Of a stretch of DNA of 64,000 bases, positions 1-64,000 are shown piece by piece. A model generated the notes under the pieces. That model was not told the origin of the DNA and searched no databases. It saw only the letters and a list, made by a program, of their open reading frames with translations. The DNA is from Catellatospora sp. KI3 (GTDB lineage: Bacteria > Actinomycetota > Actinomycetes > Mycobacteriales > Micromonosporaceae). The stretch lies in NCBI RefSeq assembly GCF_029948125.1, contig NZ_JASAMB010000007.1, positions 124,001 to 188,000 on the forward strand. The letters run 5' to 3'. The translations under genes were made by a program, and so were the position numbers. Every line of letters begins with the position of its first letter. Position 1 is the stretch's first letter.

Positions 1-2
1 GC

Positions 3-101
3 AACGCGCCGGTGGAGCACATCGCCACCCGGGCGCGCACCACCATCGCGGGCGTGCTGGCCGTCATCGACGAGATGTACGCCGAGCCTGCCGCCTGCTG
101 A
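3..101 (+). CDS. C-terminal tail of a truncated gene
   Basis: An open frame runs in from the left edge and stops with TGA at 99-101. It gives about 32 residues that look like a helical C-terminus (segment TIAGVLAVIDEMY). The frame has the high third-position GC expected of a real gene here. Nothing in this stub identifies a family. A regulator C-terminus is possible but unsupported. The gene ends 130 bp before the LuxR-type regulator and points the same way. Confidence 0.4.
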   Translation, partial: NAPVEHIATRARTTIAGVLAVIDEMYAEPAAC

Positions 102-231
102 GCAAGCCCCACGGTCCGCCCAGGCGCCGCCCCACGGCCGCGGACCGGTCTCACCCATCCCGACGCCGCCAGGCTTGAGGCTGGTGCGGGTAACGCCCTG
201 TACGGGCGTCGCCCGCGACTAGGCTTGGGCC

Positions 232-3027
232 ATGGCGGCGCCCGTCTTCGTGGGCCGGGCGAGCGAGATCGAGCGGCTGGACGCGCTGGCCCGGGACGCG
301 GCCGCCGGCCACGGCGCGGCCGCGGTGCTCGCGGGCGAGCCGGGCATCGGCAAGACCACCCTGCTCGACCACGCGGCCGCCACCTGCGCCCGGCTGGGCA
401 TGCGGGTGCTGCGCGGCACCGCCGAGGACCTCGAGCAGCAGATGCCGTTCGCGACCATGGCCGCCTGCCTGGACCTGCGCGCGGCCGGCGACGACCCGGC
501 CGCCGGGCGGGTGCTGCGGCTGCTGCGCGGCGAGGGCGCGCTGGCCGAGAGCGCCGCCGCCGCCAACCACCAGCTCGCGGTCACCGAGGCGATGCTCGAC
601 CTGGTCGACACCTGGTGCGCCCAGGGGCCCGTCGCGGTGATCGTCGACGACGCCCAGTGGGCCGACCAAGAGAGCATGGTGGTGCTGCACCGCCTCGGCC
701 GGGGCATCGAGGAGTATCCGCTGCTGCTGGTGCTCGCCGCCCGCGCGCCCGCGCGGGGTGAGCTGGCCGGGCTCATCCGCAGCCTGCACGCGCGCGGCGC
801 CCACTCGCTGCGGCTGGACCCGCTGGCCCCCGCCGACGCCGCCGACCTGGCCGCCGGTGCCCTCGGCGCCGATCCCGGCCCGCGGCTGGCCGCGCTGCTC
901 GCCGGGGTCGGCGGCCACCCCTTCTACCTCACCGAACTGGTCGCGGCGCTGCAGCGGGAGGGCGGCATCCGGGTGGCGGACGGGCGGGCCGAGCTGATCG
1001 GGCCTGGCCGGCTGCCGCCGTCGCTGCTCGCCTCGATCCTGGGCCGCCTGGACTACCTGCCCGCGCGCGAGCGCGAGATCCTCCAGCAGGCCGCGGTGCT
1101 GTCCCGGACCATCGACGTGGGCGAGCTGGCCACCGTTCTGGGCGAGCCGGTGCTGGGGCTGTCGGAGCTGCTGTCGGCCGCGATCGAGGCGGGCATCCTG
1201 GTCGACGCGGGGCCTTACCTGGAGTTCCGGCACGCGCTGATCCGGCAGGCGCTGGTCGAGGGGGTGCCCGAGCAGCTGCGCGCGGCGCTGCACCTGCGCG
1301 CCGGGCAGGTGCTGATCACGGCGGGAGGCGGGGTCGACCGGGTGGCCGAGCACCTGGTCAGCGGGTCGGTGCTCGATCCGGCCACGCTGGACTGGCTGGA
1401 CCGCTCGGCCGAGGAGCTGATCACGCGGGCGCCGGGCACGGCGGTGCGGCTGCTGCGGCGGGCGCTGGCCTCGGTCACCGGCACCCAGGCGTACGAGCTG
1501 CGCTTTCAGCTGGTCCGGGCGCTGATCTGGGCGGGCGAGGTGGACGAGGCCGAGCGCGCCGCCCGGGGCGCCCTGGCCAAGGACACCGACCCGCACCGCC
1601 GCGCCGAGCTGTACTGGCTGCTGATGGATGCCTGCTTCCGGCAGGGCCGCCAGGCCGAGGCGGTCCGGGTGGCGGAGGCGGCGCTGGCCCGGCCCGATCT
1701 GCCGCCCGAGAGGACCGGCCGCTTCCACGGCTTCTGCGCCAAGTCGCTGTTCTTCCTGCGCCGGCACGAAGCCAGTGCCGCCGCGGCCGGGCGGGCCATC
1801 GCCGACGGCACCGCCGCCGGCGACCACTACGCCGTCGCGCTGGGCCGGATGGTCCAGGGGGTGCTGCGGCTCATCGAGGGCGACGTCCCGGGCGGGCTGG
1901 CCCTGGCCGAGCTGGCCGTCGCCGACCTGGGCGCGGGCGTGCTGCCCGACCTGCCCGCCGGGGAGCACGTGCTGAGCGGCTACTGCCTGCTGCTGCTGGA
2001 CCGGCTGGACGAGGCAGAGGCGGCGCTGGCGTACGCGCTGGACGGCAACGAACGCTACGGCGGGCCGTACCTGACCCTGGTGCACGCGCTGCGGGCGCAG
2101 CTGCGCTTCCTGACCGGACGCTGGGACGACGCCCTGGCCGAGATCGAGTCCGGCCGGGAGCACCCCGACCCGCTGGGCGACCTGCCCTGGCTGCACGGGC
2201 TCGACGCGCTGATCGCGCTGCACCGCGACCGCCCCGCGCGCGAGGTCGCCGTGGTGGCGCAGTCCCGGCACGGCGAGGCCGAGGCGCAGTACGCCTACCT
2301 GTCGGGCTGGGCGGGGGCGCTGCGGGAGCAGGGGCGGCCGCGGCACGCGATCGAGCTGCTGTACCCGTACTGGGAGCACGCCTCGGTCGCCGACCACCTG
2401 CCCCACCGCCTGATCTACCACTGCTGCGGCGACCTGGCCCGGCTGGCCGCGGCGGCCGGGGACGACGCGCGCGGGCGGGCCCTCGCCGACACGGTGGCCG
2501 AGCTGGCGCGGGCCGAGCCCGCCGTGGCCAGCCTCGCCGCGACGGCCGCCCTGTGCCGGGGCCTGGCCGAGGGCGACCCGGACCTGGTGCTGGCCGCGGC
2601 GCGGGGGTTCGGCGGCTGCGGCTGGCGCTTCCACCAGGCCCAGGCCGACGAGGACGCCGCCGCGCTACTGGCCGCGCGCGGCGAGGCGGAGCGGGCGCGC
2701 GAGCCGCTGGCGCGGGCGCTGGAGGGCTACGCCGGGTGCGACGCGGCCTGGGACGTGGCCCGCGCGCAGGCGCGGCTGCGTCAGGTCGGGGTACGCCGGG
2801 GCAGGGTCGGCCCGCGCCGGCGCCCCAAGACCGGCTGGGAGGCGCTCACCGAGACCGAGCACCGGATCGCCCTGCTGGTCGCCAGCGGCATGTCCAACCC
2901 CGAGATCGCCGAACGCCTGTTCCTGTCCCGCCGCACGGTCCAGTCCCACGTCTCCAGCATCCTCGCCAAGATCGGCGTCCACTCCCGAGTAGAGCTCGCC
3001 GTCTCCGCCCACCAACGCACCGTGTAG
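232..3027 (+). CDS. LAL-family LuxR transcriptional regulator with AAA ATPase
   Basis: This 931-residue protein has the MalT/LAL architecture. The N-terminal ATPase has a Walker A motif GEPGIGKTT at residues 35-43 and a Walker B-like stretch VAVIVDDAQWAD near 137-148. A long TPR-like helical middle follows. The C-terminal LuxR helix-turn-helix lies at about 870-925 (LTETEHRIALL, NPEIAERLFLSRRTVQSHV). Such proteins are usually ATP-dependent transcription activators that respond to an inducer bound by the central region. The ATG at 232 has no Shine-Dalgarno; a TAGGCT -10-like hexamer ends 6 bp before it, which suggests a leaderless mRNA. The target is unknown. The convergent P450 is the nearest gene and a second LAL protein lies at 19.7 kb. 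Confidence 0.9.
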   Translation: MAAPVFVGRASEIERLDALARDAAAGHGAAAVLAGEPGIGKTTLLDHAAATCARLGMRVLRGTAEDLEQQMPFATMAACLDLRAAGDDPAAGRVLRLLRGEGALAESAAAANHQLAVTEAMLDLVDTWCAQGPVAVIVDDAQWADQESMVVLHRLGRGIEEYPLLLVLAARAPARGELAGLIRSLHARGAHSLRLDPLAPADAADLAAGALGADPGPRLAALLAGVGGHPFYLTELVAALQREGGIRVADGRAELIGPGRLPPSLLASILGRLDYLPAREREILQQAAVLSRTIDVGELATVLGEPVLGLSELLSAAIEAGILVDAGPYLEFRHALIRQALVEGVPEQLRAALHLRAGQVLITAGGGVDRVAEHLVSGSVLDPATLDWLDRSAEELITRAPGTAVRLLRRALASVTGTQAYELRFQLVRALIWAGEVDEAERAARGALAKDTDPHRRAELYWLLMDACFRQGRQAEAVRVAEAALARPDLPPERTGRFHGFCAKSLFFLRRHEASAAAAGRAIADGTAAGDHYAVALGRMVQGVLRLIEGDVPGGLALAELAVADLGAGVLPDLPAGEHVLSGYCLLLLDRLDEAEAALAYALDGNERYGGPYLTLVHALRAQLRFLTGRWDDALAEIESGREHPDPLGDLPWLHGLDALIALHRDRPAREVAVVAQSRHGEAEAQYAYLSGWAGALREQGRPRHAIELLYPYWEHASVADHLPHRLIYHCCGDLARLAAAAGDDARGRALADTVAELARAEPAVASLAATAALCRGLAEGDPDLVLAAARGFGGCGWRFHQAQADEDAAALLAARGEAERAREPLARALEGYAGCDAAWDVARAQARLRQVGVRRGRVGPRRRPKTGWEALTETEHRIALLVASGMSNPEIAERLFLSRRTVQSHVSSILAKIGVHSRVELAVSAHQRTV

Positions 3028-3050
3028 ACGGCGCCGCCTCCGCGGGCGCG

Positions 3051-3069
3051 GGCTTCCGTCCCGGAAGCC
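3051..3069. terminator. hairpin between convergent genes
   Basis: GGCTTCC and GGAAGCC arms pair across a very short loop 24 bp after the LuxR stop, between it and the convergent P450. It is a weak terminator candidate without a T-run. Confidence 0.35.
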
Positions 3070-3158
3070 GACGGCAGCCGCGCGTCGCTGCATCGCTGCG
3101 CGATGTCACGCTCCTTCACGGCAACCGTCGGCGGACGGAAGCCGGTCGGTGGTCGCGG

Positions 3159-4364
3159 TCAGATCCAGGTGGCCTGGAGGGGCAGGGTGTGGGCGCCGGT
3201 CATCATGCGGGCGTCGTAGAACTCGGCGCCGTCGGCGATTTCGAGGTCGCGGCAGCGTTCCAGCAGGATGGTCATGGCCAGGCGGGCCTCCAGGCGGGCC
3301 AGCGGCGCGCCGATGCAGAAGTGGATGCCGTGGCCGAACGCCAGGTGCTGGTTCGGGTTGCGGTCGATGTCGAACCGGTCGGGGTGGGCGAAGTGCCGCT
3401 CGTCGCGGTTGGCCGAGGCGATCCAGGGCATGAGGATCTTCCCGGCGGCGACGCGCTGCCCGCCGACGGTCGCCTCGGCGGTGGTCAGCCTGGCCAGGCG
3501 CGGGAACGGGGAGCGGAAGCGGAGCACCTCCTCCAGCATCGGCGCGATCTTCGCCGGGTCGCGCCGGATCGCGGCGGCGGCGTCGCGGTGCTCGTCCAGG
3601 CACCACACCGTGTTGGTGAGCAGCGTGGTCGTGGTGATGTGCCCGGCGATCAGCAGCACGCCGAGGAAGCCCACGATCTCCTCGTCGGTCAGGTGCTCGC
3701 CGTCGACCTCCGCCGCGATCAGGGTGGTGGTCAGATCGTCGGCGGGGGAGCGGCGGCGCTGTCGGATGTGCGCCAGCAGGTAGTCGATCATGGCGCGGAG
3801 GCGCTCGCCGGCCTGGTCCAGGCGGGCCTGGTCCGGGATGACCCGCTCCGGCAGCTGGGCGTTGAGCAGCGAGTCGGCCCAGCGGCGGAACTCGGCGCGG
3901 TCGGAGGCGGGCACTCCGATCAGCTCGGCGATCACGGTGACGGGCAGCGGGTAGGCCAGGGCCTGGACGAGGTCGAAGCGGGGGCTGCCGGAGACGGCGT
4001 CGAGCAGCTCGTCGGTGATGGTGGTGATCCGCGGGGCCAGCTCGGCCACCACCCGGGGGGTGAACGCCTTGCTCACCAGGCGGCGCAGCTTGTCGTGGCG
4101 CGGCGGGTCCATCCGGACGAAGTTGCCCCGGCTGAACAGCTCCAACTCGGCCTGCGGCGGCATCAGGCCGGTCAGGTCGGAGGAGAAGGTGACCGGGTCG
4201 GACAGGACCGCCTCGATGTCGTCGTAGCCGAAGAGGTGGTAGGCGCCGTACTGCTCGTCCCAGCTGACCGGCTCGTGGGCACGCATGCGCGCGTACCAGT
4301 CGACGACGCCCTCGAAGGTTCCCGGCTGCGCGATCAGCCCAGTTCCGCTGCTGACTGTCGCCAT
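3159..4364 (-). CDS. cytochrome P450
   Basis: A class I bacterial P450 of about 401 residues, the usual length for soluble actinobacterial members. It shows the I-helix oxygen-activation segment AGHITTTT (about 240-247), the K-helix ExxR in EEVLRFRSP (about 278-286), PPRHDKLRRLV in the C-helix region, and the heme-binding loop FGHGIHFCIG with the cysteine ligand at about residue 350. It should catalyse NAD(P)H-driven hydroxylation of a small substrate and needs a ferredoxin and reductase, neither of which is adjacent. A GTG three codons upstream (4373) is possible. I prefer the ATG at 4364 because a GGGGG purine run lies 8 nt upstream. The substrate cannot be told. No biosynthetic cluster surrounds it. 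Confidence 0.93.
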   Translation of the reverse strand: MATVSSGTGLIAQPGTFEGVVDWYARMRAHEPVSWDEQYGAYHLFGYDDIEAVLSDPVTFSSDLTGLMPPQAELELFSRGNFVRMDPPRHDKLRRLVSKAFTPRVVAELAPRITTITDELLDAVSGSPRFDLVQALAYPLPVTVIAELIGVPASDRAEFRRWADSLLNAQLPERVIPDQARLDQAGERLRAMIDYLLAHIRQRRRSPADDLTTTLIAAEVDGEHLTDEEIVGFLGVLLIAGHITTTTLLTNTVWCLDEHRDAAAAIRRDPAKIAPMLEEVLRFRSPFPRLARLTTAEATVGGQRVAAGKILMPWIASANRDERHFAHPDRFDIDRNPNQHLAFGHGIHFCIGAPLARLEARLAMTILLERCRDLEIADGAEFYDARMMTGAHTLPLQATWI

Positions 4365-4446
4365 TACGACCACCCCCGTCGATTGATCTTCACCATCCTA
4401 CCCAGGTAAACGCCCAATTCCCCGCAAATCACGGCCGCCGACCCTT

Positions 4447-4507
4447 ACCGATCATGAATTTCGGAACCGGACATCCATGCCATGATTCGCATAATTTCTT
4501 GATCAAC
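4447..4507 (+). repeat. degenerate copy of the 61-bp dispersed element
   Basis: The segment begins CCGATCATGAATTT and ends TTGATCAAC. Its length and end sequences match the copies at 32918, 54181 and 54616, while the middle has diverged. It sits in the 370-bp AT-richer gap between the divergent P450 and the secretion cluster. Confidence 0.55.
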
Positions 4508-4735
4508 ATGAATGGGAGGTGTCGCGACGGCACGAAGTGGACAGTGTGATCGTCCTGATGAGAGCACGGAAGATTTGGTATCGAATACTGTACGTATGGA
4601 CATTCTCCACCCCTTGTTATATCGGTCGACCTCGTCGTACGATCGGCCGTCTGGAACGGGGGAGGCGCTACCAGACAGCGGTTTTCTCGGCAGGTGTAAG
4701 GAGTCAGCGAAGCTCGTCGGGGACGAGGGGGGCGC
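4508..4735 (+). promoter_or_regulatory. AT-richer upstream region of the Tad-type cluster
   Basis: This 228-bp stretch has clearly lower GC than its surroundings and no convincing ORF. It is the only space for a promoter of the ten-kilobase co-directional block that follows. A GAGGGGGG purine run at 4725-4732 serves as the ribosome site for the GTG at 4736. I did not find a consensus -35/-10 pair that I would commit to. Confidence 0.4.
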
Positions 4736-5332
4736 GTGAATCCATCCAGCCACAGTGGACGACTCGTGGTCCTCGCGACGGTTGTCGCGGCCACGTTGAC
4801 CATGTCCGCCGGATGTGGCGGCCCGCGCGCCGTCGACCCCGACATCAAGCCCAACCGCGCCTCGGCCCAGCCGGTCGCACCCGGCCCCTCGCTGGAGCCC
4901 GAGGACCAGCAGAACGTGGACGCGGCCTGGGCCAACTTCCAGAAGCTGAACGTGATCTACGTCAAGGCCGCCCAGACCGGCAGGTACGACTGGGCGCCGG
5001 ACATCACCGCCCGCCCGATGTACGCCTACTCCGGCGGCCGGTACATGGCCGCGCTCGAACGCGACCTGGGCGTCCTGGGCGAGCAGGGCTACGTGCGCAC
5101 CGGCGAGCCGACTGTCGCGCTGCGCCGGGTGGTGTCGGTGAGCGGGACCTCGATCACGATCGAGGTCTGCGTCGACGACGCGGGCACCGACACCGTCGAC
5201 AAGAAGACCGGCAAGTCCGTCTCGGCACCGAAGCAGAACCAGCGCTACCCGGTCACCATGCGCGCGGGGCTCTACCCCGACGGCGCGTGGCGCTGGGTCG
5301 AGTCGCAGGCAGACAGGGGTGCGTCATGCTGA
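4736..5332 (+). CDS. putative lipoprotein, first gene of the pilus block
   Basis: A 198-residue protein with an N-terminal hydrophobic stretch and a lipobox-like MSAGC (Cys27), so it is probably lipid-anchored outside the membrane. The mature part (about 55-195) resembles the small NTF2-like or DUF-type lipoproteins of actinobacteria in size, but no family can be named with certainty. Translation starts at GTG 4736 behind a GAGGGGGG purine run. Its 3' end overlaps the next start (ATG 5326) by 7 bp, so translation is probably coupled. Position suggests a role in assembling or anchoring the Tad-type apparatus. Confidence 0.75.
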   Translation: MNPSSHSGRLVVLATVVAATLTMSAGCGGPRAVDPDIKPNRASAQPVAPGPSLEPEDQQNVDAAWANFQKLNVIYVKAAQTGRYDWAPDITARPMYAYSGGRYMAALERDLGVLGEQGYVRTGEPTVALRRVVSVSGTSITIEVCVDDAGTDTVDKKTGKSVSAPKQNQRYPVTMRAGLYPDGAWRWVESQADRGASC

Positions 5333-6273
5333 ACCGTCCCATCCTCTCCCCGCGCCGGGCCCTGGCCGCACTGGCCGCCACGCTGCTGGCGGTGGTGGCC
5401 GGCCTGGTGGTGACACCCCCGGCGGCCTGGGCCGACTACATCTACTGCCCGCCCAACAGCGGCGACTGCATCCTGATCGTCACCGGGGGCGGAGGCGGCG
5501 GCGGTGGGGGCGGCGGAGGCGGTGGCGGCGGAGGCGGCGACGCCCTGTGCGAGCACGAGCAGCTCGGCCAGGTGTCCTGCTACAAGCCGGGCCTCGGCTG
5601 GTTCAACCACACCGACAGCTGCTACTACGACCGCCTCGAGCTGTCCATCGACGATCCGGTGTGGGCCGGGCACAACCCCGCCAACGGCTTCATGTACGCG
5701 GTCTGGTGCTGGGGCGGCCTGTCCGCCGGCTGGCAGCAGGCGACCACGCAGTACCTGACCAGCCCGCCACCGGGCTACGGCGGCCTGCCGTCCCCGATCA
5801 GCCTGGCCCTGCGCGCGATCAACCAGATGCCGCTGCGCGGCCCGGCCATCGGGCTGGCGCCCGACCCCGCCAACGGGCCGGGCCTGGTCGGCCTGCCCGT
5901 GTGGATGTGGAACGAGGTCAGCAACCGCACCTGGGGGCCGCTCCGCGCCACCGCCTCGGTGCCCGGCCTGTCGGTCACCGCCGAGGCCAACGTGACCCGG
6001 ATCGTCTGGACCATGGGCGACGGCGGCCGGGTCACCTGCCGCAACGCGGGCACGGAGTACACCCCGTCGCAGGGCGACGACGCGTCGCCCAACTGCGGCT
6101 ACAAGTACACCAAGTCCTCGCGCGACAAGACCGGCGGCAAGTACACCGTCACCGCCCGCAGCTACTGGCGCGTGACGTGGTCCGGTGGCGGCCGCTCCGG
6201 CACGGTCACGATCACCCGGGTGTCCTCGGTCAATATCCGCATCGACGAGATGCAGGTGGTGAACAACTCATGA
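5326..6273 (+). CDS. secreted protein with poly-glycine run
   Basis: A 315-residue protein with a Sec signal peptide (hydrophobic core at about 12-33, cleavage near AWA-DY). An uninterrupted run of about 18 glycines follows at about 54-71, encoded by GGC/GGA/GGG triplets at 5487-5540. The rest has several cysteines and Trp/Tyr-rich segments (YAVWCWGG) and a beta-rich C-terminus with TVTITRVSSVNI. The function is unknown. The signal peptide, the glycine hinge and the location directly before the CpaB/TadA genes suggest a surface component or adhesin-like partner of the pilus. The overlap with the preceding lipoprotein gene ties them together. Confidence 0.8.
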   Translation: MLNRPILSPRRALAALAATLLAVVAGLVVTPPAAWADYIYCPPNSGDCILIVTGGGGGGGGGGGGGGGGGGDALCEHEQLGQVSCYKPGLGWFNHTDSCYYDRLELSIDDPVWAGHNPANGFMYAVWCWGGLSAGWQQATTQYLTSPPPGYGGLPSPISLALRAINQMPLRGPAIGLAPDPANGPGLVGLPVWMWNEVSNRTWGPLRATASVPGLSVTAEANVTRIVWTMGDGGRVTCRNAGTEYTPSQGDDASPNCGYKYTKSSRDKTGGKYTVTARSYWRVTWSGGGRSGTVTITRVSSVNIRIDEMQVVNNS

Positions 6274-6316
6274 GCGCGCACCCGCACGTGAGGCACAGCA
6301 GTCAGGAGAAGTGGGC

Positions 6317-6991
6317 ATGAGCATCACGACGACCAACGTTCCGGCCCGGGCGCCGCTGCCGCCGATCGGGGTGGCGCGCTCGGCGCCGCGCCGCAGATCG
6401 TGGGCCCAGGCCTCGCTGGCGGTGCTGCTGATCGTGCTCGGCGCGCTGACCGCCGGCTACGTCGTCCTGCGGATGGGCAGCACCCACGACTTCCTCGCCG
6501 TCGGCCGCCCGATCGGCGCCGGAGCGGAGATCACCGCGGCGGACCTGGTCATCGTCCGGGTCAACGACGCGGCCGGGCTCAAGCCGGTCCCGGCCGGGCA
6601 GGCCGCGAACGTGGTCGGCAAGCGGACGCTGATGGCGCTGGTGCCCGGCTCGCTGATCACGATGGACCAGATCACCGACACGCCGGTGCCCGCACCCGGG
6701 ATGGACCTGGTCGGCATCGCCCTGGACGAGGACCGGATGCCGACCCTGTCGCGCATCCCGGTCGGCGCCTCGGTGCTGCTGGTGCTCAAACCGGAGGTGC
6801 GCCCGGCCGTCGACGGCGGCGCCCCGGAGCTGGTCCCGCCGCGCACCATCGCCGCGAGGATCATCGACCGGGTCGCCGGCACCAAGGTCGGCCAGACCCT
6901 GCTCAACGTCGAGGTCGCCACCGCCGACGCGCCCACCGTGGCGCTGTACGCGGCCGACAAGCGCCTCGTGCTCACCCTCGACGGGCCGTAG
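6317..6991 (+). CDS. cpaB: SAF-domain protein, CpaB/RcpC-like
   Basis: A 224-residue protein with one N-terminal membrane helix (about 30-52, SLAVLLIVLGALTAGYVVL) and a SAF-like domain (about 58-125; VGRPIGAGAEITAADLVIVRV). This is the organisation of CpaB/RcpC pilus assembly factors, which reside at the outer face of the membrane. I chose ATG 6317 over the in-frame GTG at 6311 because AGGAG lies 8 nt upstream of the ATG. It sits 10 bp before the CpaE-like gene in the same operon. The C-terminal third is less conserved. Confidence 0.82.
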   Translation: MSITTTNVPARAPLPPIGVARSAPRRRSWAQASLAVLLIVLGALTAGYVVLRMGSTHDFLAVGRPIGAGAEITAADLVIVRVNDAAGLKPVPAGQAANVVGKRTLMALVPGSLITMDQITDTPVPAPGMDLVGIALDEDRMPTLSRIPVGASVLLVLKPEVRPAVDGGAPELVPPRTIAARIIDRVAGTKVGQTLLNVEVATADAPTVALYAADKRLVLTLDGP

Positions 6992-7001
6992 GGCGGCCAC
7001 G

Positions 7002-7790
7002 ATGACGCTGATCGCCCTGGTCTCGGCGAAGGGCTCGCCGGGGTGCTCCACCGCCGCGCTGGCCTTCACGCTGACGTGGCCCGCCCCGACCCTGCTGGCC
7101 GAGTGCGACCCCGCCGGCGGCGACCTGCTCGCCGGATACCTGTCGCGCTACGAGCTGCCCACCAACCGGGGCGTGCTGCCGCTGGCCTCCTCCGCCCTGC
7201 GCGGCACCGCCGAGCAGGACCTGACCGGCAACCTCATCGACCTGGACTCCCCGCGCCAGCAGCGGATGGCGCTGCCCGGCCTGACCGAGCCGTCGCAGAG
7301 CTCGTCGCTGAACCTGGCCTGGACCAGCCTGGGCGACCTGTTCGCCCGGATGACCGGCAGCACGGTGCTGGCCGACTGCGGCCGCCTGGCCGGGGCGAAC
7401 CCGCCCTGGTCGCTGCTGGGGCGGGCCGACCTGGTGCTGCTCACGGTGCGGGCGCGCTCGCTGCGCACCGTGTCCCCGGCCGCCTCCGCGATCGGGGCGA
7501 TGCGCCGCGAGCTGCCGCCCGGGTTCGTGGAGAGCAGCGTCGGGCTGCTGCTGGTGGGCAGCGGCATCTCCGGCCGCGACATCTCCCGCAACCTGGGCGT
7601 GCCGGTGGTCGCCGCGCTGCCGTGGGATCCGGGCAGCGGGGCCGCGCTGTCCGGCGAGGGCCGGGGGCGGCGCCGGGCGCCGCTGATGAAGGCCGCCGCC
7701 GCGGCGTACGACAACGTCTGCGCGGCGATGGCCGTCGCCCGGCCGGAGGCGTCGCGCCGCGACACCGAGCGACTGCCGGTGGTCCGATGA
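7002..7790 (+). CDS. CpaE/ParA-like ATPase with variant P-loop
   Basis: A 262-residue MinD/ParA-type protein. The N-terminus carries a deviant Walker A-like segment SAKGSPGCST (about 8-17), followed by LLAECDPAGGDLLAGYLSR, which resembles the A' region of SIMIBI NTPases. Further on are a Walker B-like VLADCGRLAG and LVLLTVRAR. CpaE relatives localise Tad machinery in the cell. The canonical deviant Walker A is KGGxGKT/S. Here the second lysine/threonine pattern is replaced by PGCST, so ATP hydrolysis may be weakened or absent. The stop overlaps the TadA start (ATGA at 7787). Confidence 0.78.
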   Translation: MTLIALVSAKGSPGCSTAALAFTLTWPAPTLLAECDPAGGDLLAGYLSRYELPTNRGVLPLASSALRGTAEQDLTGNLIDLDSPRQQRMALPGLTEPSQSSSLNLAWTSLGDLFARMTGSTVLADCGRLAGANPPWSLLGRADLVLLTVRARSLRTVSPAASAIGAMRRELPPGFVESSVGLLLVGSGISGRDISRNLGVPVVAALPWDPGSGAALSGEGRGRRRAPLMKAAAAAYDNVCAAMAVARPEASRRDTERLPVVR

Positions 7791-9328
7791 CCGCCCGCCC
7801 GTACATCCCGCTGCCGCCGCCCGAGCCCAACCCGCCGGTGCGGGTCAACGGCCACGCCCGGGTGCCCTCGCCGCACGGCACCGCCGTCGCGTACGCGGGT
7901 CCGCCGTCGCCGGGGGCCCCGTCGGCCGCGCCGAACCTGCCGGTGCCGATCGACTACGGCGTGGTGCGCCAGCTGCAGAGCCGGGTCACCGAGACGCTGA
8001 CCCGGCTGCTCACCGACGCGGCCAACGTCACTCCGGCCTACCGGCGCGAGGTCGCCGCCCGGATCGGCCGCGAGATCATCGCCGATTACGCGGTGGCGAT
8101 GGCGCACGCGGGCCAGCCGATCAGCCCGGCGCAGGAGCAGGCGCTGCTCGACGCGGTCGTCGCGGGCATGTTCGGGGCGGGCCGGTTGCAGCGCCTGCTG
8201 GACGACCCGTACGTCACCAACGTGCACATCATCGGCTGCGACCAGGTGCTGCTGCACCACGCCGACGGCAGCCGCAGCCGCGGCGAGCCGGTCGCCGACA
8301 GCGACGACGAACTGGTCGGCATGCTCCAGGTGCTGGCGATGCGGGTGGCCGCGACCGAGCGCCAGCTGTCGGAGTCCAACCCGGAGCTGGACATGCAGCT
8401 GCCCGACGGCTCCCGGATGACGGTGCTGTACAAGGTGTCGCCCCGGCCGATCGTCTACATCCGCAAGCACACGCTGTTCGCCGCGTCGCTGGAGGAGCTG
8501 CGCGACCGCTACGGGATGATCGACCTGCTGATGTACCGCTTCCTGGTCAAGGCGCTGGAGGCGGGCGCGAACATAATGGTCGCGGGCCTGGCCGCCTCGG
8601 GCAAGACCACGCTGCTGCGGGCGCTGGCGCGCACCATCCCGGCGGGGGAGCCGTACATCACCCTGGAGGAGTCGCGCGAGCTGGGCCTGCACGAGGCCGC
8701 GATGCCGCATGACGAGAACTGGGTGATCAGCCTGGAGGCCCTGCAGGGCCACGGGGAGTACGACAACAACGGCAAGCGCCGCGGCGAGAAGACCCTGCAC
8801 GACATGATGCCGATCACGCAGCGGCTCGGGGTCCGGCGGGTGATCGTGGGCGAGACCCGCGGTCGCGAGATCGTGCCGATGCTGCGGGCGATGACGGTCA
8901 GCCGGGGCGCGATGTGCACCATCCACGCCCGGCAGGCGCGCGAGGTGATGGACTCGATCGTGCAGCTGGCCTGCTCGTACGGCAACGACATCGGCGCCGA
9001 GCAGGCGCTGCGGATGGCGGCCCAGGGCATCGACCTGATCGTCTACACGACCGTGGTCGACGAGCGGGCCATCGGCGGCGGCGAGCACCGGTTCGTCTCG
9101 CACGTGATCGAGGTCGGCGGCATGCGCGACGGCCGGGTCATCACCACGACCGTGTTCGGCCCCGGGCCCGACGGCCGGGGCGTGCCCCGCCACCTGCCCG
9201 AGCGCATCCGCGACGACCTGATGGACGTGGGTTACGACCCGCGCGAGCTGATCCCGTACATCGAGGCGGGGGCGCACAACCGGGGCTCCTGGACCCGGGA
9301 ACTGCACACCAAGCGGGTGCGCTCATGA
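7787..9328 (+). CDS. tadA: TadA/CpaF secretion ATPase
   Basis: A 513-residue hexameric secretion ATPase of the GspE/TadA class. A Pro-rich N-terminus of about 55 residues precedes the N-terminal domain. The catalytic domain has Walker A in AGLAASGKTTLLRAL (about 264-278), an Asp-box-type ITLEESREL, a Walker B region RRVIVGETRGREIVPMLRAM and a His-box-like GAMCTIHAR. It would power pilus extension and retraction at the cytoplasmic face. It is coupled to CpaE upstream (ATGA overlap) and TadB downstream (ATGA at 9325), which fixes both ends of the reading frame. Confidence 0.95.
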   Translation: MTARPYIPLPPPEPNPPVRVNGHARVPSPHGTAVAYAGPPSPGAPSAAPNLPVPIDYGVVRQLQSRVTETLTRLLTDAANVTPAYRREVAARIGREIIADYAVAMAHAGQPISPAQEQALLDAVVAGMFGAGRLQRLLDDPYVTNVHIIGCDQVLLHHADGSRSRGEPVADSDDELVGMLQVLAMRVAATERQLSESNPELDMQLPDGSRMTVLYKVSPRPIVYIRKHTLFAASLEELRDRYGMIDLLMYRFLVKALEAGANIMVAGLAASGKTTLLRALARTIPAGEPYITLEESRELGLHEAAMPHDENWVISLEALQGHGEYDNNGKRRGEKTLHDMMPITQRLGVRRVIVGETRGREIVPMLRAMTVSRGAMCTIHARQAREVMDSIVQLACSYGNDIGAEQALRMAAQGIDLIVYTTVVDERAIGGGEHRFVSHVIEVGGMRDGRVITTTVFGPGPDGRGVPRHLPERIRDDLMDVGYDPRELIPYIEAGAHNRGSWTRELHTKRVRS

Positions 9329-10224
9329 TCCAGATACTGGCGATCCTGTCGGTGCTGCTGGTCGGGGGCGGCCTGGCGATGGCGATCGCGTTCCTGGTCG
9401 GCACCAGCAAGCCGGTCGGTCCGGCCTCGCCCACGAAGCTGTGGCTGCGCCGGTTCTGGGCCGGTCCGGGGCGCACCGTCGCGCAGCGGCGTACCCACCG
9501 GTCCCTGCTGGTCTTCTCGGTGGTGGCCGGGGCGGCCGCGTGGCTGTTCACCGGCTGGCCCATCGGCGGCGTGATCGTGCTGCTGGCCATTCCGGGCGTG
9601 CCGTGGCTGTTCTCCGCGGCCAGCGCGGAGAAGAAGGCGATCGCCCGGCTGGGCGCCCTGGAGATGTGGACCCGGCGGGTCAGCGACTACGTCCGCAACG
9701 GCATCGGCCTGCAGGCCGCCATCATCGCCACCGCGCGGACCGCCCCGCCGCTGCTGAACGTCGAGATCAAGACGCTGGCGGCCCGGCTGCAGGCGGGCAC
9801 CGACGCGCCCACCGCGCTGCGGCTGTTCGCCGAGGAGCTCGACGACCACAGCTCCGACGAGGTCATCGCACCGCTGATCCTGCAGGCCGCCGACGCGGGC
9901 GACGGCCTATACGCCGCGCTGTCCGACATCGCCCAGGCGCTGTCTGACGAGATCGTGTCCCGGTCCACCGTGGACAGCGAGCGGGCCAGTGCCCGCTTCA
10001 CGGTGCGGTTCCTCACCGGCGTGACGGTGGCCCTGCTGGTGTTCGGCGCGTTCAGCGCGGAGTACGCCGCGCCCTACCGCACCAGCATGGGGCAGCTGAT
10101 CCTGGTCGCCCTGACGGCGCTGTACATCGGCCTGATGCTGTGGATCCGAGGGCTGTCGCTGCCGCCGCGGCTGCCGCGGCTGCTGCGCGCCGACACCGAC
10201 AAGGCCCCGGCGGTGCCGTCATGA
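9325..10224 (+). CDS. tadB: TadB inner-membrane platform protein
   Basis: A 299-residue polytopic protein of the T2SF/TadB type. There is an N-terminal helix (about 3-25), a pair of helices at about 59-95, a cytoplasmic T2SF domain with ARLGALEMWTRRVSDYVRNG and the GDGLYAALSDIAQALSDEI signature region, and two C-terminal helices (about 232-278). TadB and TadC together form the membrane platform on which the TadA ATPase acts. Start and stop overlap the neighbours by ATGA. Length matches actinobacterial TadB proteins. Confidence 0.9.
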   Translation: MIQILAILSVLLVGGGLAMAIAFLVGTSKPVGPASPTKLWLRRFWAGPGRTVAQRRTHRSLLVFSVVAGAAAWLFTGWPIGGVIVLLAIPGVPWLFSAASAEKKAIARLGALEMWTRRVSDYVRNGIGLQAAIIATARTAPPLLNVEIKTLAARLQAGTDAPTALRLFAEELDDHSSDEVIAPLILQAADAGDGLYAALSDIAQALSDEIVSRSTVDSERASARFTVRFLTGVTVALLVFGAFSAEYAAPYRTSMGQLILVALTALYIGLMLWIRGLSLPPRLPRLLRADTDKAPAVPS

Positions 10225-11096
10225 CCGTGGACTTCTGGTTCGGCCTGGTGATCGCCGCCGGCGCGGTCGTCGGCTACGGGCTGTACCTGCTGGTCATCCA
10301 GTTCGTGCCGGCCACGCCCGCGCTGGGCCCGGCGCTGCGCCGACTGCACCCCACGCTCGGCCCGGACGGCGAACTCACCGCATCCGCCCCGACGGCCACC
10401 GACTGGCTGACCCGCCTGCGGCTGCCCGCCGCCGACCTCGACATCCTCGGCCGCACCGCCGGGCGCCACCTGTTCAGCATCGGGCTGTCGGCGCTGGCGG
10501 CGTTCATGCTGCCGGTGCTGCTCACCGTCGCGGCGGTGCTGCTCGGGTTCTCCATCCCGCTAGTCATCCCGGTCGCGGCGACGCTGCTGTTCGCGCTGGC
10601 AGCGGCGCTGATGGCGCACCTGGACATGATCGCCAAGGCGACGTCGGCGCGGGCGGAGTTCGTCCGGGCGCTGTGCACGTACGCGGCCCTGACGGCGCAC
10701 CAGGTGCGCTCCGGGCACGGCGCGGTCGAGGCGATGGAGCGGTCGGCGAGCATCTGCGACGGGTGGCCGTACACCCGGCTGCGCACCACGCTGCTCACCG
10801 CCCAGCTGCAGATGCGGCCGCCGTGGGACGAGCTCAAGACGCTCGCCGCCGACATCAAGGTGGTGGAGCTGGACAGCTTCGCCGACATCATGCGCAGCGC
10901 GGGCAACGACGGGGCGCAGGTCTACCAGACGCTGCGGGCCCAGTCGGCGTCGCTGCGCGACCAGATCAGGGTCCGGGCGCTGGAGGACGCCAAGACCCGC
11001 AGCTCGAAATTGGACATCCCCTCCACCCTGCTCATCGTCATCCTGCTCGTGCTCGTCGGATATCCGCTGATGGCGAGCCTGATCACCCAGGTATAA
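10221..11096 (+). CDS. tadC: TadC inner-membrane platform protein
   Basis: A 291-residue T2SF-domain protein with membrane helices at about 5-27, 88-135 (two) and 268-289. The cytoplasmic domain contains CTYAALTAHQVRSGHGAVEAM and a second half with SFADIMRSAGNDGAQVYQTL, typical of TadC. It is the partner of TadB. The start (ATG 10221) overlaps the TadB stop. The gene ends with TAA, 21 bp before the small pilin-like gene, which has its own ribosome site (AAGGGAG). Confidence 0.9.
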   Translation: MTVDFWFGLVIAAGAVVGYGLYLLVIQFVPATPALGPALRRLHPTLGPDGELTASAPTATDWLTRLRLPAADLDILGRTAGRHLFSIGLSALAAFMLPVLLTVAAVLLGFSIPLVIPVAATLLFALAAALMAHLDMIAKATSARAEFVRALCTYAALTAHQVRSGHGAVEAMERSASICDGWPYTRLRTTLLTAQLQMRPPWDELKTLAADIKVVELDSFADIMRSAGNDGAQVYQTLRAQSASLRDQIRVRALEDAKTRSSKLDIPSTLLIVILLVLVGYPLMASLITQV

Positions 11097-11117
11097 CAAG
11101 AAGGGAGCACCACCACC

Positions 11118-11321
11118 ATGCTGCTGAAACTCGTGGTGTCCGCCAGCGAGAAGCTGCGTACCCTGACCGACCCGGCCACGCGGGACAAGGGCGAGGGCCC
11201 GGTGCCGCACGTTGTGATGATCTTCATCATGGCGTCGGCCGCGGTCCTCGTCGGCGGCATCATCTACGGCGTCGCCCGGGGCTGGGCCAACAACGTTCCG
11301 ACCACGGTCAACCTGCCCTGA
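11118..11321 (+). CDS. small single-helix protein, candidate Flp-type pilin
   Basis: A 67-residue protein with a charged N-terminus of about 30 residues, a single hydrophobic helix (about 32-53: VVMIFIMASAAVLVGGIIYGV) and a short polar tail. Size, topology and its place right after TadC and before the TadE-like genes make it the best candidate for the major pilin. It lacks the classic Flp pre-pilin motif (G/E followed by VEY). Assignment therefore rests on context. Ribosome site AAGGGAG lies at about 11101-11107. Confidence 0.7.
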   Translation: MLLKLVVSASEKLRTLTDPATRDKGEGPVPHVVMIFIMASAAVLVGGIIYGVARGWANNVPTTVNLP

Positions 11322-11324
11322 GCC

Positions 11325-11765
11325 ATGCCAGGACAATCGCTCGTACGCCGTCGCCGGCTCCCGTCGTGGGGCCGGCGGGGGCTGCGCGCACGCCGACTCG
11401 CCCGCCGCGACCGGGGCGCGGCCGCCGTCGAAATGGCGATCATGGCACTGCCGCTGCTGGTGGTGACGTTCCTCGTGGTGCAGGCGGCCTTCGTGTACCA
11501 GGCGAAGGCGCTGGCCCTGGCCGCCGCGACCCAGGGCGCCAACGCGGCCCGCAACTACGGCTCCGACGCGACCGCCGGGCGTGACCGGGCCCGCGCGTTC
11601 CTGCGGCGGGTCGGCTTCGGCATCGCCGACACCGACGTCACCGCCTCGGTCAACGCCGACGTCGCGACGGTCACCGTCACGGGCAAGGCGCAGAGCATCA
11701 TCCCGTTCTGGGAGTTCACGGTCTCCCACACGGCGTACGGCCCGGTGGAAAGGTTCACCCGATGA
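11325..11765 (+). CDS. TadE-like pseudopilin
   Basis: A 146-residue protein with an Arg-rich N-terminus and the TadE motif RGAAAVEMAIMALPLL at about 30-45, which leads into a single membrane helix. A short extracytoplasmic domain with alternating Val/Thr follows. TadE/TadF proteins are minor pseudopilins. The gene starts 3 bp after the pilin-like gene and its stop overlaps the next start (ATGA at 11762). Confidence 0.85.
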   Translation: MPGQSLVRRRRLPSWGRRGLRARRLARRDRGAAAVEMAIMALPLLVVTFLVVQAAFVYQAKALALAAATQGANAARNYGSDATAGRDRARAFLRRVGFGIADTDVTASVNADVATVTVTGKAQSIIPFWEFTVSHTAYGPVERFTR

Positions 11766-12190
11766 GGGGCGAGGCGCGCGAGCGCGGCTCGGCGGCGGTC
11801 GAGCTCGCCATCCTCGCCCCCACCGCGATCGTGTTCTTCATCGCCGTGGTCATGGCGGGGCGCCTGGGGCTGGCCCGCCAGGCCGCCGACGCGGCCGCCT
11901 ACGACGCGGCCCGCACCGCGAGCCTGGCCCGCACCGAGGCCACGGCCGGCATCCAGGCGCGCGACGCGGCCGCCCGCTCCTTCGCCGCTCAGGGCATCCG
12001 CTGCCGGACGATGACCGTCGCCACCGACACCAGCGGCTTCGACGTGCCGGTGGGCCAGTCGGCGACCGTGCGGGTGTCGTTGACCTGCGTGGCAGACTTC
12101 ACCGACATCATCCTGCCCGGCATGCCCGGCAGCGCCACCCTGACCTCGACCTTCACCAGCCCGCTCGACAAGTACCGGAGCCGCGGATGA
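11762..12190 (+). CDS. second TadE-like pseudopilin
   Basis: A 142-residue protein with an ERGSAAVELAILAPTAIVFF segment at about 7-26, the hallmark of TadE-like pseudopilins. One helix and a small beta-rich domain containing two cysteines (IRCRTM and SLTCVAD) follow. It overlaps its neighbours on both sides by ATGA, so the three pseudopilin genes form a coupled set. Likely a minor component of the pilus or its assembly complex. Confidence 0.83.
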   Translation: MRGEARERGSAAVELAILAPTAIVFFIAVVMAGRLGLARQAADAAAYDAARTASLARTEATAGIQARDAAARSFAAQGIRCRTMTVATDTSGFDVPVGQSATVRVSLTCVADFTDIILPGMPGSATLTSTFTSPLDKYRSRG

Positions 12191-12600
12191 ACCCGCTCCT
12201 CCGGCGCGACGGCGGCAAGATCACCGTCTTCTTCGCCATCATCGCCACCACCTGGGTCATCACCATCGGGCTCGTCGTGGTCGGCACCGGCCGGACCCGG
12301 GCGCTGCAGCGCGCCGACAACATCGCCAGCGAGGCGGCGCGCGCCGCCGGGCAGGCCATCGACCCCGAGGACGCGATCCAGGGCAAGCCGAAGGTCCTTG
12401 ACGCCGCCCTGGCCACCGCCGCGGCGCGCGCGTACATGCGCACCGTGGGCGCCACCGGCACGGTCACCCTCACCGAGGACCGCCGCGGCGTGACGGTACG
12501 CGCGACCATCACCTACCCCAACCCGGTAGGGCTGGACTTCTTCGGCGGGGGCACCTGGACGGTGACCGGCGAAGCGACGGCAACACTCCTCATCGGATAG
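12187..12600 (+). CDS. TadG-like (Rv3660c/TadE-family) membrane protein
   Basis: A 137-residue protein starting with a short basic stretch and a helix at about 12-34 (ITVFFAIIATTWVITIGLVVVG). An RADNIASEAARAAGQAID segment follows, characteristic of TadG-like and helicase/secretion-neighbourhood pseudopilins in actinobacteria. The rest is beta-rich. It ends the tightly overlapping part of the operon. The next gene begins 30 bp later. Confidence 0.78.
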   Translation: MNPLLRRDGGKITVFFAIIATTWVITIGLVVVGTGRTRALQRADNIASEAARAAGQAIDPEDAIQGKPKVLDAALATAAARAYMRTVGATGTVTLTEDRRGVTVRATITYPNPVGLDFFGGGTWTVTGEATATLLIG

Positions 12601-12630
12601 ACCGCCGAGAGCTAGCGAAAGGGCGCACCC

Positions 12631-14739
12631 ATGGCCATCGACCAGCGCACCAGGCCCAACTGGTTCGTGCGCCTGCTCGCCGGGCTCGCGGCACTGGCAC
12701 TGCTCGCCGCGGTGCTCGTCGGCGCGCCCATGGCACTGCTCAAGGTGGCGGGCAACCCGCTGCCCGACCACGTGCCGTCCCTGGACGAGCTGACCACGCT
12801 GCTGACCTCGCCCGACGACGGGCGGCTGTTCCTTCGGCTGCTCGCGCTCGCCGGCTGGTTCGCCTGGTTCACGTTCGCGATCAGCGTGCTGCTGGAGATC
12901 CCGGCCCGGCTGCGCGGGCGCCGCGCCCGCCGCATCCCCGGCCTCGGCGTACAGCAGCGCATCGTCGCGGCGCTGATCGGCGCGATGATCGCCGTGTTCG
13001 CCGGGACCAGCATGGCCACCGCCGCCACCGGCTCGGTGCCCGCGCCGATGGCCGGCCGCGTCGTCGCGGTGGTGCCCGTGACCGCCCCCGTCGGGGCCGT
13101 GCCCATCGGCGGATCCGCCGTGCTGGCACTCGGCCCCGCGACCGCGGTGCCGCACACCGGGGCCCTGGTGCCGGTGTCGCGCCCGCCGACCGACCTGGTC
13201 CGGCTCGCCCCCGCCCACCAACTCGTCGAACGCCCCGTGTACGTGGTGCGCAAGGGCGACTACCTGGGCTGCATCGCCGAGCGGTTCACCGGCGACTTCG
13301 ACCGGTTCCACCAGATCGCGGCGCTCAACCCACAGCTGGTGCGCAACCCGAACCACATCGAGCCGGGCTGGCGGCTGGTGCTGCCCGCCGACTCGTACGA
13401 CCGGGGCCACGCCCGCCACGCCACCGGCAAACTGCTGCTGCCCGCCGTCGAGGACCCCGCCACACCCCCGCCCGCCACGCAGACCCCGCCGCCGACCGCC
13501 ACCCCGGCCCCCGCGCCGACCCCGTCGGCGGTCCCCGCCCCGGCCGTACGCCCCAGCCTGCCCGCCGCCTCGCCGACCGCGATCCCGTCGCCGGTCGTGA
13601 CCACCCCGGCGAGCACCACCCCCGCCAACCCGCCCGGCCTCGACGAGACCGACCCCGGCACCGGCCACATCAAGGTGCTGGCCACCGGCGCCGGACTCGC
13701 CCTGGCCGGCGTGATGGCCGGGCACATGGTGGTGCGCCGCCGCATCCGCCGCATGCACCAGCTCCGGGTACGCCGCAAGCGTCGGCGCGGCCCGCGCAGC
13801 GCCTTCGACTTCAGGGTGCGCGAAGTCCCGCGCCACCAGGCCGCCGACCGGCTCGACGCCGGGCTGCGCCACCTCACCCTCGGCCTGCGCGGCCGGGCCC
13901 CGTGGGAGATGCCCGACGTGGCCGCGGCCTGGGAACACGGCGGCGACCTGGCCATCATCCTGGCCGCCCCGTGCGCCGACCCGCCCGAGCCGTTCGAGGT
14001 GCAGTGGCCCAACACCTGGTCGCTGCCGAGCGCCGCCTGGCTGCCCGACGTCCACACCGCCCCGTCGCTGCTGCCCGGCCTGCTCAAGGTCGGCGCCTGG
14101 CCGCAGGGCGGGCAGCTGTACGTCGACGGCGAGCGCACCGGCCTGCTGACCCTCGTCGGCGACCCGCAACGCTGCGACGACCTGCTGCGGTTCCTAGCCG
14201 CCGAGGTCGCCACCGCCGCCTGGGCCGACGAGGCGTCGGTGGTCGTGGCCGGGTTCAGCGGCGCCGACGTACGCGCCCTGACCGCGCTCAACGACCGGGT
14301 GCGGTTCAGCTCGTCGGTCAGCGACGCGCTCGCGCGCATCGGCCGCCGGGCCGCAGCCAACGCGGCGGTGCTGCACGACACGCAGACCGCCGACACGGTC
14401 ACCGCGCGCATCAACAACGTCACCACCTGGGCCACGCACGTGCTGTTCATCGCCGACCCGTGGGGCGAGCACACAGAGCAGCTGCGCGACCTCGACGCGC
14501 TGCTGGCCGATCTGGGCCGGGTGGGCGTGGTCGTGGTCGCGACGCATCCGACCGGCACCCGGTGGGCGGCGACCGTCGGCGGCGACGGCGGCGTACACAT
14601 GTCCTGGCTGGCCGTCACCGACATCACCGCCTGCGGCCTGACCAGCGAAGAACTCATCACCCACGCTGAGGGCCAGGCCGAGGCCGCCGCCCGCATCCCG
14701 CAGCAGCCCACCGGCGCCCGCCACCGCCTCCGTACCTGA
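12631..14739 (+). CDS. LysM-domain membrane protein of the Tad locus
   Basis: A 702-residue protein. Two or three membrane helices lie at about 13-35, 71-92 and 110-130. A LysM-like peptidoglycan-binding module follows at about 206-252 (VYVVRKGDYLGCIAERFTG, then LNPQLV). A Pro/Thr/Ala-rich linker (about 272-335), another helix (about 350-368) and a C-terminal cytoplasmic-looking domain (about 390-695) complete it. In related actinobacterial loci such LysM proteins often carry a C-terminal BTAD regulatory domain. I cannot see one here. It may couple the pilus machine to the cell wall. The ribosome site is weak (GAAAGG at 12618-12623). Confidence 0.8.
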   Translation: MAIDQRTRPNWFVRLLAGLAALALLAAVLVGAPMALLKVAGNPLPDHVPSLDELTTLLTSPDDGRLFLRLLALAGWFAWFTFAISVLLEIPARLRGRRARRIPGLGVQQRIVAALIGAMIAVFAGTSMATAATGSVPAPMAGRVVAVVPVTAPVGAVPIGGSAVLALGPATAVPHTGALVPVSRPPTDLVRLAPAHQLVERPVYVVRKGDYLGCIAERFTGDFDRFHQIAALNPQLVRNPNHIEPGWRLVLPADSYDRGHARHATGKLLLPAVEDPATPPPATQTPPPTATPAPAPTPSAVPAPAVRPSLPAASPTAIPSPVVTTPASTTPANPPGLDETDPGTGHIKVLATGAGLALAGVMAGHMVVRRRIRRMHQLRVRRKRRRGPRSAFDFRVREVPRHQAADRLDAGLRHLTLGLRGRAPWEMPDVAAAWEHGGDLAIILAAPCADPPEPFEVQWPNTWSLPSAAWLPDVHTAPSLLPGLLKVGAWPQGGQLYVDGERTGLLTLVGDPQRCDDLLRFLAAEVATAAWADEASVVVAGFSGADVRALTALNDRVRFSSSVSDALARIGRRAAANAAVLHDTQTADTVTARINNVTTWATHVLFIADPWGEHTEQLRDLDALLADLGRVGVVVVATHPTGTRWAATVGGDGGVHMSWLAVTDITACGLTSEELITHAEGQAEAAARIPQQPTGARHRLRT

Positions 14740-14753
14740 CCCACCCACCGCCC

Positions 14754-14809
14754 CGCCGACCCCGCTCCGCCGACCTCGCTCCGCCGACCTCGCCCCGCCG
14801 ACCTCGCCC
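14754..14809. repeat. 14-bp tandem repeat, four copies
   Basis: Four adjacent copies of CGCCGACCTCGCYC follow directly after the LysM gene and differ by single bases. They begin a 560-bp gene-free stretch. Confidence 0.7.
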
Positions 14810-14828
14810 CTGGGCCGCACCACCGCGT

Positions 14829-14877
14829 TGTCGCCGTCGACGGCGATCTCCACCCTCGATCGCCGTCGACGGCGACA
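14829..14877. repeat. 20-bp perfect inverted repeat with self-palindromic arms
   Basis: Arms TGTCGCCGTCGACGGCGATC and its complement are separated by 9 bp. Each arm contains the 16-bp palindrome TCGCCGTCGACGGCGA. It could terminate transcription from the LysM gene, but there is no T-run. Confidence 0.6.
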
Positions 14878-14879
14878 GC

Positions 14880-14932
14880 CTGTTGACCGCCAGCGACGAT
14901 CTTCGTCCAAGATCGCCGTCGGCGGTCAGAAC
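14880..14932. repeat. second long inverted repeat of the 14.7-15.3 kb gap
   Basis: Arms beginning CTGTTGACCGCC and ending GGCGGTCAGAACAG pair across a 5-bp loop with a few mismatches. A further related half (TTCTGACCGCCGACGCTGATC) lies just downstream at about 14950. From here to 15300 I see no gene. Confidence 0.5.
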
Positions 14933-15300
14933 AGCGTGTTTTGGGCGGCGTTCTGACCGCCGACGCTGATCATGACGGCGTGGCCGTCCGAAGATCGCGT
15001 TCTGCGGTCACTGTCCAGGCATGCGCTGCGGCCCAACCCGAGACTCGGACCGCAGTTCGCGATCATCTGGAAACGGGAGTCCGCAAGATCGCCTCCCTCG
15101 GTCACTCTCTCCACTCAAACCCCAACCCGGCACCTCGCATCCCGACCCGCACCCCGCACCACTGCGTGCTCGCCGGCGGCGTCTGGACTGAGGAGCGTGA
15201 CCGAGCCGCAGGCTCGGCAGCGACAAGGGAAGACGCCGCCTGAAAGGCGAGCGCGCCGCGCCCGCGAAGGCGGGCGCCATGTTGCAGTAGCGTGGCGGCC

Positions 15301-16245
15301 ATGCCGAGGGAGCTGGTCGACAGCGTGCTCACGCTCATGTGCGCGCATTACGTGTTTCCGGAGCGGGCCGTGTTCGCGGCCGCGAACATCCGGGAACGGT
15401 TCGACGCGGGGCGCTACGAGGGCCTGGACGAGGCCGGGGTGGTCGAGCGGCTCAATGCCGATCTGCGGGAGTTGTGCGCCGACAAGCATCTGCGGTTGCG
15501 CGCCCGCAGGGGGCGGCACGCCGACGGGGGCGAGGGGGCGCCGGGCGACGTGCTGGCGGCGTACCGGGAGCGGCTGCGGACCGACAACCACCGGATCGGC
15601 CGGGTGGAGCGGCTCGACGGCAACGTGGGCTACATCGACCTGCGGGGCGTCACCGATCCGGCCGTCGGCGGGCGGGCCGTCGCGGCGGCGATGGAGCTGG
15701 TGTCGCACACGTACGCGCTGCTGCTGGATCTGCGGCGCAACCGGGGCGGCTCGCCGGACGGGGCGGTCTTCTGGTCCAGTTACTTCTTCCCCGACAGCGG
15801 CACGCACCTGAACAGCATCGAGTCGGCTGAGACCGGCGCGACCCGGCAGTACTGGAGCCTGCCGTACCTGCCCGGCGAGCGCTATCTGGACCGGCCCGTG
15901 TACGTGCTGACCGGCCCGGACACCTTCTCGGCCGGTGAGGAGATCTGCTACAACCTCAAGGCGCAGAGCCGGGCGGTGCTGGTCGGGGAGTCGACGGCCG
16001 GGGGAGCGCACCCGGCGCGGGCCCTGCCGCTCACCGCGACGCTGGAGCTGACGGTGCCGTACGCCCGCTCGGTGAACCCGGTGACCGGGACCAACTGGGA
16101 GGGGGCCGGAGTCGAGCCGGACGTGTCCGTGCCGGCTGAGGAGGCCTACGCGGTCGCGTACCGGGCCGCGCTGGAGCACGTACTGGCGACCGCGTCGGTG
16201 CCGACCCTGCTCGACGAGGCCCGCGCCGCCCTGGCGGCCCTGTGA
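15301..16245 (+). CDS. S41-family (tail-specific/IRBP-type) peptidase
   Basis: A 314-residue protein resembling S41 serine peptidases of the IRBP type. There is a small helical N-terminal domain and then a crotonase-like protease core with GNVGYIDLRGV, LLDLRRNRGGSPDG and the nucleophile region TGPDTFSAGEE (Ser at about 206), followed by VGESTAGGAHP. No signal peptide is visible, so it is probably cytoplasmic. I chose ATG 15301. A TAGCGT -10-like hexamer ends 7 bp before it and overlaps the alternative GTG at 15292, which favours a leaderless start at the ATG. The downstream methyltransferase may have been coupled through TGTGA at 16241-16245. Confidence 0.87.
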   Translation: MPRELVDSVLTLMCAHYVFPERAVFAAANIRERFDAGRYEGLDEAGVVERLNADLRELCADKHLRLRARRGRHADGGEGAPGDVLAAYRERLRTDNHRIGRVERLDGNVGYIDLRGVTDPAVGGRAVAAAMELVSHTYALLLDLRRNRGGSPDGAVFWSSYFFPDSGTHLNSIESAETGATRQYWSLPYLPGERYLDRPVYVLTGPDTFSAGEEICYNLKAQSRAVLVGESTAGGAHPARALPLTATLELTVPYARSVNPVTGTNWEGAGVEPDVSVPAEEAYAVAYRAALEHVLATASVPTLLDEARAALAAL

Positions 16246-16269
16246 CGACGGCGGCAGCGGCGACGCCGG

Positions 16270-16395
16270 ACGACGTGGCGGCCGAGGACGACGTGGCGGC
16301 CCAGGGTGACGTGGTACGTGTTGGCCGAGGGCTACGTGGCGGCTGAGGGCTACGTGGCGGCCGAGGGGGACGTGGTGGCCCAGGATGAGGTGGTG
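16270..16395 (+). repeat. 18-bp minisatellite at the methyltransferase 5' end
   Basis: About seven degenerate copies of an 18-bp unit (GGCTACGTGGCGGCCGAG and variants) run from the intercistronic space into the coding region, where they encode GYVAAE repeats. One copy, at about 16304-16328, carries a 7-bp insertion that shifts the frame. Confidence 0.75.
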
Positions 16396-17148
16396 GCGCG
16401 GCTGCGGGCGGCGGGGTGTGTCTTCGCCGAGGAGGAGGCGGCGGTGCTGCGCGACGGCGACCCCGCGCCGGAGCTGCTGGCCGAGCTGGTGGCGCGCCGG
16501 GTGGCCGGGCTGCCGCTGGAGCACGTGGTCGGGTGGGCGCGGTTCGCCGGGCGGCGGGTGCTGGTCGACCCCGGGGTGTTCGTACCCAGGATGCGTACCG
16601 AGGTGCTGGTGGCGCGGGCGGCGGCGTACGTGCGGACGGGGTCGGTGATCGTGGACTTGTGCTGCGGAAGCGGGGCGCTGGGGGCGGTGCTGGCGGCGGG
16701 CGCCGACGGGCCGGTCGAGTTGTACGCCGCCGACGTGGACCCCGCCGCGGTGAGCTGTGCCCGGCGCAACGTGGAACCGCTGGGCGGCACCGTGTACCAG
16801 GGCGACCTCTACGGCGCGCTCCCGCTGACGCTGCGGGGGCGGGTGGACGTGCTGGTGGCCAACGTGCCGTACGTACCCACCGCGGAGATCGCGCTACTGC
16901 CGGCCGAAGCCCGGCTGTACGAGGCGCCGGTGGCGCTGGACGGCGGCGCTGACGGCCTCGACGTCGCCCGCCGCATCGTCGCCGGGGCCGGGAGCTGGCT
17001 CGCGCCGGGCGGCCAGGTGTTCATGGAGTGCGGCGAGCACCAGGCCGCGGCGGCCGCGACGGCACTGCGCGCCGCGGGCCTCAACCCGTCCCTGCACCAC
17101 GACGACGACCTCGACGTGACCGTCGTCGCCGGCACCCGCACCCACTGA
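16306..17148 (+). CDS. PrmC/HemK-like N5-glutamine methyltransferase paralogue
   Basis: A 280-residue class I SAM-dependent methyltransferase. The SAM-binding motif VIVDLCCGSGALGAVLA sits at about 116-132. The acidic loop LYAADVDPAAV follows, and the substrate motif reads NVPYVPT instead of the canonical NPPY of PrmC release-factor methyltransferases. The N-terminal helical region contains LEHVVGWARFAGRRVLVDPGVF, typical of PrmC-like proteins. The first residues are repeats (GYVAAE) from the minisatellite. GTG 16306 is the first start in this frame. A likely ancestral start at GTG 16242 is cut off by the frameshifting repeat. The protein target is unknown. Confidence 0.85.
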   Translation: MTWYVLAEGYVAAEGYVAAEGDVVAQDEVVARLRAAGCVFAEEEAAVLRDGDPAPELLAELVARRVAGLPLEHVVGWARFAGRRVLVDPGVFVPRMRTEVLVARAAAYVRTGSVIVDLCCGSGALGAVLAAGADGPVELYAADVDPAAVSCARRNVEPLGGTVYQGDLYGALPLTLRGRVDVLVANVPYVPTAEIALLPAEARLYEAPVALDGGADGLDVARRIVAGAGSWLAPGGQVFMECGEHQAAAAATALRAAGLNPSLHHDDDLDVTVVAGTRTH

Positions 17149-17196
17149 CATCCGCGCCCCACCCACTGACATCCGGGCCCGCGCCGCGAAGTGAGC

Positions 17197-17260
17197 GTGC
17201 AGTTTCGGGGAAACTGCTGGAATCGCCGCCAAGATTCGTGCAGTTTCCCCGAAACTGCAC
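17197..17260. repeat. 21-bp perfect inverted repeat
   Basis: GTGCAGTTTCGGGGAAACTGC at 17197-17217 and its exact complement at 17240-17260 enclose a 22-nt loop. It lies between the methyltransferase stop and the next gene, and its AT-containing arms stand out locally. It could be a terminator or a mobile-repeat relic. Confidence 0.65.
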
Positions 17261-17313
17261 GAACCCACCCGTGCCGGGTGGCGGGGTTGTCCGGGCGCGC
17301 TACCGTTGGCGCC

Positions 17314-17607
17314 GTGCCGATCGCCCTCGCCTCCCGCTGGAGCGCCACCCTGTGGCTCGCTCTGCTGTGCACGGGTGTGGTCGCCGCCGGGACGCCGGGC
17401 CTGACCGGCATGCTCGCCTCCGCCGCCGTGCTGGTCGTGGCCTCCGTGGTCGCGCTGCGGGCGCTGGCGGGCATCGACGCGTCCGGCCACGGGCACGCGG
17501 CTTTCGGGAGCAGCCTGCGCGAGCGGGCCAGGCGCCAGCGCGTGCCCCGGCACGCCGATCCCGACGCCGCGGGCCGAGCCCGGCCGCGCGCACCCGGCCT
17601 TCTCTGA
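17314..17607 (+). CDS. small membrane protein upstream of yidC paralogue
   Basis: A 97-residue protein with two hydrophobic helices (about 8-28 and 31-49) and a basic C-terminal tail rich in Arg. I take GTG 17314, with a TACCGT -10-like hexamer 7 bp upstream, as the start (leaderless). A longer in-frame ORF from 17191 would have to be translated through the 21-bp inverted repeat. No family is recognised. It is 78 bp before the YidC-type insertase and may be a small partner of it, which is inference from position. Confidence 0.65.
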   Translation: MPIALASRWSATLWLALLCTGVVAAGTPGLTGMLASAAVLVVASVVALRALAGIDASGHGHAAFGSSLRERARRQRVPRHADPDAAGRARPRAPGLL

Positions 17608-17685
17608 GGAATCACCGCTTCTTCACCGCCGCACGGCGGCCGCTGCCGCGTGTGCGGATTCCTCCATCCTCAGAGAGGTTCCTCC

Positions 17686-18402
17686 ATGCTTTCGTTCGCC
17701 CCGGTGGCTGACGCCACCGATTTCGCCTACAACGTCGTCACCTGGCTGTCGGACGTGCTCGCCCCGCTCGGCGGTGCCGCCGCTGGTGTCGTCCTGTTCA
17801 CCCTGGTGGTGCGGCTGCTGCTGCATCCGCTGACCCGGGCCGCGGTGCGCGGGGAGCGCGCCCGCGCGGCGCTGGCCCCGCAGCTGGCGCGGCTGCGGGA
17901 GGTCCATGGCACGGATCCGGTCGCGTTCGGCCAGGCCATGACCGAGCTGTATCGCGGCGCGGGTGTGTCGCCGTTCGCGGGCATCTTCCCGATGCTGCTG
18001 CAGGCGCCCGCGTTCATCGTGCTCTACCAGCTGTTCGTGCGTACCGAGATCGGCGGGCACGCCAACTCGCTGCTCGACAGCACGTTGGGCGGGGTGCCGC
18101 TGGGTGCGCACCTGCTCGCTCCGGCGGCCGGGCCGCACCTGGCCGTGTTCGGGCTGCTGCTGGCGGCGCTGGCGGGGCTGGCGTGGCTGTCGTCGCGGCG
18201 GGCGGTGCGGCTGGCGTCGCTGCAGCCGCAGCCGCCGACGGGGCTGCTGGCGGCGCTGCCGCGCTGGCTGCCGTACGCCATCCTGGTCAGCGCGGCGGTG
18301 CTGCCGCTGGCCGCGGGCCTGTACCTGCTGACCAGCACCGCCTGGACGGTGGCGGAGAACGCCGCGCTGCGGCGCGGCATGCCGGTGCCGGCAACCGTCT
18401 GA
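17686..18402 (+). CDS. yidC: YidC/Oxa1-family membrane protein insertase paralogue
   Basis: A 238-residue polytopic protein of the YidC/Oxa1/Alb3 family. Helices lie at about 20-47, 103-127 and further C-terminal pairs. The family core includes VVRLLLHPLTRAAVRGERARAALAPQ (cytoplasmic hairpin), with the positively charged groove residue in TLVVRLLLHP, and PFAGIFPMLLQAPAFIVLYQLF. It is shorter than the housekeeping actinobacterial YidC (300-400 residues), so it is probably an accessory copy. Start ATG 17686 follows AGAGAGG by 8 nt. Upstream GAGGAATCACCGC/GCGGATTCCTC arms can form a leader hairpin. Confidence 0.85.
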   Translation: MLSFAPVADATDFAYNVVTWLSDVLAPLGGAAAGVVLFTLVVRLLLHPLTRAAVRGERARAALAPQLARLREVHGTDPVAFGQAMTELYRGAGVSPFAGIFPMLLQAPAFIVLYQLFVRTEIGGHANSLLDSTLGGVPLGAHLLAPAAGPHLAVFGLLLAALAGLAWLSSRRAVRLASLQPQPPTGLLAALPRWLPYAILVSAAVLPLAAGLYLLTSTAWTVAENAALRRGMPVPATV

Positions 18403-18465
18403 GCACTGTCGATGGTCGGACAGCCGATCGCGATCGAGGGTCTGGCGTGGGTAGCCTGCTGCACC

Positions 18466-19299
18466 GTGAGCAAGCATCGGCGCGGCGCCCGCGACAACGG
18501 CGACCCACTGCTTCCGGCCACCGTCGAGCAGTTGGCAGCGCAGGAGCGCGCGGCGGCGCCGGGTAGGCGCCGACTGGTGATCCTGGGGTCCGCGGTGGCG
18601 GCGACGCTCGTGGTCGCCGCCACCGCCTGGGCGGTGACCGGCTCGGACGGCGGTACGGCCGCGCCCGCGGGTGCGTGGGCCACGGGCGGCAGCCGGAGTT
18701 TCACCGACGGATTCGGCGACGCGCCCTCACCGTCGCCGCTGCCGCCGCTGCCGCCGCGTTCGCGCACCTCGCCGTCGGCGCCCGCGCTGCCGTCGGCGTC
18801 GCCGACGCCCACGCGCGGGTTCGGGCTGGCGCCGGCCCCGGGCGCGGTGCCGGCGCCGGGCACGCTCGCCGTCGGCGGCGCGCGGTCGCTGCGCGCGGGC
18901 GACCCCACCGACGTGTACGTGTACGCCGTCGGCGACCTCGCCACGGCCGGCCGGGTAGACCCGCGCAGCCCCGCGCAGACGCGCCAGGCGGCGACGTACA
19001 CGGTGGTGGCGGGGCTGGCCGACAGCAGCTGCTTCTCGTTCCGCACCCTGGACGGCCGCTGGCTGCGCCACCGCGACTACCGGCTGCACCTGGATCCGGA
19101 CGACGGGTCGGCGCTGCTGCGCGCCGACGCGACGTTCTGCGCCCGGGACGGGGGCCGGGGCGCGGTGCGCTTCGAGTCGTACAACTACCCGGACTACTTC
19201 CTGCACCGGCGCGGCCCTGAGCTGTGGATCGACCGCGGCCAGCGCACCCGGGCGTTCGAGTCGGAGTCCACGTTCGTCGTGACCGGACCGTGGGTATAG
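18466..19299 (+). CDS. membrane-anchored protein with AbfB (arabinofuranosidase B-type) domain
   Basis: A 277-residue protein. A cytoplasmic N-tail (about 1-35) is followed by one membrane helix (about 36-57), a Pro/Ser-rich linker (about 75-125) and a C-terminal AbfB/CBM42-like beta-trefoil (about 135-277). The trefoil shows the recurring FRTLDGRWLRHRDYRLHLDP, RADATFCARDG and VRFESYNYPDYFLHRRG signatures. AbfB domains bind arabinose side chains of arabinoxylan. No catalytic domain is present, so it could be a sugar sensor or surface binder. Start GTG 18466 has a TAGCCT hexamer 8 bp upstream (leaderless). A longer ATG start at 18412 is less likely. Confidence 0.8.
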   Translation: MSKHRRGARDNGDPLLPATVEQLAAQERAAAPGRRRLVILGSAVAATLVVAATAWAVTGSDGGTAAPAGAWATGGSRSFTDGFGDAPSPSPLPPLPPRSRTSPSAPALPSASPTPTRGFGLAPAPGAVPAPGTLAVGGARSLRAGDPTDVYVYAVGDLATAGRVDPRSPAQTRQAATYTVVAGLADSSCFSFRTLDGRWLRHRDYRLHLDPDDGSALLRADATFCARDGGRGAVRFESYNYPDYFLHRRGPELWIDRGQRTRAFESESTFVVTGPWV

Positions 19300-19433
19300 G
19301 TACCCGGGGTCATCCGTACCGCGACGCGGTTGTTTGCGTATGGCCTACCTAGCGCTCTACGGATTGTCGCCACGCCGGCCCTGACCGATCGTTATTGCCA
19401 TGGGTGGACCACCTGGTAGCCGCCGGACGACTC

Positions 19434-19469
19434 CCCAGCGACACGTGACAGCGTCTCCGTGTCGCTGGG
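19434..19469. repeat. hairpin between convergent genes
   Basis: CCCAGCGACAC and GTGTCGCTGGG, 11 bp perfect, pair across 14 nt. It lies in the 444-bp gap between the AbfB gene and the convergent LAL regulator and is likely part of bidirectional termination. Confidence 0.5.
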
Positions 19470-19606
19470 TGGAAATCGTGCCCCCGTCGGCGGCTCCGAA
19501 CGGTTTCAGGTCGGGACCGGTCACCGCCGGTCGCGGTCAGTGCGCTCGATGAGCGGTGTGGCAGAGCGGTGCGCCGTAAACCAGAGCTGGCGGCGTACTG
19601 CTTTGA

Positions 19607-19639
19607 GGCAGGGGAGCAGCCGATCGTTGCTCCCCTGCC
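19607..19639. terminator. strong hairpin downstream of the LAL regulator
   Basis: GGCAGGGGAGCA and TGCTCCCCTGCC, 12 bp perfect with a 9-nt loop, lie 105 bp after the minus-strand LAL gene stop. There is no T-run, as is common in high-GC actinobacteria. The rest of the 19300-19743 gap shows nothing else I can name. Confidence 0.5.
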
Positions 19640-19743
19640 ACCAGCACAGGGCCAGGAGAGGCTCCCTGCCGGGAGTGCGTGCCACCCCCGGCGGGCCTGG
19701 GGAGGAGGCGGCCTCCGGGACCGGCGACGGTTCCGGAGGCCGT

Positions 19744-22566
19744 TCAGGGCAGGTCGGCGACCGCGCCGGCCAGTTCGGCCCGCGAGTGGACGCCCAGTTT
19801 GTGCAAGGCCCGCGCCACGTGCTGCTCGACCGTACGCGGGGACAGGAACAGCACCTGCGCGATCTCCCGGTTGGTGCGCCCCTGCGCGGCCAGCTGCGCC
19901 ACCTCCCGCTCGCGCGGGGTGAGGCCGCCGCCGTAGCCGGGCCGGCCGCCCTTGGCCACCACCCCGTGCTCGCGTAGCGTCCGCTGGCAGCGTGCCGCGT
20001 CCCAGCCGGCCCCGAGCCGGGCGAAGACGTTGCCCGCGTTGCCGAGCACGGCCAGCGCGTCCCCGATCCGTTCGGCGAGCACCAGTTCGCTGCGGGCCAT
20101 GCCCTCCTCGGCCAGCGTCGCCTCGTACGGCCGGGGCAGCGCGCTGAACTGTACGGCCGCGTCGCGGTAGTGCTTGCCCGCCTCGTCGTGCGCGCCCAGC
20201 GCCGCCGCCAGGTTGGCCCGGCACATCTGCAGCGCCGCCGCCGCGTTCGGGGCGACCAGCCCGTCCATGCCCGCCTCGAACTCGTCGATCAGCCCCCGGG
20301 CCTCCTCGACGTGCCCCGCCTCGGCCAGCGCCTGCACCGCGTACGGGGCGAGCCCGGCCGCCCAGGACCAGACGCCCTTGGCCCGGACCCGGTCCATGCC
20401 CCGGCGCGCCTCGGCGACCGCCTCCTCGCCGTGCCCCCGGGCCAGCAGCATCCGGATGTACGCCCCCGACGCCGCCGCCACCACGTGCACGGTGCTGTTG
20501 TGCGGCGCGCTCAGCCCGGCCGAGGTCAGCGACGTCTCGGCGGTGTCCCAGTCGCCGCGCGCCACCGCCAGCAGCCCAGTGATCAGGTGCCCCTCGACCT
20601 CGGTGGTCGGCCCGTCCGGGCCGGTGAACTCGGCGGCCCGGTCGGCCAGGCCCGGCCAGCGGCCCATGGCCCAGTCCAGGTGCAGCGCGGTGCAGCGGCC
20701 CGCGGTGGTGATGACGGAGGCGCCGACGCGCCCGGCCAGTTCGATCGACTGGCGCAGGAAGTCGTCGGCCTCGGCGTGCATGCCCAGCCATACCGTGGCG
20801 TCGGCGAGGTTCTGCAGGCCGCGCGCGGCCTGCTGCCGCTCGGCCAGCGTGGTCGCGTTGGCGGTCAGCCGCCGCGCGGCCTGCCAGGCCTGCGGATCGC
20901 CGCAGTTCATCAGCAGCGTGGCCCGGTTGGCGGCGACCGCCATCTGGATCGCGACGTCGTCACCGGCGGCCGCGGCCAGCTCGGCCCGCTCCAGCCAGGC
21001 CCGGTCGTCGGCGAACGAGGTGCCGTGCAGCACCGGCCAGGACAGCACCGACATGGCGCGGGCGGCCAGCGCGGGGCGCTCCTGCAGCTCGTCCACGGCG
21101 CTCTCGACCTCGGCGGCGCCGCCGGGGAAGTCGCCGACCTGGTTCATCAGCACCAGGCCCAGCATCAGCCGCAGCTCACCGCGCGCGGCCACGGGCAGCC
21201 GCTCGTCGGTCATGATGCGCCGCAGCAGCGCCACCGTCTGGTCCGAGCGCAGCCCCAGCTCGGCGGTCTGCGCGAGCCGGATGGTGAGCCGGGTGCGGGT
21301 GGCCCGGGGCACGGTCTGGTCGGCCAGCACCTCCTCCAGCTGGGCCAGGGCCGCCTCGTTGTCGCCGTCGGCGATGTACCGGTCGGCGGCCGCCTCGGCG
21401 TAGCGCATCCACGCCTTCTCCTGGCCGCTGCGCCGGTTGTGGTGGGCCAGCCGGGCCAGGGCCGCGGCACCGGTGCGGCGGGCCAGCGCGTTGGCGGCGC
21501 GGGCGTGCAGCTCGCGGCGGCGGGGGCCGGGCAGCGCGTCGTACACGGCACGGCCCGCCAGCGGGACGCGGTAGCCGTAGCGGCCGTCGGCGGTCTCATC
21601 GAGCACCGCCCCGGCCAGCACCTCTACCAGCGCGGCGCGGCCCTGGGCCGGGTCGAGGCCGGCCACATCGGACAGGTGCTCCTCGGGCGCGGACTCGTCG
21701 AGCACGGCCGCCGCCTCGGCGACGCAGCGGGCGGCTGGGGAGAGTCCGGCGACGCGGGCGGCGGTCAGTTCACGCAGCCGGGCGGGCGGGGCGAGCTGGC
21801 CGGCGGTATCGGCGTCGTCGACGCCGGACAGCTGCGCCAGCAGGTCCTCCAGGACCCGGGGCACTCCGCCGGTGGTGGCGGCCAGCCGGGCCACCAGCTC
21901 GGCCGGCGGATCCTGCCGCCGCGCCTGCTTGACCAGCAGCCGGATGTCGTCGAGGGCCAGCGGCTCCAGGCGCAGCGTCACCTGGCGCAGGCCGGGGGCG
22001 TACGCGGCCGACACGCCCAGCGGCAGGCCGGGCACGGCCAGCTCCTCCGGCCGGTACGACAGCACCAGCGCGATGCCCGGCAGCGGCGCCGACAGCAGCA
22101 GGCACAGCAGGTCCCGCGAGTCGGGGTCGATCCACTGCAGATCCTCGACCACCAGCGTGGCCGGGGCCAGCCCGCTCAGCAGCGCCCGCATACCGCGCAG
22201 CAGCCGGTGGCGCGCCTGCGCGGGTTCGGCCAGCGGCGGCAGCGGCGGCGGCAGCTTGTCGGCCAGCTCCGGCAGCAGCGGCACCAGCGCCCCCAGCAGC
22301 GGGTTCAGCATGGCCGGGGCGGGCAGCACCGGCCCGGCCGACAGCAGCAGCCCGATGGCGGCGGCGAACGGCAGCGGCGGCCGGATCGGCGGGCACGTCG
22401 TGGACAGCACCAGCGCGGTGTGCTGGCGCCGCCACTCGTCGACCAGGCGCGTCTTGCCGCTGCCCGCCTCGCCTTCCAGGAGCAGGACCGAGGGACGGTA
22501 CGCGACAGTCGACCGGAGGAGTTGCAGAGTCTCTTGGCGCCCGACGAACAATCGGTCTGTCTGCAC
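19744..22566 (-). CDS. second LAL-family LuxR regulator
   Basis: A 940-residue ATPase-regulator. The N-terminal segment [15 protein letters not shown] leads to a P-loop [10 protein letters not shown] (about 31-40) and Walker [14 protein letters not shown] long helical-repeat middle and a C-terminal LuxR HTH at about 875-925 ([32 protein letters not shown]) follow. I start it at GTG 22566 because GAGGAAG lies 8 nt upstream. Two longer in-frame starts lack a ribosome site. It is divergent from the metallophosphatase fusion, so it may control that gene, which is inference. It resembles the 232-3027 protein only in architecture. Confidence 0.88.
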
Positions 22567-22721
22567 CGACGTATCTTCCTCGTAGTGATGCGCTAAGCCA
22601 AGTCGGCGCGCCCCCCGTCGCCCCGGCCGGACAGTCCGGTGTCCGCCACCGGCTTGCGCCGCGGCCCGTGCCGGGCGGCGCATCCGGCGGTACGCTGGGC
22701 GGCCGAGAAACCGGGAGCGCC

Positions 22722-24800
22722 ATGGGCAGGATCATCGTCATCGGGGACGTCGGCGGGCACCCGGACCAGCTCCGCCGGGCGCTGGTCGCGGCCGGTGCGC
22801 GGCGCGGGGACCTGCGGCTGCCGCCGGAGCTGACCGTGGTCCAGGTCGGCGACCTGGTCGACCGCGGCCCCGACAGCGCGGGCGTGCTCGACATCGTCAG
22901 AGGTCGCCTCGACGACCAGCCCGAGCAGTGGATCCAGCTGCTGGGCAACCACGAGTCGCAGTACCTGGCGGACGGCGAGCGGTTCACCGCCGACCGGCTG
23001 AGCAAATCGGACGTCAGGCTGCTGCGCGGCTGGTGGGAGGACGGGCGGCTGCGGGTGGCGGCCGCCGTGCGCACCGCCGACGGCGACGAGCAGCTGGTCA
23101 CCCACGCCGGGCTGACCGCGCCCTGCTGGCAGGAGCTGGGCGAGCCGACCACCGCCGCGGCAGCCGCGCGGCTGCTGAACGCGCGCCCCGAGCCCCTGCT
23201 CTGGCGCGGCAGCGGCCCCGGCGTCGACCCCAAGGCGGGACCGCTGTGGGCCGAGGCGGGCACCGAGCTGTACGAGGAGTGGCTGCGCTTCCACTCCACC
23301 GGCGGCTTCGTCTGGTTCGGACAGATCCACGGCCACTCGGCGATCGTCCGCTACCGCGACCGCAGCTGGCGGGCGCCGGGGCGGGTGCGCCAGCGGGCCG
23401 CCGTCGACTGGGAGGCCCGCCACGTGCGGGTCCGCATCGGCGGCCGCGTCTTCACCGGCGTCGACCCGAAGCAGGGCGTCGCCGGCACCTCGCACTGGCG
23501 CCCGCTGGACCTGCCCGACGCGGTCCTGCTGTCCCCGGCCGACGCGGGCGCCGCGACGAGCCAGCCGGCCGAGGTGTCGCGGGAGCGGCTGACCGTGTCG
23601 GCGGACGCTCCTGATCACGCGCGCGGCCGGGGTCGCGACTTCGACCTGGTGCTGTTCGGGGCGACCGGTTTCACCGGCGGGCTGACCGCCGAGTACCTGG
23701 CCGCGCACGCCCCTCGTAGCTGCCGCTGGGCGCTGGCGGGCCGCGACCGGGCCCGCCTGGCCGCCGTCCGCGAGCGCCTGGCCGCCATCGACCCGGCCTG
23801 CGCCGACCTGCCGCTGCTGCCCGCCGACACGACCGACCCCGACTCGCTGCGGGAACTGGCCCGCCGGGCCCGGGTGGTGGCCACCACCGTCGGCCCGTAC
23901 GTCGTGCACGGGGAACCGCTGGTGGCGGCGTGCGCCGAGGCGGGCGCCGACTACGTGGACCTGACCGGCGAGCCGGAGTTCATCGACCGGATGTTCACCG
24001 CGTACCACGAGGCGGCCGTCGCGTCGGGGGCGCGGCTCGTGCACGCCTGCGGCTTCGACTCGGTGCCGCACGACCTGGGCGCCTACTACACGGTCGGGCT
24101 GCTCCCGCCCGGCGCCCCGATCCGCCTCGACGGGTACGTCCGCGCCAAGGGCGCCGTCTCCGGCGGCACGCTCGCCTCGGCGCTGCTGGCGTTCGGACGC
24201 CGCAAGCAGACCGCGGCCGCCGCCCGCGACCGGCGCCGCCTGGAGCAGCAGGCGGCCGCGCCGACCGGCCGGATGGTGCGCACGCCGCTGGGCAGGCTGC
24301 GCCGCACCCGTGACGGCGGGGCCTGGGCGGTGCCGCTGCCGACGGTGGATCCGGCGATCGTGGGCCGCTCGGCGCGGGCGCTGGACCGGTACGGCCCCGA
24401 CTTCCGCTACCGCCACGCCGCGGCCGTACGGTGGCTGCCGGTGGCGCTGGCCGGGCTGGTCGCCGCCGCCGTGCTGTTCGTGCTGGCCCAGGTGGGGCCG
24501 GTCCGCCAGGCGCTGTCGAACCTGCGCCGCCCCGGCACCGGCCCGGACGCGCGTACCCGCGAGCGCAGCTGGTTCACCGTCCGCTTCGTCGGCGAGGGCG
24601 GCGGCCGCCGGGTGGTCACCGAGGTGTCCGGCGGCGACCCCGGCTACGGCGAGACCGCGAAGATGCTGGCCGAGTCGGCCCTGTGCCTGTCCTTCGACGA
24701 CCTTCCGCCGACCAGCGGGCAGGTGACGACCGCCGTCGCCATGGGCGACGCCCTGCTCGCCCGCCTGCAGGCGGCGGGCATCACCTTCCGCACCCTCTGA
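22722..24800 (+). CDS. metallophosphatase / saccharopine-dehydrogenase-like fusion
   Basis: A single uninterrupted frame of 692 residues. Residues 1-285 are a calcineurin-like phosphoesterase with [38 protein letters not shown] and GQIHGHS, the five metal-binding blocks of PPP/ApaH-type enzymes. Residues about 300-692 are an NAD(P)-binding saccharopine-dehydrogenase-like protein of the trans-acting enoyl reductase type ([20 protein letters not shown]; later [29 protein letters not shown]), with a hydrophobic helix at about 575-595. The two halves are normally separate proteins. No stop lies between them, though an internal GTG near 23575 or 23599 might give a separate second product. ATG 22722 follows GGGAG. 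Confidence 0.82.
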
Positions 24801-24810
24801 TTGCGGGTAA

Positions 24811-24856
24811 GGAAGGGACCCTTCTTATCGCATTCCGATGTAGAAGGGTCCCTTCC
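24811..24856. terminator. AAGGGACCCTT-type palindromic repeat (terminator-like)
   Basis: GGAAGGGACCCTTCT and its exact complement flank TATCGCATTCCGATGT. The same unit occurs twice at 35480-35625. It starts 10 bp after the fusion gene stop, so transcription termination is the likely effect. Confidence 0.65.
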
Positions 24857-24915
24857 CAACCCGCGGAGCGCGGCGGCGGCGCGGCGGGCGGCGGCAGGGC
24901 GGGGTGGGCGCGGAT

Positions 24916-24930
24916 CGATTAATCGGTTAA
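24916..24930 (+). promoter_or_regulatory. candidate operator upstream of the mannanase
   Basis: CGATTAATCG, a 10-bp perfect palindrome, overlaps TTAATCGGTTAA. This AT-rich motif is striking in 70% GC surroundings and lies about 120 bp before the mannanase start. It may be a repressor site. The binder is unknown. Confidence 0.4.
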
Positions 24931-24947
24931 GCTGTCGGCGGGTGCAT

Positions 24948-25033
24948 GTAGGGAGCCAAGGGCCAGGGCAAGGCCAGGCTGCGCCCAGACTTCTCGTCCG
25001 CCCCCGCGCCGGTATCCGGGCGGGGCTCCCTAC
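24948..25033 (+). ncRNA. structured 5' leader of the mannanase mRNA (candidate)
   Basis: A 10-bp perfect stem, GTAGGGAGCC with GGCTCCCTAC, encloses a GGCC/GGCC hairpin and CCCCGCGCCGG-TAT-CCGGGCGGGG. The whole structure ends 13 bp before the start codon and may hide or expose the ribosome site. It matches no riboswitch class I know. Confidence 0.35.
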
Positions 25034-25046
25034 CTGAGGTGTTCCC

Positions 25047-26930
25047 TTGAAGAAGAAGATCGCGCTCGCGGCCCTGTCCGCGCTGGCGCTGCTCACCGGC
25101 ATGCTCGCGGTCAGCCAACCGGCCCAGGCCGCCACCGGCATCCGGGTCAGCAACGGCAAGCTGGTCGAGGCGAACGGCACCGCGCTCAAGCTGCGCGGCA
25201 TCAACCACCCGCACGCCTGGTACGCGACCCAGACCAGCTCCTTCGCCAACATCAAGGCGGCGGGCGCCAACTCGGTCCGGGTGGTGCTCAGCGGCGGCCG
25301 GTGGACCACCAACACCGCCTCCGACGTCGCCAACGTCATCTCGCTGTGCAAGACGAACAAGCTGATCTGCGTGCTGGAGAACCACGACACCACCGGCTAC
25401 GGGGAGCAGAGCGGCGCGTACAGCCTGGACCAGGCGGTCAACTACTGGATCAGCGTGCAGAGCGCGCTGACCGGCCAGGAGAACTACGTCATCCTCAACA
25501 TCGGCAACGAGCCGTTCGGCAACAACGCCACCACGCCGAACTGGACCGACGCCACCAAGAGCGCCATCGGCCGGCTGCGCAGCGCGGGTTTCCAGCACAC
25601 CATCATGGTCGACGCGCCGAACTGGGGCCAGGACTGGTCGTTCACCATGCGCGACAACGCCCCGAGCGTGCTGGCGGCCGACACCACCGGCAACCTCATC
25701 TTCAGCGTCCACATGTACGGCGTCTTCGACACCGCCGCCGAGGTGACCGCGTACGTCGACTCGTTCACCAGCCGCAACCTGGCGCTGTGCGTGTGCGAGT
25801 TCGGTGACATGCACTCCGACGGCAACCCCGACGAGGACACCATCATGGCCAAGACCCAGTCCGCCGGTATCGGCAACATGGGCTGGTCCTGGAGCGGCAA
25901 CGGCGGCGGCGTCGAGTACCTCGACATGGTGACGAGCTTCAACCCGGCCCAGCGCAGCACCTGGGGTACGCGGTACATCACCGGCGCCAACGGCCTGTCG
26001 ACCACCTCGACCCAGGCCACCATCTACAACACGAGCACCGACAACCAGGCGCCGACCACGCCCGGCACCCCGGCCGCGTCGAACGTCACCAGCTCGTCGG
26101 TGAGCCTGTCCTGGGCGGCATCGACGGACAACGTGGGCGTGACCGGCTACGACGTGGTCCGCGTGAGCGGCTCGACGGAGACCGTGGTCGCCTCGCCGAG
26201 CACCAACTCCGCGTCGGTCACCGGCCTGACCGCCTCGACCGCGTACACGTTCGCGGTGTACGCCAAGGACGCCGCGGGCAACCGCTCGACCCGCTCGGGC
26301 ACGGTCGCGGTGACCACCGCCACGGCCCCCGTCGACACCCAGGCGCCGACCGCGCCCGGCACCCCGACGGCGTCCAACGTGACCAGCTCCTCGGTGAGCC
26401 TGGGCTGGACCGCCTCCACCGACAACGTGGGCGTGACCGGGTACGACGTGGTCCGGGTGAGCGGGTCCACCGAGACCGTGGTCGCCTCGCCGAGCACCAA
26501 CAGCGCGTCGGTCACGGGTCTGACCGCGTCGACCGCGTACACCTTCGCGGTGTACGCCAAGGACGCCGCCGGCAACCGCTCGACCCGCTCCGGCACGGTC
26601 GCGGTCACCACGTCGGGCACCAGCACCGGGGGCTGCACCGCGGCGTACCGGATCACCAACAGCTGGCCCGGCGGCTTCCAGGCGGAGGTCGTGATCACCA
26701 ACGGCGCGACCGCCACCACCGCCTGGACCGCGAGCTGGACCTTCGCCAACGGGCAGACCATCACCCAGCTGTGGAGCGGCCAGGACACCCCCAGCGGCGC
26801 GAGCCACAGCGTGCGCAACCTCAGCTACAACGGGACCCTGGCGCCGAGCGGTACGACCAGCTTCGGCTTCACCGGCACCTGGAACAACAGCACCAACGCC
26901 GTGCCGACGGTCGCCTGCTCGCGCAGCTGA
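25047..26930 (+). CDS. secreted GH5 (subfamily 8-like) beta-mannanase, FN3-FN3-CBM2
   Basis: A 627-residue secreted hydrolase. The signal peptide is about 1-29 (ends AQA). The GH5 barrel spans about 30-320: LRGINHPHAWY, VLENHD, the acid/base in NIGNEP (Glu155) and the nucleophile in CEFGDMHSD (Glu251). These are hallmarks of bacterial GH5_8 endo-1,4-beta-mannanases. Two nearly identical fibronectin III domains follow at about 332-429 and 430-525, then a CBM2 (about 530-627; CTAAYRITNSWPGGFQAEV). It should cleave mannan or glucomannan in plant walls while bound to cellulose. It starts 13 bp after a structured leader. The start codon is TTG at 25047, or the first AAG-rich codons if ATG-less annotation is refused. 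Confidence 0.92.
   Translation: MKKKIALAALSALALLTGMLAVSQPAQAATGIRVSNGKLVEANGTALKLRGINHPHAWYATQTSSFANIKAAGANSVRVVLSGGRWTTNTASDVANVISLCKTNKLICVLENHDTTGYGEQSGAYSLDQAVNYWISVQSALTGQENYVILNIGNEPFGNNATTPNWTDATKSAIGRLRSAGFQHTIMVDAPNWGQDWSFTMRDNAPSVLAADTTGNLIFSVHMYGVFDTAAEVTAYVDSFTSRNLALCVCEFGDMHSDGNPDEDTIMAKTQSAGIGNMGWSWSGNGGGVEYLDMVTSFNPAQRSTWGTRYITGANGLSTTSTQATIYNTSTDNQAPTTPGTPAASNVTSSSVSLSWAASTDNVGVTGYDVVRVSGSTETVVASPSTNSASVTGLTASTAYTFAVYAKDAAGNRSTRSGTVAVTTATAPVDTQAPTAPGTPTASNVTSSSVSLGWTASTDNVGVTGYDVVRVSGSTETVVASPSTNSASVTGLTASTAYTFAVYAKDAAGNRSTRSGTVAVTTSGTSTGGCTAAYRITNSWPGGFQAEVVITNGATATTAWTASWTFANGQTITQLWSGQDTPSGASHSVRNLSYNGTLAPSGTTSFGFTGTWNNSTNAVPTVACSRS
26040..26621 (+). repeat. tandem duplication of the FN3-encoding segment
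   Basis: The segment from 26040 recurs at 26334 with a period of 294 bp (98 codons). The two encoded domains differ at only about five residues, which points to recent duplication or gene conversion. Confidence 0.85.
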
Positions 26931-26953
26931 CCGGTCATCTCGCCCGGATCAAC

Positions 26954-26982
26954 GAGGTCCGTCCCCGTCGGGGGCGGGCCTC
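26954..26982 (+). terminator. terminator hairpin after the mannanase
   Basis: GAGGTCCGTCCCC pairs with GGGGGCGGGCCTC, with two G-U pairs, across a short loop. It begins 24 bp after the stop and is followed by a mixed T-containing stretch (CACTTTCTCG). Confidence 0.65.
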
Positions 26983-27103
26983 GCCACTTTCTCGTGGCAA
27001 ATACCCGATATTACGAACCGGTCCGCGTGTATTGCCCGTTTTTTCATGGTTGGTCGCTAGCCTGGCGCGGTCAATGACCTAGAAACCGGAGGGCGGTCAG
27101 TCG

Positions 27104-29890
27104 ATGGGTGCCAAGAGATCCCGGGCTGTCGGCGCGGTGCTGACATCGGGACTGTTCATGATGGCCTCGCCCCTGGCGACCGCGGTCCCGGCCGCGGCGG
27201 CGCTGGCGGCGGGCGCGCCCGACGCACCGCAGATCACCGAGCCGGGCGTCGACAACATGCTGGTCAGCGCCGCGGACGTACACATGGAGACGGCGCCGTT
27301 CCACGACCCCGACGGCGACGCGCACCTGTGCAGCGACTGGGAGATCCGCACCGGCGCGGGTGAGCGCGTCTGGTACAGCAACTGCATCGGCGGCACCCAG
27401 AAGGTCCACATCCACCTCGGCGACGGCATCTTCGAGGGCTCGCACGCGGGCCGCGCCGACCTTGTCCCGGACAAGGACTACGAGCTGCGCGTCCGCTTCC
27501 GGGACAACAGCGGCGACCCGGGCACCGAGTGGAGCGCCTGGTCGGAGCGGCCGTTCCGGACCGCGACCGAGCGCAAGCCGCTGCCGGACGCGCCGCAGTG
27601 GATCGTCAAGCAGCCCGGCTACCGGGTCGAGGAGGTGGCGGGCGGCTTCCAGCTCCCCGTCGACATCGCGATGACCCCGGGCCACACCGTCGACCCGGCC
27701 AAGCCGCTGTTCTACGTCAGCGAGCTGTACGGCCAGATCAAGGTCGTCCGCGGCGACTTCTCGACCGGCACGTACGCCAAGAACCTGCTGAACTTCGATC
27801 CGACCGGCGACTTCCCCGGCACCGGCGAGATGGGCGTGACCGGCCTGGCCGTCGACCCCGCCACCGGCGACCTGTTCGCCGCGATGGTGTACGAGGACGA
27901 CGGCGACATCCTGCCCAAGATCGTGCGGTTCCACAGCACCGACGGCGGCCTGACCTCGGCCTCGTCGAACACGATCATCCGGATGGACAAGGAGCCGCAG
28001 AGCGCCTCGCACCAGATCTCGAACCTGAGCATCGGCCCCGACGGCAAGCTCTACGCGCACATGGGCGACGGCATGGACCCGGCGCGCGCCCAGGACAAGA
28101 ACTCCTACCGCGGCAAGATCCTGCGGATGAACCTGGACGGCTCGGCGCCCAGCGACAACCCGTTCTACGACAGCGGCGACGGCATCGACTCACACGACTA
28201 CATCTTCGCGTACGGCCTGCGCAACCCCTTCGGCGGCGCGTGGCGGGCCACGGACGGCAAGCTGTACGAGGTGGAGAACGGGCCCGGCGCCAACGACCGG
28301 TTCGCCCGGGTGGACCGGGGCGCCGACTACGGCTGGGACGGCGGCGCCACCGACATGAAGAACCGGGCGCTCTACAACTGGACCAGCACCCACGCGCCGG
28401 TCGACATCACCTTCGCCGAGCCGGGCGTGCACCACGCGTCCGGCTTCCCCGAGGACACCTGGGGGCACGCGTTCGTCTCCGAGAGCGGTCCGACGTACGC
28501 CACCGGCCCGCAGGACAAGGGCAAGCGGGTGGTCGAGTTCGGCTTCATCGCCGACGGCTCGGTGACCGGCCCGAAGACCCTGGTCGAGTACAACGGCGGC
28601 GGCAAGACCACGGTCGCCGGCATCACGGCGGGCCCGGACGGGATCTACTTCTCCGGCCTCTACCCCGACTCCGCCTCCGACGGCCCGACCGGGAAGAACG
28701 CCAAGATCTACCGCGTCCGGTACGTGCCGCAGCAGGCCGACGCGCCCGTGGTCGCCTACGCCGACCGCGACTTCAAGGGCGGCTTCCAGTCGTTCGGCGC
28801 GGGCGTGGCCGACGCCAGCAAGGGCGACCTGGCCGCGGTCGGCAACGACAAGATCAGCTCACTGCGGGTGGCCCCCGGCTACCGGGCCGTGGTCTGCGCC
28901 GACGACAGCGCGGGCGGCCGCACCAACGCGGGCAACCTGGGCCTGTGCCGCTACTACGGCGCGGGCCAGCACAACTACGTCGGCGCCGACCTCAACGACA
29001 AGCCGTCGCTGATCAGCGTCATGTCGGCGCCCACCCAAGGCACCGGCGTCGTCGCCTACCGAGGCGCCGACGGCACCGGCCCGGCGCAGTCGCTCGGCGT
29101 CGGCGGCTACGAGGCCAGCGCGGGCGAGCTCAGCCAGGTCGGCGACACCCTGACCAGCTCGCTCAAGGTCGCCGAGGGCTACCGGGCTGTGGTGTGCAAG
29201 AACGACCGCAGCGCCGGGCTCAACACCGGCGAGGTCGGCCCGTGCCGCTTCTTCGGCCCCGGCCAGTTCAACGTCGGCACCGCGTTCGACAACCAGATCG
29301 CGCTCATCGCGGTCGGCGGCCCCGCCGTCACCGCGTTCAGCGACGCCGGCTTCGCCGGCAACAGGCAGGCCTTCGGCCCCGGCGTGTACGAGGCCAAGCC
29401 CGGCCAGCTCGCCGCCGTCGGCAACGACGCGATCACCTCGTTCCGGGTGGAGCCCGGCTACCACGTGGTGGCCTGCAACAACGACAGCACCGGGCGCAAG
29501 AACACCGGCGACCTCGGCCCCTGCCACACCTACGGCGAGGGCAACCACTCGCTGGCGGGCCAGCCGCTGGACAACGGCATCTCGCTGCTGGCGGTGCAGG
29601 CCGGCCCGAGCAGCGGCACCCGGGTCACCGTGTACCGCGACCGGGACTTCAAGGGCGCCTCGGCCAAGCTCGGCCCCGGCGTGTTCCAGTCCGGCAACCT
29701 CGGCGCGGTCGGCAACGACCAGACCAGCTCGCTGAAGGTGGCCTCGGGCACCCGGGCGGTGGTCTGCCGCCACGACAGCGCCAAGGGCGCCGCGGCGATC
29801 AGCCCGTGCCGCTTCTACGCCCCCGGCGACCACAAGTACGTCGGCAGCGACCTCAACGACGACATCTCCCTGATCATCACCGGCTCCTGA
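27104..29890 (+). CDS. secreted GSDH-type PQQ-dependent sugar dehydrogenase with four crystallin-like domains
   Basis: A 928-residue secreted protein. The signal peptide is about 1-36. An N-terminal beta domain with DPDGDAHLCSDWEIR precedes a beta-propeller of the glucose/sorbosone dehydrogenase family at about 175-540, with VSELYGQIKVVRG, ISNLSIGPDGKLYAHMGDG, RGKILRMNLDGS and FAYGLRNPFG. Four crystallin/peptidase-inhibitor I36-like repeats follow at about 547-641, 645-738, 742-835 and 839-928, each with GYRAVVC or similar and a terminal LNDKPSLISV-like strand. The propeller family oxidises sugars with PQQ. The repeats may bind calcium or carbohydrate. This arrangement is unusual. ATG 27104 follows CGGAGGG. 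Confidence 0.9.
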   Translation: MGAKRSRAVGAVLTSGLFMMASPLATAVPAAAALAAGAPDAPQITEPGVDNMLVSAADVHMETAPFHDPDGDAHLCSDWEIRTGAGERVWYSNCIGGTQKVHIHLGDGIFEGSHAGRADLVPDKDYELRVRFRDNSGDPGTEWSAWSERPFRTATERKPLPDAPQWIVKQPGYRVEEVAGGFQLPVDIAMTPGHTVDPAKPLFYVSELYGQIKVVRGDFSTGTYAKNLLNFDPTGDFPGTGEMGVTGLAVDPATGDLFAAMVYEDDGDILPKIVRFHSTDGGLTSASSNTIIRMDKEPQSASHQISNLSIGPDGKLYAHMGDGMDPARAQDKNSYRGKILRMNLDGSAPSDNPFYDSGDGIDSHDYIFAYGLRNPFGGAWRATDGKLYEVENGPGANDRFARVDRGADYGWDGGATDMKNRALYNWTSTHAPVDITFAEPGVHHASGFPEDTWGHAFVSESGPTYATGPQDKGKRVVEFGFIADGSVTGPKTLVEYNGGGKTTVAGITAGPDGIYFSGLYPDSASDGPTGKNAKIYRVRYVPQQADAPVVAYADRDFKGGFQSFGAGVADASKGDLAAVGNDKISSLRVAPGYRAVVCADDSAGGRTNAGNLGLCRYYGAGQHNYVGADLNDKPSLISVMSAPTQGTGVVAYRGADGTGPAQSLGVGGYEASAGELSQVGDTLTSSLKVAEGYRAVVCKNDRSAGLNTGEVGPCRFFGPGQFNVGTAFDNQIALIAVGGPAVTAFSDAGFAGNRQAFGPGVYEAKPGQLAAVGNDAITSFRVEPGYHVVACNNDSTGRKNTGDLGPCHTYGEGNHSLAGQPLDNGISLLAVQAGPSSGTRVTVYRDRDFKGASAKLGPGVFQSGNLGAVGNDQTSSLKVASGTRAVVCRHDSAKGAAAISPCRFYAPGDHKYVGSDLNDDISLIITGS

Positions 29891-29924
29891 CCCCACCGCG
29901 GGGTCCCCGACCACGCCCGAAGTC

Positions 29925-29983
29925 GACGCTGGCCTATCTAGTAGACGGATTTCCAAGATCCGTGCTCTAGATAGGCCAGCGTC
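29925..29983. terminator. 17-bp stem palindromic repeat between convergent genes
   Basis: GACGCTGGCCTATCTAG and its exact complement enclose a second nested hairpin (ACGGAT/ATCCGT). It lies 34 bp after the GSDH stop and 49 bp from the convergent desaturase stop, so it would terminate both. A related copy is at 50543. Confidence 0.7.
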
Positions 29984-30031
29984 AATGCTATGCGGGTCGT
30001 GGTGCTGCTCAGGTCGGACGAACGTGGCCGG

Positions 30032-30970
30032 TCAGGCCGCTCGGGCCGCGGCGCGGGCGCGCGAGGCTTCCCGCTTCTCCTCGAACCGGCTCGCGGCCTT
30101 GTCCAGCCCGACCAGGAACTCGGCCAGATCCTCGCGGGCCTCCTCGCCGGCCGGGCCCAGGTTGGTGCGCTCCATCGCGCGCAGCTGGCGCAGCACCGGC
30201 TGGACCACCTCGTCGTGGTGGATGCGCAGGTCGTAGATGCCCGCCACCGCGATCTGCACCGACTTGCGGCCGAAGTTCTCGATGGTGTGGCCGGGCATCT
30301 GGAACTGCTTCACCACCCGGCGCACCGCGTCCATCGCCGCGTCGGGCGCCAGCTCGAACGCCGCGGTGAGCAGGTTGCGGTAGAACAGCATGTGCAGGTT
30401 CTCGTCCGCGGCGACCTTGGCCAGCAGCTGGTCGCAGATCGGGTCGCCGCTGATGCGGCCGGTGTTGCGGTGCGAGACCCGGGTCGCCAGCTCCTGGAAC
30501 GAGACGTACGCCAGCGAGCCGAACAGGTCGGGGTAGTCGGCGGTGAAGCCGCCCTCCATGTGGGCCATCCGGGCCCGCTCCAGCGCGATCGGGTCGACCG
30601 CGCGGGTGACCAGCAGGTAGTCGCGGATGGCGGTGCCGTGGCGGCCCTCCTCGGCGGTCCAGCGGTGCACCCAGGTGCCCCAGGCGCCGTCGCGGCCGTA
30701 CAGCGTCGCGATCTCGTGGTGGTAGCTGGGCAGGTTGTCCTCGGTGAGCAGGTTGACGATCAGCGAGGTGCGGGCCACGTCCGAGAGCTTGGACTGGCCC
30801 GGCTCCCACGCCTCGCCGCCGAGCACGCCGTCGAAGTCGGTGCCCTGGCTCCACGGCACGTACTCGTGCGGGAACCATTCCTTGGCGGTGGCCAGGTGGC
30901 GGTTGAGGTTGCTCTCGACCACCGGCTCCAACTCCTTGAGCAGGGCAATCGTGTCGACGGTCTCGGTCAT
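30032..30970 (-). CDS. acyl-ACP desaturase (ferritin-like diiron)
   Basis: A 312-residue soluble desaturase of the stearoyl-ACP type (FA_desaturase_2). The diiron ligands are visible: Glu77 in LTEDNLP, EEGRH at 107-111, Glu160 in FQELATRVSH and DENLH at 189-193. It introduces a cis double bond into acyl carrier protein-bound fatty acids and needs ferredoxin. The C-terminus is an Ala/Arg-rich helix. Start ATG 30970 is preceded by AGGAGG. Upstream lie two TACGGTACCGTA-like operator boxes and then the PlsC acyltransferase gene on the same strand. The two are likely one lipid-synthesis unit. Confidence 0.93.
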   Translation of the reverse strand: MTETVDTIALLKELEPVVESNLNRHLATAKEWFPHEYVPWSQGTDFDGVLGGEAWEPGQSKLSDVARTSLIVNLLTEDNLPSYHHEIATLYGRDGAWGTWVHRWTAEEGRHGTAIRDYLLVTRAVDPIALERARMAHMEGGFTADYPDLFGSLAYVSFQELATRVSHRNTGRISGDPICDQLLAKVAADENLHMLFYRNLLTAAFELAPDAAMDAVRRVVKQFQMPGHTIENFGRKSVQIAVAGIYDLRIHHDEVVQPVLRQLRAMERTNLGPAGEEAREDLAEFLVGLDKAASRFEEKREASRARAAARAA

Positions 30971-30995
30971 GCGCAGTCCTCCTGAGGTTCGAGAC

Positions 30996-31021
30996 TACGG
31001 TACCGTAACCTACGACACCGT
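30996..31021 (-). promoter_or_regulatory. tandem palindromic operator of the desaturase
   Basis: TACGGTACCGTA at 30996-31007 is a perfect 12-bp palindrome. A second imperfect copy, TACGACACCGTA, lies at 31010-31021, 14 bp on. This spacing suits two TetR-family dimers. It overlaps the 3' end of plsC and lies 26 bp before the desaturase start. Confidence 0.6.
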
Positions 31022-31023
31022 AG

Positions 31024-31752
31024 CTAGTCGTCCTCGTCTTCCTCGATCGACTGGGGGAGCGGAGCGCTTCCGCCCAGGTGGGCGGGCATCCACCAGGAAT
31101 CCTCCGGGCCGCGCGGTTTGTCCGGATACTCCGCCTGAGCCCGGTCCAGCAGGGCCTTCATCCGCAACCGTAGCTCGGCCGCGACGTCCTCCTGCTTGTC
31201 CCGGCGGCCCGGGTGCATCGGCTCGCCGACCAGGATCGTCACCGGGATGTTGCGCTGCAGCAGCCGGCGCGGGCGCCCCTTGGTCCAGAACCGCTGGGTG
31301 CCCCACAGCGCCATCGGGATCAGCGGCACGCCGGTCGTGGCCGCCAGCCGCGCCGCCCCGCTCTTGATGTCCTTCACCGTGAACGACTGGTCGATCGTGG
31401 CCTCCGGGAACACCCCGACCACCTCGCCGCCCTTCAGCGCCGCCAGCGCCGCCTTGTACGACGACAGCCCCGCCTCCCGGTCCACCGGGATATGGTGCAT
31501 CCCCCGCATCAGCGGCCCCGCGTACCGGTTGTCGAAGATCTCCTTCTTGGCCATGAACCGCACCAGCCGCCGCGACGGCCAGGCGCCGAACCCGGCGAAG
31601 ATGAAGTCCAGGTAGCTGATGTGGTTGCTGGCGAGCACCGCCCCGCCCGAGGTGGGCACGTGCTCCGCCCCCTCGACCGTGATCCGCATGGAGAGCAGGC
31701 GGAAAGAGGCCTTCGCGAGGGCGATCACCGGCGGGTATACGCGGTCCGACAT
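31024..31752 (-). CDS. 1-acyl-sn-glycerol-3-phosphate acyltransferase (PlsC family)
   Basis: A 242-residue membrane-associated acyltransferase. It shows the HX4D motif SNHISYLDF (about 43-51), the second block RFMAKKEIFDN, the glycerophosphate-binding block VVGVFPEATID (FPE in place of FPEGT) and VPLIPMALWGTQRFW. It transfers acyl groups to lysophosphatidate in phospholipid synthesis. The acidic C-terminus ends EEDEDD. ATG 31752 is chosen over longer frames because a TACTGT hexamer lies 6 bp before it (leaderless) and N-terminal extensions look non-coding. The downstream desaturase begins 53 bp after its stop. Confidence 0.88.
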   Translation of the reverse strand: MSDRVYPPVIALAKASFRLLSMRITVEGAEHVPTSGGAVLASNHISYLDFIFAGFGAWPSRRLVRFMAKKEIFDNRYAGPLMRGMHHIPVDREAGLSSYKAALAALKGGEVVGVFPEATIDQSFTVKDIKSGAARLAATTGVPLIPMALWGTQRFWTKGRPRRLLQRNIPVTILVGEPMHPGRRDKQEDVAAELRLRMKALLDRAQAEYPDKPRGPEDSWWMPAHLGGSAPLPQSIEEDEDD

Positions 31753-31811
31753 GGCGTAACAGTAAAGCCACCGCCCGCCCCGCCGACCGGCCCCCCGCCC
31801 CAAGGTCATCG

Positions 31812-31870
31812 AAGTTGCCAGGCAATCGGGCGTATCTTGCGGGCCCATTCGCCCCACTGCCTGGCAACTT
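31812..31870. repeat. inverted repeat downstream of the ArsR gene
   Basis: AAGTTGCCAGGCA and TGCCTGGCAACTT, 13 bp perfect, are 33 bp apart. It lies between the ArsR stop and the PlsC start on the minus strand. It is possibly a terminator or an operator loop. Confidence 0.45.
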
Positions 31871-31909
31871 GCGCGTTCTTGCCACCCGGTCGGGGACCGG
31901 GTCGGCGGG

Positions 31910-32467
31910 TCAGCGCGGGAGCCCGGAGACGATCACGCTCACGGTACGGGCGTCGGGAGCGGCGGCGTCCTGGGCGACCAGCTCGTCGACGTGGGCGTAG
32001 AAGCGCTGCCAGAGGTCGTTGAGGGAGGTCGGGGTCAGGCGGACGACCAGGTCGCCGATGCCGCTCGCCTCGATCCACTCGGTGGGCAGGGTGGTCTCGG
32101 CTGCCTCGTACCCCCGGATGTCGGTGGCCAGCGTCTCAAGCTGCTGCCGCCGGATCACCGCGACCGCCTCGCGGCCCTGCGCGCTGCCCGCCATCGCGAC
32201 CGGATCCCAGTCCGTGAGCCGGTGCACGGCCTGCCAGCGCTTGGCGCGCGGGTGACCGGGCTCGTCCGTCTCGGCGATGAAGCCGAACTCGGCGAGTTTA
32301 CGCAGGTGGTAGCTGGTGGAGCCGGTGTCGGTGTCGAAGCGCTGGGCGAGCTCGGTGGCGGTGGCGGGCCCGTGCTCGCGCAGCGCCCCGAGCAGCTTGA
32401 CGCGGAGCGGGTGAGCCAGTGCGCGGAACTCGTCCACGTTGGCGATCTGCCGGATGTCATCGGTCAT
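31910..32467 (-). CDS. ArsR-type winged-helix regulator
   Basis: A 185-residue regulator with an N-terminal ArsR/helix-turn-helix domain at about 8-85 (FRALAHPLRVKLLGAL, ATELAQRFDTDTGSTSYHLRKLAEFGFI). The C-terminal domain (about 100-185) has IRRQQLETL and WIEASGIGDLVVRLTP, as in the larger ArsR-like proteins that control transporters. No metal-binding cysteines are visible, so it is unlikely to sense metals. ATG 32467 has a TAGGGT -10-like hexamer 7 bp before it and TTGCAA 17 bp further up, so the transcript is probably leaderless. A palindrome overlaps this promoter. No obvious target gene is adjacent. Confidence 0.87.
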   Translation of the reverse strand: MTDDIRQIANVDEFRALAHPLRVKLLGALREHGPATATELAQRFDTDTGSTSYHLRKLAEFGFIAETDEPGHPRAKRWQAVHRLTDWDPVAMAGSAQGREAVAVIRRQQLETLATDIRGYEAAETTLPTEWIEASGIGDLVVRLTPTSLNDLWQRFYAHVDELVAQDAAAPDARTVSVIVSGLPR

Positions 32468-32484
32468 GCCCAAAACCCTAGCCT

Positions 32485-32516
32485 TGCAGAATTCTCTTTG
32501 CAAACAGAATTCTGTA
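32485..32516 (-). promoter_or_regulatory. operator overlapping the ArsR promoter
   Basis: TGCAGAATTCT and AGAATTCTGTA form an 11-bp arm repeat with one mismatch around a 10-bp spacer. It lies over the -35 element (TTGCAA, 17 bp before TAGGGT). Autorepression by the ArsR protein is the simple reading. Confidence 0.55.
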
Positions 32517-32917
32517 AACCTCTGAGCTGCGTAAACGTCCAGCAGCACCGTCGATTTAGCGTGAATGCCCGAATCGGTGGCCGCTGCGCACGATGCAACC
32601 AAGTCCGCCGACAACCGACATTCGGACCGGCGGTCGCGATCATGCGGCGACCGGCTCCGAAGATTCGCCCCGGCCAAAACACCGCGAAATCCCGTCCCCC
32701 AGTGCCCGCCCCTTCCCGCGAACGCCCACTTTTCGCCCCCCCGGTGACGATCACCGCCGAGACCCCAGCTTCAAGATCACTGTCTGTGGTCGGAAGCATG
32801 TCTCCCCGCCCGCCAAATGGCCGCTACCGGCGATCATCGACCCGCGCCTCGCCCAAGATCGCGGCGCCCGGTCTCTTCCTGTGCGCGTCGGCCGAGAGTG
32901 CCGGTGCTGCGCGCTTG

Positions 32918-32978
32918 GTTGATCACGGTGGCGGGGTGGGGATACGCCGTCGAACCCGACCACAAGTTCATGATCAAC
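32918..32978 (-). repeat. 61-bp dispersed element, copy in the 32.5-33.0 kb gap
   Basis: Read on the minus strand it starts GTTGATCATGAACTTGTGG and ends TGATCAAC, giving 8-bp terminal inverted repeats. It matches the 54181/54616 copies over the first half. The rest of the 32468-33020 gap holds no gene I can support. Confidence 0.75.
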
Positions 32979-33022
32979 GAGGTGGGGGATGCTGGCGGGG
33001 CGGGGTAGTTGAAGGGGAATAG

Positions 33023-33051
33023 TTGATGCTGACTAGTCGGCTGTGTATAGT
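33023..33051 (+). promoter_or_regulatory. sigma70-type promoter of the PadR operon
   Basis: TTGATG and TATAGT are separated by exactly 17 bp. Transcription would begin about 33058, 19 bp before the GTG. Repeated GACTAGTC/AGTCGAGACT motifs overlap it and may be the PadR binding site. Confidence 0.6.
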
Positions 33052-33076
33052 CGAGACTGACTAAGGATGATGGAAC

Positions 33077-33676
33077 GTGGCTGAGAAGCGGCGGAAGGTG
33101 GGGAATCCGCTGGCACTGGCGGTGCTGGCGGAGATGGTCATCGAGCCGATGCATCCGTACGAGATGGGGCGGCGCCTGCAGGAGCACGGCAAGGACCGCA
33201 GCATCAAGTACAACCGCAGCTCGCTGTACATGGTGGTGGAGCAGCTGGTCAAGGCCGGGTTCATCGCCGAACGGGAGACCGTTCGCGACACCCAGCGGCC
33301 GGAGCGGACCGTCTACGCGATCACCGACGCGGGCCGGGCCGAGCTCTACGACTGGATGCGCGAGCTGGTCGCCGAGCCGAAGCAGGAGTTCCCGCAGTTC
33401 GGGGTGGCGCTGTCGCTGCTGGCCGTGCTGTCGCCGGAGGAGGCGGTGACGCTGCTGCAGCGGCGGCTGACCGCGCTGACCGCGCAGCTCGACGAGGTCA
33501 CCGGGCTCATCACGGAGTCCACCGACCGCGGGCTGGCGTGGATCTTCCTGGTGGAGGAGGAGTACCGGCGGGTCATGCTCGACGCCGAACGCCGCCTCGT
33601 CACCGACATCGTCCAGTCGCTCCAGCAGCCGGAGTACGTCCGGCAGTGGCACGAGGTGATGGGGAGACACACATGA
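33077..33676 (+). CDS. PadR-family transcriptional regulator
   Basis: A 199-residue PadR-type repressor. The N-terminal winged helix (about 8-90) contains ALAVLAEMVIEPMHPYEMGRRL, YNRSSLYMVVEQLVKAGFI and PERTVYAITDAGRAEL. The C-terminal helical dimerisation domain follows (PadR C-terminal type). It starts at GTG 33077 behind AAGGA. Its last codons overlap the monooxygenase start by ATGA (33673), so the pair is translationally coupled. PadR proteins commonly repress the detoxifying or modifying enzyme they are coupled to, with the substrate as inducer. Confidence 0.9.
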   Translation: MAEKRRKVGNPLALAVLAEMVIEPMHPYEMGRRLQEHGKDRSIKYNRSSLYMVVEQLVKAGFIAERETVRDTQRPERTVYAITDAGRAELYDWMRELVAEPKQEFPQFGVALSLLAVLSPEEAVTLLQRRLTALTAQLDEVTGLITESTDRGLAWIFLVEEEYRRVMLDAERRLVTDIVQSLQQPEYVRQWHEVMGRHT

Positions 33677-34869
33677 CGGCAGCCAGGACCGCACTGGTGA
33701 TCGGGGGCGGCATCGCCGGCCCGGTGACCGCGCTCGCGCTGCGCCGGGCCGGGATCGAGGCGACCGTGTTCGAGGCGTACGCCGACACCGCCGAGGGCGT
33801 CGGCGGCATCCTGATGGTCGCGCCCAACGGCCTGGCCGCCTTCGACGTGCTCGGCCTGGCCGACGCGGTGAACGCGGCCGGGCAGCTGATGCCCGGCATG
33901 GCCATCGTGGACGCGGGCACGGGCGCGGACATGATGGCGTTCGGCGGCGTGCCCGGCCTGCCGCCGAGCCGGGTCATCTGGCGTGGCGACCTGCACCGCC
34001 TGCTGCGCGACGCCGCCGTCGCGCAGGGCATCGCCGTCGAGTACGGCCGCCGCCTGGTCTCCGTCGACGAGTCGCCCGACGGCGTCACCGCCCACTTCGC
34101 CGACGGTTCGAGCGCCCGCGCCGACCTGCTCATCGGCGCCGACGGCATCCGCTCCACCGTGCGCGGCCTGATCGACCCGGCCGCCCCCGGCCCGAGCTAC
34201 GTCGGCCTGCAGTCGTTCGCCGGCTACGGCGGCCCCGGCCCCGACAGCGACGGGATGATCCGCTTCGCCCAGGGCAGGCGCTCCTTCATGGGCTACTGGA
34301 CGCAGCCGGACGGGCAGGTCGGCTGGTTCAGCAACATGCCGTACGAGCAGCCGCTGACGCTGGCGCAGGCCCGCGCGGTCCCGGCCGCGCAGTGGCTGGC
34401 CCGGCTGCGCGAACTGCACGCCGACGACCTGCCCGCCCGGGACCTGCTGCGCCACGCGACCGAGGAGGAGTTCATGGTCTTCGGCCCGTCGGAGATCATG
34501 CCGACGGTGCCGCGCTGGCACCGGGGCCGGATGGTGCTGGTGGGCGACTCGGCGCACGCCCCGTCCTCCAGCAGCGGCCAGGGTGCGTCGCTGGCCGCCG
34601 AGAGCGCCCTGCACCTGGCCCGCTGCCTGCGCGACCGGCCCGACCTGCCCAGCGCTTTCGCCGCGTACGAGCGGCTGCGGCGGCCCAGGGTGCAGCGGGT
34701 GGCCGCGTTCGCCGCCCGGCAGAACGGCCGCAAGGCCGCCGGCCCGGTCGGCCAGGCGGTGTTCCGCGCGCTCGCGCCGCTGATGATGCGTACCGTGCTC
34801 ACGCCGAAGCGGATGTTCGGCTGGATGCACGGCTACCGCGTCGACTGGGACGCCCCGGTCACCGCGTAA
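33673..34869 (+). CDS. FAD-dependent aromatic-type monooxygenase
   Basis: A 398-residue group A flavoprotein monooxygenase. It has the Rossmann motif ALVIGGGIAGPVTALALRR at about 7-25, the DG motif DLLIGADGIRSTVR (about 153-166), and the GD motif GRMVLVGDSAHAPSSSSGQGAS at about 286-307, where the usual PxxGQG is altered. It uses NAD(P)H and O2 to hydroxylate or oxidise a small aromatic or polyketide-like substrate. It is coupled to the PadR gene, suggesting substrate-induced detoxification or modification, for example of an antibiotic. The actual substrate cannot be told. Confidence 0.9.
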   Translation: MTAARTALVIGGGIAGPVTALALRRAGIEATVFEAYADTAEGVGGILMVAPNGLAAFDVLGLADAVNAAGQLMPGMAIVDAGTGADMMAFGGVPGLPPSRVIWRGDLHRLLRDAAVAQGIAVEYGRRLVSVDESPDGVTAHFADGSSARADLLIGADGIRSTVRGLIDPAAPGPSYVGLQSFAGYGGPGPDSDGMIRFAQGRRSFMGYWTQPDGQVGWFSNMPYEQPLTLAQARAVPAAQWLARLRELHADDLPARDLLRHATEEEFMVFGPSEIMPTVPRWHRGRMVLVGDSAHAPSSSSGQGASLAAESALHLARCLRDRPDLPSAFAAYERLRRPRVQRVAAFAARQNGRKAAGPVGQAVFRALAPLMMRTVLTPKRMFGWMHGYRVDWDAPVTA

Positions 34870-34911
34870 CCGGCTTGGCGCCGGTGGCGGGCTGCCGGGA
34901 CACTGTCGGGC

Positions 34912-35475
34912 GTGACACCTCAGTCCGCCGCCGACGTCATCGCCCTGCGCGCCACCGGTGCCCGGGTCCGCTACCTGTACTTCTGGGGCCACCGGCCCGA
35001 GCCGGACGGCAGCCTCGGCCGGGGCTGCCTGAGCCAGTGGTGGCCGGTCGGGTTCACCGCCGACGGGCAGACCTTCGCCAGCGCCGAGCACTACATGATG
35101 TGGCGCAAGGCGGTGCTGTTCCGCGACGCCGCGGCCGCCGCGAAGATCCTTGAGGCCGAGCATCCGGCCCAGGCCAAGGCGTTCGGCCGCGAGGTCCGCG
35201 GCTTCGACGAGGGGGTATGGCGGCAGCACCGCGCCGACATCGTCCTGGCCGCCAGCCTGGCCAAGTTCGGCCAGCACGACGACCTGCGGGCCTATCTGAT
35301 CGGCACGGGCGAGCGGGTGCTCGTGGAGGCCAGTCCGCTGGACGCGGTCTGGGGCATCGGGGTGGCCGCCGACGACCGCCGCGCGGGGGACCCGGCGGCC
35401 TGGCCGGGCCTCAACCTCCTCGGCTTCGCCCTCATGCACGCCCGCACCACGCTCCGCGAAACGCCCACCCTCTGA
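34912..35475 (+). CDS. NADAR-family (YbiA-like) protein
   Basis: A 187-residue NADAR/DUF1768 protein. Key segments are YFWGH near the N-terminus, LSQWWPVGFTADGQTFASAEHYMMWRKAVLF (about 40-70), and WRQHRADIVLAASLAKFGQH with LDAVWGIG in the second half. YbiA-type members hydrolyse N-glycosidic bonds of riboflavin-pathway intermediates. Other members act on ADP-ribosylated molecules. The start GTG 34912 has no good ribosome site. It lies 42 bp after the monooxygenase and is followed by paired palindromic repeats that separate it from the convergent GntR gene. Confidence 0.9.
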   Translation: MTPQSAADVIALRATGARVRYLYFWGHRPEPDGSLGRGCLSQWWPVGFTADGQTFASAEHYMMWRKAVLFRDAAAAAKILEAEHPAQAKAFGREVRGFDEGVWRQHRADIVLAASLAKFGQHDDLRAYLIGTGERVLVEASPLDAVWGIGVAADDRRAGDPAAWPGLNLLGFALMHARTTLRETPTL

Positions 35476-35479
35476 GAGA

Positions 35480-35625
35480 AAAGGAAGGGCCCCTTCTTAT
35501 CGGAATCCGAGGTAGAAGGGACCCTGGTTAACCCTCCCGCACGACTCGCGGCATGGCGGGCCGGTGCGCCCGTTAAGAAGGGGCCCTTCTACCTCGGAAA
35601 GCGATAAGAAGGGGCCCTTCCTTAC
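35480..35625. repeat. two inverted AAGGGNCCCTT repeat units between convergent genes
   Basis: A plus-strand unit (GGAAGGGCCCCTTCTTATCGG, degenerate right arm) and a minus-strand unit (TAAGAAGGGGCCCTTCTACC ... AAGGGGCCCTTCC) face each other. The same unit is at 24811. The TAA stop of the GntR gene (35622-35624) lies inside the second unit. Likely a bidirectional terminator. Confidence 0.7.
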
Positions 35626-36314
35626 TGGGGGCGGGTGAAGGCGGGGAGGTGGCGGGTGCGGGCGGCGGTGAGGTGGGCGTGCATGGCGGCCGAGGCCGCA
35701 TCGGGGTCGGCGGCGGCCACGGCCGTGGCGATGCGCCCGTGCTCGGCGGCGGTGTCCCCGGCCTGCGTGGACGGGAAGTAGAGCCGGTGCAGGTGCAGGT
35801 GGGAGTGCAGCCGGATGATCGAGTCGCGCAGCAGGACGCTGCCGGACACCTCGGCGACCAGGTCGTGGAAGCGCGCGTCGAGCGCGGTGAACGCGGCGTG
35901 GCGCCGGTAGCCGTCGCCGCTCTCCACCGCGGGTTCGGCGGCCGCCTCGGTCCGCAGCAGCGCGCGGTCCTCGGCGGAGGCGTGCTGGGCGGCGCGGGCG
36001 GCGGCGGCCGGTTCGAGCAGCAGCCGCATCTCGAAGAGCTCCTCGAACTCGGCCCGGGTGAGCAGCGGCGTGGTGGTGTACCCGGACATCGCCCGCTTGC
36101 GCACCAGCCCGTCGGACTCCAGCCTGGCCAGTGCCTCGCGCACGGGCGTGGGGGAGACCTCCAGGCTGCGGGCCAGGCCGTCGATGCTGACCCGGTCGCC
36201 GGGTGCGATCGCGTGCTCCATGATCAGCGTCTTGAGCGACTCGTAGACGTCATCGGTGAGGGTGAGCCGCTGCGCCGGGCGCACCTGGCCGCTGACGGAT
36301 GGCGTGGTCATCAC
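35622..36314 (-). CDS. GntR/FadR-type (FCD) regulator of the fucose/lactate cluster
   Basis: A 230-residue FadR-subfamily regulator. The N-terminal GntR winged helix (about 16-82) has DDVYESLKTLIMEHAIAPGDRVS and VSPTPVREALARLESDGLVRK. The C-terminal FCD ligand domain (about 90-225) carries metal-ligand-type residues in DARFHDLVAEVSGS, HSHLHLHRL and AEHGRIATAV. FCD regulators bind organic acids or sugar acids and release DNA. It is divergent from the lactonase/hydrolase operon. The palindrome core CTATAGGATC in their shared region recurs before lutABC, so this protein probably controls the whole pathway and senses an intermediate such as fuconate or lactate. Confidence 0.9.
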   Translation of the reverse strand: MMTTPSVSGQVRPAQRLTLTDDVYESLKTLIMEHAIAPGDRVSIDGLARSLEVSPTPVREALARLESDGLVRKRAMSGYTTTPLLTRAEFEELFEMRLLLEPAAAARAAQHASAEDRALLRTEAAAEPAVESGDGYRRHAAFTALDARFHDLVAEVSGSVLLRDSIIRLHSHLHLHRLYFPSTQAGDTAAEHGRIATAVAAADPDAASAAMHAHLTAARTRHLPAFTRPQ

Positions 36315-36366
36315 GGTCCCCCTTGACTCTCACCGGCGTGAGCGAGTAAACCTTACCGACATCCAT

Positions 36367-36380
36367 TATGCTATAGGATC
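36367..36380. promoter_or_regulatory. GntR operator copy 1
   Basis: TATGCTATAGGATC matches the perfect palindrome GATCCTATAGGATC at 40797 in 12 of 14 positions. It lies in the divergent region between the GntR gene and the lactonase gene. Confidence 0.6.
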
Positions 36381-36440
36381 TACGATCGGTGTCGCGGTAC
36401 GGCGACACCGGCGCGAGCATGTCGCCAGGAAGGGTGAACC

Positions 36441-37283
36441 GTGGAAATCGACGCCCACCACCACCTCTGGACGGCAGACTACGCCTGGCTGGCCGAGCCC
36501 GGCCTGGAGCCGCTGCGCCGCGACTACACCGCGGCCGAGCTGACCGCCCACCTCGACGCGAACGGCGTGCGGGCCGCGGTGCTGGTCGAGGCGGGCCGGT
36601 GCGAACTGGCCGAGACGTACGAGTTCCTCGCCCTGGCCGCCGCCGAGCCCCGGATCGCCGGAGTCGTCGGCTGGGTCTCCTTCGCCGACTCGGACCTGCC
36701 CGGCACGCTGGCCGCCCTGCGCGCCGCCCCCGGCGGCGACCTGCTCGTCGGCGTGCGCGACCAGGTGCAGGGCCGACCCGACCCGGACTGGCTGGACCGG
36801 CCGGAGGTGCGGGCGTGCCTGGCGGCGGCCGGGGCGGCCGGGCTGGTGGTGGACCTGGTGGTACGCGAGGACCAGCTGCCCGCCTGCGCCCGCGCCGCCC
36901 GCGACCTGCCCGGCACCGTGTTCGTGCTCGACCACCTCGGCAAGCCGCGGATCACCCCGGACGGGCTGGCCGCGTGGCGGGCGGCCGTGACGCCGCTGGC
37001 CGCCTGCGCCAACGTGGTGGTGAAGCTGTCGGGCCTGCTCACCGAGGCCGGTCCGGACTGGACGGTCGAGCGGATCGCCCCGTTCGCGGCGACCGCGCTG
37101 GAGCTGTTCGGCGCCGACCGGACCATGCTGGGCTCGGACTGGCCGGTCTGCGAACTCGTCGCGGCGTACGCGCCGACCGTCGCGGCCCTGACGGCCGCCC
37201 TGCCGCCCCTGACGGCCCCGGAGCACGCCGCCGTGTCCGGGGGTACCGCGATCCGCACCTACCGCCTGGAGGTCCCCAGATGA
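36441..37283 (+). CDS. amidohydrolase-family lactonase (L-fuconolactonase-like)
   Basis: A 280-residue TIM-barrel amidohydrolase of the amidohydro_2/COG3618 type. The metal-site motif DAHHHLW lies at residues 4-10, with VLVEAG, DHLGKP (about 173-178) and the C-terminal GSDWPV (about 233-238). Members open L-fucono-1,4/1,5-lactone or related sugar lactones. GTG 36441 follows AGGAAGGG. The stop overlaps the next gene by ATGA (37280). Together with the FAH hydrolase, SDR, dehydratase and aldo-keto reductase nearby, it fits step 2 of the non-phosphorylated L-fucose route. L-rhamnose or another 6-deoxy sugar is an alternative. Confidence 0.88.
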   Translation: MEIDAHHHLWTADYAWLAEPGLEPLRRDYTAAELTAHLDANGVRAAVLVEAGRCELAETYEFLALAAAEPRIAGVVGWVSFADSDLPGTLAALRAAPGGDLLVGVRDQVQGRPDPDWLDRPEVRACLAAAGAAGLVVDLVVREDQLPACARAARDLPGTVFVLDHLGKPRITPDGLAAWRAAVTPLAACANVVVKLSGLLTEAGPDWTVERIAPFAATALELFGADRTMLGSDWPVCELVAAYAPTVAALTAALPPLTAPEHAAVSGGTAIRTYRLEVPR

Positions 37284-38122
37284 AGCTCATGCGGCTCGGC
37301 GCGCCCGGCGCCGAACGCCCCGTCCTGTACGCCGACGGCCGCCACTACGACCTGTCCGGGCTCACCGCCGACATCGACGGCGCCTTCCTGGCGGCCGGAG
37401 GCCTCGACCGGGTCCGGGCGGCCGCCGCCGAGCTGCCCGAACTCGACGCCACCGGGCTGCGGGTGGGCGCCCCGATCGCCCGGCCGGGTGCGGTCGTCTG
37501 CATCGGGCAGAACTACGCCGCGCACGCGGCCGAGTCGGGCGCCCAGCCGCCGACCACCCCGATCATGTTCTACAAGGCCCCGAACACGGTCGTCGGGCCG
37601 TACGACGACATCCTCATCCCGCGCGGCTCGACCACCACCGACTGGGAGGTCGAACTCGCGGTCGTCGTCGGCCGCCGCGCCCGCTACCTGGAGTCCCCGG
37701 CCCAGGCCCTGGACCACATCGCCGGGTACGTCCTCTCCGACGACGTGTCCGAGCGCGACTTCCAGCTGCACCAGTCGGGCGGGCAGTGGTCCAAGGGCAA
37801 GTCGTGCGAGACCTTCCAGCCGCTGGGCCCGTGGCTGGTCACCCCGGACGAGCTGGGCGGGGTCGGCGACCTCGGGCTGCGCTCCTGGGTGAACGGGCAG
37901 CCGCGCCAGGACTCCACCACCAAGGACATGATCTTCGACGTGGCGTACCTCATCTGGCATCTGTCGCAGTACACGGTGCTGGACCCGGGCGACGTGGTGA
38001 ACACCGGCACGCCGCAGGGGGTGGCGCTGTCGGGGCGGTTCCCGTACCTGGCGCCGGGCGACGTGGTCGAGGTCGAGATCGACGGGCTGGGCCGCCAGCG
38101 GAGCGTCTGCGCGGCCGCCTGA
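37280..38122 (+). CDS. FAH-family hydrolase (2,4-diketo-3-deoxy-L-fuconate hydrolase-like)
   Basis: A 280-residue fumarylacetoacetate hydrolase-family protein with the usual N-terminal domain (1-65) and catalytic domain. Metal ligands are seen in TTDWEVELAVVVG (Glu123, Glu125) and LSDDVSERD (Asp154). GQNYAAHAAESG and a Lys in QWSKGKSCETF further mark the family, and NTGTPQGV closes the site. In the L-fucose pathway this enzyme cleaves 2,4-diketo-3-deoxy-L-fuconate to pyruvate and L-lactate. Coupled to the lactonase by ATGA and followed by a strong terminator hairpin, it ends the two-gene operon. Confidence 0.9.
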   Translation: MKLMRLGAPGAERPVLYADGRHYDLSGLTADIDGAFLAAGGLDRVRAAAAELPELDATGLRVGAPIARPGAVVCIGQNYAAHAAESGAQPPTTPIMFYKAPNTVVGPYDDILIPRGSTTTDWEVELAVVVGRRARYLESPAQALDHIAGYVLSDDVSERDFQLHQSGGQWSKGKSCETFQPLGPWLVTPDELGGVGDLGLRSWVNGQPRQDSTTKDMIFDVAYLIWHLSQYTVLDPGDVVNTGTPQGVALSGRFPYLAPGDVVEVEIDGLGRQRSVCAAA

Positions 38123-38131
38123 GAAGTGTCG

Positions 38132-38165
38132 GCAACCGGTCGCCGGGTTTGCGGCGACCGGTTGC
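38132..38165 (+). terminator. terminator of the lactonase/hydrolase operon
   Basis: GCAACCGGTCGCC and GGCGACCGGTTGC, 13 bp perfect with an 8-nt loop, begin 10 bp after the stop. Confidence 0.75.
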
Positions 38166-38293
38166 GCGGTATCGATGAGACGAGGCACCCGAATACTCTG
38201 TGAGAGCGCCCCTTGACGCACCCCGCCCCGTGACCGGTCGTGACCGCGGTCGTTGCTGGACGGGGCGCCTCTTCCACACCTGGCGGTGAGCCG

Positions 38294-38674
38294 ATGACAG
38301 TGAAGATCGTGCAGCGCGACGACCTAGGCGTGGTCGTGGTCGAACTGATCGGGGAGCTCGACCTCGACAGCGCGCCCATGCTGCGCGCGGTGCTCAGCGA
38401 CCTGCTCGACCGCGGCCGGTTCCGGATCGTGGTCGACGCGGGCGAGCTGCGCTTCTGCGACTCGGTCGGCCTGTCGGCCCTGCTGCTGTCGCATCGTGCC
38501 TGCGCCGCGCAGGGCGGCTTCCTGCGCCTGGCCCGGGTGGGGGAGCTGCTGGCGAACCTGCTCGGCATGGTCGGCCTGTCCGAGGTGCTGACCTGCTACG
38601 ACTCGGTGGCCGGAGCGGCGGCCGGTGACCCGGGCCGGCGCTCGGTGCTGCCGGTCCGGCACCGCCTGCACTGA
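38294..38674 (+). CDS. STAS-domain anti-sigma factor antagonist
   Basis: A 126-residue SpoIIAA-like STAS protein. The phosphorylatable serine lies in FCDSVGLSALLL (Ser57). The N-terminal strands (VVVVELIGELDLDSAPML) match the family. It would bind and be phosphorylated by an anti-sigma kinase, so freeing an alternative sigma factor. No kinase gene is adjacent. Start ATG 38294 is chosen from the family N-terminus. A longer frame from 38240 lacks homology. It is an isolated, single-gene insertion in the fucose/lactate cluster and is not obviously linked to it. Confidence 0.87.
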   Translation: MTVKIVQRDDLGVVVVELIGELDLDSAPMLRAVLSDLLDRGRFRIVVDAGELRFCDSVGLSALLLSHRACAAQGGFLRLARVGELLANLLGMVGLSEVLTCYDSVAGAAAGDPGRRSVLPVRHRLH

Positions 38675-38699
38675 ACCCGGGACCGTGCCGTCCGGGGCG

Positions 38700-39437
38700 T
38701 CAGCGGACCAGGCGCAGCCCCGACATGCCGCCGTCGACCGCCAGGGACGTGCCGGTGGTCGCGCCGGAGCGGGGCGAGGCCAGGTACGCCACCGCCTCGG
38801 CCACCTCGGCGGCGGTGACCAGGCGACCGGTGGGCTGCCGGGCGGCCAGCCGCCGCTTCTCCTCGACCGGGTCGGCCGCGTTCGCCAGCAGCCGGGCCAC
38901 CCACGGCGTGTCCACGGTGCCGGGGGCGACCGCGCACACGCGTACCCCGTCGGCGACCAGGTCGGCGGCCATGGCCAGGGTCAGCGCGTGCACCGCGCCC
39001 TTGGTCGCCGCGTAGACCGCCCGGTTGACCAGGCCCGCCCCGGCGGCGATGGACGAGATGTTCACGATCACGCCGCTGCCCGAGCGGCGCAGGTGCGGCA
39101 GCGCGGCGCGGCTGGCGCGGGCGACGCCGACCACGTTGACGTCGAGGCAGCGGTGCCACTCGTCGTCGCCGGCCTGCTCGACCGTGCCGACGGCGCTGAC
39201 GCCCGCGCAGTTCACCAGGATGTCCAGGCCGCCCAGTGCGAGCGCGACCCGGTCCATGGCGTCCTCCAGCGGCGCCGTCACGTCGGCGAACACCGGCAGG
39301 TGCCGCTGCGGGGTGCCGGGCTCGCGGTCGAGGACCGCCACCCGGGCGCCCCGGTCGGCGAGCAGGTCGGCGCAGGCGGCGCCGATGCCGGAGGCGCCGC
39401 CGGTGACGGCGGCGACCAGGCCTGCGAAGTCAGTCAT
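38700..39437 (-). CDS. SDR dehydrogenase (2-keto-3-deoxy-L-fuconate dehydrogenase-like)
   Basis: A 245-residue classical short-chain dehydrogenase. Cofactor motif TGGASGIG lies at 12-19, NxAG in ILVNCAGVS (about 75-78), and the catalytic Ser128, Tyr141 and Lys145 (YAATK). The sequence [10 protein letters not shown] and the C-terminal VDGG are also typical. Its start overlaps the L-fuconate dehydratase stop by 8 bp, so it is the second gene of that minus-strand unit. This pairing and the FAH hydrolase support oxidation of 2-keto-3-deoxy-L-fuconate at C4 with NAD. A different sugar acid cannot be excluded. Confidence 0.9.
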
Positions 39438-40737
39438 GCTTCCACTCCGGACCGTCGGGGAACTCGAATCGGGTCAGCGACTCCTCGTGCATGCGCGCCG
39501 AGAAGCCGGGGGCGGTGGGGGCGGCGTAGCGGCCGCCGGTGACGAGGACCGGGTCGGTGAAGTGCTCGTGCAGGTGGTCCACGTATTCGATCATGCGGCC
39601 GTCGAGGCTCGCCGAGACCGAGGTGTAGTCGAAGAACGAGAAGTGCTGCACCAGCTCGCACAGGCCGACCCCGCCCGCGTGCGGGCACACCGGCTTGCCG
39701 TACGCGGCGGCCAGCAGCAGGATCGCCAGGTTCTCGTTCACGCCGCCGACCCGGGCGGAGTCGATCTGGACCACGTCGACCGCGTCGGCCTGCAGCAGCT
39801 GCTTGAACATGACCCGGTTGTGCACGTGCTCGCCGGTGGCGACCCGGATCGGCCGCCCGCCGGGGCCGGCCGCGGCCAGCGCGGTGCGGATCGCGGCGTG
39901 GCCGAGGATCTCGTCGGGGCTGGTCGGCTCCTCGATCCAGTACGGGTCCAGGTGCGCCAGCGCCGTCATCCAGTCGACCGCCTCACCCACGCCCCAGCGC
40001 TGGTTGGCGTCGACGGCGATGGGGAAGCCCGCGCCCAGCGCCTGCCGCGCGGCGGTGAACCGGCGCAGGTCGTCGCCGAGGTCCGCGCCGACCTTGAGCT
40101 TGACCATGCCGAACCCGTCGGCGGCGGCGCGCAGGGCGCGGCGGGTGACCTTGGCGTCGTCGTAGCCGAGCCAGCCCGCCGAGGTGGTGTAGGCGGGGTA
40201 GCCGCTGGCCTCGATCGCGGCGGCGCGCTCGGCGCGGCCGGGTGCCCGCTCGGTGAGCAGGTCGAGGGCGGCGGCCGGGGTGAGCGCGTCGGTGAGGTAG
40301 CGCCAGTCCACGCAGTCGACCAGGGCGGCCGGGGGCATCGCGGTGAGGAACTTCCACAGCGGCAGCCCGGCGCGGCGGGCGGCCAGGTCCCAGGCGGCGT
40401 TGATGACCGCGCCCGCGGCCAGGTGCACCACGCCCTTCTCCGGGCCGAGCCAGCGCAGCTGCGAGTCGTGGGTGAGCCGGCGGCCGAACTCGCCGAGGTC
40501 GAGGCTGTCCAGATCCTGGCCGATCACGTACGGTCGAAGCGCTTCGATGGCGGCCGCGCAGATGTCGTTGCCGCGCCCGATCGTGAAGGTGAACCCGTGG
40601 CCGTGGTCCGCACCGTCGGTGAGGAGTTCGACGTACGCCGCCGAGTAGTCGGGGTCGGGGTTCATCGCGTCGGAGCCGTCGAGGGAGTGCGAGGTGGGGA
40701 AGCGGATGTCGCGTACGCGCAGGTCGAGAACCTTCAT
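39430..40737 (-). CDS. L-fuconate dehydratase (enolase superfamily)
   Basis: A 435-residue mandelate-racemase-group enolase superfamily protein. The KxK general base is at MVKLKVG (Lys213, Lys215). Metal ligands are Asp243 (VDANQRW), Glu269 (IEEPTSP) and Glu303 (TGEHVHN), and the acid/base His353 lies in [11 protein letters not shown]. The N-terminal [22 protein letters not shown] is the FucD signature. It dehydrates L-fuconate to 2-keto-3-deoxy-L-fuconate. Length matches FucD exactly. Its ATG overlaps the stop of an 11-codon leader that carries the strong ribosome site. This is the most diagnostic enzyme in the cluster. Confidence 0.94.
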
Positions 40738-40769
40738 CGGTCCCTGCCCGCAGGCTGCTGGTCGGTCAT
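40734..40769 (-). CDS. 11-codon leader peptide before the dehydratase
   Basis: ATG at 40767-40769 opens [11 protein letters not shown] and stops with TGA overlapping the dehydratase ATG (ATGA). An AAAGGAG ribosome site (40777-40783) is placed ideally for this leader, 7 nt away. No comparable site stands before the dehydratase itself. It could couple or modulate dehydratase translation. Confidence 0.45.
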
Positions 40770-40796
40770 CTCGTGGCTCCTTTCGCCTACATCATG

Positions 40797-40810
40797 GATC
40801 CTATAGGATC
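40797..40810. promoter_or_regulatory. GntR operator copy 2
   Basis: GATCCTATAGGATC, a perfect 14-bp palindrome, lies midway between the divergent dehydratase/SDR unit and lutABC. It is the likely site for the GntR regulator at 35622. Confidence 0.65.
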
Positions 40811-40854
40811 GGACGGCAAGAGCGGAACCCGCGTCCAGAGAGGAGCCAGGCGCT

Positions 40855-41535
40855 GTGCGTATCGCGCTGCTCGTGACGTGTCTCAACGAGGCACTCTTCC
40901 CACGGGCCGGGATGGCGGTCGTGACCGTGCTGGAACGGCTGGGCCACACCGTGGCGTTCCCGCCGGAGCAGACCTGCTGCGGCCAACTGCACGCCAACAC
41001 CGGCTACGCCGCCCCCGCCCGCGAGCTGGAGCGGCACACCGAGGCGGCCTTCGCCGGGCACGACGTCATCGTCACCCCGTCCGGCTCCTGCGCCGCCCAC
41101 CTGCGCGCCCACACCGAGCTGCCCGTGTACGAGCTGTCCGAGCTGCTCGTCGACGTGCTCGGGGTGACCGACGTGGGCGCCCGCTTCCCGCACCGGGTCA
41201 CCTACCACCCGACCTGCCACGGCCTGCGCATGCTGCGCCTGGGCGACCGCCCGCAGCGGCTGCTGCGCGCGGTGTCCGGGCTGGAGCTGGTCGACCTGCC
41301 CGAACCCGAGCAGTGCTGCGGCTTCGGCGGCACCTTCGCGCTCAAGAACCCCGGCGTCTCCGGGGCGATGCTCGCCGACAAGTGCGCCAACGCCGTGTCC
41401 ACCGGCGCGGAGTACCTGGCCGCCGCCGACAACTCGTGCCTGGCCCACATCGGCGGCGGCCTGGCCCGCCGCCCCGGCGCCCCGAAGCCCGTCCACTACG
41501 CCGAGATCCTGGCCGGCACGGGAGCCGCCGCATGA
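40855..41535 (+). CDS. lutA: LutA-like Fe-S oxidoreductase subunit
   Basis: A 226-residue protein of the LutA/YkgE family. Two cysteine-rich CCG domains are seen: EQTCCGQLHANTGYA (about 40-54) with SGSCAAHL, and EQCCGFGGTFALKNP (about 146-160) with NSCLAHIGGG. LutABC is an iron-sulfur L-lactate dehydrogenase complex. GTG 40855 follows GAGAGGAG. The stop overlaps lutB by ATGA. Its position after the fucose-pathway dehydratase promoter suggests that it consumes the L-lactate released by that pathway. Confidence 0.93.
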   Translation: MRIALLVTCLNEALFPRAGMAVVTVLERLGHTVAFPPEQTCCGQLHANTGYAAPARELERHTEAAFAGHDVIVTPSGSCAAHLRAHTELPVYELSELLVDVLGVTDVGARFPHRVTYHPTCHGLRMLRLGDRPQRLLRAVSGLELVDLPEPEQCCGFGGTFALKNPGVSGAMLADKCANAVSTGAEYLAAADNSCLAHIGGGLARRPGAPKPVHYAEILAGTGAAA

Positions 41536-42962
41536 GCAGGCACCTGCCGATCGTGGCCGTGACGCCGTTCCCGGCCGCCGCCGCGCACGAGCTGAAGGAC
41601 GCGCAGCTGCGCGCCAACCTCGGCCGGGCCACCCGGACCATCCGCGACAAGCGGGCCCGCGTGGTGGCCGAGGTGCCCGACTGGGAGGAGCTGCGCGAGC
41701 GGGCGGCGCGTACCAAGGACGAGGTGCTGGACCGGCTGCCCGAGCTGCTGGCGCGGTTCGAGCGGGCCGCGGCGGCGGCGGGGGCGAGCGTGCACCACGC
41801 GGCCGACGCGGCGGCCGCCAACGCGATCGTGGCCGAGCTGGTCCGGGCCCAGGGCGCCGACCGGGTTGTGAAGATCAAGTCGATGGCGACGCAGGAGATC
41901 GGGCTCAACGAGGCCCTGGCCGAGGCCGGGATCACCGCGATCGAGACCGACCTGGCCGAGCTGATCGTGCAGCTGGCCGACGACACCCCGTCGCACATCC
42001 TGGTCCCGGCGATCCACTACAACCGGAGCCAGATCCGCGAGATCTTCGCCGCGCGGATGCCGGGGTTCAGCGCGGAGTCCGACGAGCCCGCCGTGCTCGC
42101 GGGCGCGGCCCGGGAGTACCTGCGGCGCACGTTCCTGTCGGCCGAGGTGGCCGTGTGCGGGGCGAACTTCGCCGTGGCCGAGACCGGGTCGCTGGTGATC
42201 GTGGAGTCGGAGGGCAACGGGCGGATGTGCCTGACCCTGCCGGGCACCCTCATCGCGGTGGTGGGCGTGGAGAAGCTGCTGCCCCGGATGGCCGACCTCG
42301 GCGACTTCCTGCGGCTGCTGCCGCGCTCGTCGACCGGGGAGCGGATGAACCCGTACACCTCGGTGTTCACCGGGGTCACCCCGGACGACGGGCCGCGGCG
42401 GCTGCACATCGTGCTGCTGGACAACGGGCGGACGAAGACCGCGCAGGACCCCGTCGGGCGGGCGGCGCTGCGCTGCATCCGCTGCTCGGCCTGCCTCAAC
42501 GTCTGTCCCGTGTACGAGCGCACCGGCGGCCACGCGTACGGCTCGGTCTACCCCGGACCGATCGGCGCGATCCTGTCGCCGCAGCTCACCGGCCAGGACG
42601 CGGGCGCCAACAGCTCGCTGCCGTTCGCCTCGACGCTCTGCGGCGCCTGCTACGACGTCTGCCCCGTGAAGATCGATATCCCGGAGATCCTGGTGCACCT
42701 GCGCCAGACCGGGCCCAAGCCCGCCGCCGAACGGGCCGCCATGGCCACACTCAGCTGGGTCATGCGCGACCGCAGGCGCTGGCGGGGGGCCCTGCGCGCG
42801 GCCCGCACCGGCGCGGTGCCGCTGCGCGCGCTCACCCGGCGGCGCGGCGGCACCCTGCGGCGCGCCCCGTGGCCGGTGTCGGCCTGGACGGCGCACCGCG
42901 ACGCGCCGCTGCCCCCGCCCGAGTCCTTCCGCGACTGGTGGAGGCGCACCCATGCTGAGTGA
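41532..42962 (+). CDS. lutB: LutB-like Fe-S lactate-utilisation protein
   Basis: A 476-residue LutB/YkgF protein. An N-terminal LUD domain contains VVKIKSMATQEIGLNEAL and NFAVAETGSLVIVES. The C-terminal ferredoxin-like part has CIRCSACLNVCPVY (about 314-327) and CGACYDVCPV (about 371-380), each a 4Fe-4S motif. It is the central subunit of the L-lactate oxidising complex. It overlaps lutA by ATGA and lutC by 11 bp. The C-terminus (last about 80 residues) is basic and less conserved. Confidence 0.94.
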   Translation: MSRHLPIVAVTPFPAAAAHELKDAQLRANLGRATRTIRDKRARVVAEVPDWEELRERAARTKDEVLDRLPELLARFERAAAAAGASVHHAADAAAANAIVAELVRAQGADRVVKIKSMATQEIGLNEALAEAGITAIETDLAELIVQLADDTPSHILVPAIHYNRSQIREIFAARMPGFSAESDEPAVLAGAAREYLRRTFLSAEVAVCGANFAVAETGSLVIVESEGNGRMCLTLPGTLIAVVGVEKLLPRMADLGDFLRLLPRSSTGERMNPYTSVFTGVTPDDGPRRLHIVLLDNGRTKTAQDPVGRAALRCIRCSACLNVCPVYERTGGHAYGSVYPGPIGAILSPQLTGQDAGANSSLPFASTLCGACYDVCPVKIDIPEILVHLRQTGPKPAAERAAMATLSWVMRDRRRWRGALRAARTGAVPLRALTRRRGGTLRRAPWPVSAWTAHRDAPLPPPESFRDWWRRTHAE

Positions 42963-43482
42963 ACTGTTCGCCGAGCGGGCCGGGGACTACCGGGCGGGCG
43001 TCCACCACTGCACCGAGGCGGAGCTGCCCGGCGTGCTGGCGGGGCTGCTGGCCGGGGCGTCGGCTGTGGTCGTACCCCCGGGGCTGCCGCAGGCGTGGAC
43101 CCGCGACCTGGCCGGGCCGCAGCTGCCCGACCACGGGCTCACCCCGGCCGACCTGGACGCACCCGGGCTGTCCGTGCTCACCGGCTGCGCCGCCGCGATC
43201 GCCGAGACCGGCACCATCGTGCTCGACACCGGCCCCGGCCAGGGCCGCCGCCTGCTCACGCTGGTCCCCGACCACCACGTCTGCGTCGTGTACGACGACC
43301 GCGTCGTCGCCGACGTGCCCGACCTGTTCGCGGTCTTGCCTGATCCCACCCGCCCCCTCACGATGATCTCCGGGCCCTCCGCCACCAGCGACATCGAACT
43401 CGACCGGGTGGAGGGCGTGCACGGGCCGCGCCGCCTCGACATCGTGTGCGTCCACGCCGACGCCGGGAAGGAACCGCGATGA
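42952..43482 (+). CDS. lutC: LutC-like LUD-domain protein
   Basis: A 176-residue LutC/YkgG protein with the LUD fold (GVLAGLLAGASAVVVPPGLP, then TGCAAAIAETGTIVLDTGPGQ and LTLVPDHHVCVVYDDRVV). GPSATSDIELDRVEGVHGPRRL is a family hallmark. It completes the lutABC set. It starts inside lutB (11-bp overlap) and ends with an ATGA overlap to the aldo-keto reductase, which shows that the reductase is in the same translational chain. Confidence 0.93.
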   Translation: MLSELFAERAGDYRAGVHHCTEAELPGVLAGLLAGASAVVVPPGLPQAWTRDLAGPQLPDHGLTPADLDAPGLSVLTGCAAAIAETGTIVLDTGPGQGRRLLTLVPDHHVCVVYDDRVVADVPDLFAVLPDPTRPLTMISGPSATSDIELDRVEGVHGPRRLDIVCVHADAGKEPR

Positions 43483-44456
43483 CCGACCCCCTCGCCGCCG
43501 TCACCCCGCTCGGGCTCGGCACCGGCCCGCTGGGCAACCTGTACCGGGCCGTCCCCGACGACCGCGCCGCCGCCACGGTCGAGCGGGCCTGGGCCGACGG
43601 GGTCCGCTACTTCGACACCGCCCCGCACTACGGCGTCGGCCTGGCCGAACGCCGCCTCGGCCGGGTGCTCGCGCAGCACCCGCGCGATCAGTACGCGCTG
43701 TCCACGAAGGTCGGCCGGGTGCTGGTGGACAACCCCGGCGGCGGCAGCGACCTCGACCACGGCTTCGACACCCCGGCCACGCACCGGCGCGTCTGGGACT
43801 TCAGCGCCGACGGCGTACGCCGCAGCCTCGACGACAGCCTCACCCGCCTGGGCCACACCCGGATCGACATCGCGCTCCTGCACGACCCCGAGGCCAGCCC
43901 CGACCCGGCTGCGGCGCTGCGCGAGGGCTACCCCGCCCTGGCCGCCCTGCGCGCGCAGGGCGTGCTCGGCGCGATCGGCATCGGCACCAACGACCTGGGC
44001 CTGCTCGAACGGTTCGCCACCGACACCGACGTGGACGTGCTCATGGTCGCCGGGCGCTACACCCTGCTGGAGCAGCGGGCCCTGGACGCCGTACTGCCCG
44101 CCTGCGCCGCGCGCGGCATCCGCGTGCTCAACGCCAGCGTGTTCAACAGCGGCCTGCTCGCCCTGGAGCGCCCCGACGAGACCGCCACCTTCGAGTACGG
44201 CCGCGTGCCCGCACCCGTACTCGCCCGCACCCGCGCCATCGCCGCCGTCTGCGCCCGCCACGGCGTCAGCCTGCCCCAGGCCGCGCTCGCCTTCGCCGGG
44301 GCGCACCCGGCCGTCGCCTCCGTCGTCATCGGCGCCGACCACCCCGACCACGTCACCCAGGCCGCCGCCCGCATCGCCGCCCCGACCCCGGCCGACCTGT
44401 GGGCGGAGCTGACCGCCGAGGGCCTGCTGCGACCCGACGCCCCGGTCCCCGCCTGA
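43479..44456 (+). CDS. aldo-keto reductase (L-fucose dehydrogenase-like)
   Basis: A 325-residue AKR with the complete catalytic tetrad: Asp46 and Tyr51 in YFDTAPHYGVG, Lys77 in STKVGR, and His135 in LLHDPE. The N-terminus (LGLGTGPLGNLY) and VWDFSADGVRRSLDDSLTRLG match D-threo-aldose 1-dehydrogenase/L-fucose dehydrogenases. It would oxidise L-fucose to L-fuconolactone, the first step of the pathway. Pyridoxal 4-dehydrogenase is an alternative in the same subgroup. It is translationally coupled to lutC, so the first and last pathway steps share an operon. A hairpin terminator follows. Confidence 0.9.
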   Translation: MTDPLAAVTPLGLGTGPLGNLYRAVPDDRAAATVERAWADGVRYFDTAPHYGVGLAERRLGRVLAQHPRDQYALSTKVGRVLVDNPGGGSDLDHGFDTPATHRRVWDFSADGVRRSLDDSLTRLGHTRIDIALLHDPEASPDPAAALREGYPALAALRAQGVLGAIGIGTNDLGLLERFATDTDVDVLMVAGRYTLLEQRALDAVLPACAARGIRVLNASVFNSGLLALERPDETATFEYGRVPAPVLARTRAIAAVCARHGVSLPQAALAFAGAHPAVASVVIGADHPDHVTQAAARIAAPTPADLWAELTAEGLLRPDAPVPA

Positions 44457-44468
44457 ACGCGCACCCGT

Positions 44469-44494
44469 CTTGGCCGGTCGTGAGCCCGGCCAAG
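44469..44494 (+). terminator. terminator of the lut/AKR operon
   Basis: CTTGGCCGG and CCGGCCAAG, 9 bp perfect with an 8-nt loop, begin 13 bp after the reductase stop. Confidence 0.65.
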
Positions 44495-44542
44495 TATCCG
44501 AATCGGGCTCGGGTCGGTCAGGTCGCTGGCTAGGGTTGACTC

Positions 44543-45463
44543 ATGTCCCGTACTGCGGCTGAAGTCAGTGACGAGGAACGCTTCTCCACCGCTCTCTTCG
44601 GCTACTCGATGGACGAGGTGGACGACTTCGTCGCCGACACCGGGCGGCGGGTGCGGCGGATGGCCGCCGAGATCCAGCGGCTCACCGCGGCCGAGGCGGC
44701 GCTCGGCGTGGCCCGGATGGAGATCTCGCGGCTGACCGCGCAGCTGGCGCAGGCGGGCCCCCGGCAGACCGTCGGCCCGCGGATCACGGAGATGCTGCGG
44801 CTGGCCGATCACGAGGCCCAGGAGATGCGGGCGACGGCGCTGGAGGTGCTGCGCCGGGCGCACGAGCAGGCGCGGGAGATCCGGGCGCAGGCCGAGCGGG
44901 AGGCCGAGCAGGCCAAGCGCGACTACGAGACCGCCCTGGCCCTCCGCCGCCGCCAGGACCAGAACGACCCCGCCCACCCCACCACCTCACCGGCACCGGC
45001 TGAGCTCGCGTCGGCACCGGCCGAGCTCGCGCCAGCACGGGCTGAGGTCGCGCCGGCACCACCGGCCGAGGTCGCGTCGGCTCCGGCTGAGGTCGCGATG
45101 GCGGCAGCCGAGGTCGCGGCAGTGGCGGACGAGGTGGTCGTGCCCGAGGCCGTGGCGGCTGAGGCGGCTGAGGCGGCGCCCGCCCAACCCGCCACCTCGG
45201 ACGGTCCCAAAAGCCACGAACCGCCCGGCGACGGCGCGGGTGCCAGGGAGGGCGTCCCGCAAGATCCGAAATCGTGGACGCCTGAGGTTGCTATAGCGAC
45301 ACCCAGCGTCCACGAAAACGGATCATCGTCGCCGTCGCCGAACGAAGCCAAGACGCACCAGCACAAGCGCGGCCGCAACGACCGCGGTAGCGGCAGCGGC
45401 AGCGGCCAGACCGCGCACACCGAGCACACCTCTACCGGCAGCTCCCGCCGCCGCAACCGCTGA
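44543..45463 (+). CDS. DivIVA-like coiled-coil protein with low-complexity tail
   Basis: A 306-residue protein. The N-terminal DivIVA-like segment is ERFSTALFGYSMDEVDDFV (about 12-30). A coiled coil runs to about 140 (ITEMLRLADHEAQEMRATALEVLRRAHEQAREI). The tail has repeated PAEL/PAEV-Ala units (about 150-210) and a Ser/Gly/Asn-rich C-terminus with SGSGSG. Such proteins scaffold polar growth or division. This one may be a divergent paralogue. ATG 44543 has a TAGGGT hexamer 6 bp upstream (leaderless). No partner gene is evident. Confidence 0.8.
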   Translation: MSRTAAEVSDEERFSTALFGYSMDEVDDFVADTGRRVRRMAAEIQRLTAAEAALGVARMEISRLTAQLAQAGPRQTVGPRITEMLRLADHEAQEMRATALEVLRRAHEQAREIRAQAEREAEQAKRDYETALALRRRQDQNDPAHPTTSPAPAELASAPAELAPARAEVAPAPPAEVASAPAEVAMAAAEVAAVADEVVVPEAVAAEAAEAAPAQPATSDGPKSHEPPGDGAGAREGVPQDPKSWTPEVAIATPSVHENGSSSPSPNEAKTHQHKRGRNDRGSGSGSGQTAHTEHTSTGSSRRRNR

Positions 45464-45512
45464 CCCCGCATCCGCGCGTCCCGGCGTCCGGCGCGGCGCG
45501 GGCGGAGGGGGC

Positions 45513-46976
45513 TCAGTCCGCCTCGGGATCCACGGGCAGCACCACCCGGAACCGGGTGTCGCCGGGCTGGGACGATACCCGGATGTCGCCGTGGTGCTTG
45601 TTGACCACGATCCGGTACGAGATGTCCAGGCCCAGCCCCGTCCCCTCGCCGACGGGCTTGGTGGTGAAGAACGGCTCGAAGATGCGCGGCCGGATGGCCG
45701 GGTCGATGCCCGTCCCGGTGTCGCCGACTTCGACGAACAGGCAGTTGCCGTCCTCCCGGCCGGTACGCAGGGTGAGCGTGCCCGCCTCGCCCATCGCCGA
45801 CAGGGCGTTGTCGATGAGGTTCGTCCAGACCTGGTTCAGCTCCGCGGCGTACCCGGAGATCTTGGGCAGGCTCCGGTCGAACTCCTTGACCACGGCGACC
45901 CCCTTCGGGATCTTCGCCTGCATCATCACCAGCGTCGCCTTGAGCAGTTCGTGCAGGTCGACGGTCTGGTACGGCGTCCGGTCCAGCTGCGAGTACTGCT
46001 TGGCCGCCGCGACCAGCCCCGAGATCCGGGTGACCGAGTCGTCGATCTCGCCCATCAGCAGCTCGGTGTCCAGCGTGTACGTCAGCCAGCGCACCGCCGA
46101 CTCCAGGTTGTCGCCGCCCACCGTGTCGGCGACCTTCTCCAGCCACTCCGGGTCGACCCCGCCCGCGACCAGCGTCGGGGCGATGTCCCAGGCTCCGGCG
46201 AGGTCGTGCTCCTCCAGCCAGTCGGCCAGGGTGTCCTCGGCGTCGGAGGTCTGCATCGGGGTCAGCTGCGGGGCCGAGGCGATCCGCTTGACCGCCTCCT
46301 CCTGCAGGTCGACGAGCTGGCGCAGCTGGCTGCCGTCGAGCCGCCCGTCGGCGATCAGCGCGAGCTTGTGCCGCATCCCGGCGACCCGCTGGCTGAGCGC
46401 CGAGGTGGCCCGTACGGCCGCGGCGGCGGGGTTGTTCAGCTCGTGGGTCAGGCCGGCCGACAGCGAGCCCAGCGCCAGCAGCCGCTCCCGCTCGCCGACC
46501 ACGACCTGCTGGCTGCGCATGCCGAAGAACGCGCCCTCCAGCATGTGCATCGCCATCGGGAACCACTCGCGCATCATCGCGGCGAAGGTGGTGGCGGGCA
46601 GCACCAGGAAGTCGGAGTCGACGATGGCGCGCAGCGAGTTCGGGTACACCTGCCTGATCTGGTCGCCCAGGTAGGCCTGGGTGGCACCGGCGTACACGCC
46701 GATCTGGTCGGTGCGGTTGGTCTCCAGCTGCTCGCCGTGCACCTGGCGGCTCATCGAGACCGCGCCCGACAGCAGCACGTAGAAGCAGGTGGCGGGGTCG
46801 CCCTCGGCGTACACCGGGCCGGCGGTGAAGCGCTCGATCACCCCGTGCTCGATCAGCCAGTCGAGCTGGCCGTCGGCGAGCTTCTCGAACAGGAACAGCG
46901 TGCGCAGCCGCTCGCGGGTCAGCCGGTCCGGCAGCGGGGTGCCGCCGCCGCAGGTGGTGGCGTCGGTGCTGGTCAT
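45513..46976 (-). CDS. cNMP-domain sensor histidine kinase
   Basis: A 487-residue histidine kinase. The N-terminal cyclic-nucleotide-binding-like domain is at about 25-160 (FTAGPVYAEGDPATCFYVLLSGAVS). The dimerisation box has phospho-His178 in SLSAGLTHELNNP. The HATPase domain has WTNLIDNAL (N box), VEVGDTGTGID (G1) and GEGTGLGLDIS (G2). No membrane helices are present, so it is cytoplasmic. Its ATG overlaps the stop of the upstream response regulator/TrxR fusion gene (ATGA at 46973-46976). The two are a coupled pair known in many actinobacteria and likely respond to redox or a nucleotide signal. Confidence 0.92.
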   Translation of the reverse strand: MTSTDATTCGGGTPLPDRLTRERLRTLFLFEKLADGQLDWLIEHGVIERFTAGPVYAEGDPATCFYVLLSGAVSMSRQVHGEQLETNRTDQIGVYAGATQAYLGDQIRQVYPNSLRAIVDSDFLVLPATTFAAMMREWFPMAMHMLEGAFFGMRSQQVVVGERERLLALGSLSAGLTHELNNPAAAAVRATSALSQRVAGMRHKLALIADGRLDGSQLRQLVDLQEEAVKRIASAPQLTPMQTSDAEDTLADWLEEHDLAGAWDIAPTLVAGGVDPEWLEKVADTVGGDNLESAVRWLTYTLDTELLMGEIDDSVTRISGLVAAAKQYSQLDRTPYQTVDLHELLKATLVMMQAKIPKGVAVVKEFDRSLPKISGYAAELNQVWTNLIDNALSAMGEAGTLTLRTGREDGNCLFVEVGDTGTGIDPAIRPRIFEPFFTTKPVGEGTGLGLDISYRIVVNKHHGDIRVSSQPGDTRFRVVLPVDPEAD

Positions 46977-48631
46977 TGTGCCTCCAGGTAGCGGTGCACC
47001 AGCGAGATGGCCATGGCGCCCTCGCCGACCGCCGAGGCGACGCGCTTGACCGAGTCGGCGCGCACGTCACCGGCGGCGAAGACGCCCGGCACGCTGCACT
47101 CCAGGTGGTACGGGTCGCGCGGCAGGCTCCACCCGGCCGGCCGCTGCCCGCCGTGGGTCAGGTCCGGCCCGGTCAGCACGAAGCCGCGCGGGTCGCGGGT
47201 GATGACGCCGTCGAGCCACTCGGTGCGCGGCTCGGCGCCGATCATGATGAACAGCCACTCGGTGTCCACCGTGCGCCGCTCGCCGGTACGGGAGTCGACC
47301 AGCGTGATCCGGTCCAGGTGCTCGCCGCCCTCGCTGCCGCAGACCTCGGTGAACGGGTGCACGGTGATGTTCTCGATCGCCTCGATCTGGTCGATCAGGT
47401 ACTGCGACATCGACCGCTGCAGGCTCTCGGCGCGGATCAGCACGTGCACGCGGCTGGCGTACCGGGAGAAGTAGACCGCGGCCTGGCCGGCCGAGTTGGC
47501 GCCGCCGACCAGGTAGACCTCCTGCCCGGCGCAGTTGGCGGCCTCGGTGGCGGCGGAGCCGTAGTAGACGCCGCGCCCGGTCAGGTCGGCGCAGCCGGGC
47601 ACGTCGAGCATCCGGTACGACACGCCGGTGGCCAGCACCACGCAGTGCGCGGCGATGTGGCTGCCGTCGGCGAAGCGGACCACCCGGGTCGCCCCGGCCT
47701 GCTCCAGCGACACCACCTCGCGGGCGCTGAGCAGCTCGGCGCCGAATTTCAGCGCCTGGCGGCGGGCCCGGTCGGTGAGCTGCGCGCCGGAGACGCCGTC
47801 GGGGAAGCCGAGGTAGTTCTCGATCCGGCTGCTCTGCCCGGCCTGCCCGCCGGTGGCGCGCCGCTCGACCAGCACCGTGCGCAGGCCCTCGGAGGCGGCG
47901 TACACGGCCGCGCCGAGCCCGGCCGGGCCCGCCCCCACCACGATCACGTCGTAGAAGTCAGAGCCGGGGGTGATGGTCAGGCCCGCGCTGCCGGCCAGCT
48001 CGGCCTCGCTGGGCTGGACCAGCGTCTTGCCCTCGGCGGTGATCACCAGCGGCACGTCGGCCTCGGTCACCCCGGCCGCGCTGAGCAGTCGCTGCCCCTC
48101 CGGGTCCCCGGTGGTCAGCCACCGGTACGGCACCAGGTTGCGGGCCAGGAAGTCGCGCACCTTGTACGACGGCGCCGACCAGCGGTGCCCCACCACCCGG
48201 ATCTCGGCCGCCGCCGCGTCGGGCGTGGTCTGCCAGGCGTCCAGCAGCGTGTCCACGATCGGGTAGAGGTGCTCCTCGGGCGGGTTCCACGGCTTGAGCA
48301 GGTAGTGATCCAGGTCGACCACGTTGATGGCGTTGATCGCCGCGTCGGTGTCCGCGTACGCCGTCAGCAGCACCCGGCGGGCGCGCGGGAACAGGTCCAT
48401 CGCCGCCTCCAGGAACTGGATGCCGTTCATCTGGGGCATCCGGTAGTCGGCGAGCAGGATCGCCACCTGCTCGCCCCGCAGTTTGATCTCCCGCAGCGCG
48501 TCGAGGGCCTCGGCACCGGAGGCGGCGCGCACGATGCGGTAGCGCTCACCGTACTGGCGGCGCAGGTCACGGGCGACCGCTCGCGACACGGCCGCGTCGT
48601 CGTCGACGGTCAGGATCGCCGGGTTGGTCAT
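46973..48631 (-). CDS. response regulator fused to thioredoxin-reductase-like flavoprotein
   Basis: A 552-residue protein. Residues 1-125 form a receiver domain with VDDDAA, phospho-Asp62 (LLADYRMPQMNG) and a conserved KPW. A short thioredoxin-like segment (about 130-215) follows. Residues about 225-545 form an FAD/NADPH reductase domain (VVGAGPAGLGAAVYAAS, GGQAGQSSRIENYLGFP, LVGGANSAGQAAV, AAGDVRADSVKRVASAVGEG). The active CxxC of classical thioredoxin reductase is missing: the site reads GSAATEAANC. So disulfide reduction in the usual way is unlikely, and output may be signalling. Start ATG 48631 is from the receiver domain. Confidence 0.92.
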   Translation of the reverse strand: MTNPAILTVDDDAAVSRAVARDLRRQYGERYRIVRAASGAEALDALREIKLRGEQVAILLADYRMPQMNGIQFLEAAMDLFPRARRVLLTAYADTDAAINAINVVDLDHYLLKPWNPPEEHLYPIVDTLLDAWQTTPDAAAAEIRVVGHRWSAPSYKVRDFLARNLVPYRWLTTGDPEGQRLLSAAGVTEADVPLVITAEGKTLVQPSEAELAGSAGLTITPGSDFYDVIVVGAGPAGLGAAVYAASEGLRTVLVERRATGGQAGQSSRIENYLGFPDGVSGAQLTDRARRQALKFGAELLSAREVVSLEQAGATRVVRFADGSHIAAHCVVLATGVSYRMLDVPGCADLTGRGVYYGSAATEAANCAGQEVYLVGGANSAGQAAVYFSRYASRVHVLIRAESLQRSMSQYLIDQIEAIENITVHPFTEVCGSEGGEHLDRITLVDSRTGERRTVDTEWLFIMIGAEPRTEWLDGVITRDPRGFVLTGPDLTHGGQRPAGWSLPRDPYHLECSVPGVFAAGDVRADSVKRVASAVGEGAMAISLVHRYLEAQ

Positions 48632-48774
48632 ACCCCCCATATAAGCACCACGGGCAGGGCCGCCGCCCGCACAGCCGCTGGTGATCTTCCCGACCGCCCG
48701 GCCGCGCGGCCCCTGGGCATACCGTCCGGATTGGACTTGGATCGATGTCATAAGCTGCGACGGGAGGTACGGGG

Positions 48775-49662
48775 ATGAACATTCTCGACGCGCCCCGGGA
48801 CTACATCCCGGCACTGCTGTTCGGGGCCGACGCCGTAGACGCGGTCACCCGCCCCGGCCACGGCGAGCACGGCGTGCAGAAGCTGCGCGACCCGCTGCAC
48901 GCCGAACTCGACCGGGTCTGCCACAACTGGGACTGGTGCGACAACGCCATGGACGTCGACCTGGTCGCCACCGGCGCCCTGCGCGCCGTCAACCACTACT
49001 GCGCGCTGCGGCGCGCCACCGCCCTGGTGCTGCCCGGCCAGGCGCCGCGGCTGCTGTGGCCCGCCGCCGACGTACGCCTGGCCGCGCTCGCCGAGGCGCT
49101 GGAGTTCGCCGGGCACTGCGCCGAGGACGCCTGGCGGCACTCGCTGGACCAGCCGCTGCGCGACTGGTGGCGCGACCGGCTCGCCGCCCTGCTGGCCCCG
49201 GTCGCCCCCGGCGAGACCACCCAGGCCCTGGCCGACCGGGTGCAGCGGGCACTGGTGCTGTGCGACCGCTACCGGGTGCTGCGGCACGAGATCTTCCGCA
49301 GCCGCCACTCGGTGCGCCCCGGCGAGGCCGAGTGGCTGTCGCCCGAGCCCGGCCTGGTGGTCAAGGCCCCCTTCGACGGGTACGCCCACGGCGACAAGCC
49401 CGAGTACCTGCTGCGGCTGCTGCCCGCCCCCGGCGGCGTGCGCGCCGCCGCCGACTTCGTCGTCGCCAACGGGAGCCTGCGCCCGGCGGCCTATCGGGTG
49501 GTCGTGTCCAATGCCGACATCGCGGTCCCCGCGGAGCTGCTCGGCGACACCAACTGCCTACTGGAGCTGCGGTCGGCGCTGCTCGCGGCCGGGGTCGCCG
49601 TGCCGGTCACCCCGCCGCTGCCCGACGGCCCCTGCCCGCACCAGCGTGACCGGCATCGCTGA
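48775..49662 (+). CDS. conserved-looking protein of unknown function
   Basis: A 295-residue soluble protein that I do not recognise. It has a DWCDNAMDVDLVATGALRAVNHY segment, helical N-terminal two thirds, and a C-terminal part (about 195-285) of short beta strands (AYRVVVSNADIAVPAELLG). No signal peptide or membrane helix is visible. A strong GGGAGG ribosome site 7 nt before ATG 48775 supports the start. It is divergent from the kinase/response-regulator pair, with 143 bp between. A link with that pair is only positional. Confidence 0.75.
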   Translation: MNILDAPRDYIPALLFGADAVDAVTRPGHGEHGVQKLRDPLHAELDRVCHNWDWCDNAMDVDLVATGALRAVNHYCALRRATALVLPGQAPRLLWPAADVRLAALAEALEFAGHCAEDAWRHSLDQPLRDWWRDRLAALLAPVAPGETTQALADRVQRALVLCDRYRVLRHEIFRSRHSVRPGEAEWLSPEPGLVVKAPFDGYAHGDKPEYLLRLLPAPGGVRAAADFVVANGSLRPAAYRVVVSNADIAVPAELLGDTNCLLELRSALLAAGVAVPVTPPLPDGPCPHQRDRHR

Positions 49663-49741
49663 GTCTGATCGACGACACAGCGGTGTGGCGTTGACGGCAT
49701 TCCATTGCCGGTGTCGCACCCGTTACCTAACGTCTGGCGCC

Positions 49742-50509
49742 GTGGGTATGGAAACGAACATGGCGGAATCGATATCTGTACGTGAATTGATCGGTCGGAA
49801 CATGCGCTGGCTGCGGCTGGACGCTCGGATCGACCATGAGGAGATCGCGGCGGCCGCCCGCGGTCTCGGGCTCGACTGGAGTGTGTCGTGGCTGGCCTCG
49901 GTCGAGCGCGGCACCAAGCCGCTCTCGGCCGAGCAGCTGCTGGTCCTGCCGGTCGTGCTCGGTACGGCGTGTAAGCACCGAGTGGCCATCGCCGACCTGC
50001 TGGTCGGCGACGAGGCGCAGGCGCTGATCGGGCCCGCCAAGGAGCAGATCGCGGTCGACGCGGCCAAGGTGCGGGACTCGGCCAGCGGCGCGCCCATGCG
50101 GCGCGCGTTCGGCGCCAACAGCATGCCCGCCGAGGCCGCCGCGCAGGAGAGCCCGGTGGAGAAGGCGCGGCGCCGCCAGCGCGACATCATCAGCTCCGGC
50201 TTCGGCTGGGTCGACTCGCGGCTGCTGGCCGTCGCCGAGGCCGGCGCCACCGCGGCCGAGGAGCGGCTCGCCCGCAAGCTGGGGGTGCCGGTCGTGGCGG
50301 TGGTCGCGGCGGCGGCCACCCTGTGGGGGCGCTCGCTGACCGAGCAGACCGAGGCCGAGCGGGGCAACGGCGAGCCGGTGACGCACGTGAAGAAGCGGCT
50401 GACCGGCGAGGTGACCGTCCGCGTCAGCGAGGCGGCCCAGTGGGCCCGCGAAACCGGCGCCGACGGCGCGGGCGACCCCGACCTGGACCGCTTCTCCCTG
50501 AACGTCTGA
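49742..50509 (+). CDS. XRE-type helix-turn-helix protein
   Basis: A 255-residue protein with an N-terminal XRE-like HTH (about 12-80: RELIGRNMRWLRLDARIDHEEIAAAARGLGL and VSWLASVERGTKPLSAEQLLVL). The C-terminal region is helical and contains ARKLGVPVVAVVAAAATLWGRSL, which recalls a second HTH or dimer segment. No enzymatic motif is seen. A TTGCCG-N17-TAACGT pair ends 8 bp before GTG 49742, so a leaderless start is plausible. ATG 49748 and 49760 are alternatives. The target is unknown. Confidence 0.78.
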   Translation: MGMETNMAESISVRELIGRNMRWLRLDARIDHEEIAAAARGLGLDWSVSWLASVERGTKPLSAEQLLVLPVVLGTACKHRVAIADLLVGDEAQALIGPAKEQIAVDAAKVRDSASGAPMRRAFGANSMPAEAAAQESPVEKARRRQRDIISSGFGWVDSRLLAVAEAGATAAEERLARKLGVPVVAVVAAAATLWGRSLTEQTEAERGNGEPVTHVKKRLTGEVTVRVSEAAQWARETGADGAGDPDLDRFSLNV

Positions 50510-50542
50510 CGAGGGCACCGCGCCGCACCGGCCCCTCCTTCC

Positions 50543-50607
50543 ATCGACAGTGGCCTATCTAGAGGACGAATTTGCGGGATTCGACTTCTGGATAGGCCAC
50601 TGTCGAT
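50543..50607. terminator. palindromic GGCCTATCTAG-family repeat
   Basis: ATCGACAGTGGCCTATC and its exact complement enclose a 31-bp loop with GACGAATTTGCGGGATTCG. It lies between convergent genes, as does its relative at 29925. Confidence 0.65.
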
Positions 50608-50643
50608 AAAAGGGCCAGGGGTGGGTGAGGTGCGCCGGGGGCG

Positions 50644-51174
50644 TCAGCTGGCGCTGGAGCGCATGGCGCGTACGGCGGCGCGCAGGGCCTGGGCCAGGCT
50701 GATCGCCTCCAGGGCCGTCATCACGGGGCTGTTCAGCACGAACGAGTACGAGTCCGGCCGGAAGCTCAGCGGCCCCGTCGTCGGCGTGATCCGCCCGACG
50801 GGCCGCCCGCCGACCGAGAACTCGAAGTTGCGGTCGGACCACACGCTCGTCTGCCGTACGCCGAGCGTGCGGCCGTTGCCGAGCGTGATCGCCGCCCCGT
50901 TGATCGGCCGCCACAGTCCGAGCTTGACGTCCACCACGGTCCGCCCGTCCGGCGTGCGCACCGTCAGCTGCCGCCCGGTCCAGCCCTGGGTGCCGCCCGC
51001 CGCGAGCACGGTGCCGCGGACGTCGAGGATCTCGAACCTGCTGTGCAGCGACCACACGTGCCACTGCACGTGCGCGACCGCCTGCCCGCCGGTGTCGAGC
51101 ACGGGTGAGGTGCCGCTGGTCATCGCCTTGTCCGGGAGCAGCAGCTGTCCCGTGAAGGGTGCGGTCAGACTCAT
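50644..51174 (-). CDS. LURP-one/scramblase-like (tubby-type fold) protein
   Basis: A 176-residue soluble protein resembling LURP-one-related/DUF567 proteins. Beta-rich repeats are seen in AVAHVQWHVWSLHSRFEILDVRGTVLAA, TVVDVKLGLWRPINGA and NFEFSVGGRPVGRITP, and the C-terminal helix LEAISLAQALRAAVRAMR packs in the fold. The role in bacteria is unclear. Start ATG 51174 is the family-like start; an upstream frame to 51270 runs through the operator palindrome at 51205 and is rejected. It is divergent from the large beta-helix protein and shares the LacI-type operator region. Confidence 0.78.
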   Translation of the reverse strand: MSLTAPFTGQLLLPDKAMTSGTSPVLDTGGQAVAHVQWHVWSLHSRFEILDVRGTVLAAGGTQGWTGRQLTVRTPDGRTVVDVKLGLWRPINGAAITLGNGRTLGVRQTSVWSDRNFEFSVGGRPVGRITPTTGPLSFRPDSYSFVLNSPVMTALEAISLAQALRAAVRAMRSSAS

Positions 51175-51204
51175 GCGGCCAGCGTAGGCGGCCGCGGCAA
51201 CCGT

Positions 51205-51226
51205 CGATGGAGAGCGCTCTCCATCG
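51205..51226. promoter_or_regulatory. LacI-type operator, 22-bp perfect palindrome
   Basis: CGATGGAGAGCGCTCTCCATCG lies 31 bp before the minus-strand LURP-like start. The core TGGAGAGCGCTCTCCA is repeated at 51380. It resembles CebR/CelR operators (TGGGAGCGCTCCCA). Confidence 0.75.
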
Positions 51227-51338
51227 TAAGCCGCGCGAGGGCCGCCCGAAACCCGGAGAGCGATTTCCACATAGCACGCTCACCGCCGCATCGCGTTGGG
51301 ACAAAACGGTTTCCTCAAGGACAAGACGGCGGGGGATA

Positions 51339-51367
51339 TTGACGCCGCCGCAACCGGAGCGTAATAC
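51339..51367 (+). promoter_or_regulatory. near-consensus sigma70 promoter
   Basis: TTGACG and TAATAC are separated by exactly 17 bp. Transcription would start near 51374, immediately before the operator at 51380. Confidence 0.7.
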
Positions 51368-51379
51368 TCGGGGACACTT

Positions 51380-51395
51380 TGGAGAGCGCTCTCCA
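51380..51395 (+). promoter_or_regulatory. LacI-type operator, downstream copy
   Basis: TGGAGAGCGCTCTCCA, a perfect 16-bp palindrome identical to the core of the 51205 site. It lies at about +7 to +22 of the promoter, a classic repressor position. Two sites 170 bp apart could loop. Confidence 0.75.
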
Positions 51396-51449
51396 GTCTG
51401 CGCACAGACCCGTTCGCGTCACCCCGTACCCCCGTTCGGAAGGCAGAAC

Positions 51450-54104
51450 ATGAGTCCCGAGCCGCTCCCCGGCATCGCGGCGCCGCCCCGGCGCCGCCGC
51501 AAACTCCTCGTCGCGACGTCAGCCGCTCTGCTGGCCCTCGTCGGCACCTACGCGTTCGCCGTGCCCGCGGCGCACGCCGCCGACCCCCTGATCTCCGTCG
51601 GCAAGACCGCCACCGCCTCCTCGCTGCAGGGCGCCGACCTGCCCGCGAGCAACGCCGTCGACGGCAACGCCGGCACCCGCTGGGGCAGCGCCTGGAGCGA
51701 CCCGCAGTGGATCCAGATCGACCTGGGCGCCACCGCGGCGATCAGCCAGGTGGTCCTGCAGTGGGAGGGCGCCTCCGCCAAGGCGTTCCAGCTGCAGGTC
51801 TCCGGCAACGGCACCAGCTGGACCGACATCTACAGCACCACCACCGGCCCCGGCGGCACGCAGACCCTGGCCGTCTCCGGCTCCGGCCGCTACATCCGCA
51901 TGTACGGCACCCAGCGCAACTCCGGCTACGGCTACTCCCTGTTCGAGTTCGGCGTGTACGGCGTGATCGGCGGCACCCAGCCCAGCCCCAGCGCCAGCCC
52001 CACCCCCAGCACCTCGCCCGGCGCGTGCGCGCTCGCCTCGCAGGGCCGGCCCGCCGCAGCCTCCTCGGCCGAGTCCGGCACCGCGGCCGCCGCGTTCGAC
52101 GGCAACTCCGGCACCCGCTGGGGCAGCCTGTTCACCGACCCGCAGTGGATCCAGGTCGACCTGGGCAGCACCAAGACCCTGTGCCAGGTGCAGCTGGAGT
52201 GGGAGACCGCTTCGGCGAAGGCGTTCCAGCTCCAGGTGTCCAACGACGCCGCGAACTGGACCAGCGTCTACTCGACCACGACCGGCCCCGGCGGCACCCA
52301 GAACCTGGCCGTCTCCGGCTCCGGCCGCTACGTGCGGATGTACGGCACCCAGCGCAACACCGGCTACGGCTACTCGCTGTGGGAGTTCAAGGTGTACGCG
52401 GGCGGCGTCGTCGTCACCGACCCGGTCGAGCCGACCGACCCGATGAACCCCAACCTCGGCCCGAACACCTTCGTCTATGACCCGTCGACCCCGACGGCCA
52501 CCATCCAGAGCAAGCTCAACCAGATCTTCACCGAGCAGGAGACCAACCAGTTCGGCGCCAACCGGTACGCGGTGCTGTTCAAGCCGGGCACCTACACCGC
52601 CGACGTGAACCTGGGCTTCTACACGCAGGTCGCGGGCCTGGGCTTCTCGCCCGACGACGTGAACCTCAACGGCCACGTGCGGGTCGAGGCGCTGTGGTTC
52701 GGCGGCAACGCCACCCAGAACTTCTGGCGTACCGCGGAGAACCTCTCCGTGACGCTGCCCGCGGGCAACACGGTCGAGCGCTGGGCGGTCGCGCAGGCCG
52801 CGGCCTACCGGCGGATGCACCTCAAGGGGGCCGGCAACCAGATCCAGCTGTGGAACGGCGGCGACGGCTGGGCCTCCGGCGGCCTGATGGCCGACACCAA
52901 GGTCGACGGGCTGGTCTCGTCCGGGTCGCAGCAGCAGTGGTTCTCGCGCAACAGCGAGTTCGGCAGCTGGACCGGCTCGGTGTGGAACATGGTGTTCACC
53001 GGCGTCGTCGGCGCCCCGGCGCCGCACTTCCCGAACCCGTCGCACACCGTCGTCACGAACAGCCCGATCGTGCGCGAGAAGCCGTTCCTGTACGTGGACG
53101 GCACCGGCACGTACCGCGTGTTCAAGCCCGGCGTGCGCACCAACGCGCAGGGCACCAGCTGGTACAACAAGACGCCGGTCGGCACCTCGATCTCGCTGGC
53201 CGACTTCTACGTGGTCCGCCCCGGCGCGACCGCGGCGACCATCAACAACGCGCTGGCGGCGGGCAAGAACCTGCTGTTCACGCCGGGTGTGTACCACCTG
53301 AACCAGACGCTGCAGGTCAACCGGGCCGACACGGTCGTGCTGGGCCTGGGCCTGGCCACCCTCATCCCGGACGGCGGCATCACCGCGATCAAGGTCGCCG
53401 ACGTCGACGGCGTCCAGGTCGCGGGCCTGCTCATCGACGCGGGCACCGCCAACTCGGCGACGCTGATGGAGGTCGGCCCGGCCGGGTCGAACGCGAGCCA
53501 CGCCGCCAACCCGACCTCGCTGCACGACGTGTACTTCCGCATCGGCGGCGCCGGTGCCGGCAAGGCCACCACCAGCCTGGTAATCAACAGCAACAACGTG
53601 ATCGGCGACCACATGTGGCTGTGGCGGGCCGACCACGGCACCGGCGTGGGGTGGACCGTCAACACCGCCGACACGGGCCTCATCGTCAACGGCAACGACG
53701 TCACCATGTACGGCCTGTTCGTCGAGCACTACCAGAAGTACGAGGTGATCTGGAACGGCAACGGCGGCCGGACGTACTTCTTCCAGAACGAGCTGCCGTA
53801 CGAGGCCCCGAACCAGGCCGCCTGGATGAACGGCAGCACCCGGGGCTACGCCGCGTACAAGGTCGCCGACTCGGTGACCACGCACGAGGCGTGGGGCGTG
53901 GGCTCGTACTGCGTCTTCACCCAGGACCTGTCCATCGTCGGCGAACGAGGCTTCGAAGTCCCGGTGAAGCCCGGCGTCAAGTTCCACAACCTGGTCATCG
54001 TCTCCCTCGGCGGCCAGGGCACCATCGCCCACGTCATCAACAACACCGGCGGCCCCGCCAACACCGCCACCCCGACCGTCTACCTCAACGAGTTCTCCGG
54101 CTGA
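51450..54104 (+). CDS. secreted protein with two CBM32 domains and a right-handed beta-helix
   Basis: An 884-residue secreted protein. The signal peptide runs to about 43 (ends AHA). Two F5/8-type (CBM32-like) domains follow at about 47-172 and 191-318, both ending with an SGRYIRMYGTQRN-type strand. A C-terminal parallel beta-helix (about 335-884) has YAVLFKPGTYTADV and NLLFTPGVYHLNQTLQVNRADTVVLGLG, typical of pectate-lyase-like or GH55-like folds. Homologues are often mislabelled adenylyl cyclase, for which there is no catalytic site. The glycan substrate is unknown. Start ATG 51450 follows GGAAGG. The LacI-type operators support carbohydrate induction. Confidence 0.88.
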   Translation: MSPEPLPGIAAPPRRRRKLLVATSAALLALVGTYAFAVPAAHAADPLISVGKTATASSLQGADLPASNAVDGNAGTRWGSAWSDPQWIQIDLGATAAISQVVLQWEGASAKAFQLQVSGNGTSWTDIYSTTTGPGGTQTLAVSGSGRYIRMYGTQRNSGYGYSLFEFGVYGVIGGTQPSPSASPTPSTSPGACALASQGRPAAASSAESGTAAAAFDGNSGTRWGSLFTDPQWIQVDLGSTKTLCQVQLEWETASAKAFQLQVSNDAANWTSVYSTTTGPGGTQNLAVSGSGRYVRMYGTQRNTGYGYSLWEFKVYAGGVVVTDPVEPTDPMNPNLGPNTFVYDPSTPTATIQSKLNQIFTEQETNQFGANRYAVLFKPGTYTADVNLGFYTQVAGLGFSPDDVNLNGHVRVEALWFGGNATQNFWRTAENLSVTLPAGNTVERWAVAQAAAYRRMHLKGAGNQIQLWNGGDGWASGGLMADTKVDGLVSSGSQQQWFSRNSEFGSWTGSVWNMVFTGVVGAPAPHFPNPSHTVVTNSPIVREKPFLYVDGTGTYRVFKPGVRTNAQGTSWYNKTPVGTSISLADFYVVRPGATAATINNALAAGKNLLFTPGVYHLNQTLQVNRADTVVLGLGLATLIPDGGITAIKVADVDGVQVAGLLIDAGTANSATLMEVGPAGSNASHAANPTSLHDVYFRIGGAGAGKATTSLVINSNNVIGDHMWLWRADHGTGVGWTVNTADTGLIVNGNDVTMYGLFVEHYQKYEVIWNGNGGRTYFFQNELPYEAPNQAAWMNGSTRGYAAYKVADSVTTHEAWGVGSYCVFTQDLSIVGERGFEVPVKPGVKFHNLVIVSLGGQGTIAHVINNTGGPANTATPTVYLNEFSG

Positions 54105-54126
54105 CCCCGGCCGTACCCCCTGATCC

Positions 54127-54167
54127 CCGGCGTGCGTCGCAGACCCCCGAGTCGCGGCGCACGCCGG
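54127..54167 (+). terminator. terminator after the beta-helix gene
   Basis: CCGGCGTGCGTCGC pairs with GCGGCGCACGCCGG, 14-bp arms with one mismatch and a 13-nt loop, beginning 22 bp after the stop. Confidence 0.65.
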
Positions 54168-54177
54168 AACCTTCCAC

Positions 54178-54246
54178 CCCGTTGATCATGAACTTATGGC
54201 ACGGTTCGGCGGCGTGTTCCGTGCACAGCTTCCTGATCGACTCACC
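54178..54246 (+). repeat. left 69-bp inverted repeat of the GNAT cassette
   Basis: This repeat contains a copy of the 61-bp element (54181-54241). It matches the right repeat at 64 of 69 positions and supplies the ATG (54188) of the acetyltransferase ORF. Confidence 0.85.
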
Positions 54247-54616
54247 TGGGGGCAGGGTGGACGGGCAGATGTACCGGATGGCGCTGCCGGACGGCGAGGC
54301 GGTCGGGACCATCGGCTGGTGGGCGCCGGAGTGGCAGGGCGAGACCGGGTACGAGTCCGGCTGGCACATCCTGCCCGGGTTCCAGGGGCGGGGCATCGCC
54401 GTGGCCGCCGCCCGGCAGATCGTGGCGATCACGCGGGCCGCCGGCCGATACCGCTGGCTGTGCGCTTTTCCCAGCGTCGACAACCCGGCCTCCAGCGCGA
54501 TCTGCCGCCGCATCGGCTTCGAACTGGCGGGCGAGTCCGATTTCGAGTACCCCAAGGGCCACCTCATGCGCAGCAACGTCTGGCGCCTCGACCTGCGCGC
54601 AACCCAGGGCGGTTAG
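54188..54616 (+). CDS. GNAT acetyltransferase fragment enclosed by inverted repeats
   Basis: A 142-residue GNAT protein. The acetyl-CoA-binding block is ESGWHILPGFQGRGIAVAAAR (Q/R-x-x-G-x-G/A type, about 59-79). CAFPSVDNPASSAICRRIGF and DFEYPKGHLMRSNVWRLDL mark a family with full-length relatives of about 170-180 residues, so the N-terminal strand/helix may be missing. The first residues (MNLWHGSAACSVHSF) are encoded by the left inverted repeat, and the TAG stop lies in the right one. Whether it is active is uncertain. The substrate is unknown. Confidence 0.65.
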   Translation: MNLWHGSAACSVHSFLIDSPGGRVDGQMYRMALPDGEAVGTIGWWAPEWQGETGYESGWHILPGFQGRGIAVAAARQIVAITRAAGRYRWLCAFPSVDNPASSAICRRIGFELAGESDFEYPKGHLMRSNVWRLDLRATQGG

Positions 54617-54679
54617 TCGATCAGGAAGCGGTGCATGGGACACGCCGCCGAACCGTGCCATAAGTTCATGATCGACGGG
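54611..54679 (-). repeat. right 69-bp inverted repeat of the GNAT cassette
   Basis: The complement of 54178-54246 with five differences, containing the 61-bp element in reverse (54616-54676) and the stop codon of the GNAT ORF (54614-54616). Confidence 0.85.
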
Positions 54680-54879
54680 ATATAGGTGGCTGTGAGTGGT
54701 TGTGGTGGGGAACGGGGCGGGTTAGGGTCGGCGGCGGGAGTATGAGGCACCGTGCGCGAGTGACGGCGCGCGAGACGTCTGGGCAGGGCGGCTGAGCGCG
54801 AAACCGACTCGGCATGTCCGGTGGCAGGACCTGAGTGCGGTCCGCGGCCCTGGAGCGGCGCACCGTGAATGCGCACGTC

Positions 54880-54908
54880 GAGCGCTGGGCGTGAACGCCC
54901 GGCGGCTC
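54880..54908 (+). promoter_or_regulatory. leader hairpin before the PL11 ribosome site
   Basis: GAGC-GCT-GGGCG pairs with CGCCC-GGCG-GCTC around TGAA. It ends just before AGGAGAG at about 54918. It could affect access to the ribosome site. The rest of 54680-54879 shows no gene. Confidence 0.35.
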
Positions 54909-54929
54909 CGTTCCCCTCCAGGAGAGATC

Positions 54930-57188
54930 ATGCGATCACCAACGCGCCGCTTCGCGTTGCTCGCCGCCACGACCGCATCGCTGCTCGCAGCGGGCACCCT
55001 CGCCGCGGTCAGTGCGCAGGCGGCTGCCGGATGCAGCGTCAGCTACAAGGTCACCAACGAGTGGCAGGGTGGCTTCGGCACCGACATCACCATCACCAAC
55101 CTCGGCGACCCGGTCACCAGCTGGGCTCTGACCTGGGCGTACCCGGCGGGGCAGGTGGTGGGCCAGTTCTGGAACGCCGAGATCACCCAGTCCGGCGCGA
55201 ACGTCACCGCGCGCAACGTCAGCTACAACGGCAGCCTCGGCACCGGCGGCACCGCCAACTTCGGCTTCAACGCCAGCTGGACCGGCGCCAACCCGGCCCC
55301 GGCGTCATTCGCCCTCAACGGCACCAACTGTACGGGCGGCACCACGCCGACCTCGCCGAGCGCCCCGGCGTCCCCGTCGGCGTCGCCCTCGCGCAGCGCG
55401 TCGCCGAGCCCGAGCGCCCCGGCCAGCCCCAGCCCGTCGCCGTCGACCCCGACCGGGCCGAACGGGCGGCACCAGGCCGAGAAGCTGGACCGGGGGCTGA
55501 TCAGCGTACGGTCGGGCAGCGGCAACCTCGTCTCGTGGCGCCTGCTGGCCGGCGACGCCGCCAACACCGGCTTCAACGTGTACCGGGGCAGCACCAAGGT
55601 CAACGCCTCGCCGATCACCGACTCCACCAACTACCTCGACAGCGGCGCCGCCGCGGGCAGCGCGTACACGGTGCGGGCGGTCGTCAACGGGGTGGAGCAG
55701 GCCGCGTCGGCGTCGGCGCTGCAGTTCACCAACGGCTACCTCGACGTTCCGATCCAGAACCCCGGCGGGTACGTCGCCAACGACGCCTCCGTCGGCGACC
55801 TCGACGGCGACGGCGTCTACGAGATCGTCCTCAAGTGGGACCCGACCGACGCCAAGGACAACTCGCAGTCCGGCGTCACCAGCGTCGTCTACGTCGACGC
55901 GTACAAGCTCAACGGCACCAGGCTGTGGCGGATCAACCTGGGCCGCAACATCCGGGCCGGGGCCCACTACACCCAGTTCCAGGTGTACGACTACGACGGC
56001 GACGGCAAGGCCGAGGTGGCCATGAAGACCGCCGACGCGACCGTCGACGGCGGCGGCACCGTCATCGGCAGTTCCAGCGCCGACTACCGCAACTCCAGCG
56101 GCTACGTCCTGTCCGGCCCCGAGTACCTGACCATGTTCAACGGGCAGACCGGCCGGGCCATGTCGACCGTCAGCTACGACCCGCCGCGCGGCACCGTCTC
56201 CTCCTGGGGCGACAGCTACGGCAACCGCGTCGACCGCTTCCTCGCCGGTACGGCGTACCTGGACGGTGCCCGCCCGTCGCTGATCATGGCGCGGGGCTAC
56301 TACACCCGTACCGTCATCGCGGCGTGGGACTTCCGCAACGGCAGCCTCACCAAGCGCTGGACGTTCGACAGCAACAGCTCCGGCAACTCGGCGTACGCGG
56401 GCCAGGGCAACCACCAGCTGTCCATCGCCGACGTCGACGCCGACGGCCGCGACGAGATCGTCTACGGTTCGATGGCGCTCGACGACAACGGCGCCAAGCT
56501 GTGGAACACCGGCAACGGCCACGGCGACGCCATGCACGTCGGCGACCTCGACCCGGCCCGCGCCGGGCTGGAGGAGTTCAAGGTCGACGAGGACGGCAGC
56601 AAACCGTCGTCGTGGGTGGCCGACGCCCGCACCGGCCAGGTGCTCTGGACGACGCCCGCCAACGGCGACAACGGCCGCGGCGTCGCCGGGGACGTCTACG
56701 CCGGCAGCGCCGGGGCGGAGAGCTGGTCCTCGGCCGACTCGGGGCTGCGGTCGGTACGCACCGGGGCCGTGGTCAGCAGCCGCAAGCCCGGCTCGACGAA
56801 CTTCCTCGCCTGGTGGGACGCCGACCCGGTACGGGAGCTGCTCGACGGCACCCACGTCGACAAGTACGGCACGGGTGGCGACACGCGCCTGCTGACCGGT
56901 GCGAACGTGCACTCGAACAACGGCACCAAGTCGACGCCGTCGCTGTCGGGTGACCTGTTCGGCGACTGGCGGGAAGAGGTGATCTGGCCGGTGACCGGGG
57001 ACACGGCGCTGCGGATCTACAGCACGCCGACGCCGACGACGCGCCGCATCTACACCCTGATGCACGACATCCAGTACCGCCTGGCGATCGCCTGGCAGAA
57101 CACGGCGTACAACCAGCCGCCGCACCCGAGCTTCTTCATCGGCGACGGCATGGGCACCCCGCCCGTCCCGGACGTGTACCTCCGATAA
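54930..57188 (+). CDS. secreted rhamnogalacturonan lyase, CBM2-PL11
   Basis: A 752-residue secreted lyase. Signal peptide about 1-33. A CBM2 (about 34-132; CSVSYKVTNEWQGGFGTDI) binds cellulose. A Ser/Pro-rich linker (about 133-177) leads into a PL11 catalytic propeller (about 178-752) beginning AEKLDRGLISV, with calcium-type DGDGDG/DYDGDGKAE motifs and VGDLDGDGVYEIV. PL11 cleaves rhamnogalacturonan I, the branched pectin backbone, by beta-elimination. ATG 54930 follows AGGAGAG by about 6 nt; an upstream in-frame GTG at 54891 lies in the hairpin. It acts outside the cell with the mannanase on plant walls. Confidence 0.94.
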   Translation: MRSPTRRFALLAATTASLLAAGTLAAVSAQAAAGCSVSYKVTNEWQGGFGTDITITNLGDPVTSWALTWAYPAGQVVGQFWNAEITQSGANVTARNVSYNGSLGTGGTANFGFNASWTGANPAPASFALNGTNCTGGTTPTSPSAPASPSASPSRSASPSPSAPASPSPSPSTPTGPNGRHQAEKLDRGLISVRSGSGNLVSWRLLAGDAANTGFNVYRGSTKVNASPITDSTNYLDSGAAAGSAYTVRAVVNGVEQAASASALQFTNGYLDVPIQNPGGYVANDASVGDLDGDGVYEIVLKWDPTDAKDNSQSGVTSVVYVDAYKLNGTRLWRINLGRNIRAGAHYTQFQVYDYDGDGKAEVAMKTADATVDGGGTVIGSSSADYRNSSGYVLSGPEYLTMFNGQTGRAMSTVSYDPPRGTVSSWGDSYGNRVDRFLAGTAYLDGARPSLIMARGYYTRTVIAAWDFRNGSLTKRWTFDSNSSGNSAYAGQGNHQLSIADVDADGRDEIVYGSMALDDNGAKLWNTGNGHGDAMHVGDLDPARAGLEEFKVDEDGSKPSSWVADARTGQVLWTTPANGDNGRGVAGDVYAGSAGAESWSSADSGLRSVRTGAVVSSRKPGSTNFLAWWDADPVRELLDGTHVDKYGTGGDTRLLTGANVHSNNGTKSTPSLSGDLFGDWREEVIWPVTGDTALRIYSTPTPTTRRIYTLMHDIQYRLAIAWQNTAYNQPPHPSFFIGDGMGTPPVPDVYLR

Positions 57189-57204
57189 AGGCTCTCCGGG
57201 GCTG

Positions 57205-57511
57205 ATCATGGCCTTGGGCCGTGGTGGGGCCGTCAGGGCCGCTCCCGCCGAAAAGGCCATCTATGGCTCGGCGGTTGCGGTCCTGACTGCCCGGCAACTT
57301 GTGCGCGTAGAGTCGGGTGGTGAAGCTTCGGGTGGGAATGGCCCAGGTGCTTCGACAGGGCCTTGATGTTCTCTCCGGCGTCGAGTGGCACCGCGGCATG
57401 GAAGTGCCGCAGCGGGGCGCATGCAGTTCTCGTGGGCGACGGTGCTCGTGCCCAGCGTTTCAGGTCGAACGAGTTGCGGTTGGTCGCATCCCGACAAGTT
57501 GACGCGAACAC
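57205..57511 (-). pseudogene. decayed tyrosine recombinase (integrase) C-terminus
   Basis: Across three minus-strand frames one reads the C-terminal core of a phage-type integrase. FAST-like segments and NRNSFDLKRW come first, then ENCMRP in another frame, then LRHFHAAVPLDAGENIKAL and LGHSHPK (the R-H and LGH boxes), then after a further shift TTRLYAHKLPGSQDRNRRAID and DGPTTAQG. At least two frameshifts break it, so it is a relic. It marks the border of the lower-GC segment at 57.6-59.6 kb and implies past integration. The attachment site is not recognisable. Confidence 0.7.
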
Positions 57512-57646
57512 CAGTCGTGCGGTGTGGATCTTGTCTGAGTCTGGACTCTATCGGGATTCGCGGCGTTGCCGACTGCCCGGGACGTCGGTAATTCTCAGTC
57601 CTCTGGCTGATACCGCTGGTCTGGCTTTTCGGTGAAGCATCTAGGG

Positions 57647-57841
57647 ATGCCCATCAAGCGGCTCGTGCCGATAACCGAGCATCGCAAGTTCATATCGCCC
57701 AAGGTCTGGCGAGATGACCTGGAGCAGATTGCGGCTCTGATATCAGACGTTTACCCGCACTTAAAAATCACAGTCGGCCATTATGAGATAGAAAAATGGA
57801 AGATCTGGCGGAAATACCTGAGATATACGTATCACACGTAG
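57647..57841 (+). CDS. 5' part of a frameshifted island gene
   Basis: A 64-codon frame with clearly lower GC than the neighbours. It reads MPIKRLVPITEHRK then DDLEQIAALISDVYPHLKITVGHYEIEK and then loses sense after an A5 run at about 57792-57796. The downstream frame (57796-58320) continues naturally from this point. The two together form one gene of about 225 codons with a one-base shift. No family is recognised. Confidence 0.5.
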   Translation: MPIKRLVPITEHRKFISPKVWRDDLEQIAALISDVYPHLKITVGHYEIEKWKIWRKYLRYTYHT

Positions 57842-58320
57842 TAATCGAGCATCACCGGGAAGGTGGATGCTTCAAGTTTCATCTCGGCCCTAGGTTGAAC
57901 TTCGCTTCCGTTGAGAATCCGGATTTGCAATCGCTTGGCCTGCTCGGACAGTTGGAACGCTTCATGTCTAAGCGACAGCGGCTGTGGACCGAAAACAGAG
58001 TTCGCCTTGCTTTTGTGTGCTCTATAAGTATGGTCTTCGCCGTGCAGAGTCTCGTTGACAAGAGCTTCTGGAACAACAATTGGCTTTGGCTGGGCGGATC
58101 TCCGGCTTGGTCAATTATAGCGGGCGTAGCATCCGGACTGGCTCTCCAGGTATTTACATCATTTCGGACCAATACCCCCATTATATGTACGAGAACGCGA
58201 ACTCAGGCGCCCACTTTCCTTGATAGGAAGCGTGACGATCTGTGGCTGACCATCGGCTCGAATGCTGTGAGTCTTCTTTTGGGGGGAATTGTTGGGTATT
58301 TCATAAATAAGCTCGACTAA
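57796..58320 (+). CDS. membrane protein of the low-GC island (3' part of split gene)
   Basis: A 174-residue frame with two hydrophobic segments (about 72-92 and 108-126, and a C-terminal one at 150-170: AVSLLLGGIVGYFINKL). Codon use is AT-richer than the rest of the window. The sequence starts at MEDLAEIPEIYV, which seems to continue the 57647 frame after a shift at the A5 run. No family is recognised. The gene is typical of horizontally acquired cargo of unknown purpose, such as phage-defence or abortive-infection genes, but no evidence decides this. Confidence 0.6.
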   Translation: MEDLAEIPEIYVSHVVIEHHREGGCFKFHLGPRLNFASVENPDLQSLGLLGQLERFMSKRQRLWTENRVRLAFVCSISMVFAVQSLVDKSFWNNNWLWLGGSPAWSIIAGVASGLALQVFTSFRTNTPIICTRTRTQAPTFLDRKRDDLWLTIGSNAVSLLLGGIVGYFINKLD

Positions 58321-58466
58321 TCATGTCTTCCTGCACCGCGCGGCGCTGACCAACAATGACCGTCGTTGACCCCGTTTGCGTGGGCCAGAAGATGAGGACA
58401 AGTTTCGGGCCACAACGGATCAGCGCCAGCGGCAAGATACTGCTTCGCCTTCCATCGTCACAGGTA

Positions 58467-58997
58467 TTATTCCTGCCCGGGCTTGGGCGTCGTGTCTGGC
58501 TCCGGCTTGCGCCAGATGGCGCTCTCTGGCCCTGGTCGGCCAACTGAAGTGGTGAGATCGAGACTGCCAGGCAAGAGATGGCGCCGCGCCGTGTTGATGA
58601 AGGCAAGATGTTTGGCTTCAAGCTTCGCTTGCATCTTGAGCCAGTTATCGAGGCCGAGCTTGCCGGCGTCGAGTTCTGCCTCGATGAGCCAGAACTCGCT
58701 GTCTACCGCATCGCCCGCCCGTACTAGCTCGGGCGCACCCACTAGCCGAAGCATGTTCATGGCTCGGTTCCAGCTCGGCCAGTCAATCTCTGGGACCTTC
58801 GAGAGGCGCGCCCAGTAGCTTAACTCATCGTGGATCTTGGCGTAGCTCGCGAGGACGTCACCGCATGCGTCCCGACATGCCCCTCTCGCCCAGTTGTGCT
58901 CCTGCGAGCGGTTGCTGATACGGCTCCCCGTGAGCACCCCCACGATAGTGGCTAGGGCGCCGATTGCCGGCCCAATGAGGCTCCATATGCCTGTCAT
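58467..58997 (-). CDS. hypothetical single-helix membrane protein
   Basis: A 176-residue protein with an N-terminal hydrophobic helix (about 4-26: SLIGPAIGALATIVGVLTG) followed by a soluble helical domain rich in Trp and acidic residues (LASYAKIHDELSYWARLSKVPEIDWPSW). It is convergent with the preceding membrane gene and part of the same lower-GC segment. Start ATG 58997 is chosen because the hydrophobic segment begins right there. The longer frame to 59153 adds composition unlike the body. No family is recognised. Confidence 0.6.
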   Translation of the reverse strand: MTGIWSLIGPAIGALATIVGVLTGSRISNRSQEHNWARGACRDACGDVLASYAKIHDELSYWARLSKVPEIDWPSWNRAMNMLRLVGAPELVRAGDAVDSEFWLIEAELDAGKLGLDNWLKMQAKLEAKHLAFINTARRHLLPGSLDLTTSVGRPGPESAIWRKPEPDTTPKPGQE

Positions 58998-59321
58998 CGG
59001 CCAAGTCTGACGGACACGTGCAACATCATCGAACCGGCGCCAGGCTATCTCGAGAGCCGAGTATGAGCAGCGCCTCGAGGTCTGGTGCCTGTGGTACTGC
59101 GTTTGGCGCACGTCAGCTAGCCGGTAGAAGGCGTGTCTCGCCGGGCCGCGCACTGCTACGCCCCCACTCCCGGTATTGCGGGAAACGGCGGTTGCCTGAT
59201 CGAGGTCTCAGTACTGCCGTTCTCGCCGGTCAAGAACCGGATGCAGTAAGCGACGGCTGCACAGCGTATCGACACCCAAGCTGGCCGGATCAAAGACGTC
59301 ATATGCCAGTTGTGGAAGCAG

Positions 59322-59567
59322 TCACTGCCTTCCCCAGTCGTACTGCTTGCCTCCAATCCTGGCGCGGTGGAATGTCGGACCTTCCTCGTACTTTGCGGCG
59401 ATCTCTCGGTCGCGCTCGACTTGACTGGTCAACCTGATACGAAGGAACTGCGCCCAGCCGACGGGATGGTCGCAGCCCATCTCCCGCAGGTTCCGCAGCA
59501 GCCCTTCGGCGCGCTCGCGATCCGGGCCGGACAACCGCCCCAGCCACTGCTGTTCGTCGTTGTTCAT
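59322..59567 (-). CDS. small hypothetical protein
   Basis: An 81-codon frame that reads MNNDEQQWLGRLSGPDRERAEGLLRNLREMG and then VGWAQFLRIRLTSQVERDREIAAKYEEG, a plausible helical protein with balanced charge. The region 58998-59321 before it holds no convincing gene. No family is recognised. It may be the only other cargo gene of the island. Confidence 0.5.
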   Translation of the reverse strand: MNNDEQQWLGRLSGPDRERAEGLLRNLREMGCDHPVGWAQFLRIRLTSQVERDREIAAKYEEGPTFHRARIGGKQYDWGRQ

Positions 59568-59784
59568 CTTGAATGCTCTGCCCCTCTGTCATCCCGCGGG
59601 CCGCAGTGCGCCACGCGTGAGTGACACTCGCGTACCGGAAGTCGCAGGGTTCGGCACGGGTTTGAGGCGATGGCTCGCGAGCCGCTCGGCTCCGGCTCGC
59701 AGAGGACTGTCCGCCGCTCAGGAAACGAACGAAGCAGCAGGCCAGGGCTCAGGACAACGCGACAAAACCGTGCATAATCTGCCC

Positions 59785-61185
59785 ATGATCAGGTATCTAC
59801 CCAAATCGTTGAGGGCGCGTGCTCCGCTTCGTGCCCTGCTGGCAGCGGTGATCGCGACGGCGTCGGTCGTGGCCGGAGGAAGTACGGCGTTCGCGGCCGT
59901 GACCTTCTTCCAGGGCTTCGAGACCGACACGGCCGGCTGGTTCGACTTCGGCGCGGGCACCGTCGTGCGGACCCCCAGCGGCTACACCAACGGCGGCGGC
60001 TACGCGAGTGGAGTGGCATCCGCGACCGGCAACTTCCACGCCCGGCTCAAGGTCCAGCACGACCTGTGTACGCAGGAGCCAGCCGGTGGCGGCCCCGTCA
60101 ACCAGTGCACCGGCCCGTACACCCAGTGGGGCGGCTACAACACCACCTGGTCCGGCGGGTACACCACCCAGGTCGACATCTACCTCGACACCGCCTACGC
60201 GGCGAGCCACCCCGACTCGTACACGGGAACGCAGACCAGGTTCGACTGGTCGTCGGCGATCAACAACGCGGCCGGGACCCACCTGCGCGACTTCGTCTTC
60301 AACGTCGGCACCGGCCCCAACCCGAACGCCCCCGGGGTGTGCGCCGGCGGGTTCTGGATCGCGGCCAGCACCAACGCCACCCGCTCCGGAGCCGAGCCGT
60401 ACAACCCGGGCAACGACCCGAAGTGCGTCGCGACCTCCGGCTGGTACACCTTCAAGCACACCTTCCGCAACGCCGCCGGCTCACTGGCCGTCGACTTCGA
60501 CCTCCTCAACGTGCCCGGCGGCGGCGCCGCCACCTGCGTCAACGCGGCAGGAGCGGCAGTGCCCTGCCACTGGACCATCAGCGGCACCGACCTGATCTCC
60601 GCCGTGGGCTGCAACCGGTACGGCTGGTTCGTCAACCAGGAGATCGACGACCTGGCGATCGACAACAGCTCGATGGAGGGCTGCGGCACCCCGCTGCCCG
60701 TCCCGACGATCACGGTCACCAAGACGGCGAGCCCGACCTCGATGCCCGCTCCGGGCGGAACCTTCGCCTTCACCATCAACGTCACCAACACCAGTGCGGG
60801 AACCGTCACCCTCAGCGGCCTCGTCGATGACGTCTACGGCAACCTCAACGGCAACGGCACCTGCGCCACCGGGGGCAGCATCGCCGCCGCGAGCAGCTAC
60901 AACTGCTCCTTCAACGGCAGCTTCACGGGTACGCCCAACCAGAGCCAGACCGACACGGTCACCGCGACCGTCACCGACGCCGCCGGCAGCACCGGCTCGG
61001 CCGCCGCTTCCGCGACCGTCACGCTGACCGGGAAGACGTGCCACAAGCCCCACAAGTGCAACAAGTGCGATGACTGCCACAAGTGCCGCCCCGCGGACAC
61101 CGAGAGCACAGCCGGCCGCTGTCGGTGGAAGCCGTGGACCCCGTGGTTCCCGTGGATCCCCGGAGTCCCCGCGCACGGGCTGTGA
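59785..61185 (+). CDS. secreted protein with DUF11-type domain and Cys/His-rich tail
   Basis: A 466-residue secreted protein. Signal peptide about 1-36 (ends AFA). A large beta-rich domain (about 37-305) contains paired cysteines (VPCHW, EGCGTP). A DUF11/CARDB-like domain follows (about 312-418: ITVTKTASPTSMPAPGGTFAFTINV, YNCSFNGSFTGTP). The C-terminus is TGKTCHKPHKCNKCDDCHKC, then a Trp/Pro tail. Seven or so Cys and His in twenty residues suggest metal binding or cross-linking. No sortase motif or membrane helix is seen. Start ATG 59785 with a CATAAT -10-like hexamer 6 bp upstream. Confidence 0.85.
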   Translation: MIRYLPKSLRARAPLRALLAAVIATASVVAGGSTAFAAVTFFQGFETDTAGWFDFGAGTVVRTPSGYTNGGGYASGVASATGNFHARLKVQHDLCTQEPAGGGPVNQCTGPYTQWGGYNTTWSGGYTTQVDIYLDTAYAASHPDSYTGTQTRFDWSSAINNAAGTHLRDFVFNVGTGPNPNAPGVCAGGFWIAASTNATRSGAEPYNPGNDPKCVATSGWYTFKHTFRNAAGSLAVDFDLLNVPGGGAATCVNAAGAAVPCHWTISGTDLISAVGCNRYGWFVNQEIDDLAIDNSSMEGCGTPLPVPTITVTKTASPTSMPAPGGTFAFTINVTNTSAGTVTLSGLVDDVYGNLNGNGTCATGGSIAAASSYNCSFNGSFTGTPNQSQTDTVTATVTDAAGSTGSAAASATVTLTGKTCHKPHKCNKCDDCHKCRPADTESTAGRCRWKPWTPWFPWIPGVPAHGL

Positions 61186-61328
61186 CGCCACCGGGGCCGC
61201 ACTCACGAGTGCGGCCCCGCAACCGGCCGCAGGCCGACCGGCCGGCACTGATCCGCCGAGCACGCCCGACGCCTCCGCCCGCTGATCGCGATCCGAGGTC
61301 AAAAAGCCCGGCCCGGCCCGTGCTCCGG

Positions 61329-61403
61329 CGCGAATGATCGGCGCCTGCGGTCAATCCGCGCAGCTGGAGTACACCGAACGACCGCAGCCAGCGATCATCG
61401 CGC
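61329..61403. repeat. imperfect inverted repeat in the 61.2-61.5 kb gap
   Basis: GCGCGAATGATCGGCGCCTGC and GCAGCCAGCGATCATCGCGC pair with a few mismatches. It lies between convergent genes and may terminate transcription. The remaining 61186-61544 gap shows nothing else. Confidence 0.45.
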
Positions 61404-61544
61404 CGCGGAGCCGCAGCGGCGGGCGTGATCCGGTCGGTGTCGGCTGGCGGGTGATCGGCGTGACGGCAGGGCCAGGCCGACCGCGCCGAGGACGAGCCCA
61501 GGAGCACGCGTCCCGTCCGGCCGCGGCCGGCCCGGCCCAGACCG

Positions 61545-61979
61545 CTACCTGTTGCCGTTGCCGATCGACGCGGCGGTGGCGTCGTACAGGGCGGTGGCCG
61601 CGGCGAGGTGCTCCGGCTCCACGGTCTGGCCGGTCTGCGGGTCGTACGCGTGCAGCCCGGTCTCCTCCGCCACGATCTCCGCGGCCTCGTACATCAGGGC
61701 CATGACCCGCTCGGCCGTGGCCCCGGTGTGCCAGTACGGCGCGCTGACGGCGGCCTCGGCGCCCCAGCACTCGACCTGGATGCCGGTGGCCTCGTCGTCG
61801 AGCTCGTCACCGTGGTCGACCGCGTCGGGCAGCAGCTCGCGCACCCGGGCGGCGATGCGCGCCCAGACCGCCGGGTTCGCCTCGGCGAGCTCCTCGTCGT
61901 CGGCCTGCTCGGCGGCCTCGAGCGCGTCGTCCCAGTCCTGGCCGGGCTCGCGCGGAATGATGATCAAGTCGTAACTCAT
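61545..61979 (-). CDS. conserved-looking small acidic protein
   Basis: A 144-residue strongly acidic protein starting MSYDLIIIPREPGQDWDDALEAAEQ. The N-terminal strand-turn (YDLIIIPREPG) and the later HTGATAERVMALMYEAAEIVAEETGLHAYDPQTG segment look like a compact alpha/beta domain. It resembles small actinobacterial hypotheticals that often lie near toxins, but no toxin gene is adjacent. No name can be assigned with certainty. Confidence 0.75.
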   Translation of the reverse strand: MSYDLIIIPREPGQDWDDALEAAEQADDEELAEANPAVWARIAARVRELLPDAVDHGDELDDEATGIQVECWGAEAAVSAPYWHTGATAERVMALMYEAAEIVAEETGLHAYDPQTGQTVEPEHLAAATALYDATAASIGNGNR

Positions 61980-62052
61980 CGCGACAGGTTAGCCGGACCG
62001 CCCGACACCGGCCGTACGCCGGGCAGGTCGGCGTACGGCCGGAGCGGCCGCG

Positions 62053-63036
62053 TCAGTACACGGTGACCGTCGCGGTGGCGACCGGCGCCTTGCTCCGCCA
62101 TTCGACGATGCCCCATTCGAGCCGCCACTCCCGGGCCGGGGTGTAGTCGGGGACGGTCAGGCGCATGGCGAACCGGATCGACCCGCCAGCCGGGATGGTG
62201 CCCGGGGCGCAGTTGAGCAGATAGAGCTCCCGAGCCTTGTACAGGCTCTCGTCGTAGGTCGGGCAGGGGTCGAGCGCGACGGCGGTCCTGCCGGGGTTGG
62301 TGAGGACGACCGTGTAGTCGAGGTTCGCCCCGGCCTTCACCCGCGCCGGTGCCTCGATGCGCGCGGTCAGGTGGTCGAAGCGCGGGCGGGCGGGCTGCTC
62401 CTGGCGTATGCGGTGGACGCCGGTGATGCCGATGGGGCAGGTGCTGGTCATGGTCAGCCCGGGGATGCTCAGGTCGCGGTCCGCGAGCCGGACCGAGATG
62501 TCGCGGTAGCCGCGGCCGTCGCCGCTGCCGCAGCTCACCGAGCTGCCGATGGTGAACTGCGCGCGCTCGCCCGGGTCGATGGTCGCCGGGCGCTCCTCGT
62601 CGCCGTTGCCGGTGAGCTTCGGCGGGTCGATCTCGACCGGTACGGTCCTGCCCCCGCTGAGCAGCACGGGGACGCCGCCGAGCGAGCAGCGGCTGGGCCC
62701 GGTGTTGCGTACCCCGATGTAGTGCAGCTTCGTGCCCGTGACGCCGTCCTCGGAGATCAGGTCGGCGGTGGCGGGCAGGTCCGCGGCGGTGCACAGCCGG
62801 GCGACCTCGCGGGGCGGTTCGAGTTCCCGTTCGGGGGCCTGCACGCCGTTGAGCTGCCACGGCACCGTGTCGGGCGGCCAGCTGCCGACGATCGGCGAGG
62901 GCGACACCCCGGCCGGTCTCGCGGTCTCGGCCACGGCGGGCGCGGTGCTGGCGGCGGGCGCGGCGGTCCGCGGCCCGCCTGGGCCTGAGCAGCCGGCCAG
63001 CAGGAGCAGGGCGGACAGTACGGCAAGACGGCGCAT
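62053..63036 (-). CDS. DUF4232-type lipoprotein
   Basis: A 327-residue lipoprotein. Signal peptide with lipobox LLLLAGC (Cys17-18) near the N-terminus, a Pro/Ala spacer, and a DUF4232-like beta domain (about 90-205) with LCTAADL, RNTGPSRCSLGGVPVL and IGSSVSCGSGDGRGY. A second beta domain follows. Start ATG 63036 follows AGGGGGA; an in-frame GTG at 63069 overlaps the upstream stop. It is the last of three genes that run from the sigma factor, so it may be part of the regulated or sensing module. Function unknown. Confidence 0.82.
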   Translation of the reverse strand: MRRLAVLSALLLLAGCSGPGGPRTAAPAASTAPAVAETARPAGVSPSPIVGSWPPDTVPWQLNGVQAPERELEPPREVARLCTAADLPATADLISEDGVTGTKLHYIGVRNTGPSRCSLGGVPVLLSGGRTVPVEIDPPKLTGNGDEERPATIDPGERAQFTIGSSVSCGSGDGRGYRDISVRLADRDLSIPGLTMTSTCPIGITGVHRIRQEQPARPRFDHLTARIEAPARVKAGANLDYTVVLTNPGRTAVALDPCPTYDESLYKARELYLLNCAPGTIPAGGSIRFAMRLTVPDYTPAREWRLEWGIVEWRSKAPVATATVTVY

Positions 63037-63061
63037 GGGTTCCCCCTGGGCGGATCGGCGG

Positions 63062-63751
63062 TCAGCCACGGTCGGCGGACCAGGTGGACACGGTGATGAC
63101 GCAGGTGGTGGTCAAGGTGAGACCGGGCAGGGGCAGGCGCTCGCCGGAGAAGGTGAGCACCAGGTCGCGGTAGACGGTGGGGTGGGCGGCGTCGGGGCAC
63201 TCCGTGGAGGCGGCGAGCTCCGCCGACGCGGCCGCCCCGGGTATGAGCAGCACCGACGGCACGGCACCGGTGTCGTCGGACCCGGCCTCCGGGTCGGCCT
63301 CAGGGCGGGTCGGCACGGCCTGGGCGGCGCCGCTCTCCTGTGAGCCGGGTTCCGGGCGGTCGATCAGCAGGCACGCCTGCGCGCTGCCGTTGCGTACGGT
63401 CACCTGGTAGTGCTCAGCGCCGTCGGCGCGGCCGAGCACCAGGGCCGAGGCGGCCGGGCCGAGGTCGGCGGCGGTGCAGGCGACGGCGCTCGGCTGCGGG
63501 GTCGGCTCGCCGCGGTGCAGCCAGGGGATCGTGTCCTCGATGCGCCAGGCGGGGTCGGCGACCGCCACGGGGACCAGGATCGCGGCCGGAGCCGCGAGCA
63601 GCGTCGACACGACGGCGGCCGCGACGGACAGGATCCGGCGCCGACGGCGGCGGACCATGCCGGTGCGGACCCGGTGTACGGGGTCGTCCCAGCCGGGCAG
63701 GGCGCGCCGCTCGTCGGTGAGGGTGCGGCGCAGCTGTTCCTCGAGGTTCAT
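63062..63751 (-). CDS. membrane protein with DUF4232-like domain, probable sigma-factor partner
   Basis: A 229-residue protein. A cytoplasmic N-tail of about 35 residues (EEQLRRTLTDERRALPGWDDPVHRVRTG) with Arg cluster is followed by one membrane helix (about 41-65) and an outer domain with VACTAADLGPAAS and TVRNGSAQACLLI, as in DUF4232 proteins. This topology and position directly after a SigE-type sigma factor (ATGA overlap at 63748) suggest an anti-sigma-like role. No zinc-anti-sigma HxxxCxxC motif is seen. Confidence 0.8.
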   Translation of the reverse strand: MNLEEQLRRTLTDERRALPGWDDPVHRVRTGMVRRRRRRILSVAAAVVSTLLAAPAAILVPVAVADPAWRIEDTIPWLHRGEPTPQPSAVACTAADLGPAASALVLGRADGAEHYQVTVRNGSAQACLLIDRPEPGSQESGAAQAVPTRPEADPEAGSDDTGAVPSVLLIPGAAASAELAASTECPDAAHPTVYRDLVLTFSGERLPLPGLTLTTTCVITVSTWSADRG

Positions 63752-64000
63752 CGCAGGGCCTCCATGCCCGCCGGGGCGAGTGCTTCGCGCAGCTTGGCCA
63801 TGGCCCGTGAGGTGGTGCTCTTGACCGTGCCCTGGCTGCAGCCGAGCGTCTGCGCGATCTGGGCCTCGGACATGTCCTCGTAGTAGCGCAGCACGATCAC
63901 CGCCCGCTGCTGCCTGGGCAGCGTGGTCAGCAGCCGCCACAGCTCGCCGTCGTGCGGCTCCTGCTCGCGGCCCGGTGGTTCGGGCAGCTCGCCGGGCAGC
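63748..64000 (-). CDS. SigE-family ECF-type sigma factor (C-terminal part)
   Basis: About 83 residues of the C-terminus; the 5' end lies beyond the window. Region 4 is clear: LPRQQRAVIVLRYYEDMSEAQIAQTLGCSQGTVKSTTSRAMAKLREAL, the sigma-70 region 4.2 HTH of the actinobacterial SigE-type ECF group. The stop overlaps the downstream gene start by ATGA, which implies a co-translated sigma/partner pair. It likely directs an envelope or secretion response. Confidence 0.9.
   Translation of the reverse strand, partial: LPGELPEPPGREQEPHDGELWRLLTTLPRQQRAVIVLRYYEDMSEAQIAQTLGCSQGTVKSTTSRAMAKLREALAPAGMEALR

Follow-up and report, generated by a model that had tools for sequence, protein, structure and literature searches.

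Short palindromic repeats of the REP type are well known from proteobacteria, and their presence there is ascribed to RAYT transposases. In P. fluorescens SBW25, 93% of the REPIN doublets, which are tied to RAYTs, are inverted, according to the available portions of PMC3116915 and PMC2817692. As outlined in those portions, the REPs and REPINs of Pseudomonas and enterics are short, extragenic, non-coding palindromes of high copy number with inverted doublets as the rule, and the repeat family described here, from Catellatospora sp. KI3, is like them in these respects. It differs from them in its element, which is 61 bp long with a long conserved loop (PMC3116915, PMC2817692), in the start of that element without a GTAG or CGTC tag, and in the spacing of its mates, which can be as much as 1.9 kb from each other and in many cases have a gene in between. 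With the CGTC-tagged REPs it has in common a palindromic family whose own transposase was not found, yet tag and size differ, and gene-enclosing inward pairs are not among the traits given for those repeats in the available portion of the report (PMC3733652). A further likeness, in layout only, is to TIMEs and bacterial MITEs, TIME-COMP and mobile insertion cassettes, in which two miniature elements stand around unrelated DNA (PMC4133298, as far as available).

The window, a stretch of 64,000 nucleotides, holds a GNAT acetyltransferase frame between two inverted arms. A repeat search returned arms of 69 nt each, complementary at 64/69 positions (92.75%) with 364 nt between them, which agrees with an earlier sequence-only reading of this DNA, as does the placement of the frame's ATG (54188) and TAG (54614-54616) inside the arms. 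Left and right arm each fold alone into a hairpin of −25.4 and −23.2 kcal/mol (z −2.2 and −1.5), values that 6/200 and 18/200 shuffles equal. A 16-mer core with up to 2 mismatches occurs three times in the window and in 0/100 shuffles, which is beyond chance. The nearest predicted genes to the solitary third copy lie at 98 and 369 nt. Rfam gave no match in 53900-54900, and neither a sigma-70-type promoter nor an intrinsic terminator was found at the locus.

Table 1. Features at and around the GNAT locus, in positions of the window.
Feature	Position	Strand	Remark
Left copy of the 61-bp palindromic element	54181..54241	+	Within arm 54178-54246
Right element copy, inward-facing mate	54616..54676	-	Within arm 54611-54679
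Third, solitary element copy of a different subtype	32918..32978	-	In the window
GC-rich 14-bp inverted repeat between upstream gene and left element	54127..54167		Also in G005 and G009
Remaining part of the GNAT acetyltransferase	54261..54616	+	Lacks the native start and about 50 codons; TAG arises at the right element's edge
Junction left by the 158-bp deletion, compared with G005 and G009	54260..54261		From alignment
Upstream gene; its product has two F5/8 type C domains	51159..54104	+	Same neighbour in G005 and G009
Gene downstream, for a CBM2 - rhamnogalacturonan lyase family 11 (RGL11) protein	54891..57188	+	Same neighbour in G005 and G009

Eleven genomes of the genus were compared: G000, the source of the window, and ten others, among them G001, G002 and G005-G010. 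They establish the arms as members of a dispersed family, an imperfect palindrome of 61 bp of which 50 copies could be set in register from 35 stretches of the own genome and the window. Searching that genome with the locus, with 40 of 320 candidates scored, gave at least 88 matches, namely the locus itself and arm copies, most elements appearing twice as they match both arms. In the same genome, a 19-base core with as many as 3 mismatches allowed matched at 39 + 39 = 78 places, some of which are the two strands of a single element, and its reversed-pattern control gave 0. In a table of 128 copies from six genomes, which is enriched in pairs since the stretches from genomes other than G000 were mostly chosen for pairs or lie opposite G000 pairs, conservation is strong in the left half GTYGATCATGAACYTATGG and the loop TCGACGGYGTGTC and looser in the right half; the consensus starts GTYGATC and ends GATCRAC. 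Most stem positions hardly vary, so that there is almost no compensatory change and a selected hairpin is not proven by this comparison.

The distribution is narrow. A 21-base core with up to 2 mismatches is present in 9/121 genomes of the bacterial family and in 2/44 of its genera (control 0); eight of these genomes belong to the own genus, and the one other has 6 matches. Copy number varies within the genus: at this mismatch limit, with matches on the two strands added together, the core has 1 match in G001 and 97 in G007. Searches of viral contigs with the exact 21-base pattern and of plasmids and phages with blastn found no element. Searches of titles and abstract starts yielded no published report of it, and a 16-base core was absent from paper texts, a collection outside which most subscription journals fall. 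Other palindromes accompany the family. A second repeat family, of the TTTCCCCGAAACTGCA type, lies inside several element pairs (L018 3129-3298, L024 3092-3446, L147 around 3698-3780 and the interior of L153) and also at the orthologous cox site of G005, where no pair stands. By eye, other palindromes that have GATC close to their ends occupy G000 element sites in other species (L148-L151 at cox, L132 and L134 at the mutase), and a further one lies upstream of the GNAT in L048 (1230-1300).

The comparisons also establish a rule of pairing. Among neighbouring copies less than 2 kb apart in six genomes, 41/42 face inward (+/-) with their left halves outward, the sole exception being a +/+ neighbour at 1,912 bp; at least 8 of these 42 gaps repeat a site of another genome by our matching, so that they represent at most 34 distinct sites. 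None of the five gaps of 2-4 kb is +/-, and from 4 kb upward all four kinds of orientation occur. The lists behind these counts hold all matches of G000 (78), G009 (81) and G008 (22), together with 33 of 35 in G002, 33 of 96 in G006 and 33 of 80 in G010, and were made with unlike mismatch limits. In the loci that were fetched, 37/38 neighbours below 2 kb are +/-. Pair interiors range from 12 to 1,841 bp, the truncated pair L281 aside. The tightest pairs, with spacers of 12-55 bp, have spacers that by eye are unrelated save where a site seems to be common to two species.

Pairs enclose one predicted gene or none. The enclosed genes encode GNAT, alkyltransferase-like, AhpC/TSA-type, AbiEi/DUF559, thiolase, PNPOx-type, GH16 and FUSC proteins, a MOSC oxidoreductase, the core gene product dapB and a protein of 134 residues that matches nothing in Pfam. 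The expectation of the sequence-only reading that the same arms would surround other genes is thus borne out, in the own genome and in relatives. The gene-enclosing pairs that were seen occupy 11 distinct sites and are all +/-, having been drawn from lists in which 1/42 close gaps is not +/-. Outside the pair arms no longer inverted repeat stood above shuffles (9.64 vs 9.09; 32 of 300).

A RAYT as partner was considered and rejected. PF01797 (Y1), the one transposase family tested, has 0 matches in the own genome and is unlinked to the element in relatives: it matches in 6/11 genus genomes, the element-bearing G000, G002, G005, G007 and G009 having none, and the element was absent at the 5 fetched of 9 Y1 places (best E 0.27), unlike REP/REPIN-RAYT systems as far as the available descriptions go. 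The search for a mobiliser, covering Y1, found none, which supports the view of the arms as a short repeat without a transposase. We file the element as REP/REPIN-like, with unusual pairing and no known mobiliser.

The reading that we favor, with a probability of roughly 0.6, takes the arms as two copies of a 61-bp REP-like palindrome of the genus that comes in inward pairs with one gene or none inside, and the GNAT as an ordinary bracketed gene whose 5' part was lost by a 158-bp deletion. The element would be a non-autonomous palindrome spread in trans by an enzyme, probably via hairpin or single-stranded intermediates, and the unit laid down or homogenized together would be the inward pair and not the enclosed gene.

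How alike are the mates of a pair? With subtype defined by bases 20-21 of the element, mates share it in 32/37 pairs where 25.2 are expected (reached by 3 of 5000 shuffles) and, with one row per site, in 15/18 where 12.0 are expected (159 of 5000). Mate identity is raised in the 11 pairs of G000 (0.866 vs 0.814 shuffled; 16 of 2000), in the 11 pairs of G009 (0.908 vs 0.820; 0 of 2000) and, within the CA subtype, in the 13 pairs of both genomes (0.900 vs 0.873; 12 of 5000). Mates were no more alike than shuffled ones in 16 further pairs of G002, G006 and G010 (0.831 vs 0.838) and in 6 same-subtype pairs of G007, G002 and G008 (0.836 vs 0.839).

Between genomes, both mates may differ in the same way. 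At the alkyltransferase and purD sites, 5 and 4 genomes, respectively, have CA/CA and G008 has AC/AC; at DLH, G000 and G005 have CA/CA and G009 has CC/CC; and at glyA, GC/GC in G000 and G009 stands against CA/CA in G007. The two mates are unlike in subtype at the GNAT site in G009, at plsC and thiolase in G000 and at trp in G007. Copies at different sites of G008 are 0.865 alike (8 comparisons), and G008 copies are 0.708 like their orthologous counterparts in G000 (5 comparisons), close to the non-orthologous baseline of 0.723. The orthologous copies of G000 and G005 are 0.893 alike vs a baseline of 0.834, and copies at different sites of G002 are only 0.748 alike. Turnover is clear in G008 only.

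The main functional rival is a boundary role, which could also be an added effect. Each copy would then act as a one-way transcription stop or insulator, with a C-rich tract followed by a hairpin resembling a Rho-dependent terminator, and inward pairs would be kept to block read-through from both sides. Judged from the sequence, we regard this as an unlikely account of the pairs, although several features of the gene borders fit it. By gene calls from our own GC-codon heuristic, which underlie all flank, gene-distance and interior counts, the median distance to a predicted gene is 25 nt for the left end of the element and 146 nt for the right end, and the left end faces a gene's 3' end in 89/128 copies; that it faces a 5' end in the other 39/128 is not what a terminator would lead one to expect. 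In 128 copies, C makes up 61% and G 17% of the 20 nt that adjoin the left end on its outer side. Over 40 nt, the values are 59% C and 19% G for the 89 copies facing a 3' end and 62% and 13% for the 39 facing a 5' end, vs 38% and 34% in the 40 nt after 302 element-free stops. Half of the tight pairs (7/14) lie between convergent predicted genes, as a two-sided block would, but the other 7/14 do not, and at the locus itself there is neither a T tract nor a terminator call, so that the intrinsic-terminator layout of a hairpin followed by a T tract was not found there. The neighboring predicted gene stops inside the element at 15 element ends, in 14/128 elements, with a TGA of the element as the stop codon; examples are found at L018 3354, L256 2963 and 4865, and L262 8707.

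Improbable, too, is a chance adjacency of single insertions into C-rich sites at gene borders, the inward orientation following from the strand composition at the ends of intervals. The flanks of 46 solitary copies, 59% C on the left and 44% G on the right, are like those of pairs, which is what this explanation calls for, and it is likewise consistent with the single-copy states at the cox and thiolase sites. Since some sites carry one copy only, single gain or loss also happens. The mutase site has a pair in G000 and no element in 5/6 relatives; presence and absence at sites agree with spread, and alone do not tell gain from loss. Border composition alone, however, leaves the uniformly inward gene-enclosing pairs described above unexplained, and it does not account for mates that share their subtype above shuffled expectation or that differ jointly in subtype between genomes at some shared sites.

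For the GNAT itself, comparison establishes both a shared site and a deletion. Three of the 11 genus genomes, namely G000, G005 (inferred to be C. tritici) and G009, have the F5/8 protein gene followed by an element, the GNAT, a second element and the CBM2/RGL11 protein gene, and in the latter two genomes the GNAT is full length. The sequence-only reading had proposed a captured gene fragment and had named the same arms and GNAT at the orthologous site in all relatives as the observation that would speak against it; they are there in both relatives found with the site. It was right that the N-terminal part is missing, as the window frame matches PF13302 from profile position 57 of 138 (E 1.2e-12) and a full-length relative in L045 from position 3. 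Relative to G005 and G009, the window copy alone lacks 158 alignment columns, which include the native start and about 50 codons. Because the full-length GNAT lies between elements at the orthologous site, the window GNAT looks, from these alignments, to have been damaged in place by this deletion rather than brought by a mobile cassette, and the captured-fragment reading is rejected on the same orthologues.

That the arms supply start and stop stands as far as position goes. The stop codon lies at the edge of the right element in all three genomes. The ATG in the left arm is unlikely to be used, given that no ribosome-binding site was seen before it and that the native start lay in the deleted part; it is a by-product of the deletion. 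A start codon inside a repeat arm can therefore be an accident of deletion. The window GNAT is probably decaying, as judged from this one lineage. Its tree branch is 0.19, vs 0.029 for G005 and 0.11 for G009; dN is below dS in all three comparisons of these genomes, and with 9, 4 and 10 residue changes unique to G000, G005 and G009 the window copy is not singled out.

Could the elements nevertheless bound a composite non-autonomous transposon by which the GNAT came here, in the manner of TIME composites or mobile insertion cassettes? The inward pairing below 2 kb and the presence of the same arms around other genes would suit such an origin. So would the finding that a full-length GNAT relative resides elsewhere, beside a YCII gene, in 7/8 other genus genomes, at loci (L047-L053) without any arm match. 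The sole strong GNAT match in G000, G005 and G009 is the present locus, and their best YCII match is 39-42% identical, which fits with or without a move from the ancestral GNAT site; their TauE relatives are 57-62% identical to the TauE of G001. A recent move is not resolved by the GNAT tree. In G008 (L294 2201-2400) the GNAT between TauE and YCII is an apparent C-terminal remnant, an independent loss in the same gene family. The upstream gene has only weaker matches in the 8 other genus genomes, from a query in the wrong frame that leaves the places valid and the identities not. Among the 80 retained of 151 relatives of the upstream protein, the closest named one is that of C. tritici NEAU-YM18 (97%), and the C. 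tritici locus is the only one in named genomes of this set with a GNAT, a close CBM2/RGL11 neighbor and full elements within 6 kb; the C. tritici GNAT is the same as that of G005.

Signs that pairs move genes are wanting where they were sought, and such a transposon is the least likely of the readings discussed so far. No terminal duplication of at least 5 bp was found in 37 pairs and 54 other copies, nor next to 54178 or 54679, where the sequence-only reading had advised looking for target-site duplications; a 4-bp terminal match occurs in one of the 37 pairs (0.17 expected), and matches of 2-3 bp are about as frequent as expected. When 37 interiors were compared all against all, gene-length matches linked orthologous sites only, different sites matched over 55-71 bp, and no gene was common to pairs at different sites. 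The thiolase resides at its own site without elements in 3/6 relatives (G001, G002 and G008), and the core gene dapB is bracketed. The mobile cassette of the sequence-only reading is therefore rejected, and here the family parts from TIME composites and mobile insertion cassettes (PMC4133298, as far as available), as it shows neither a duplication of at least 5 bp nor, within the sampled genomes, any sign of movement of the enclosed DNA. All 7 of 7 genomes have the alkyltransferase gene at its own site, 6 of them with an element on both sides. The AbiEi/DUF559 gene between purA and purD is bracketed by a pair in 5/6 genomes sampled and absent in G001 (L009 3284-4201; L162-L165), and the AhpC gene is present in 4/7 genomes, G007, which lacks it, having a tight pair at that site. 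DUF559 always comes with a pair and the empty AhpC site of G007 has one, so that arrival with or into the pair would be compatible with the record of these two genes.

Inversion of the interval is rejected, as 23/23 comparisons at 6 sites with a gene or ORF inside, element-free relatives included, keep the interior orientation relative to the flanks; four comparisons at the DLH and cox sites are ambiguous because the interior itself holds palindromes. The candidate excision scar GTYGATCRAC has strong C/G flanks at 1/7 such sites, with a second one close, and is suggestive at most. At L157 4804-4813 in G009, GTTGATCGAC with C-rich and G-rich flanks stands where G000 and G005 have a pair, and looks like two outer ends collapsed on a shared GATC.

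On the favored reading, a REP-like palindrome is laid down or homogenized in inward pairs that are limited to about 2 kb. This is roughly the span of single-stranded DNA at a replication fork, and a single-stranded or hairpin DNA route would fit that limit. A bolder proposal, which we offer tentatively and hold to be rather doubtful, is that a largely genus-specific system lays down or maintains 61-bp palindromes as inward pairs, which bracket intervals no longer than about 2 kb and in many cases one gene. It would also be able to rewrite the two mates jointly, the sites remaining in place as their sequence turns over. If true, this would be a new mode of paired-repeat maintenance by a factor whose reach is about that of the single-stranded DNA at the fork, and possibly a chromosome-wide set of gene boundary marks. 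Part of the interest of the family lies in its mates, whose subtypes sometimes differ jointly. Given an orientation rule that is near-absolute up to 2 kb, no linked RAYT and an occurrence almost confined to one actinobacterial genus of the sample, one can now ask what writes and keeps the pairs and, by comparison and experiment, whether the genes that they enclose are insulated.
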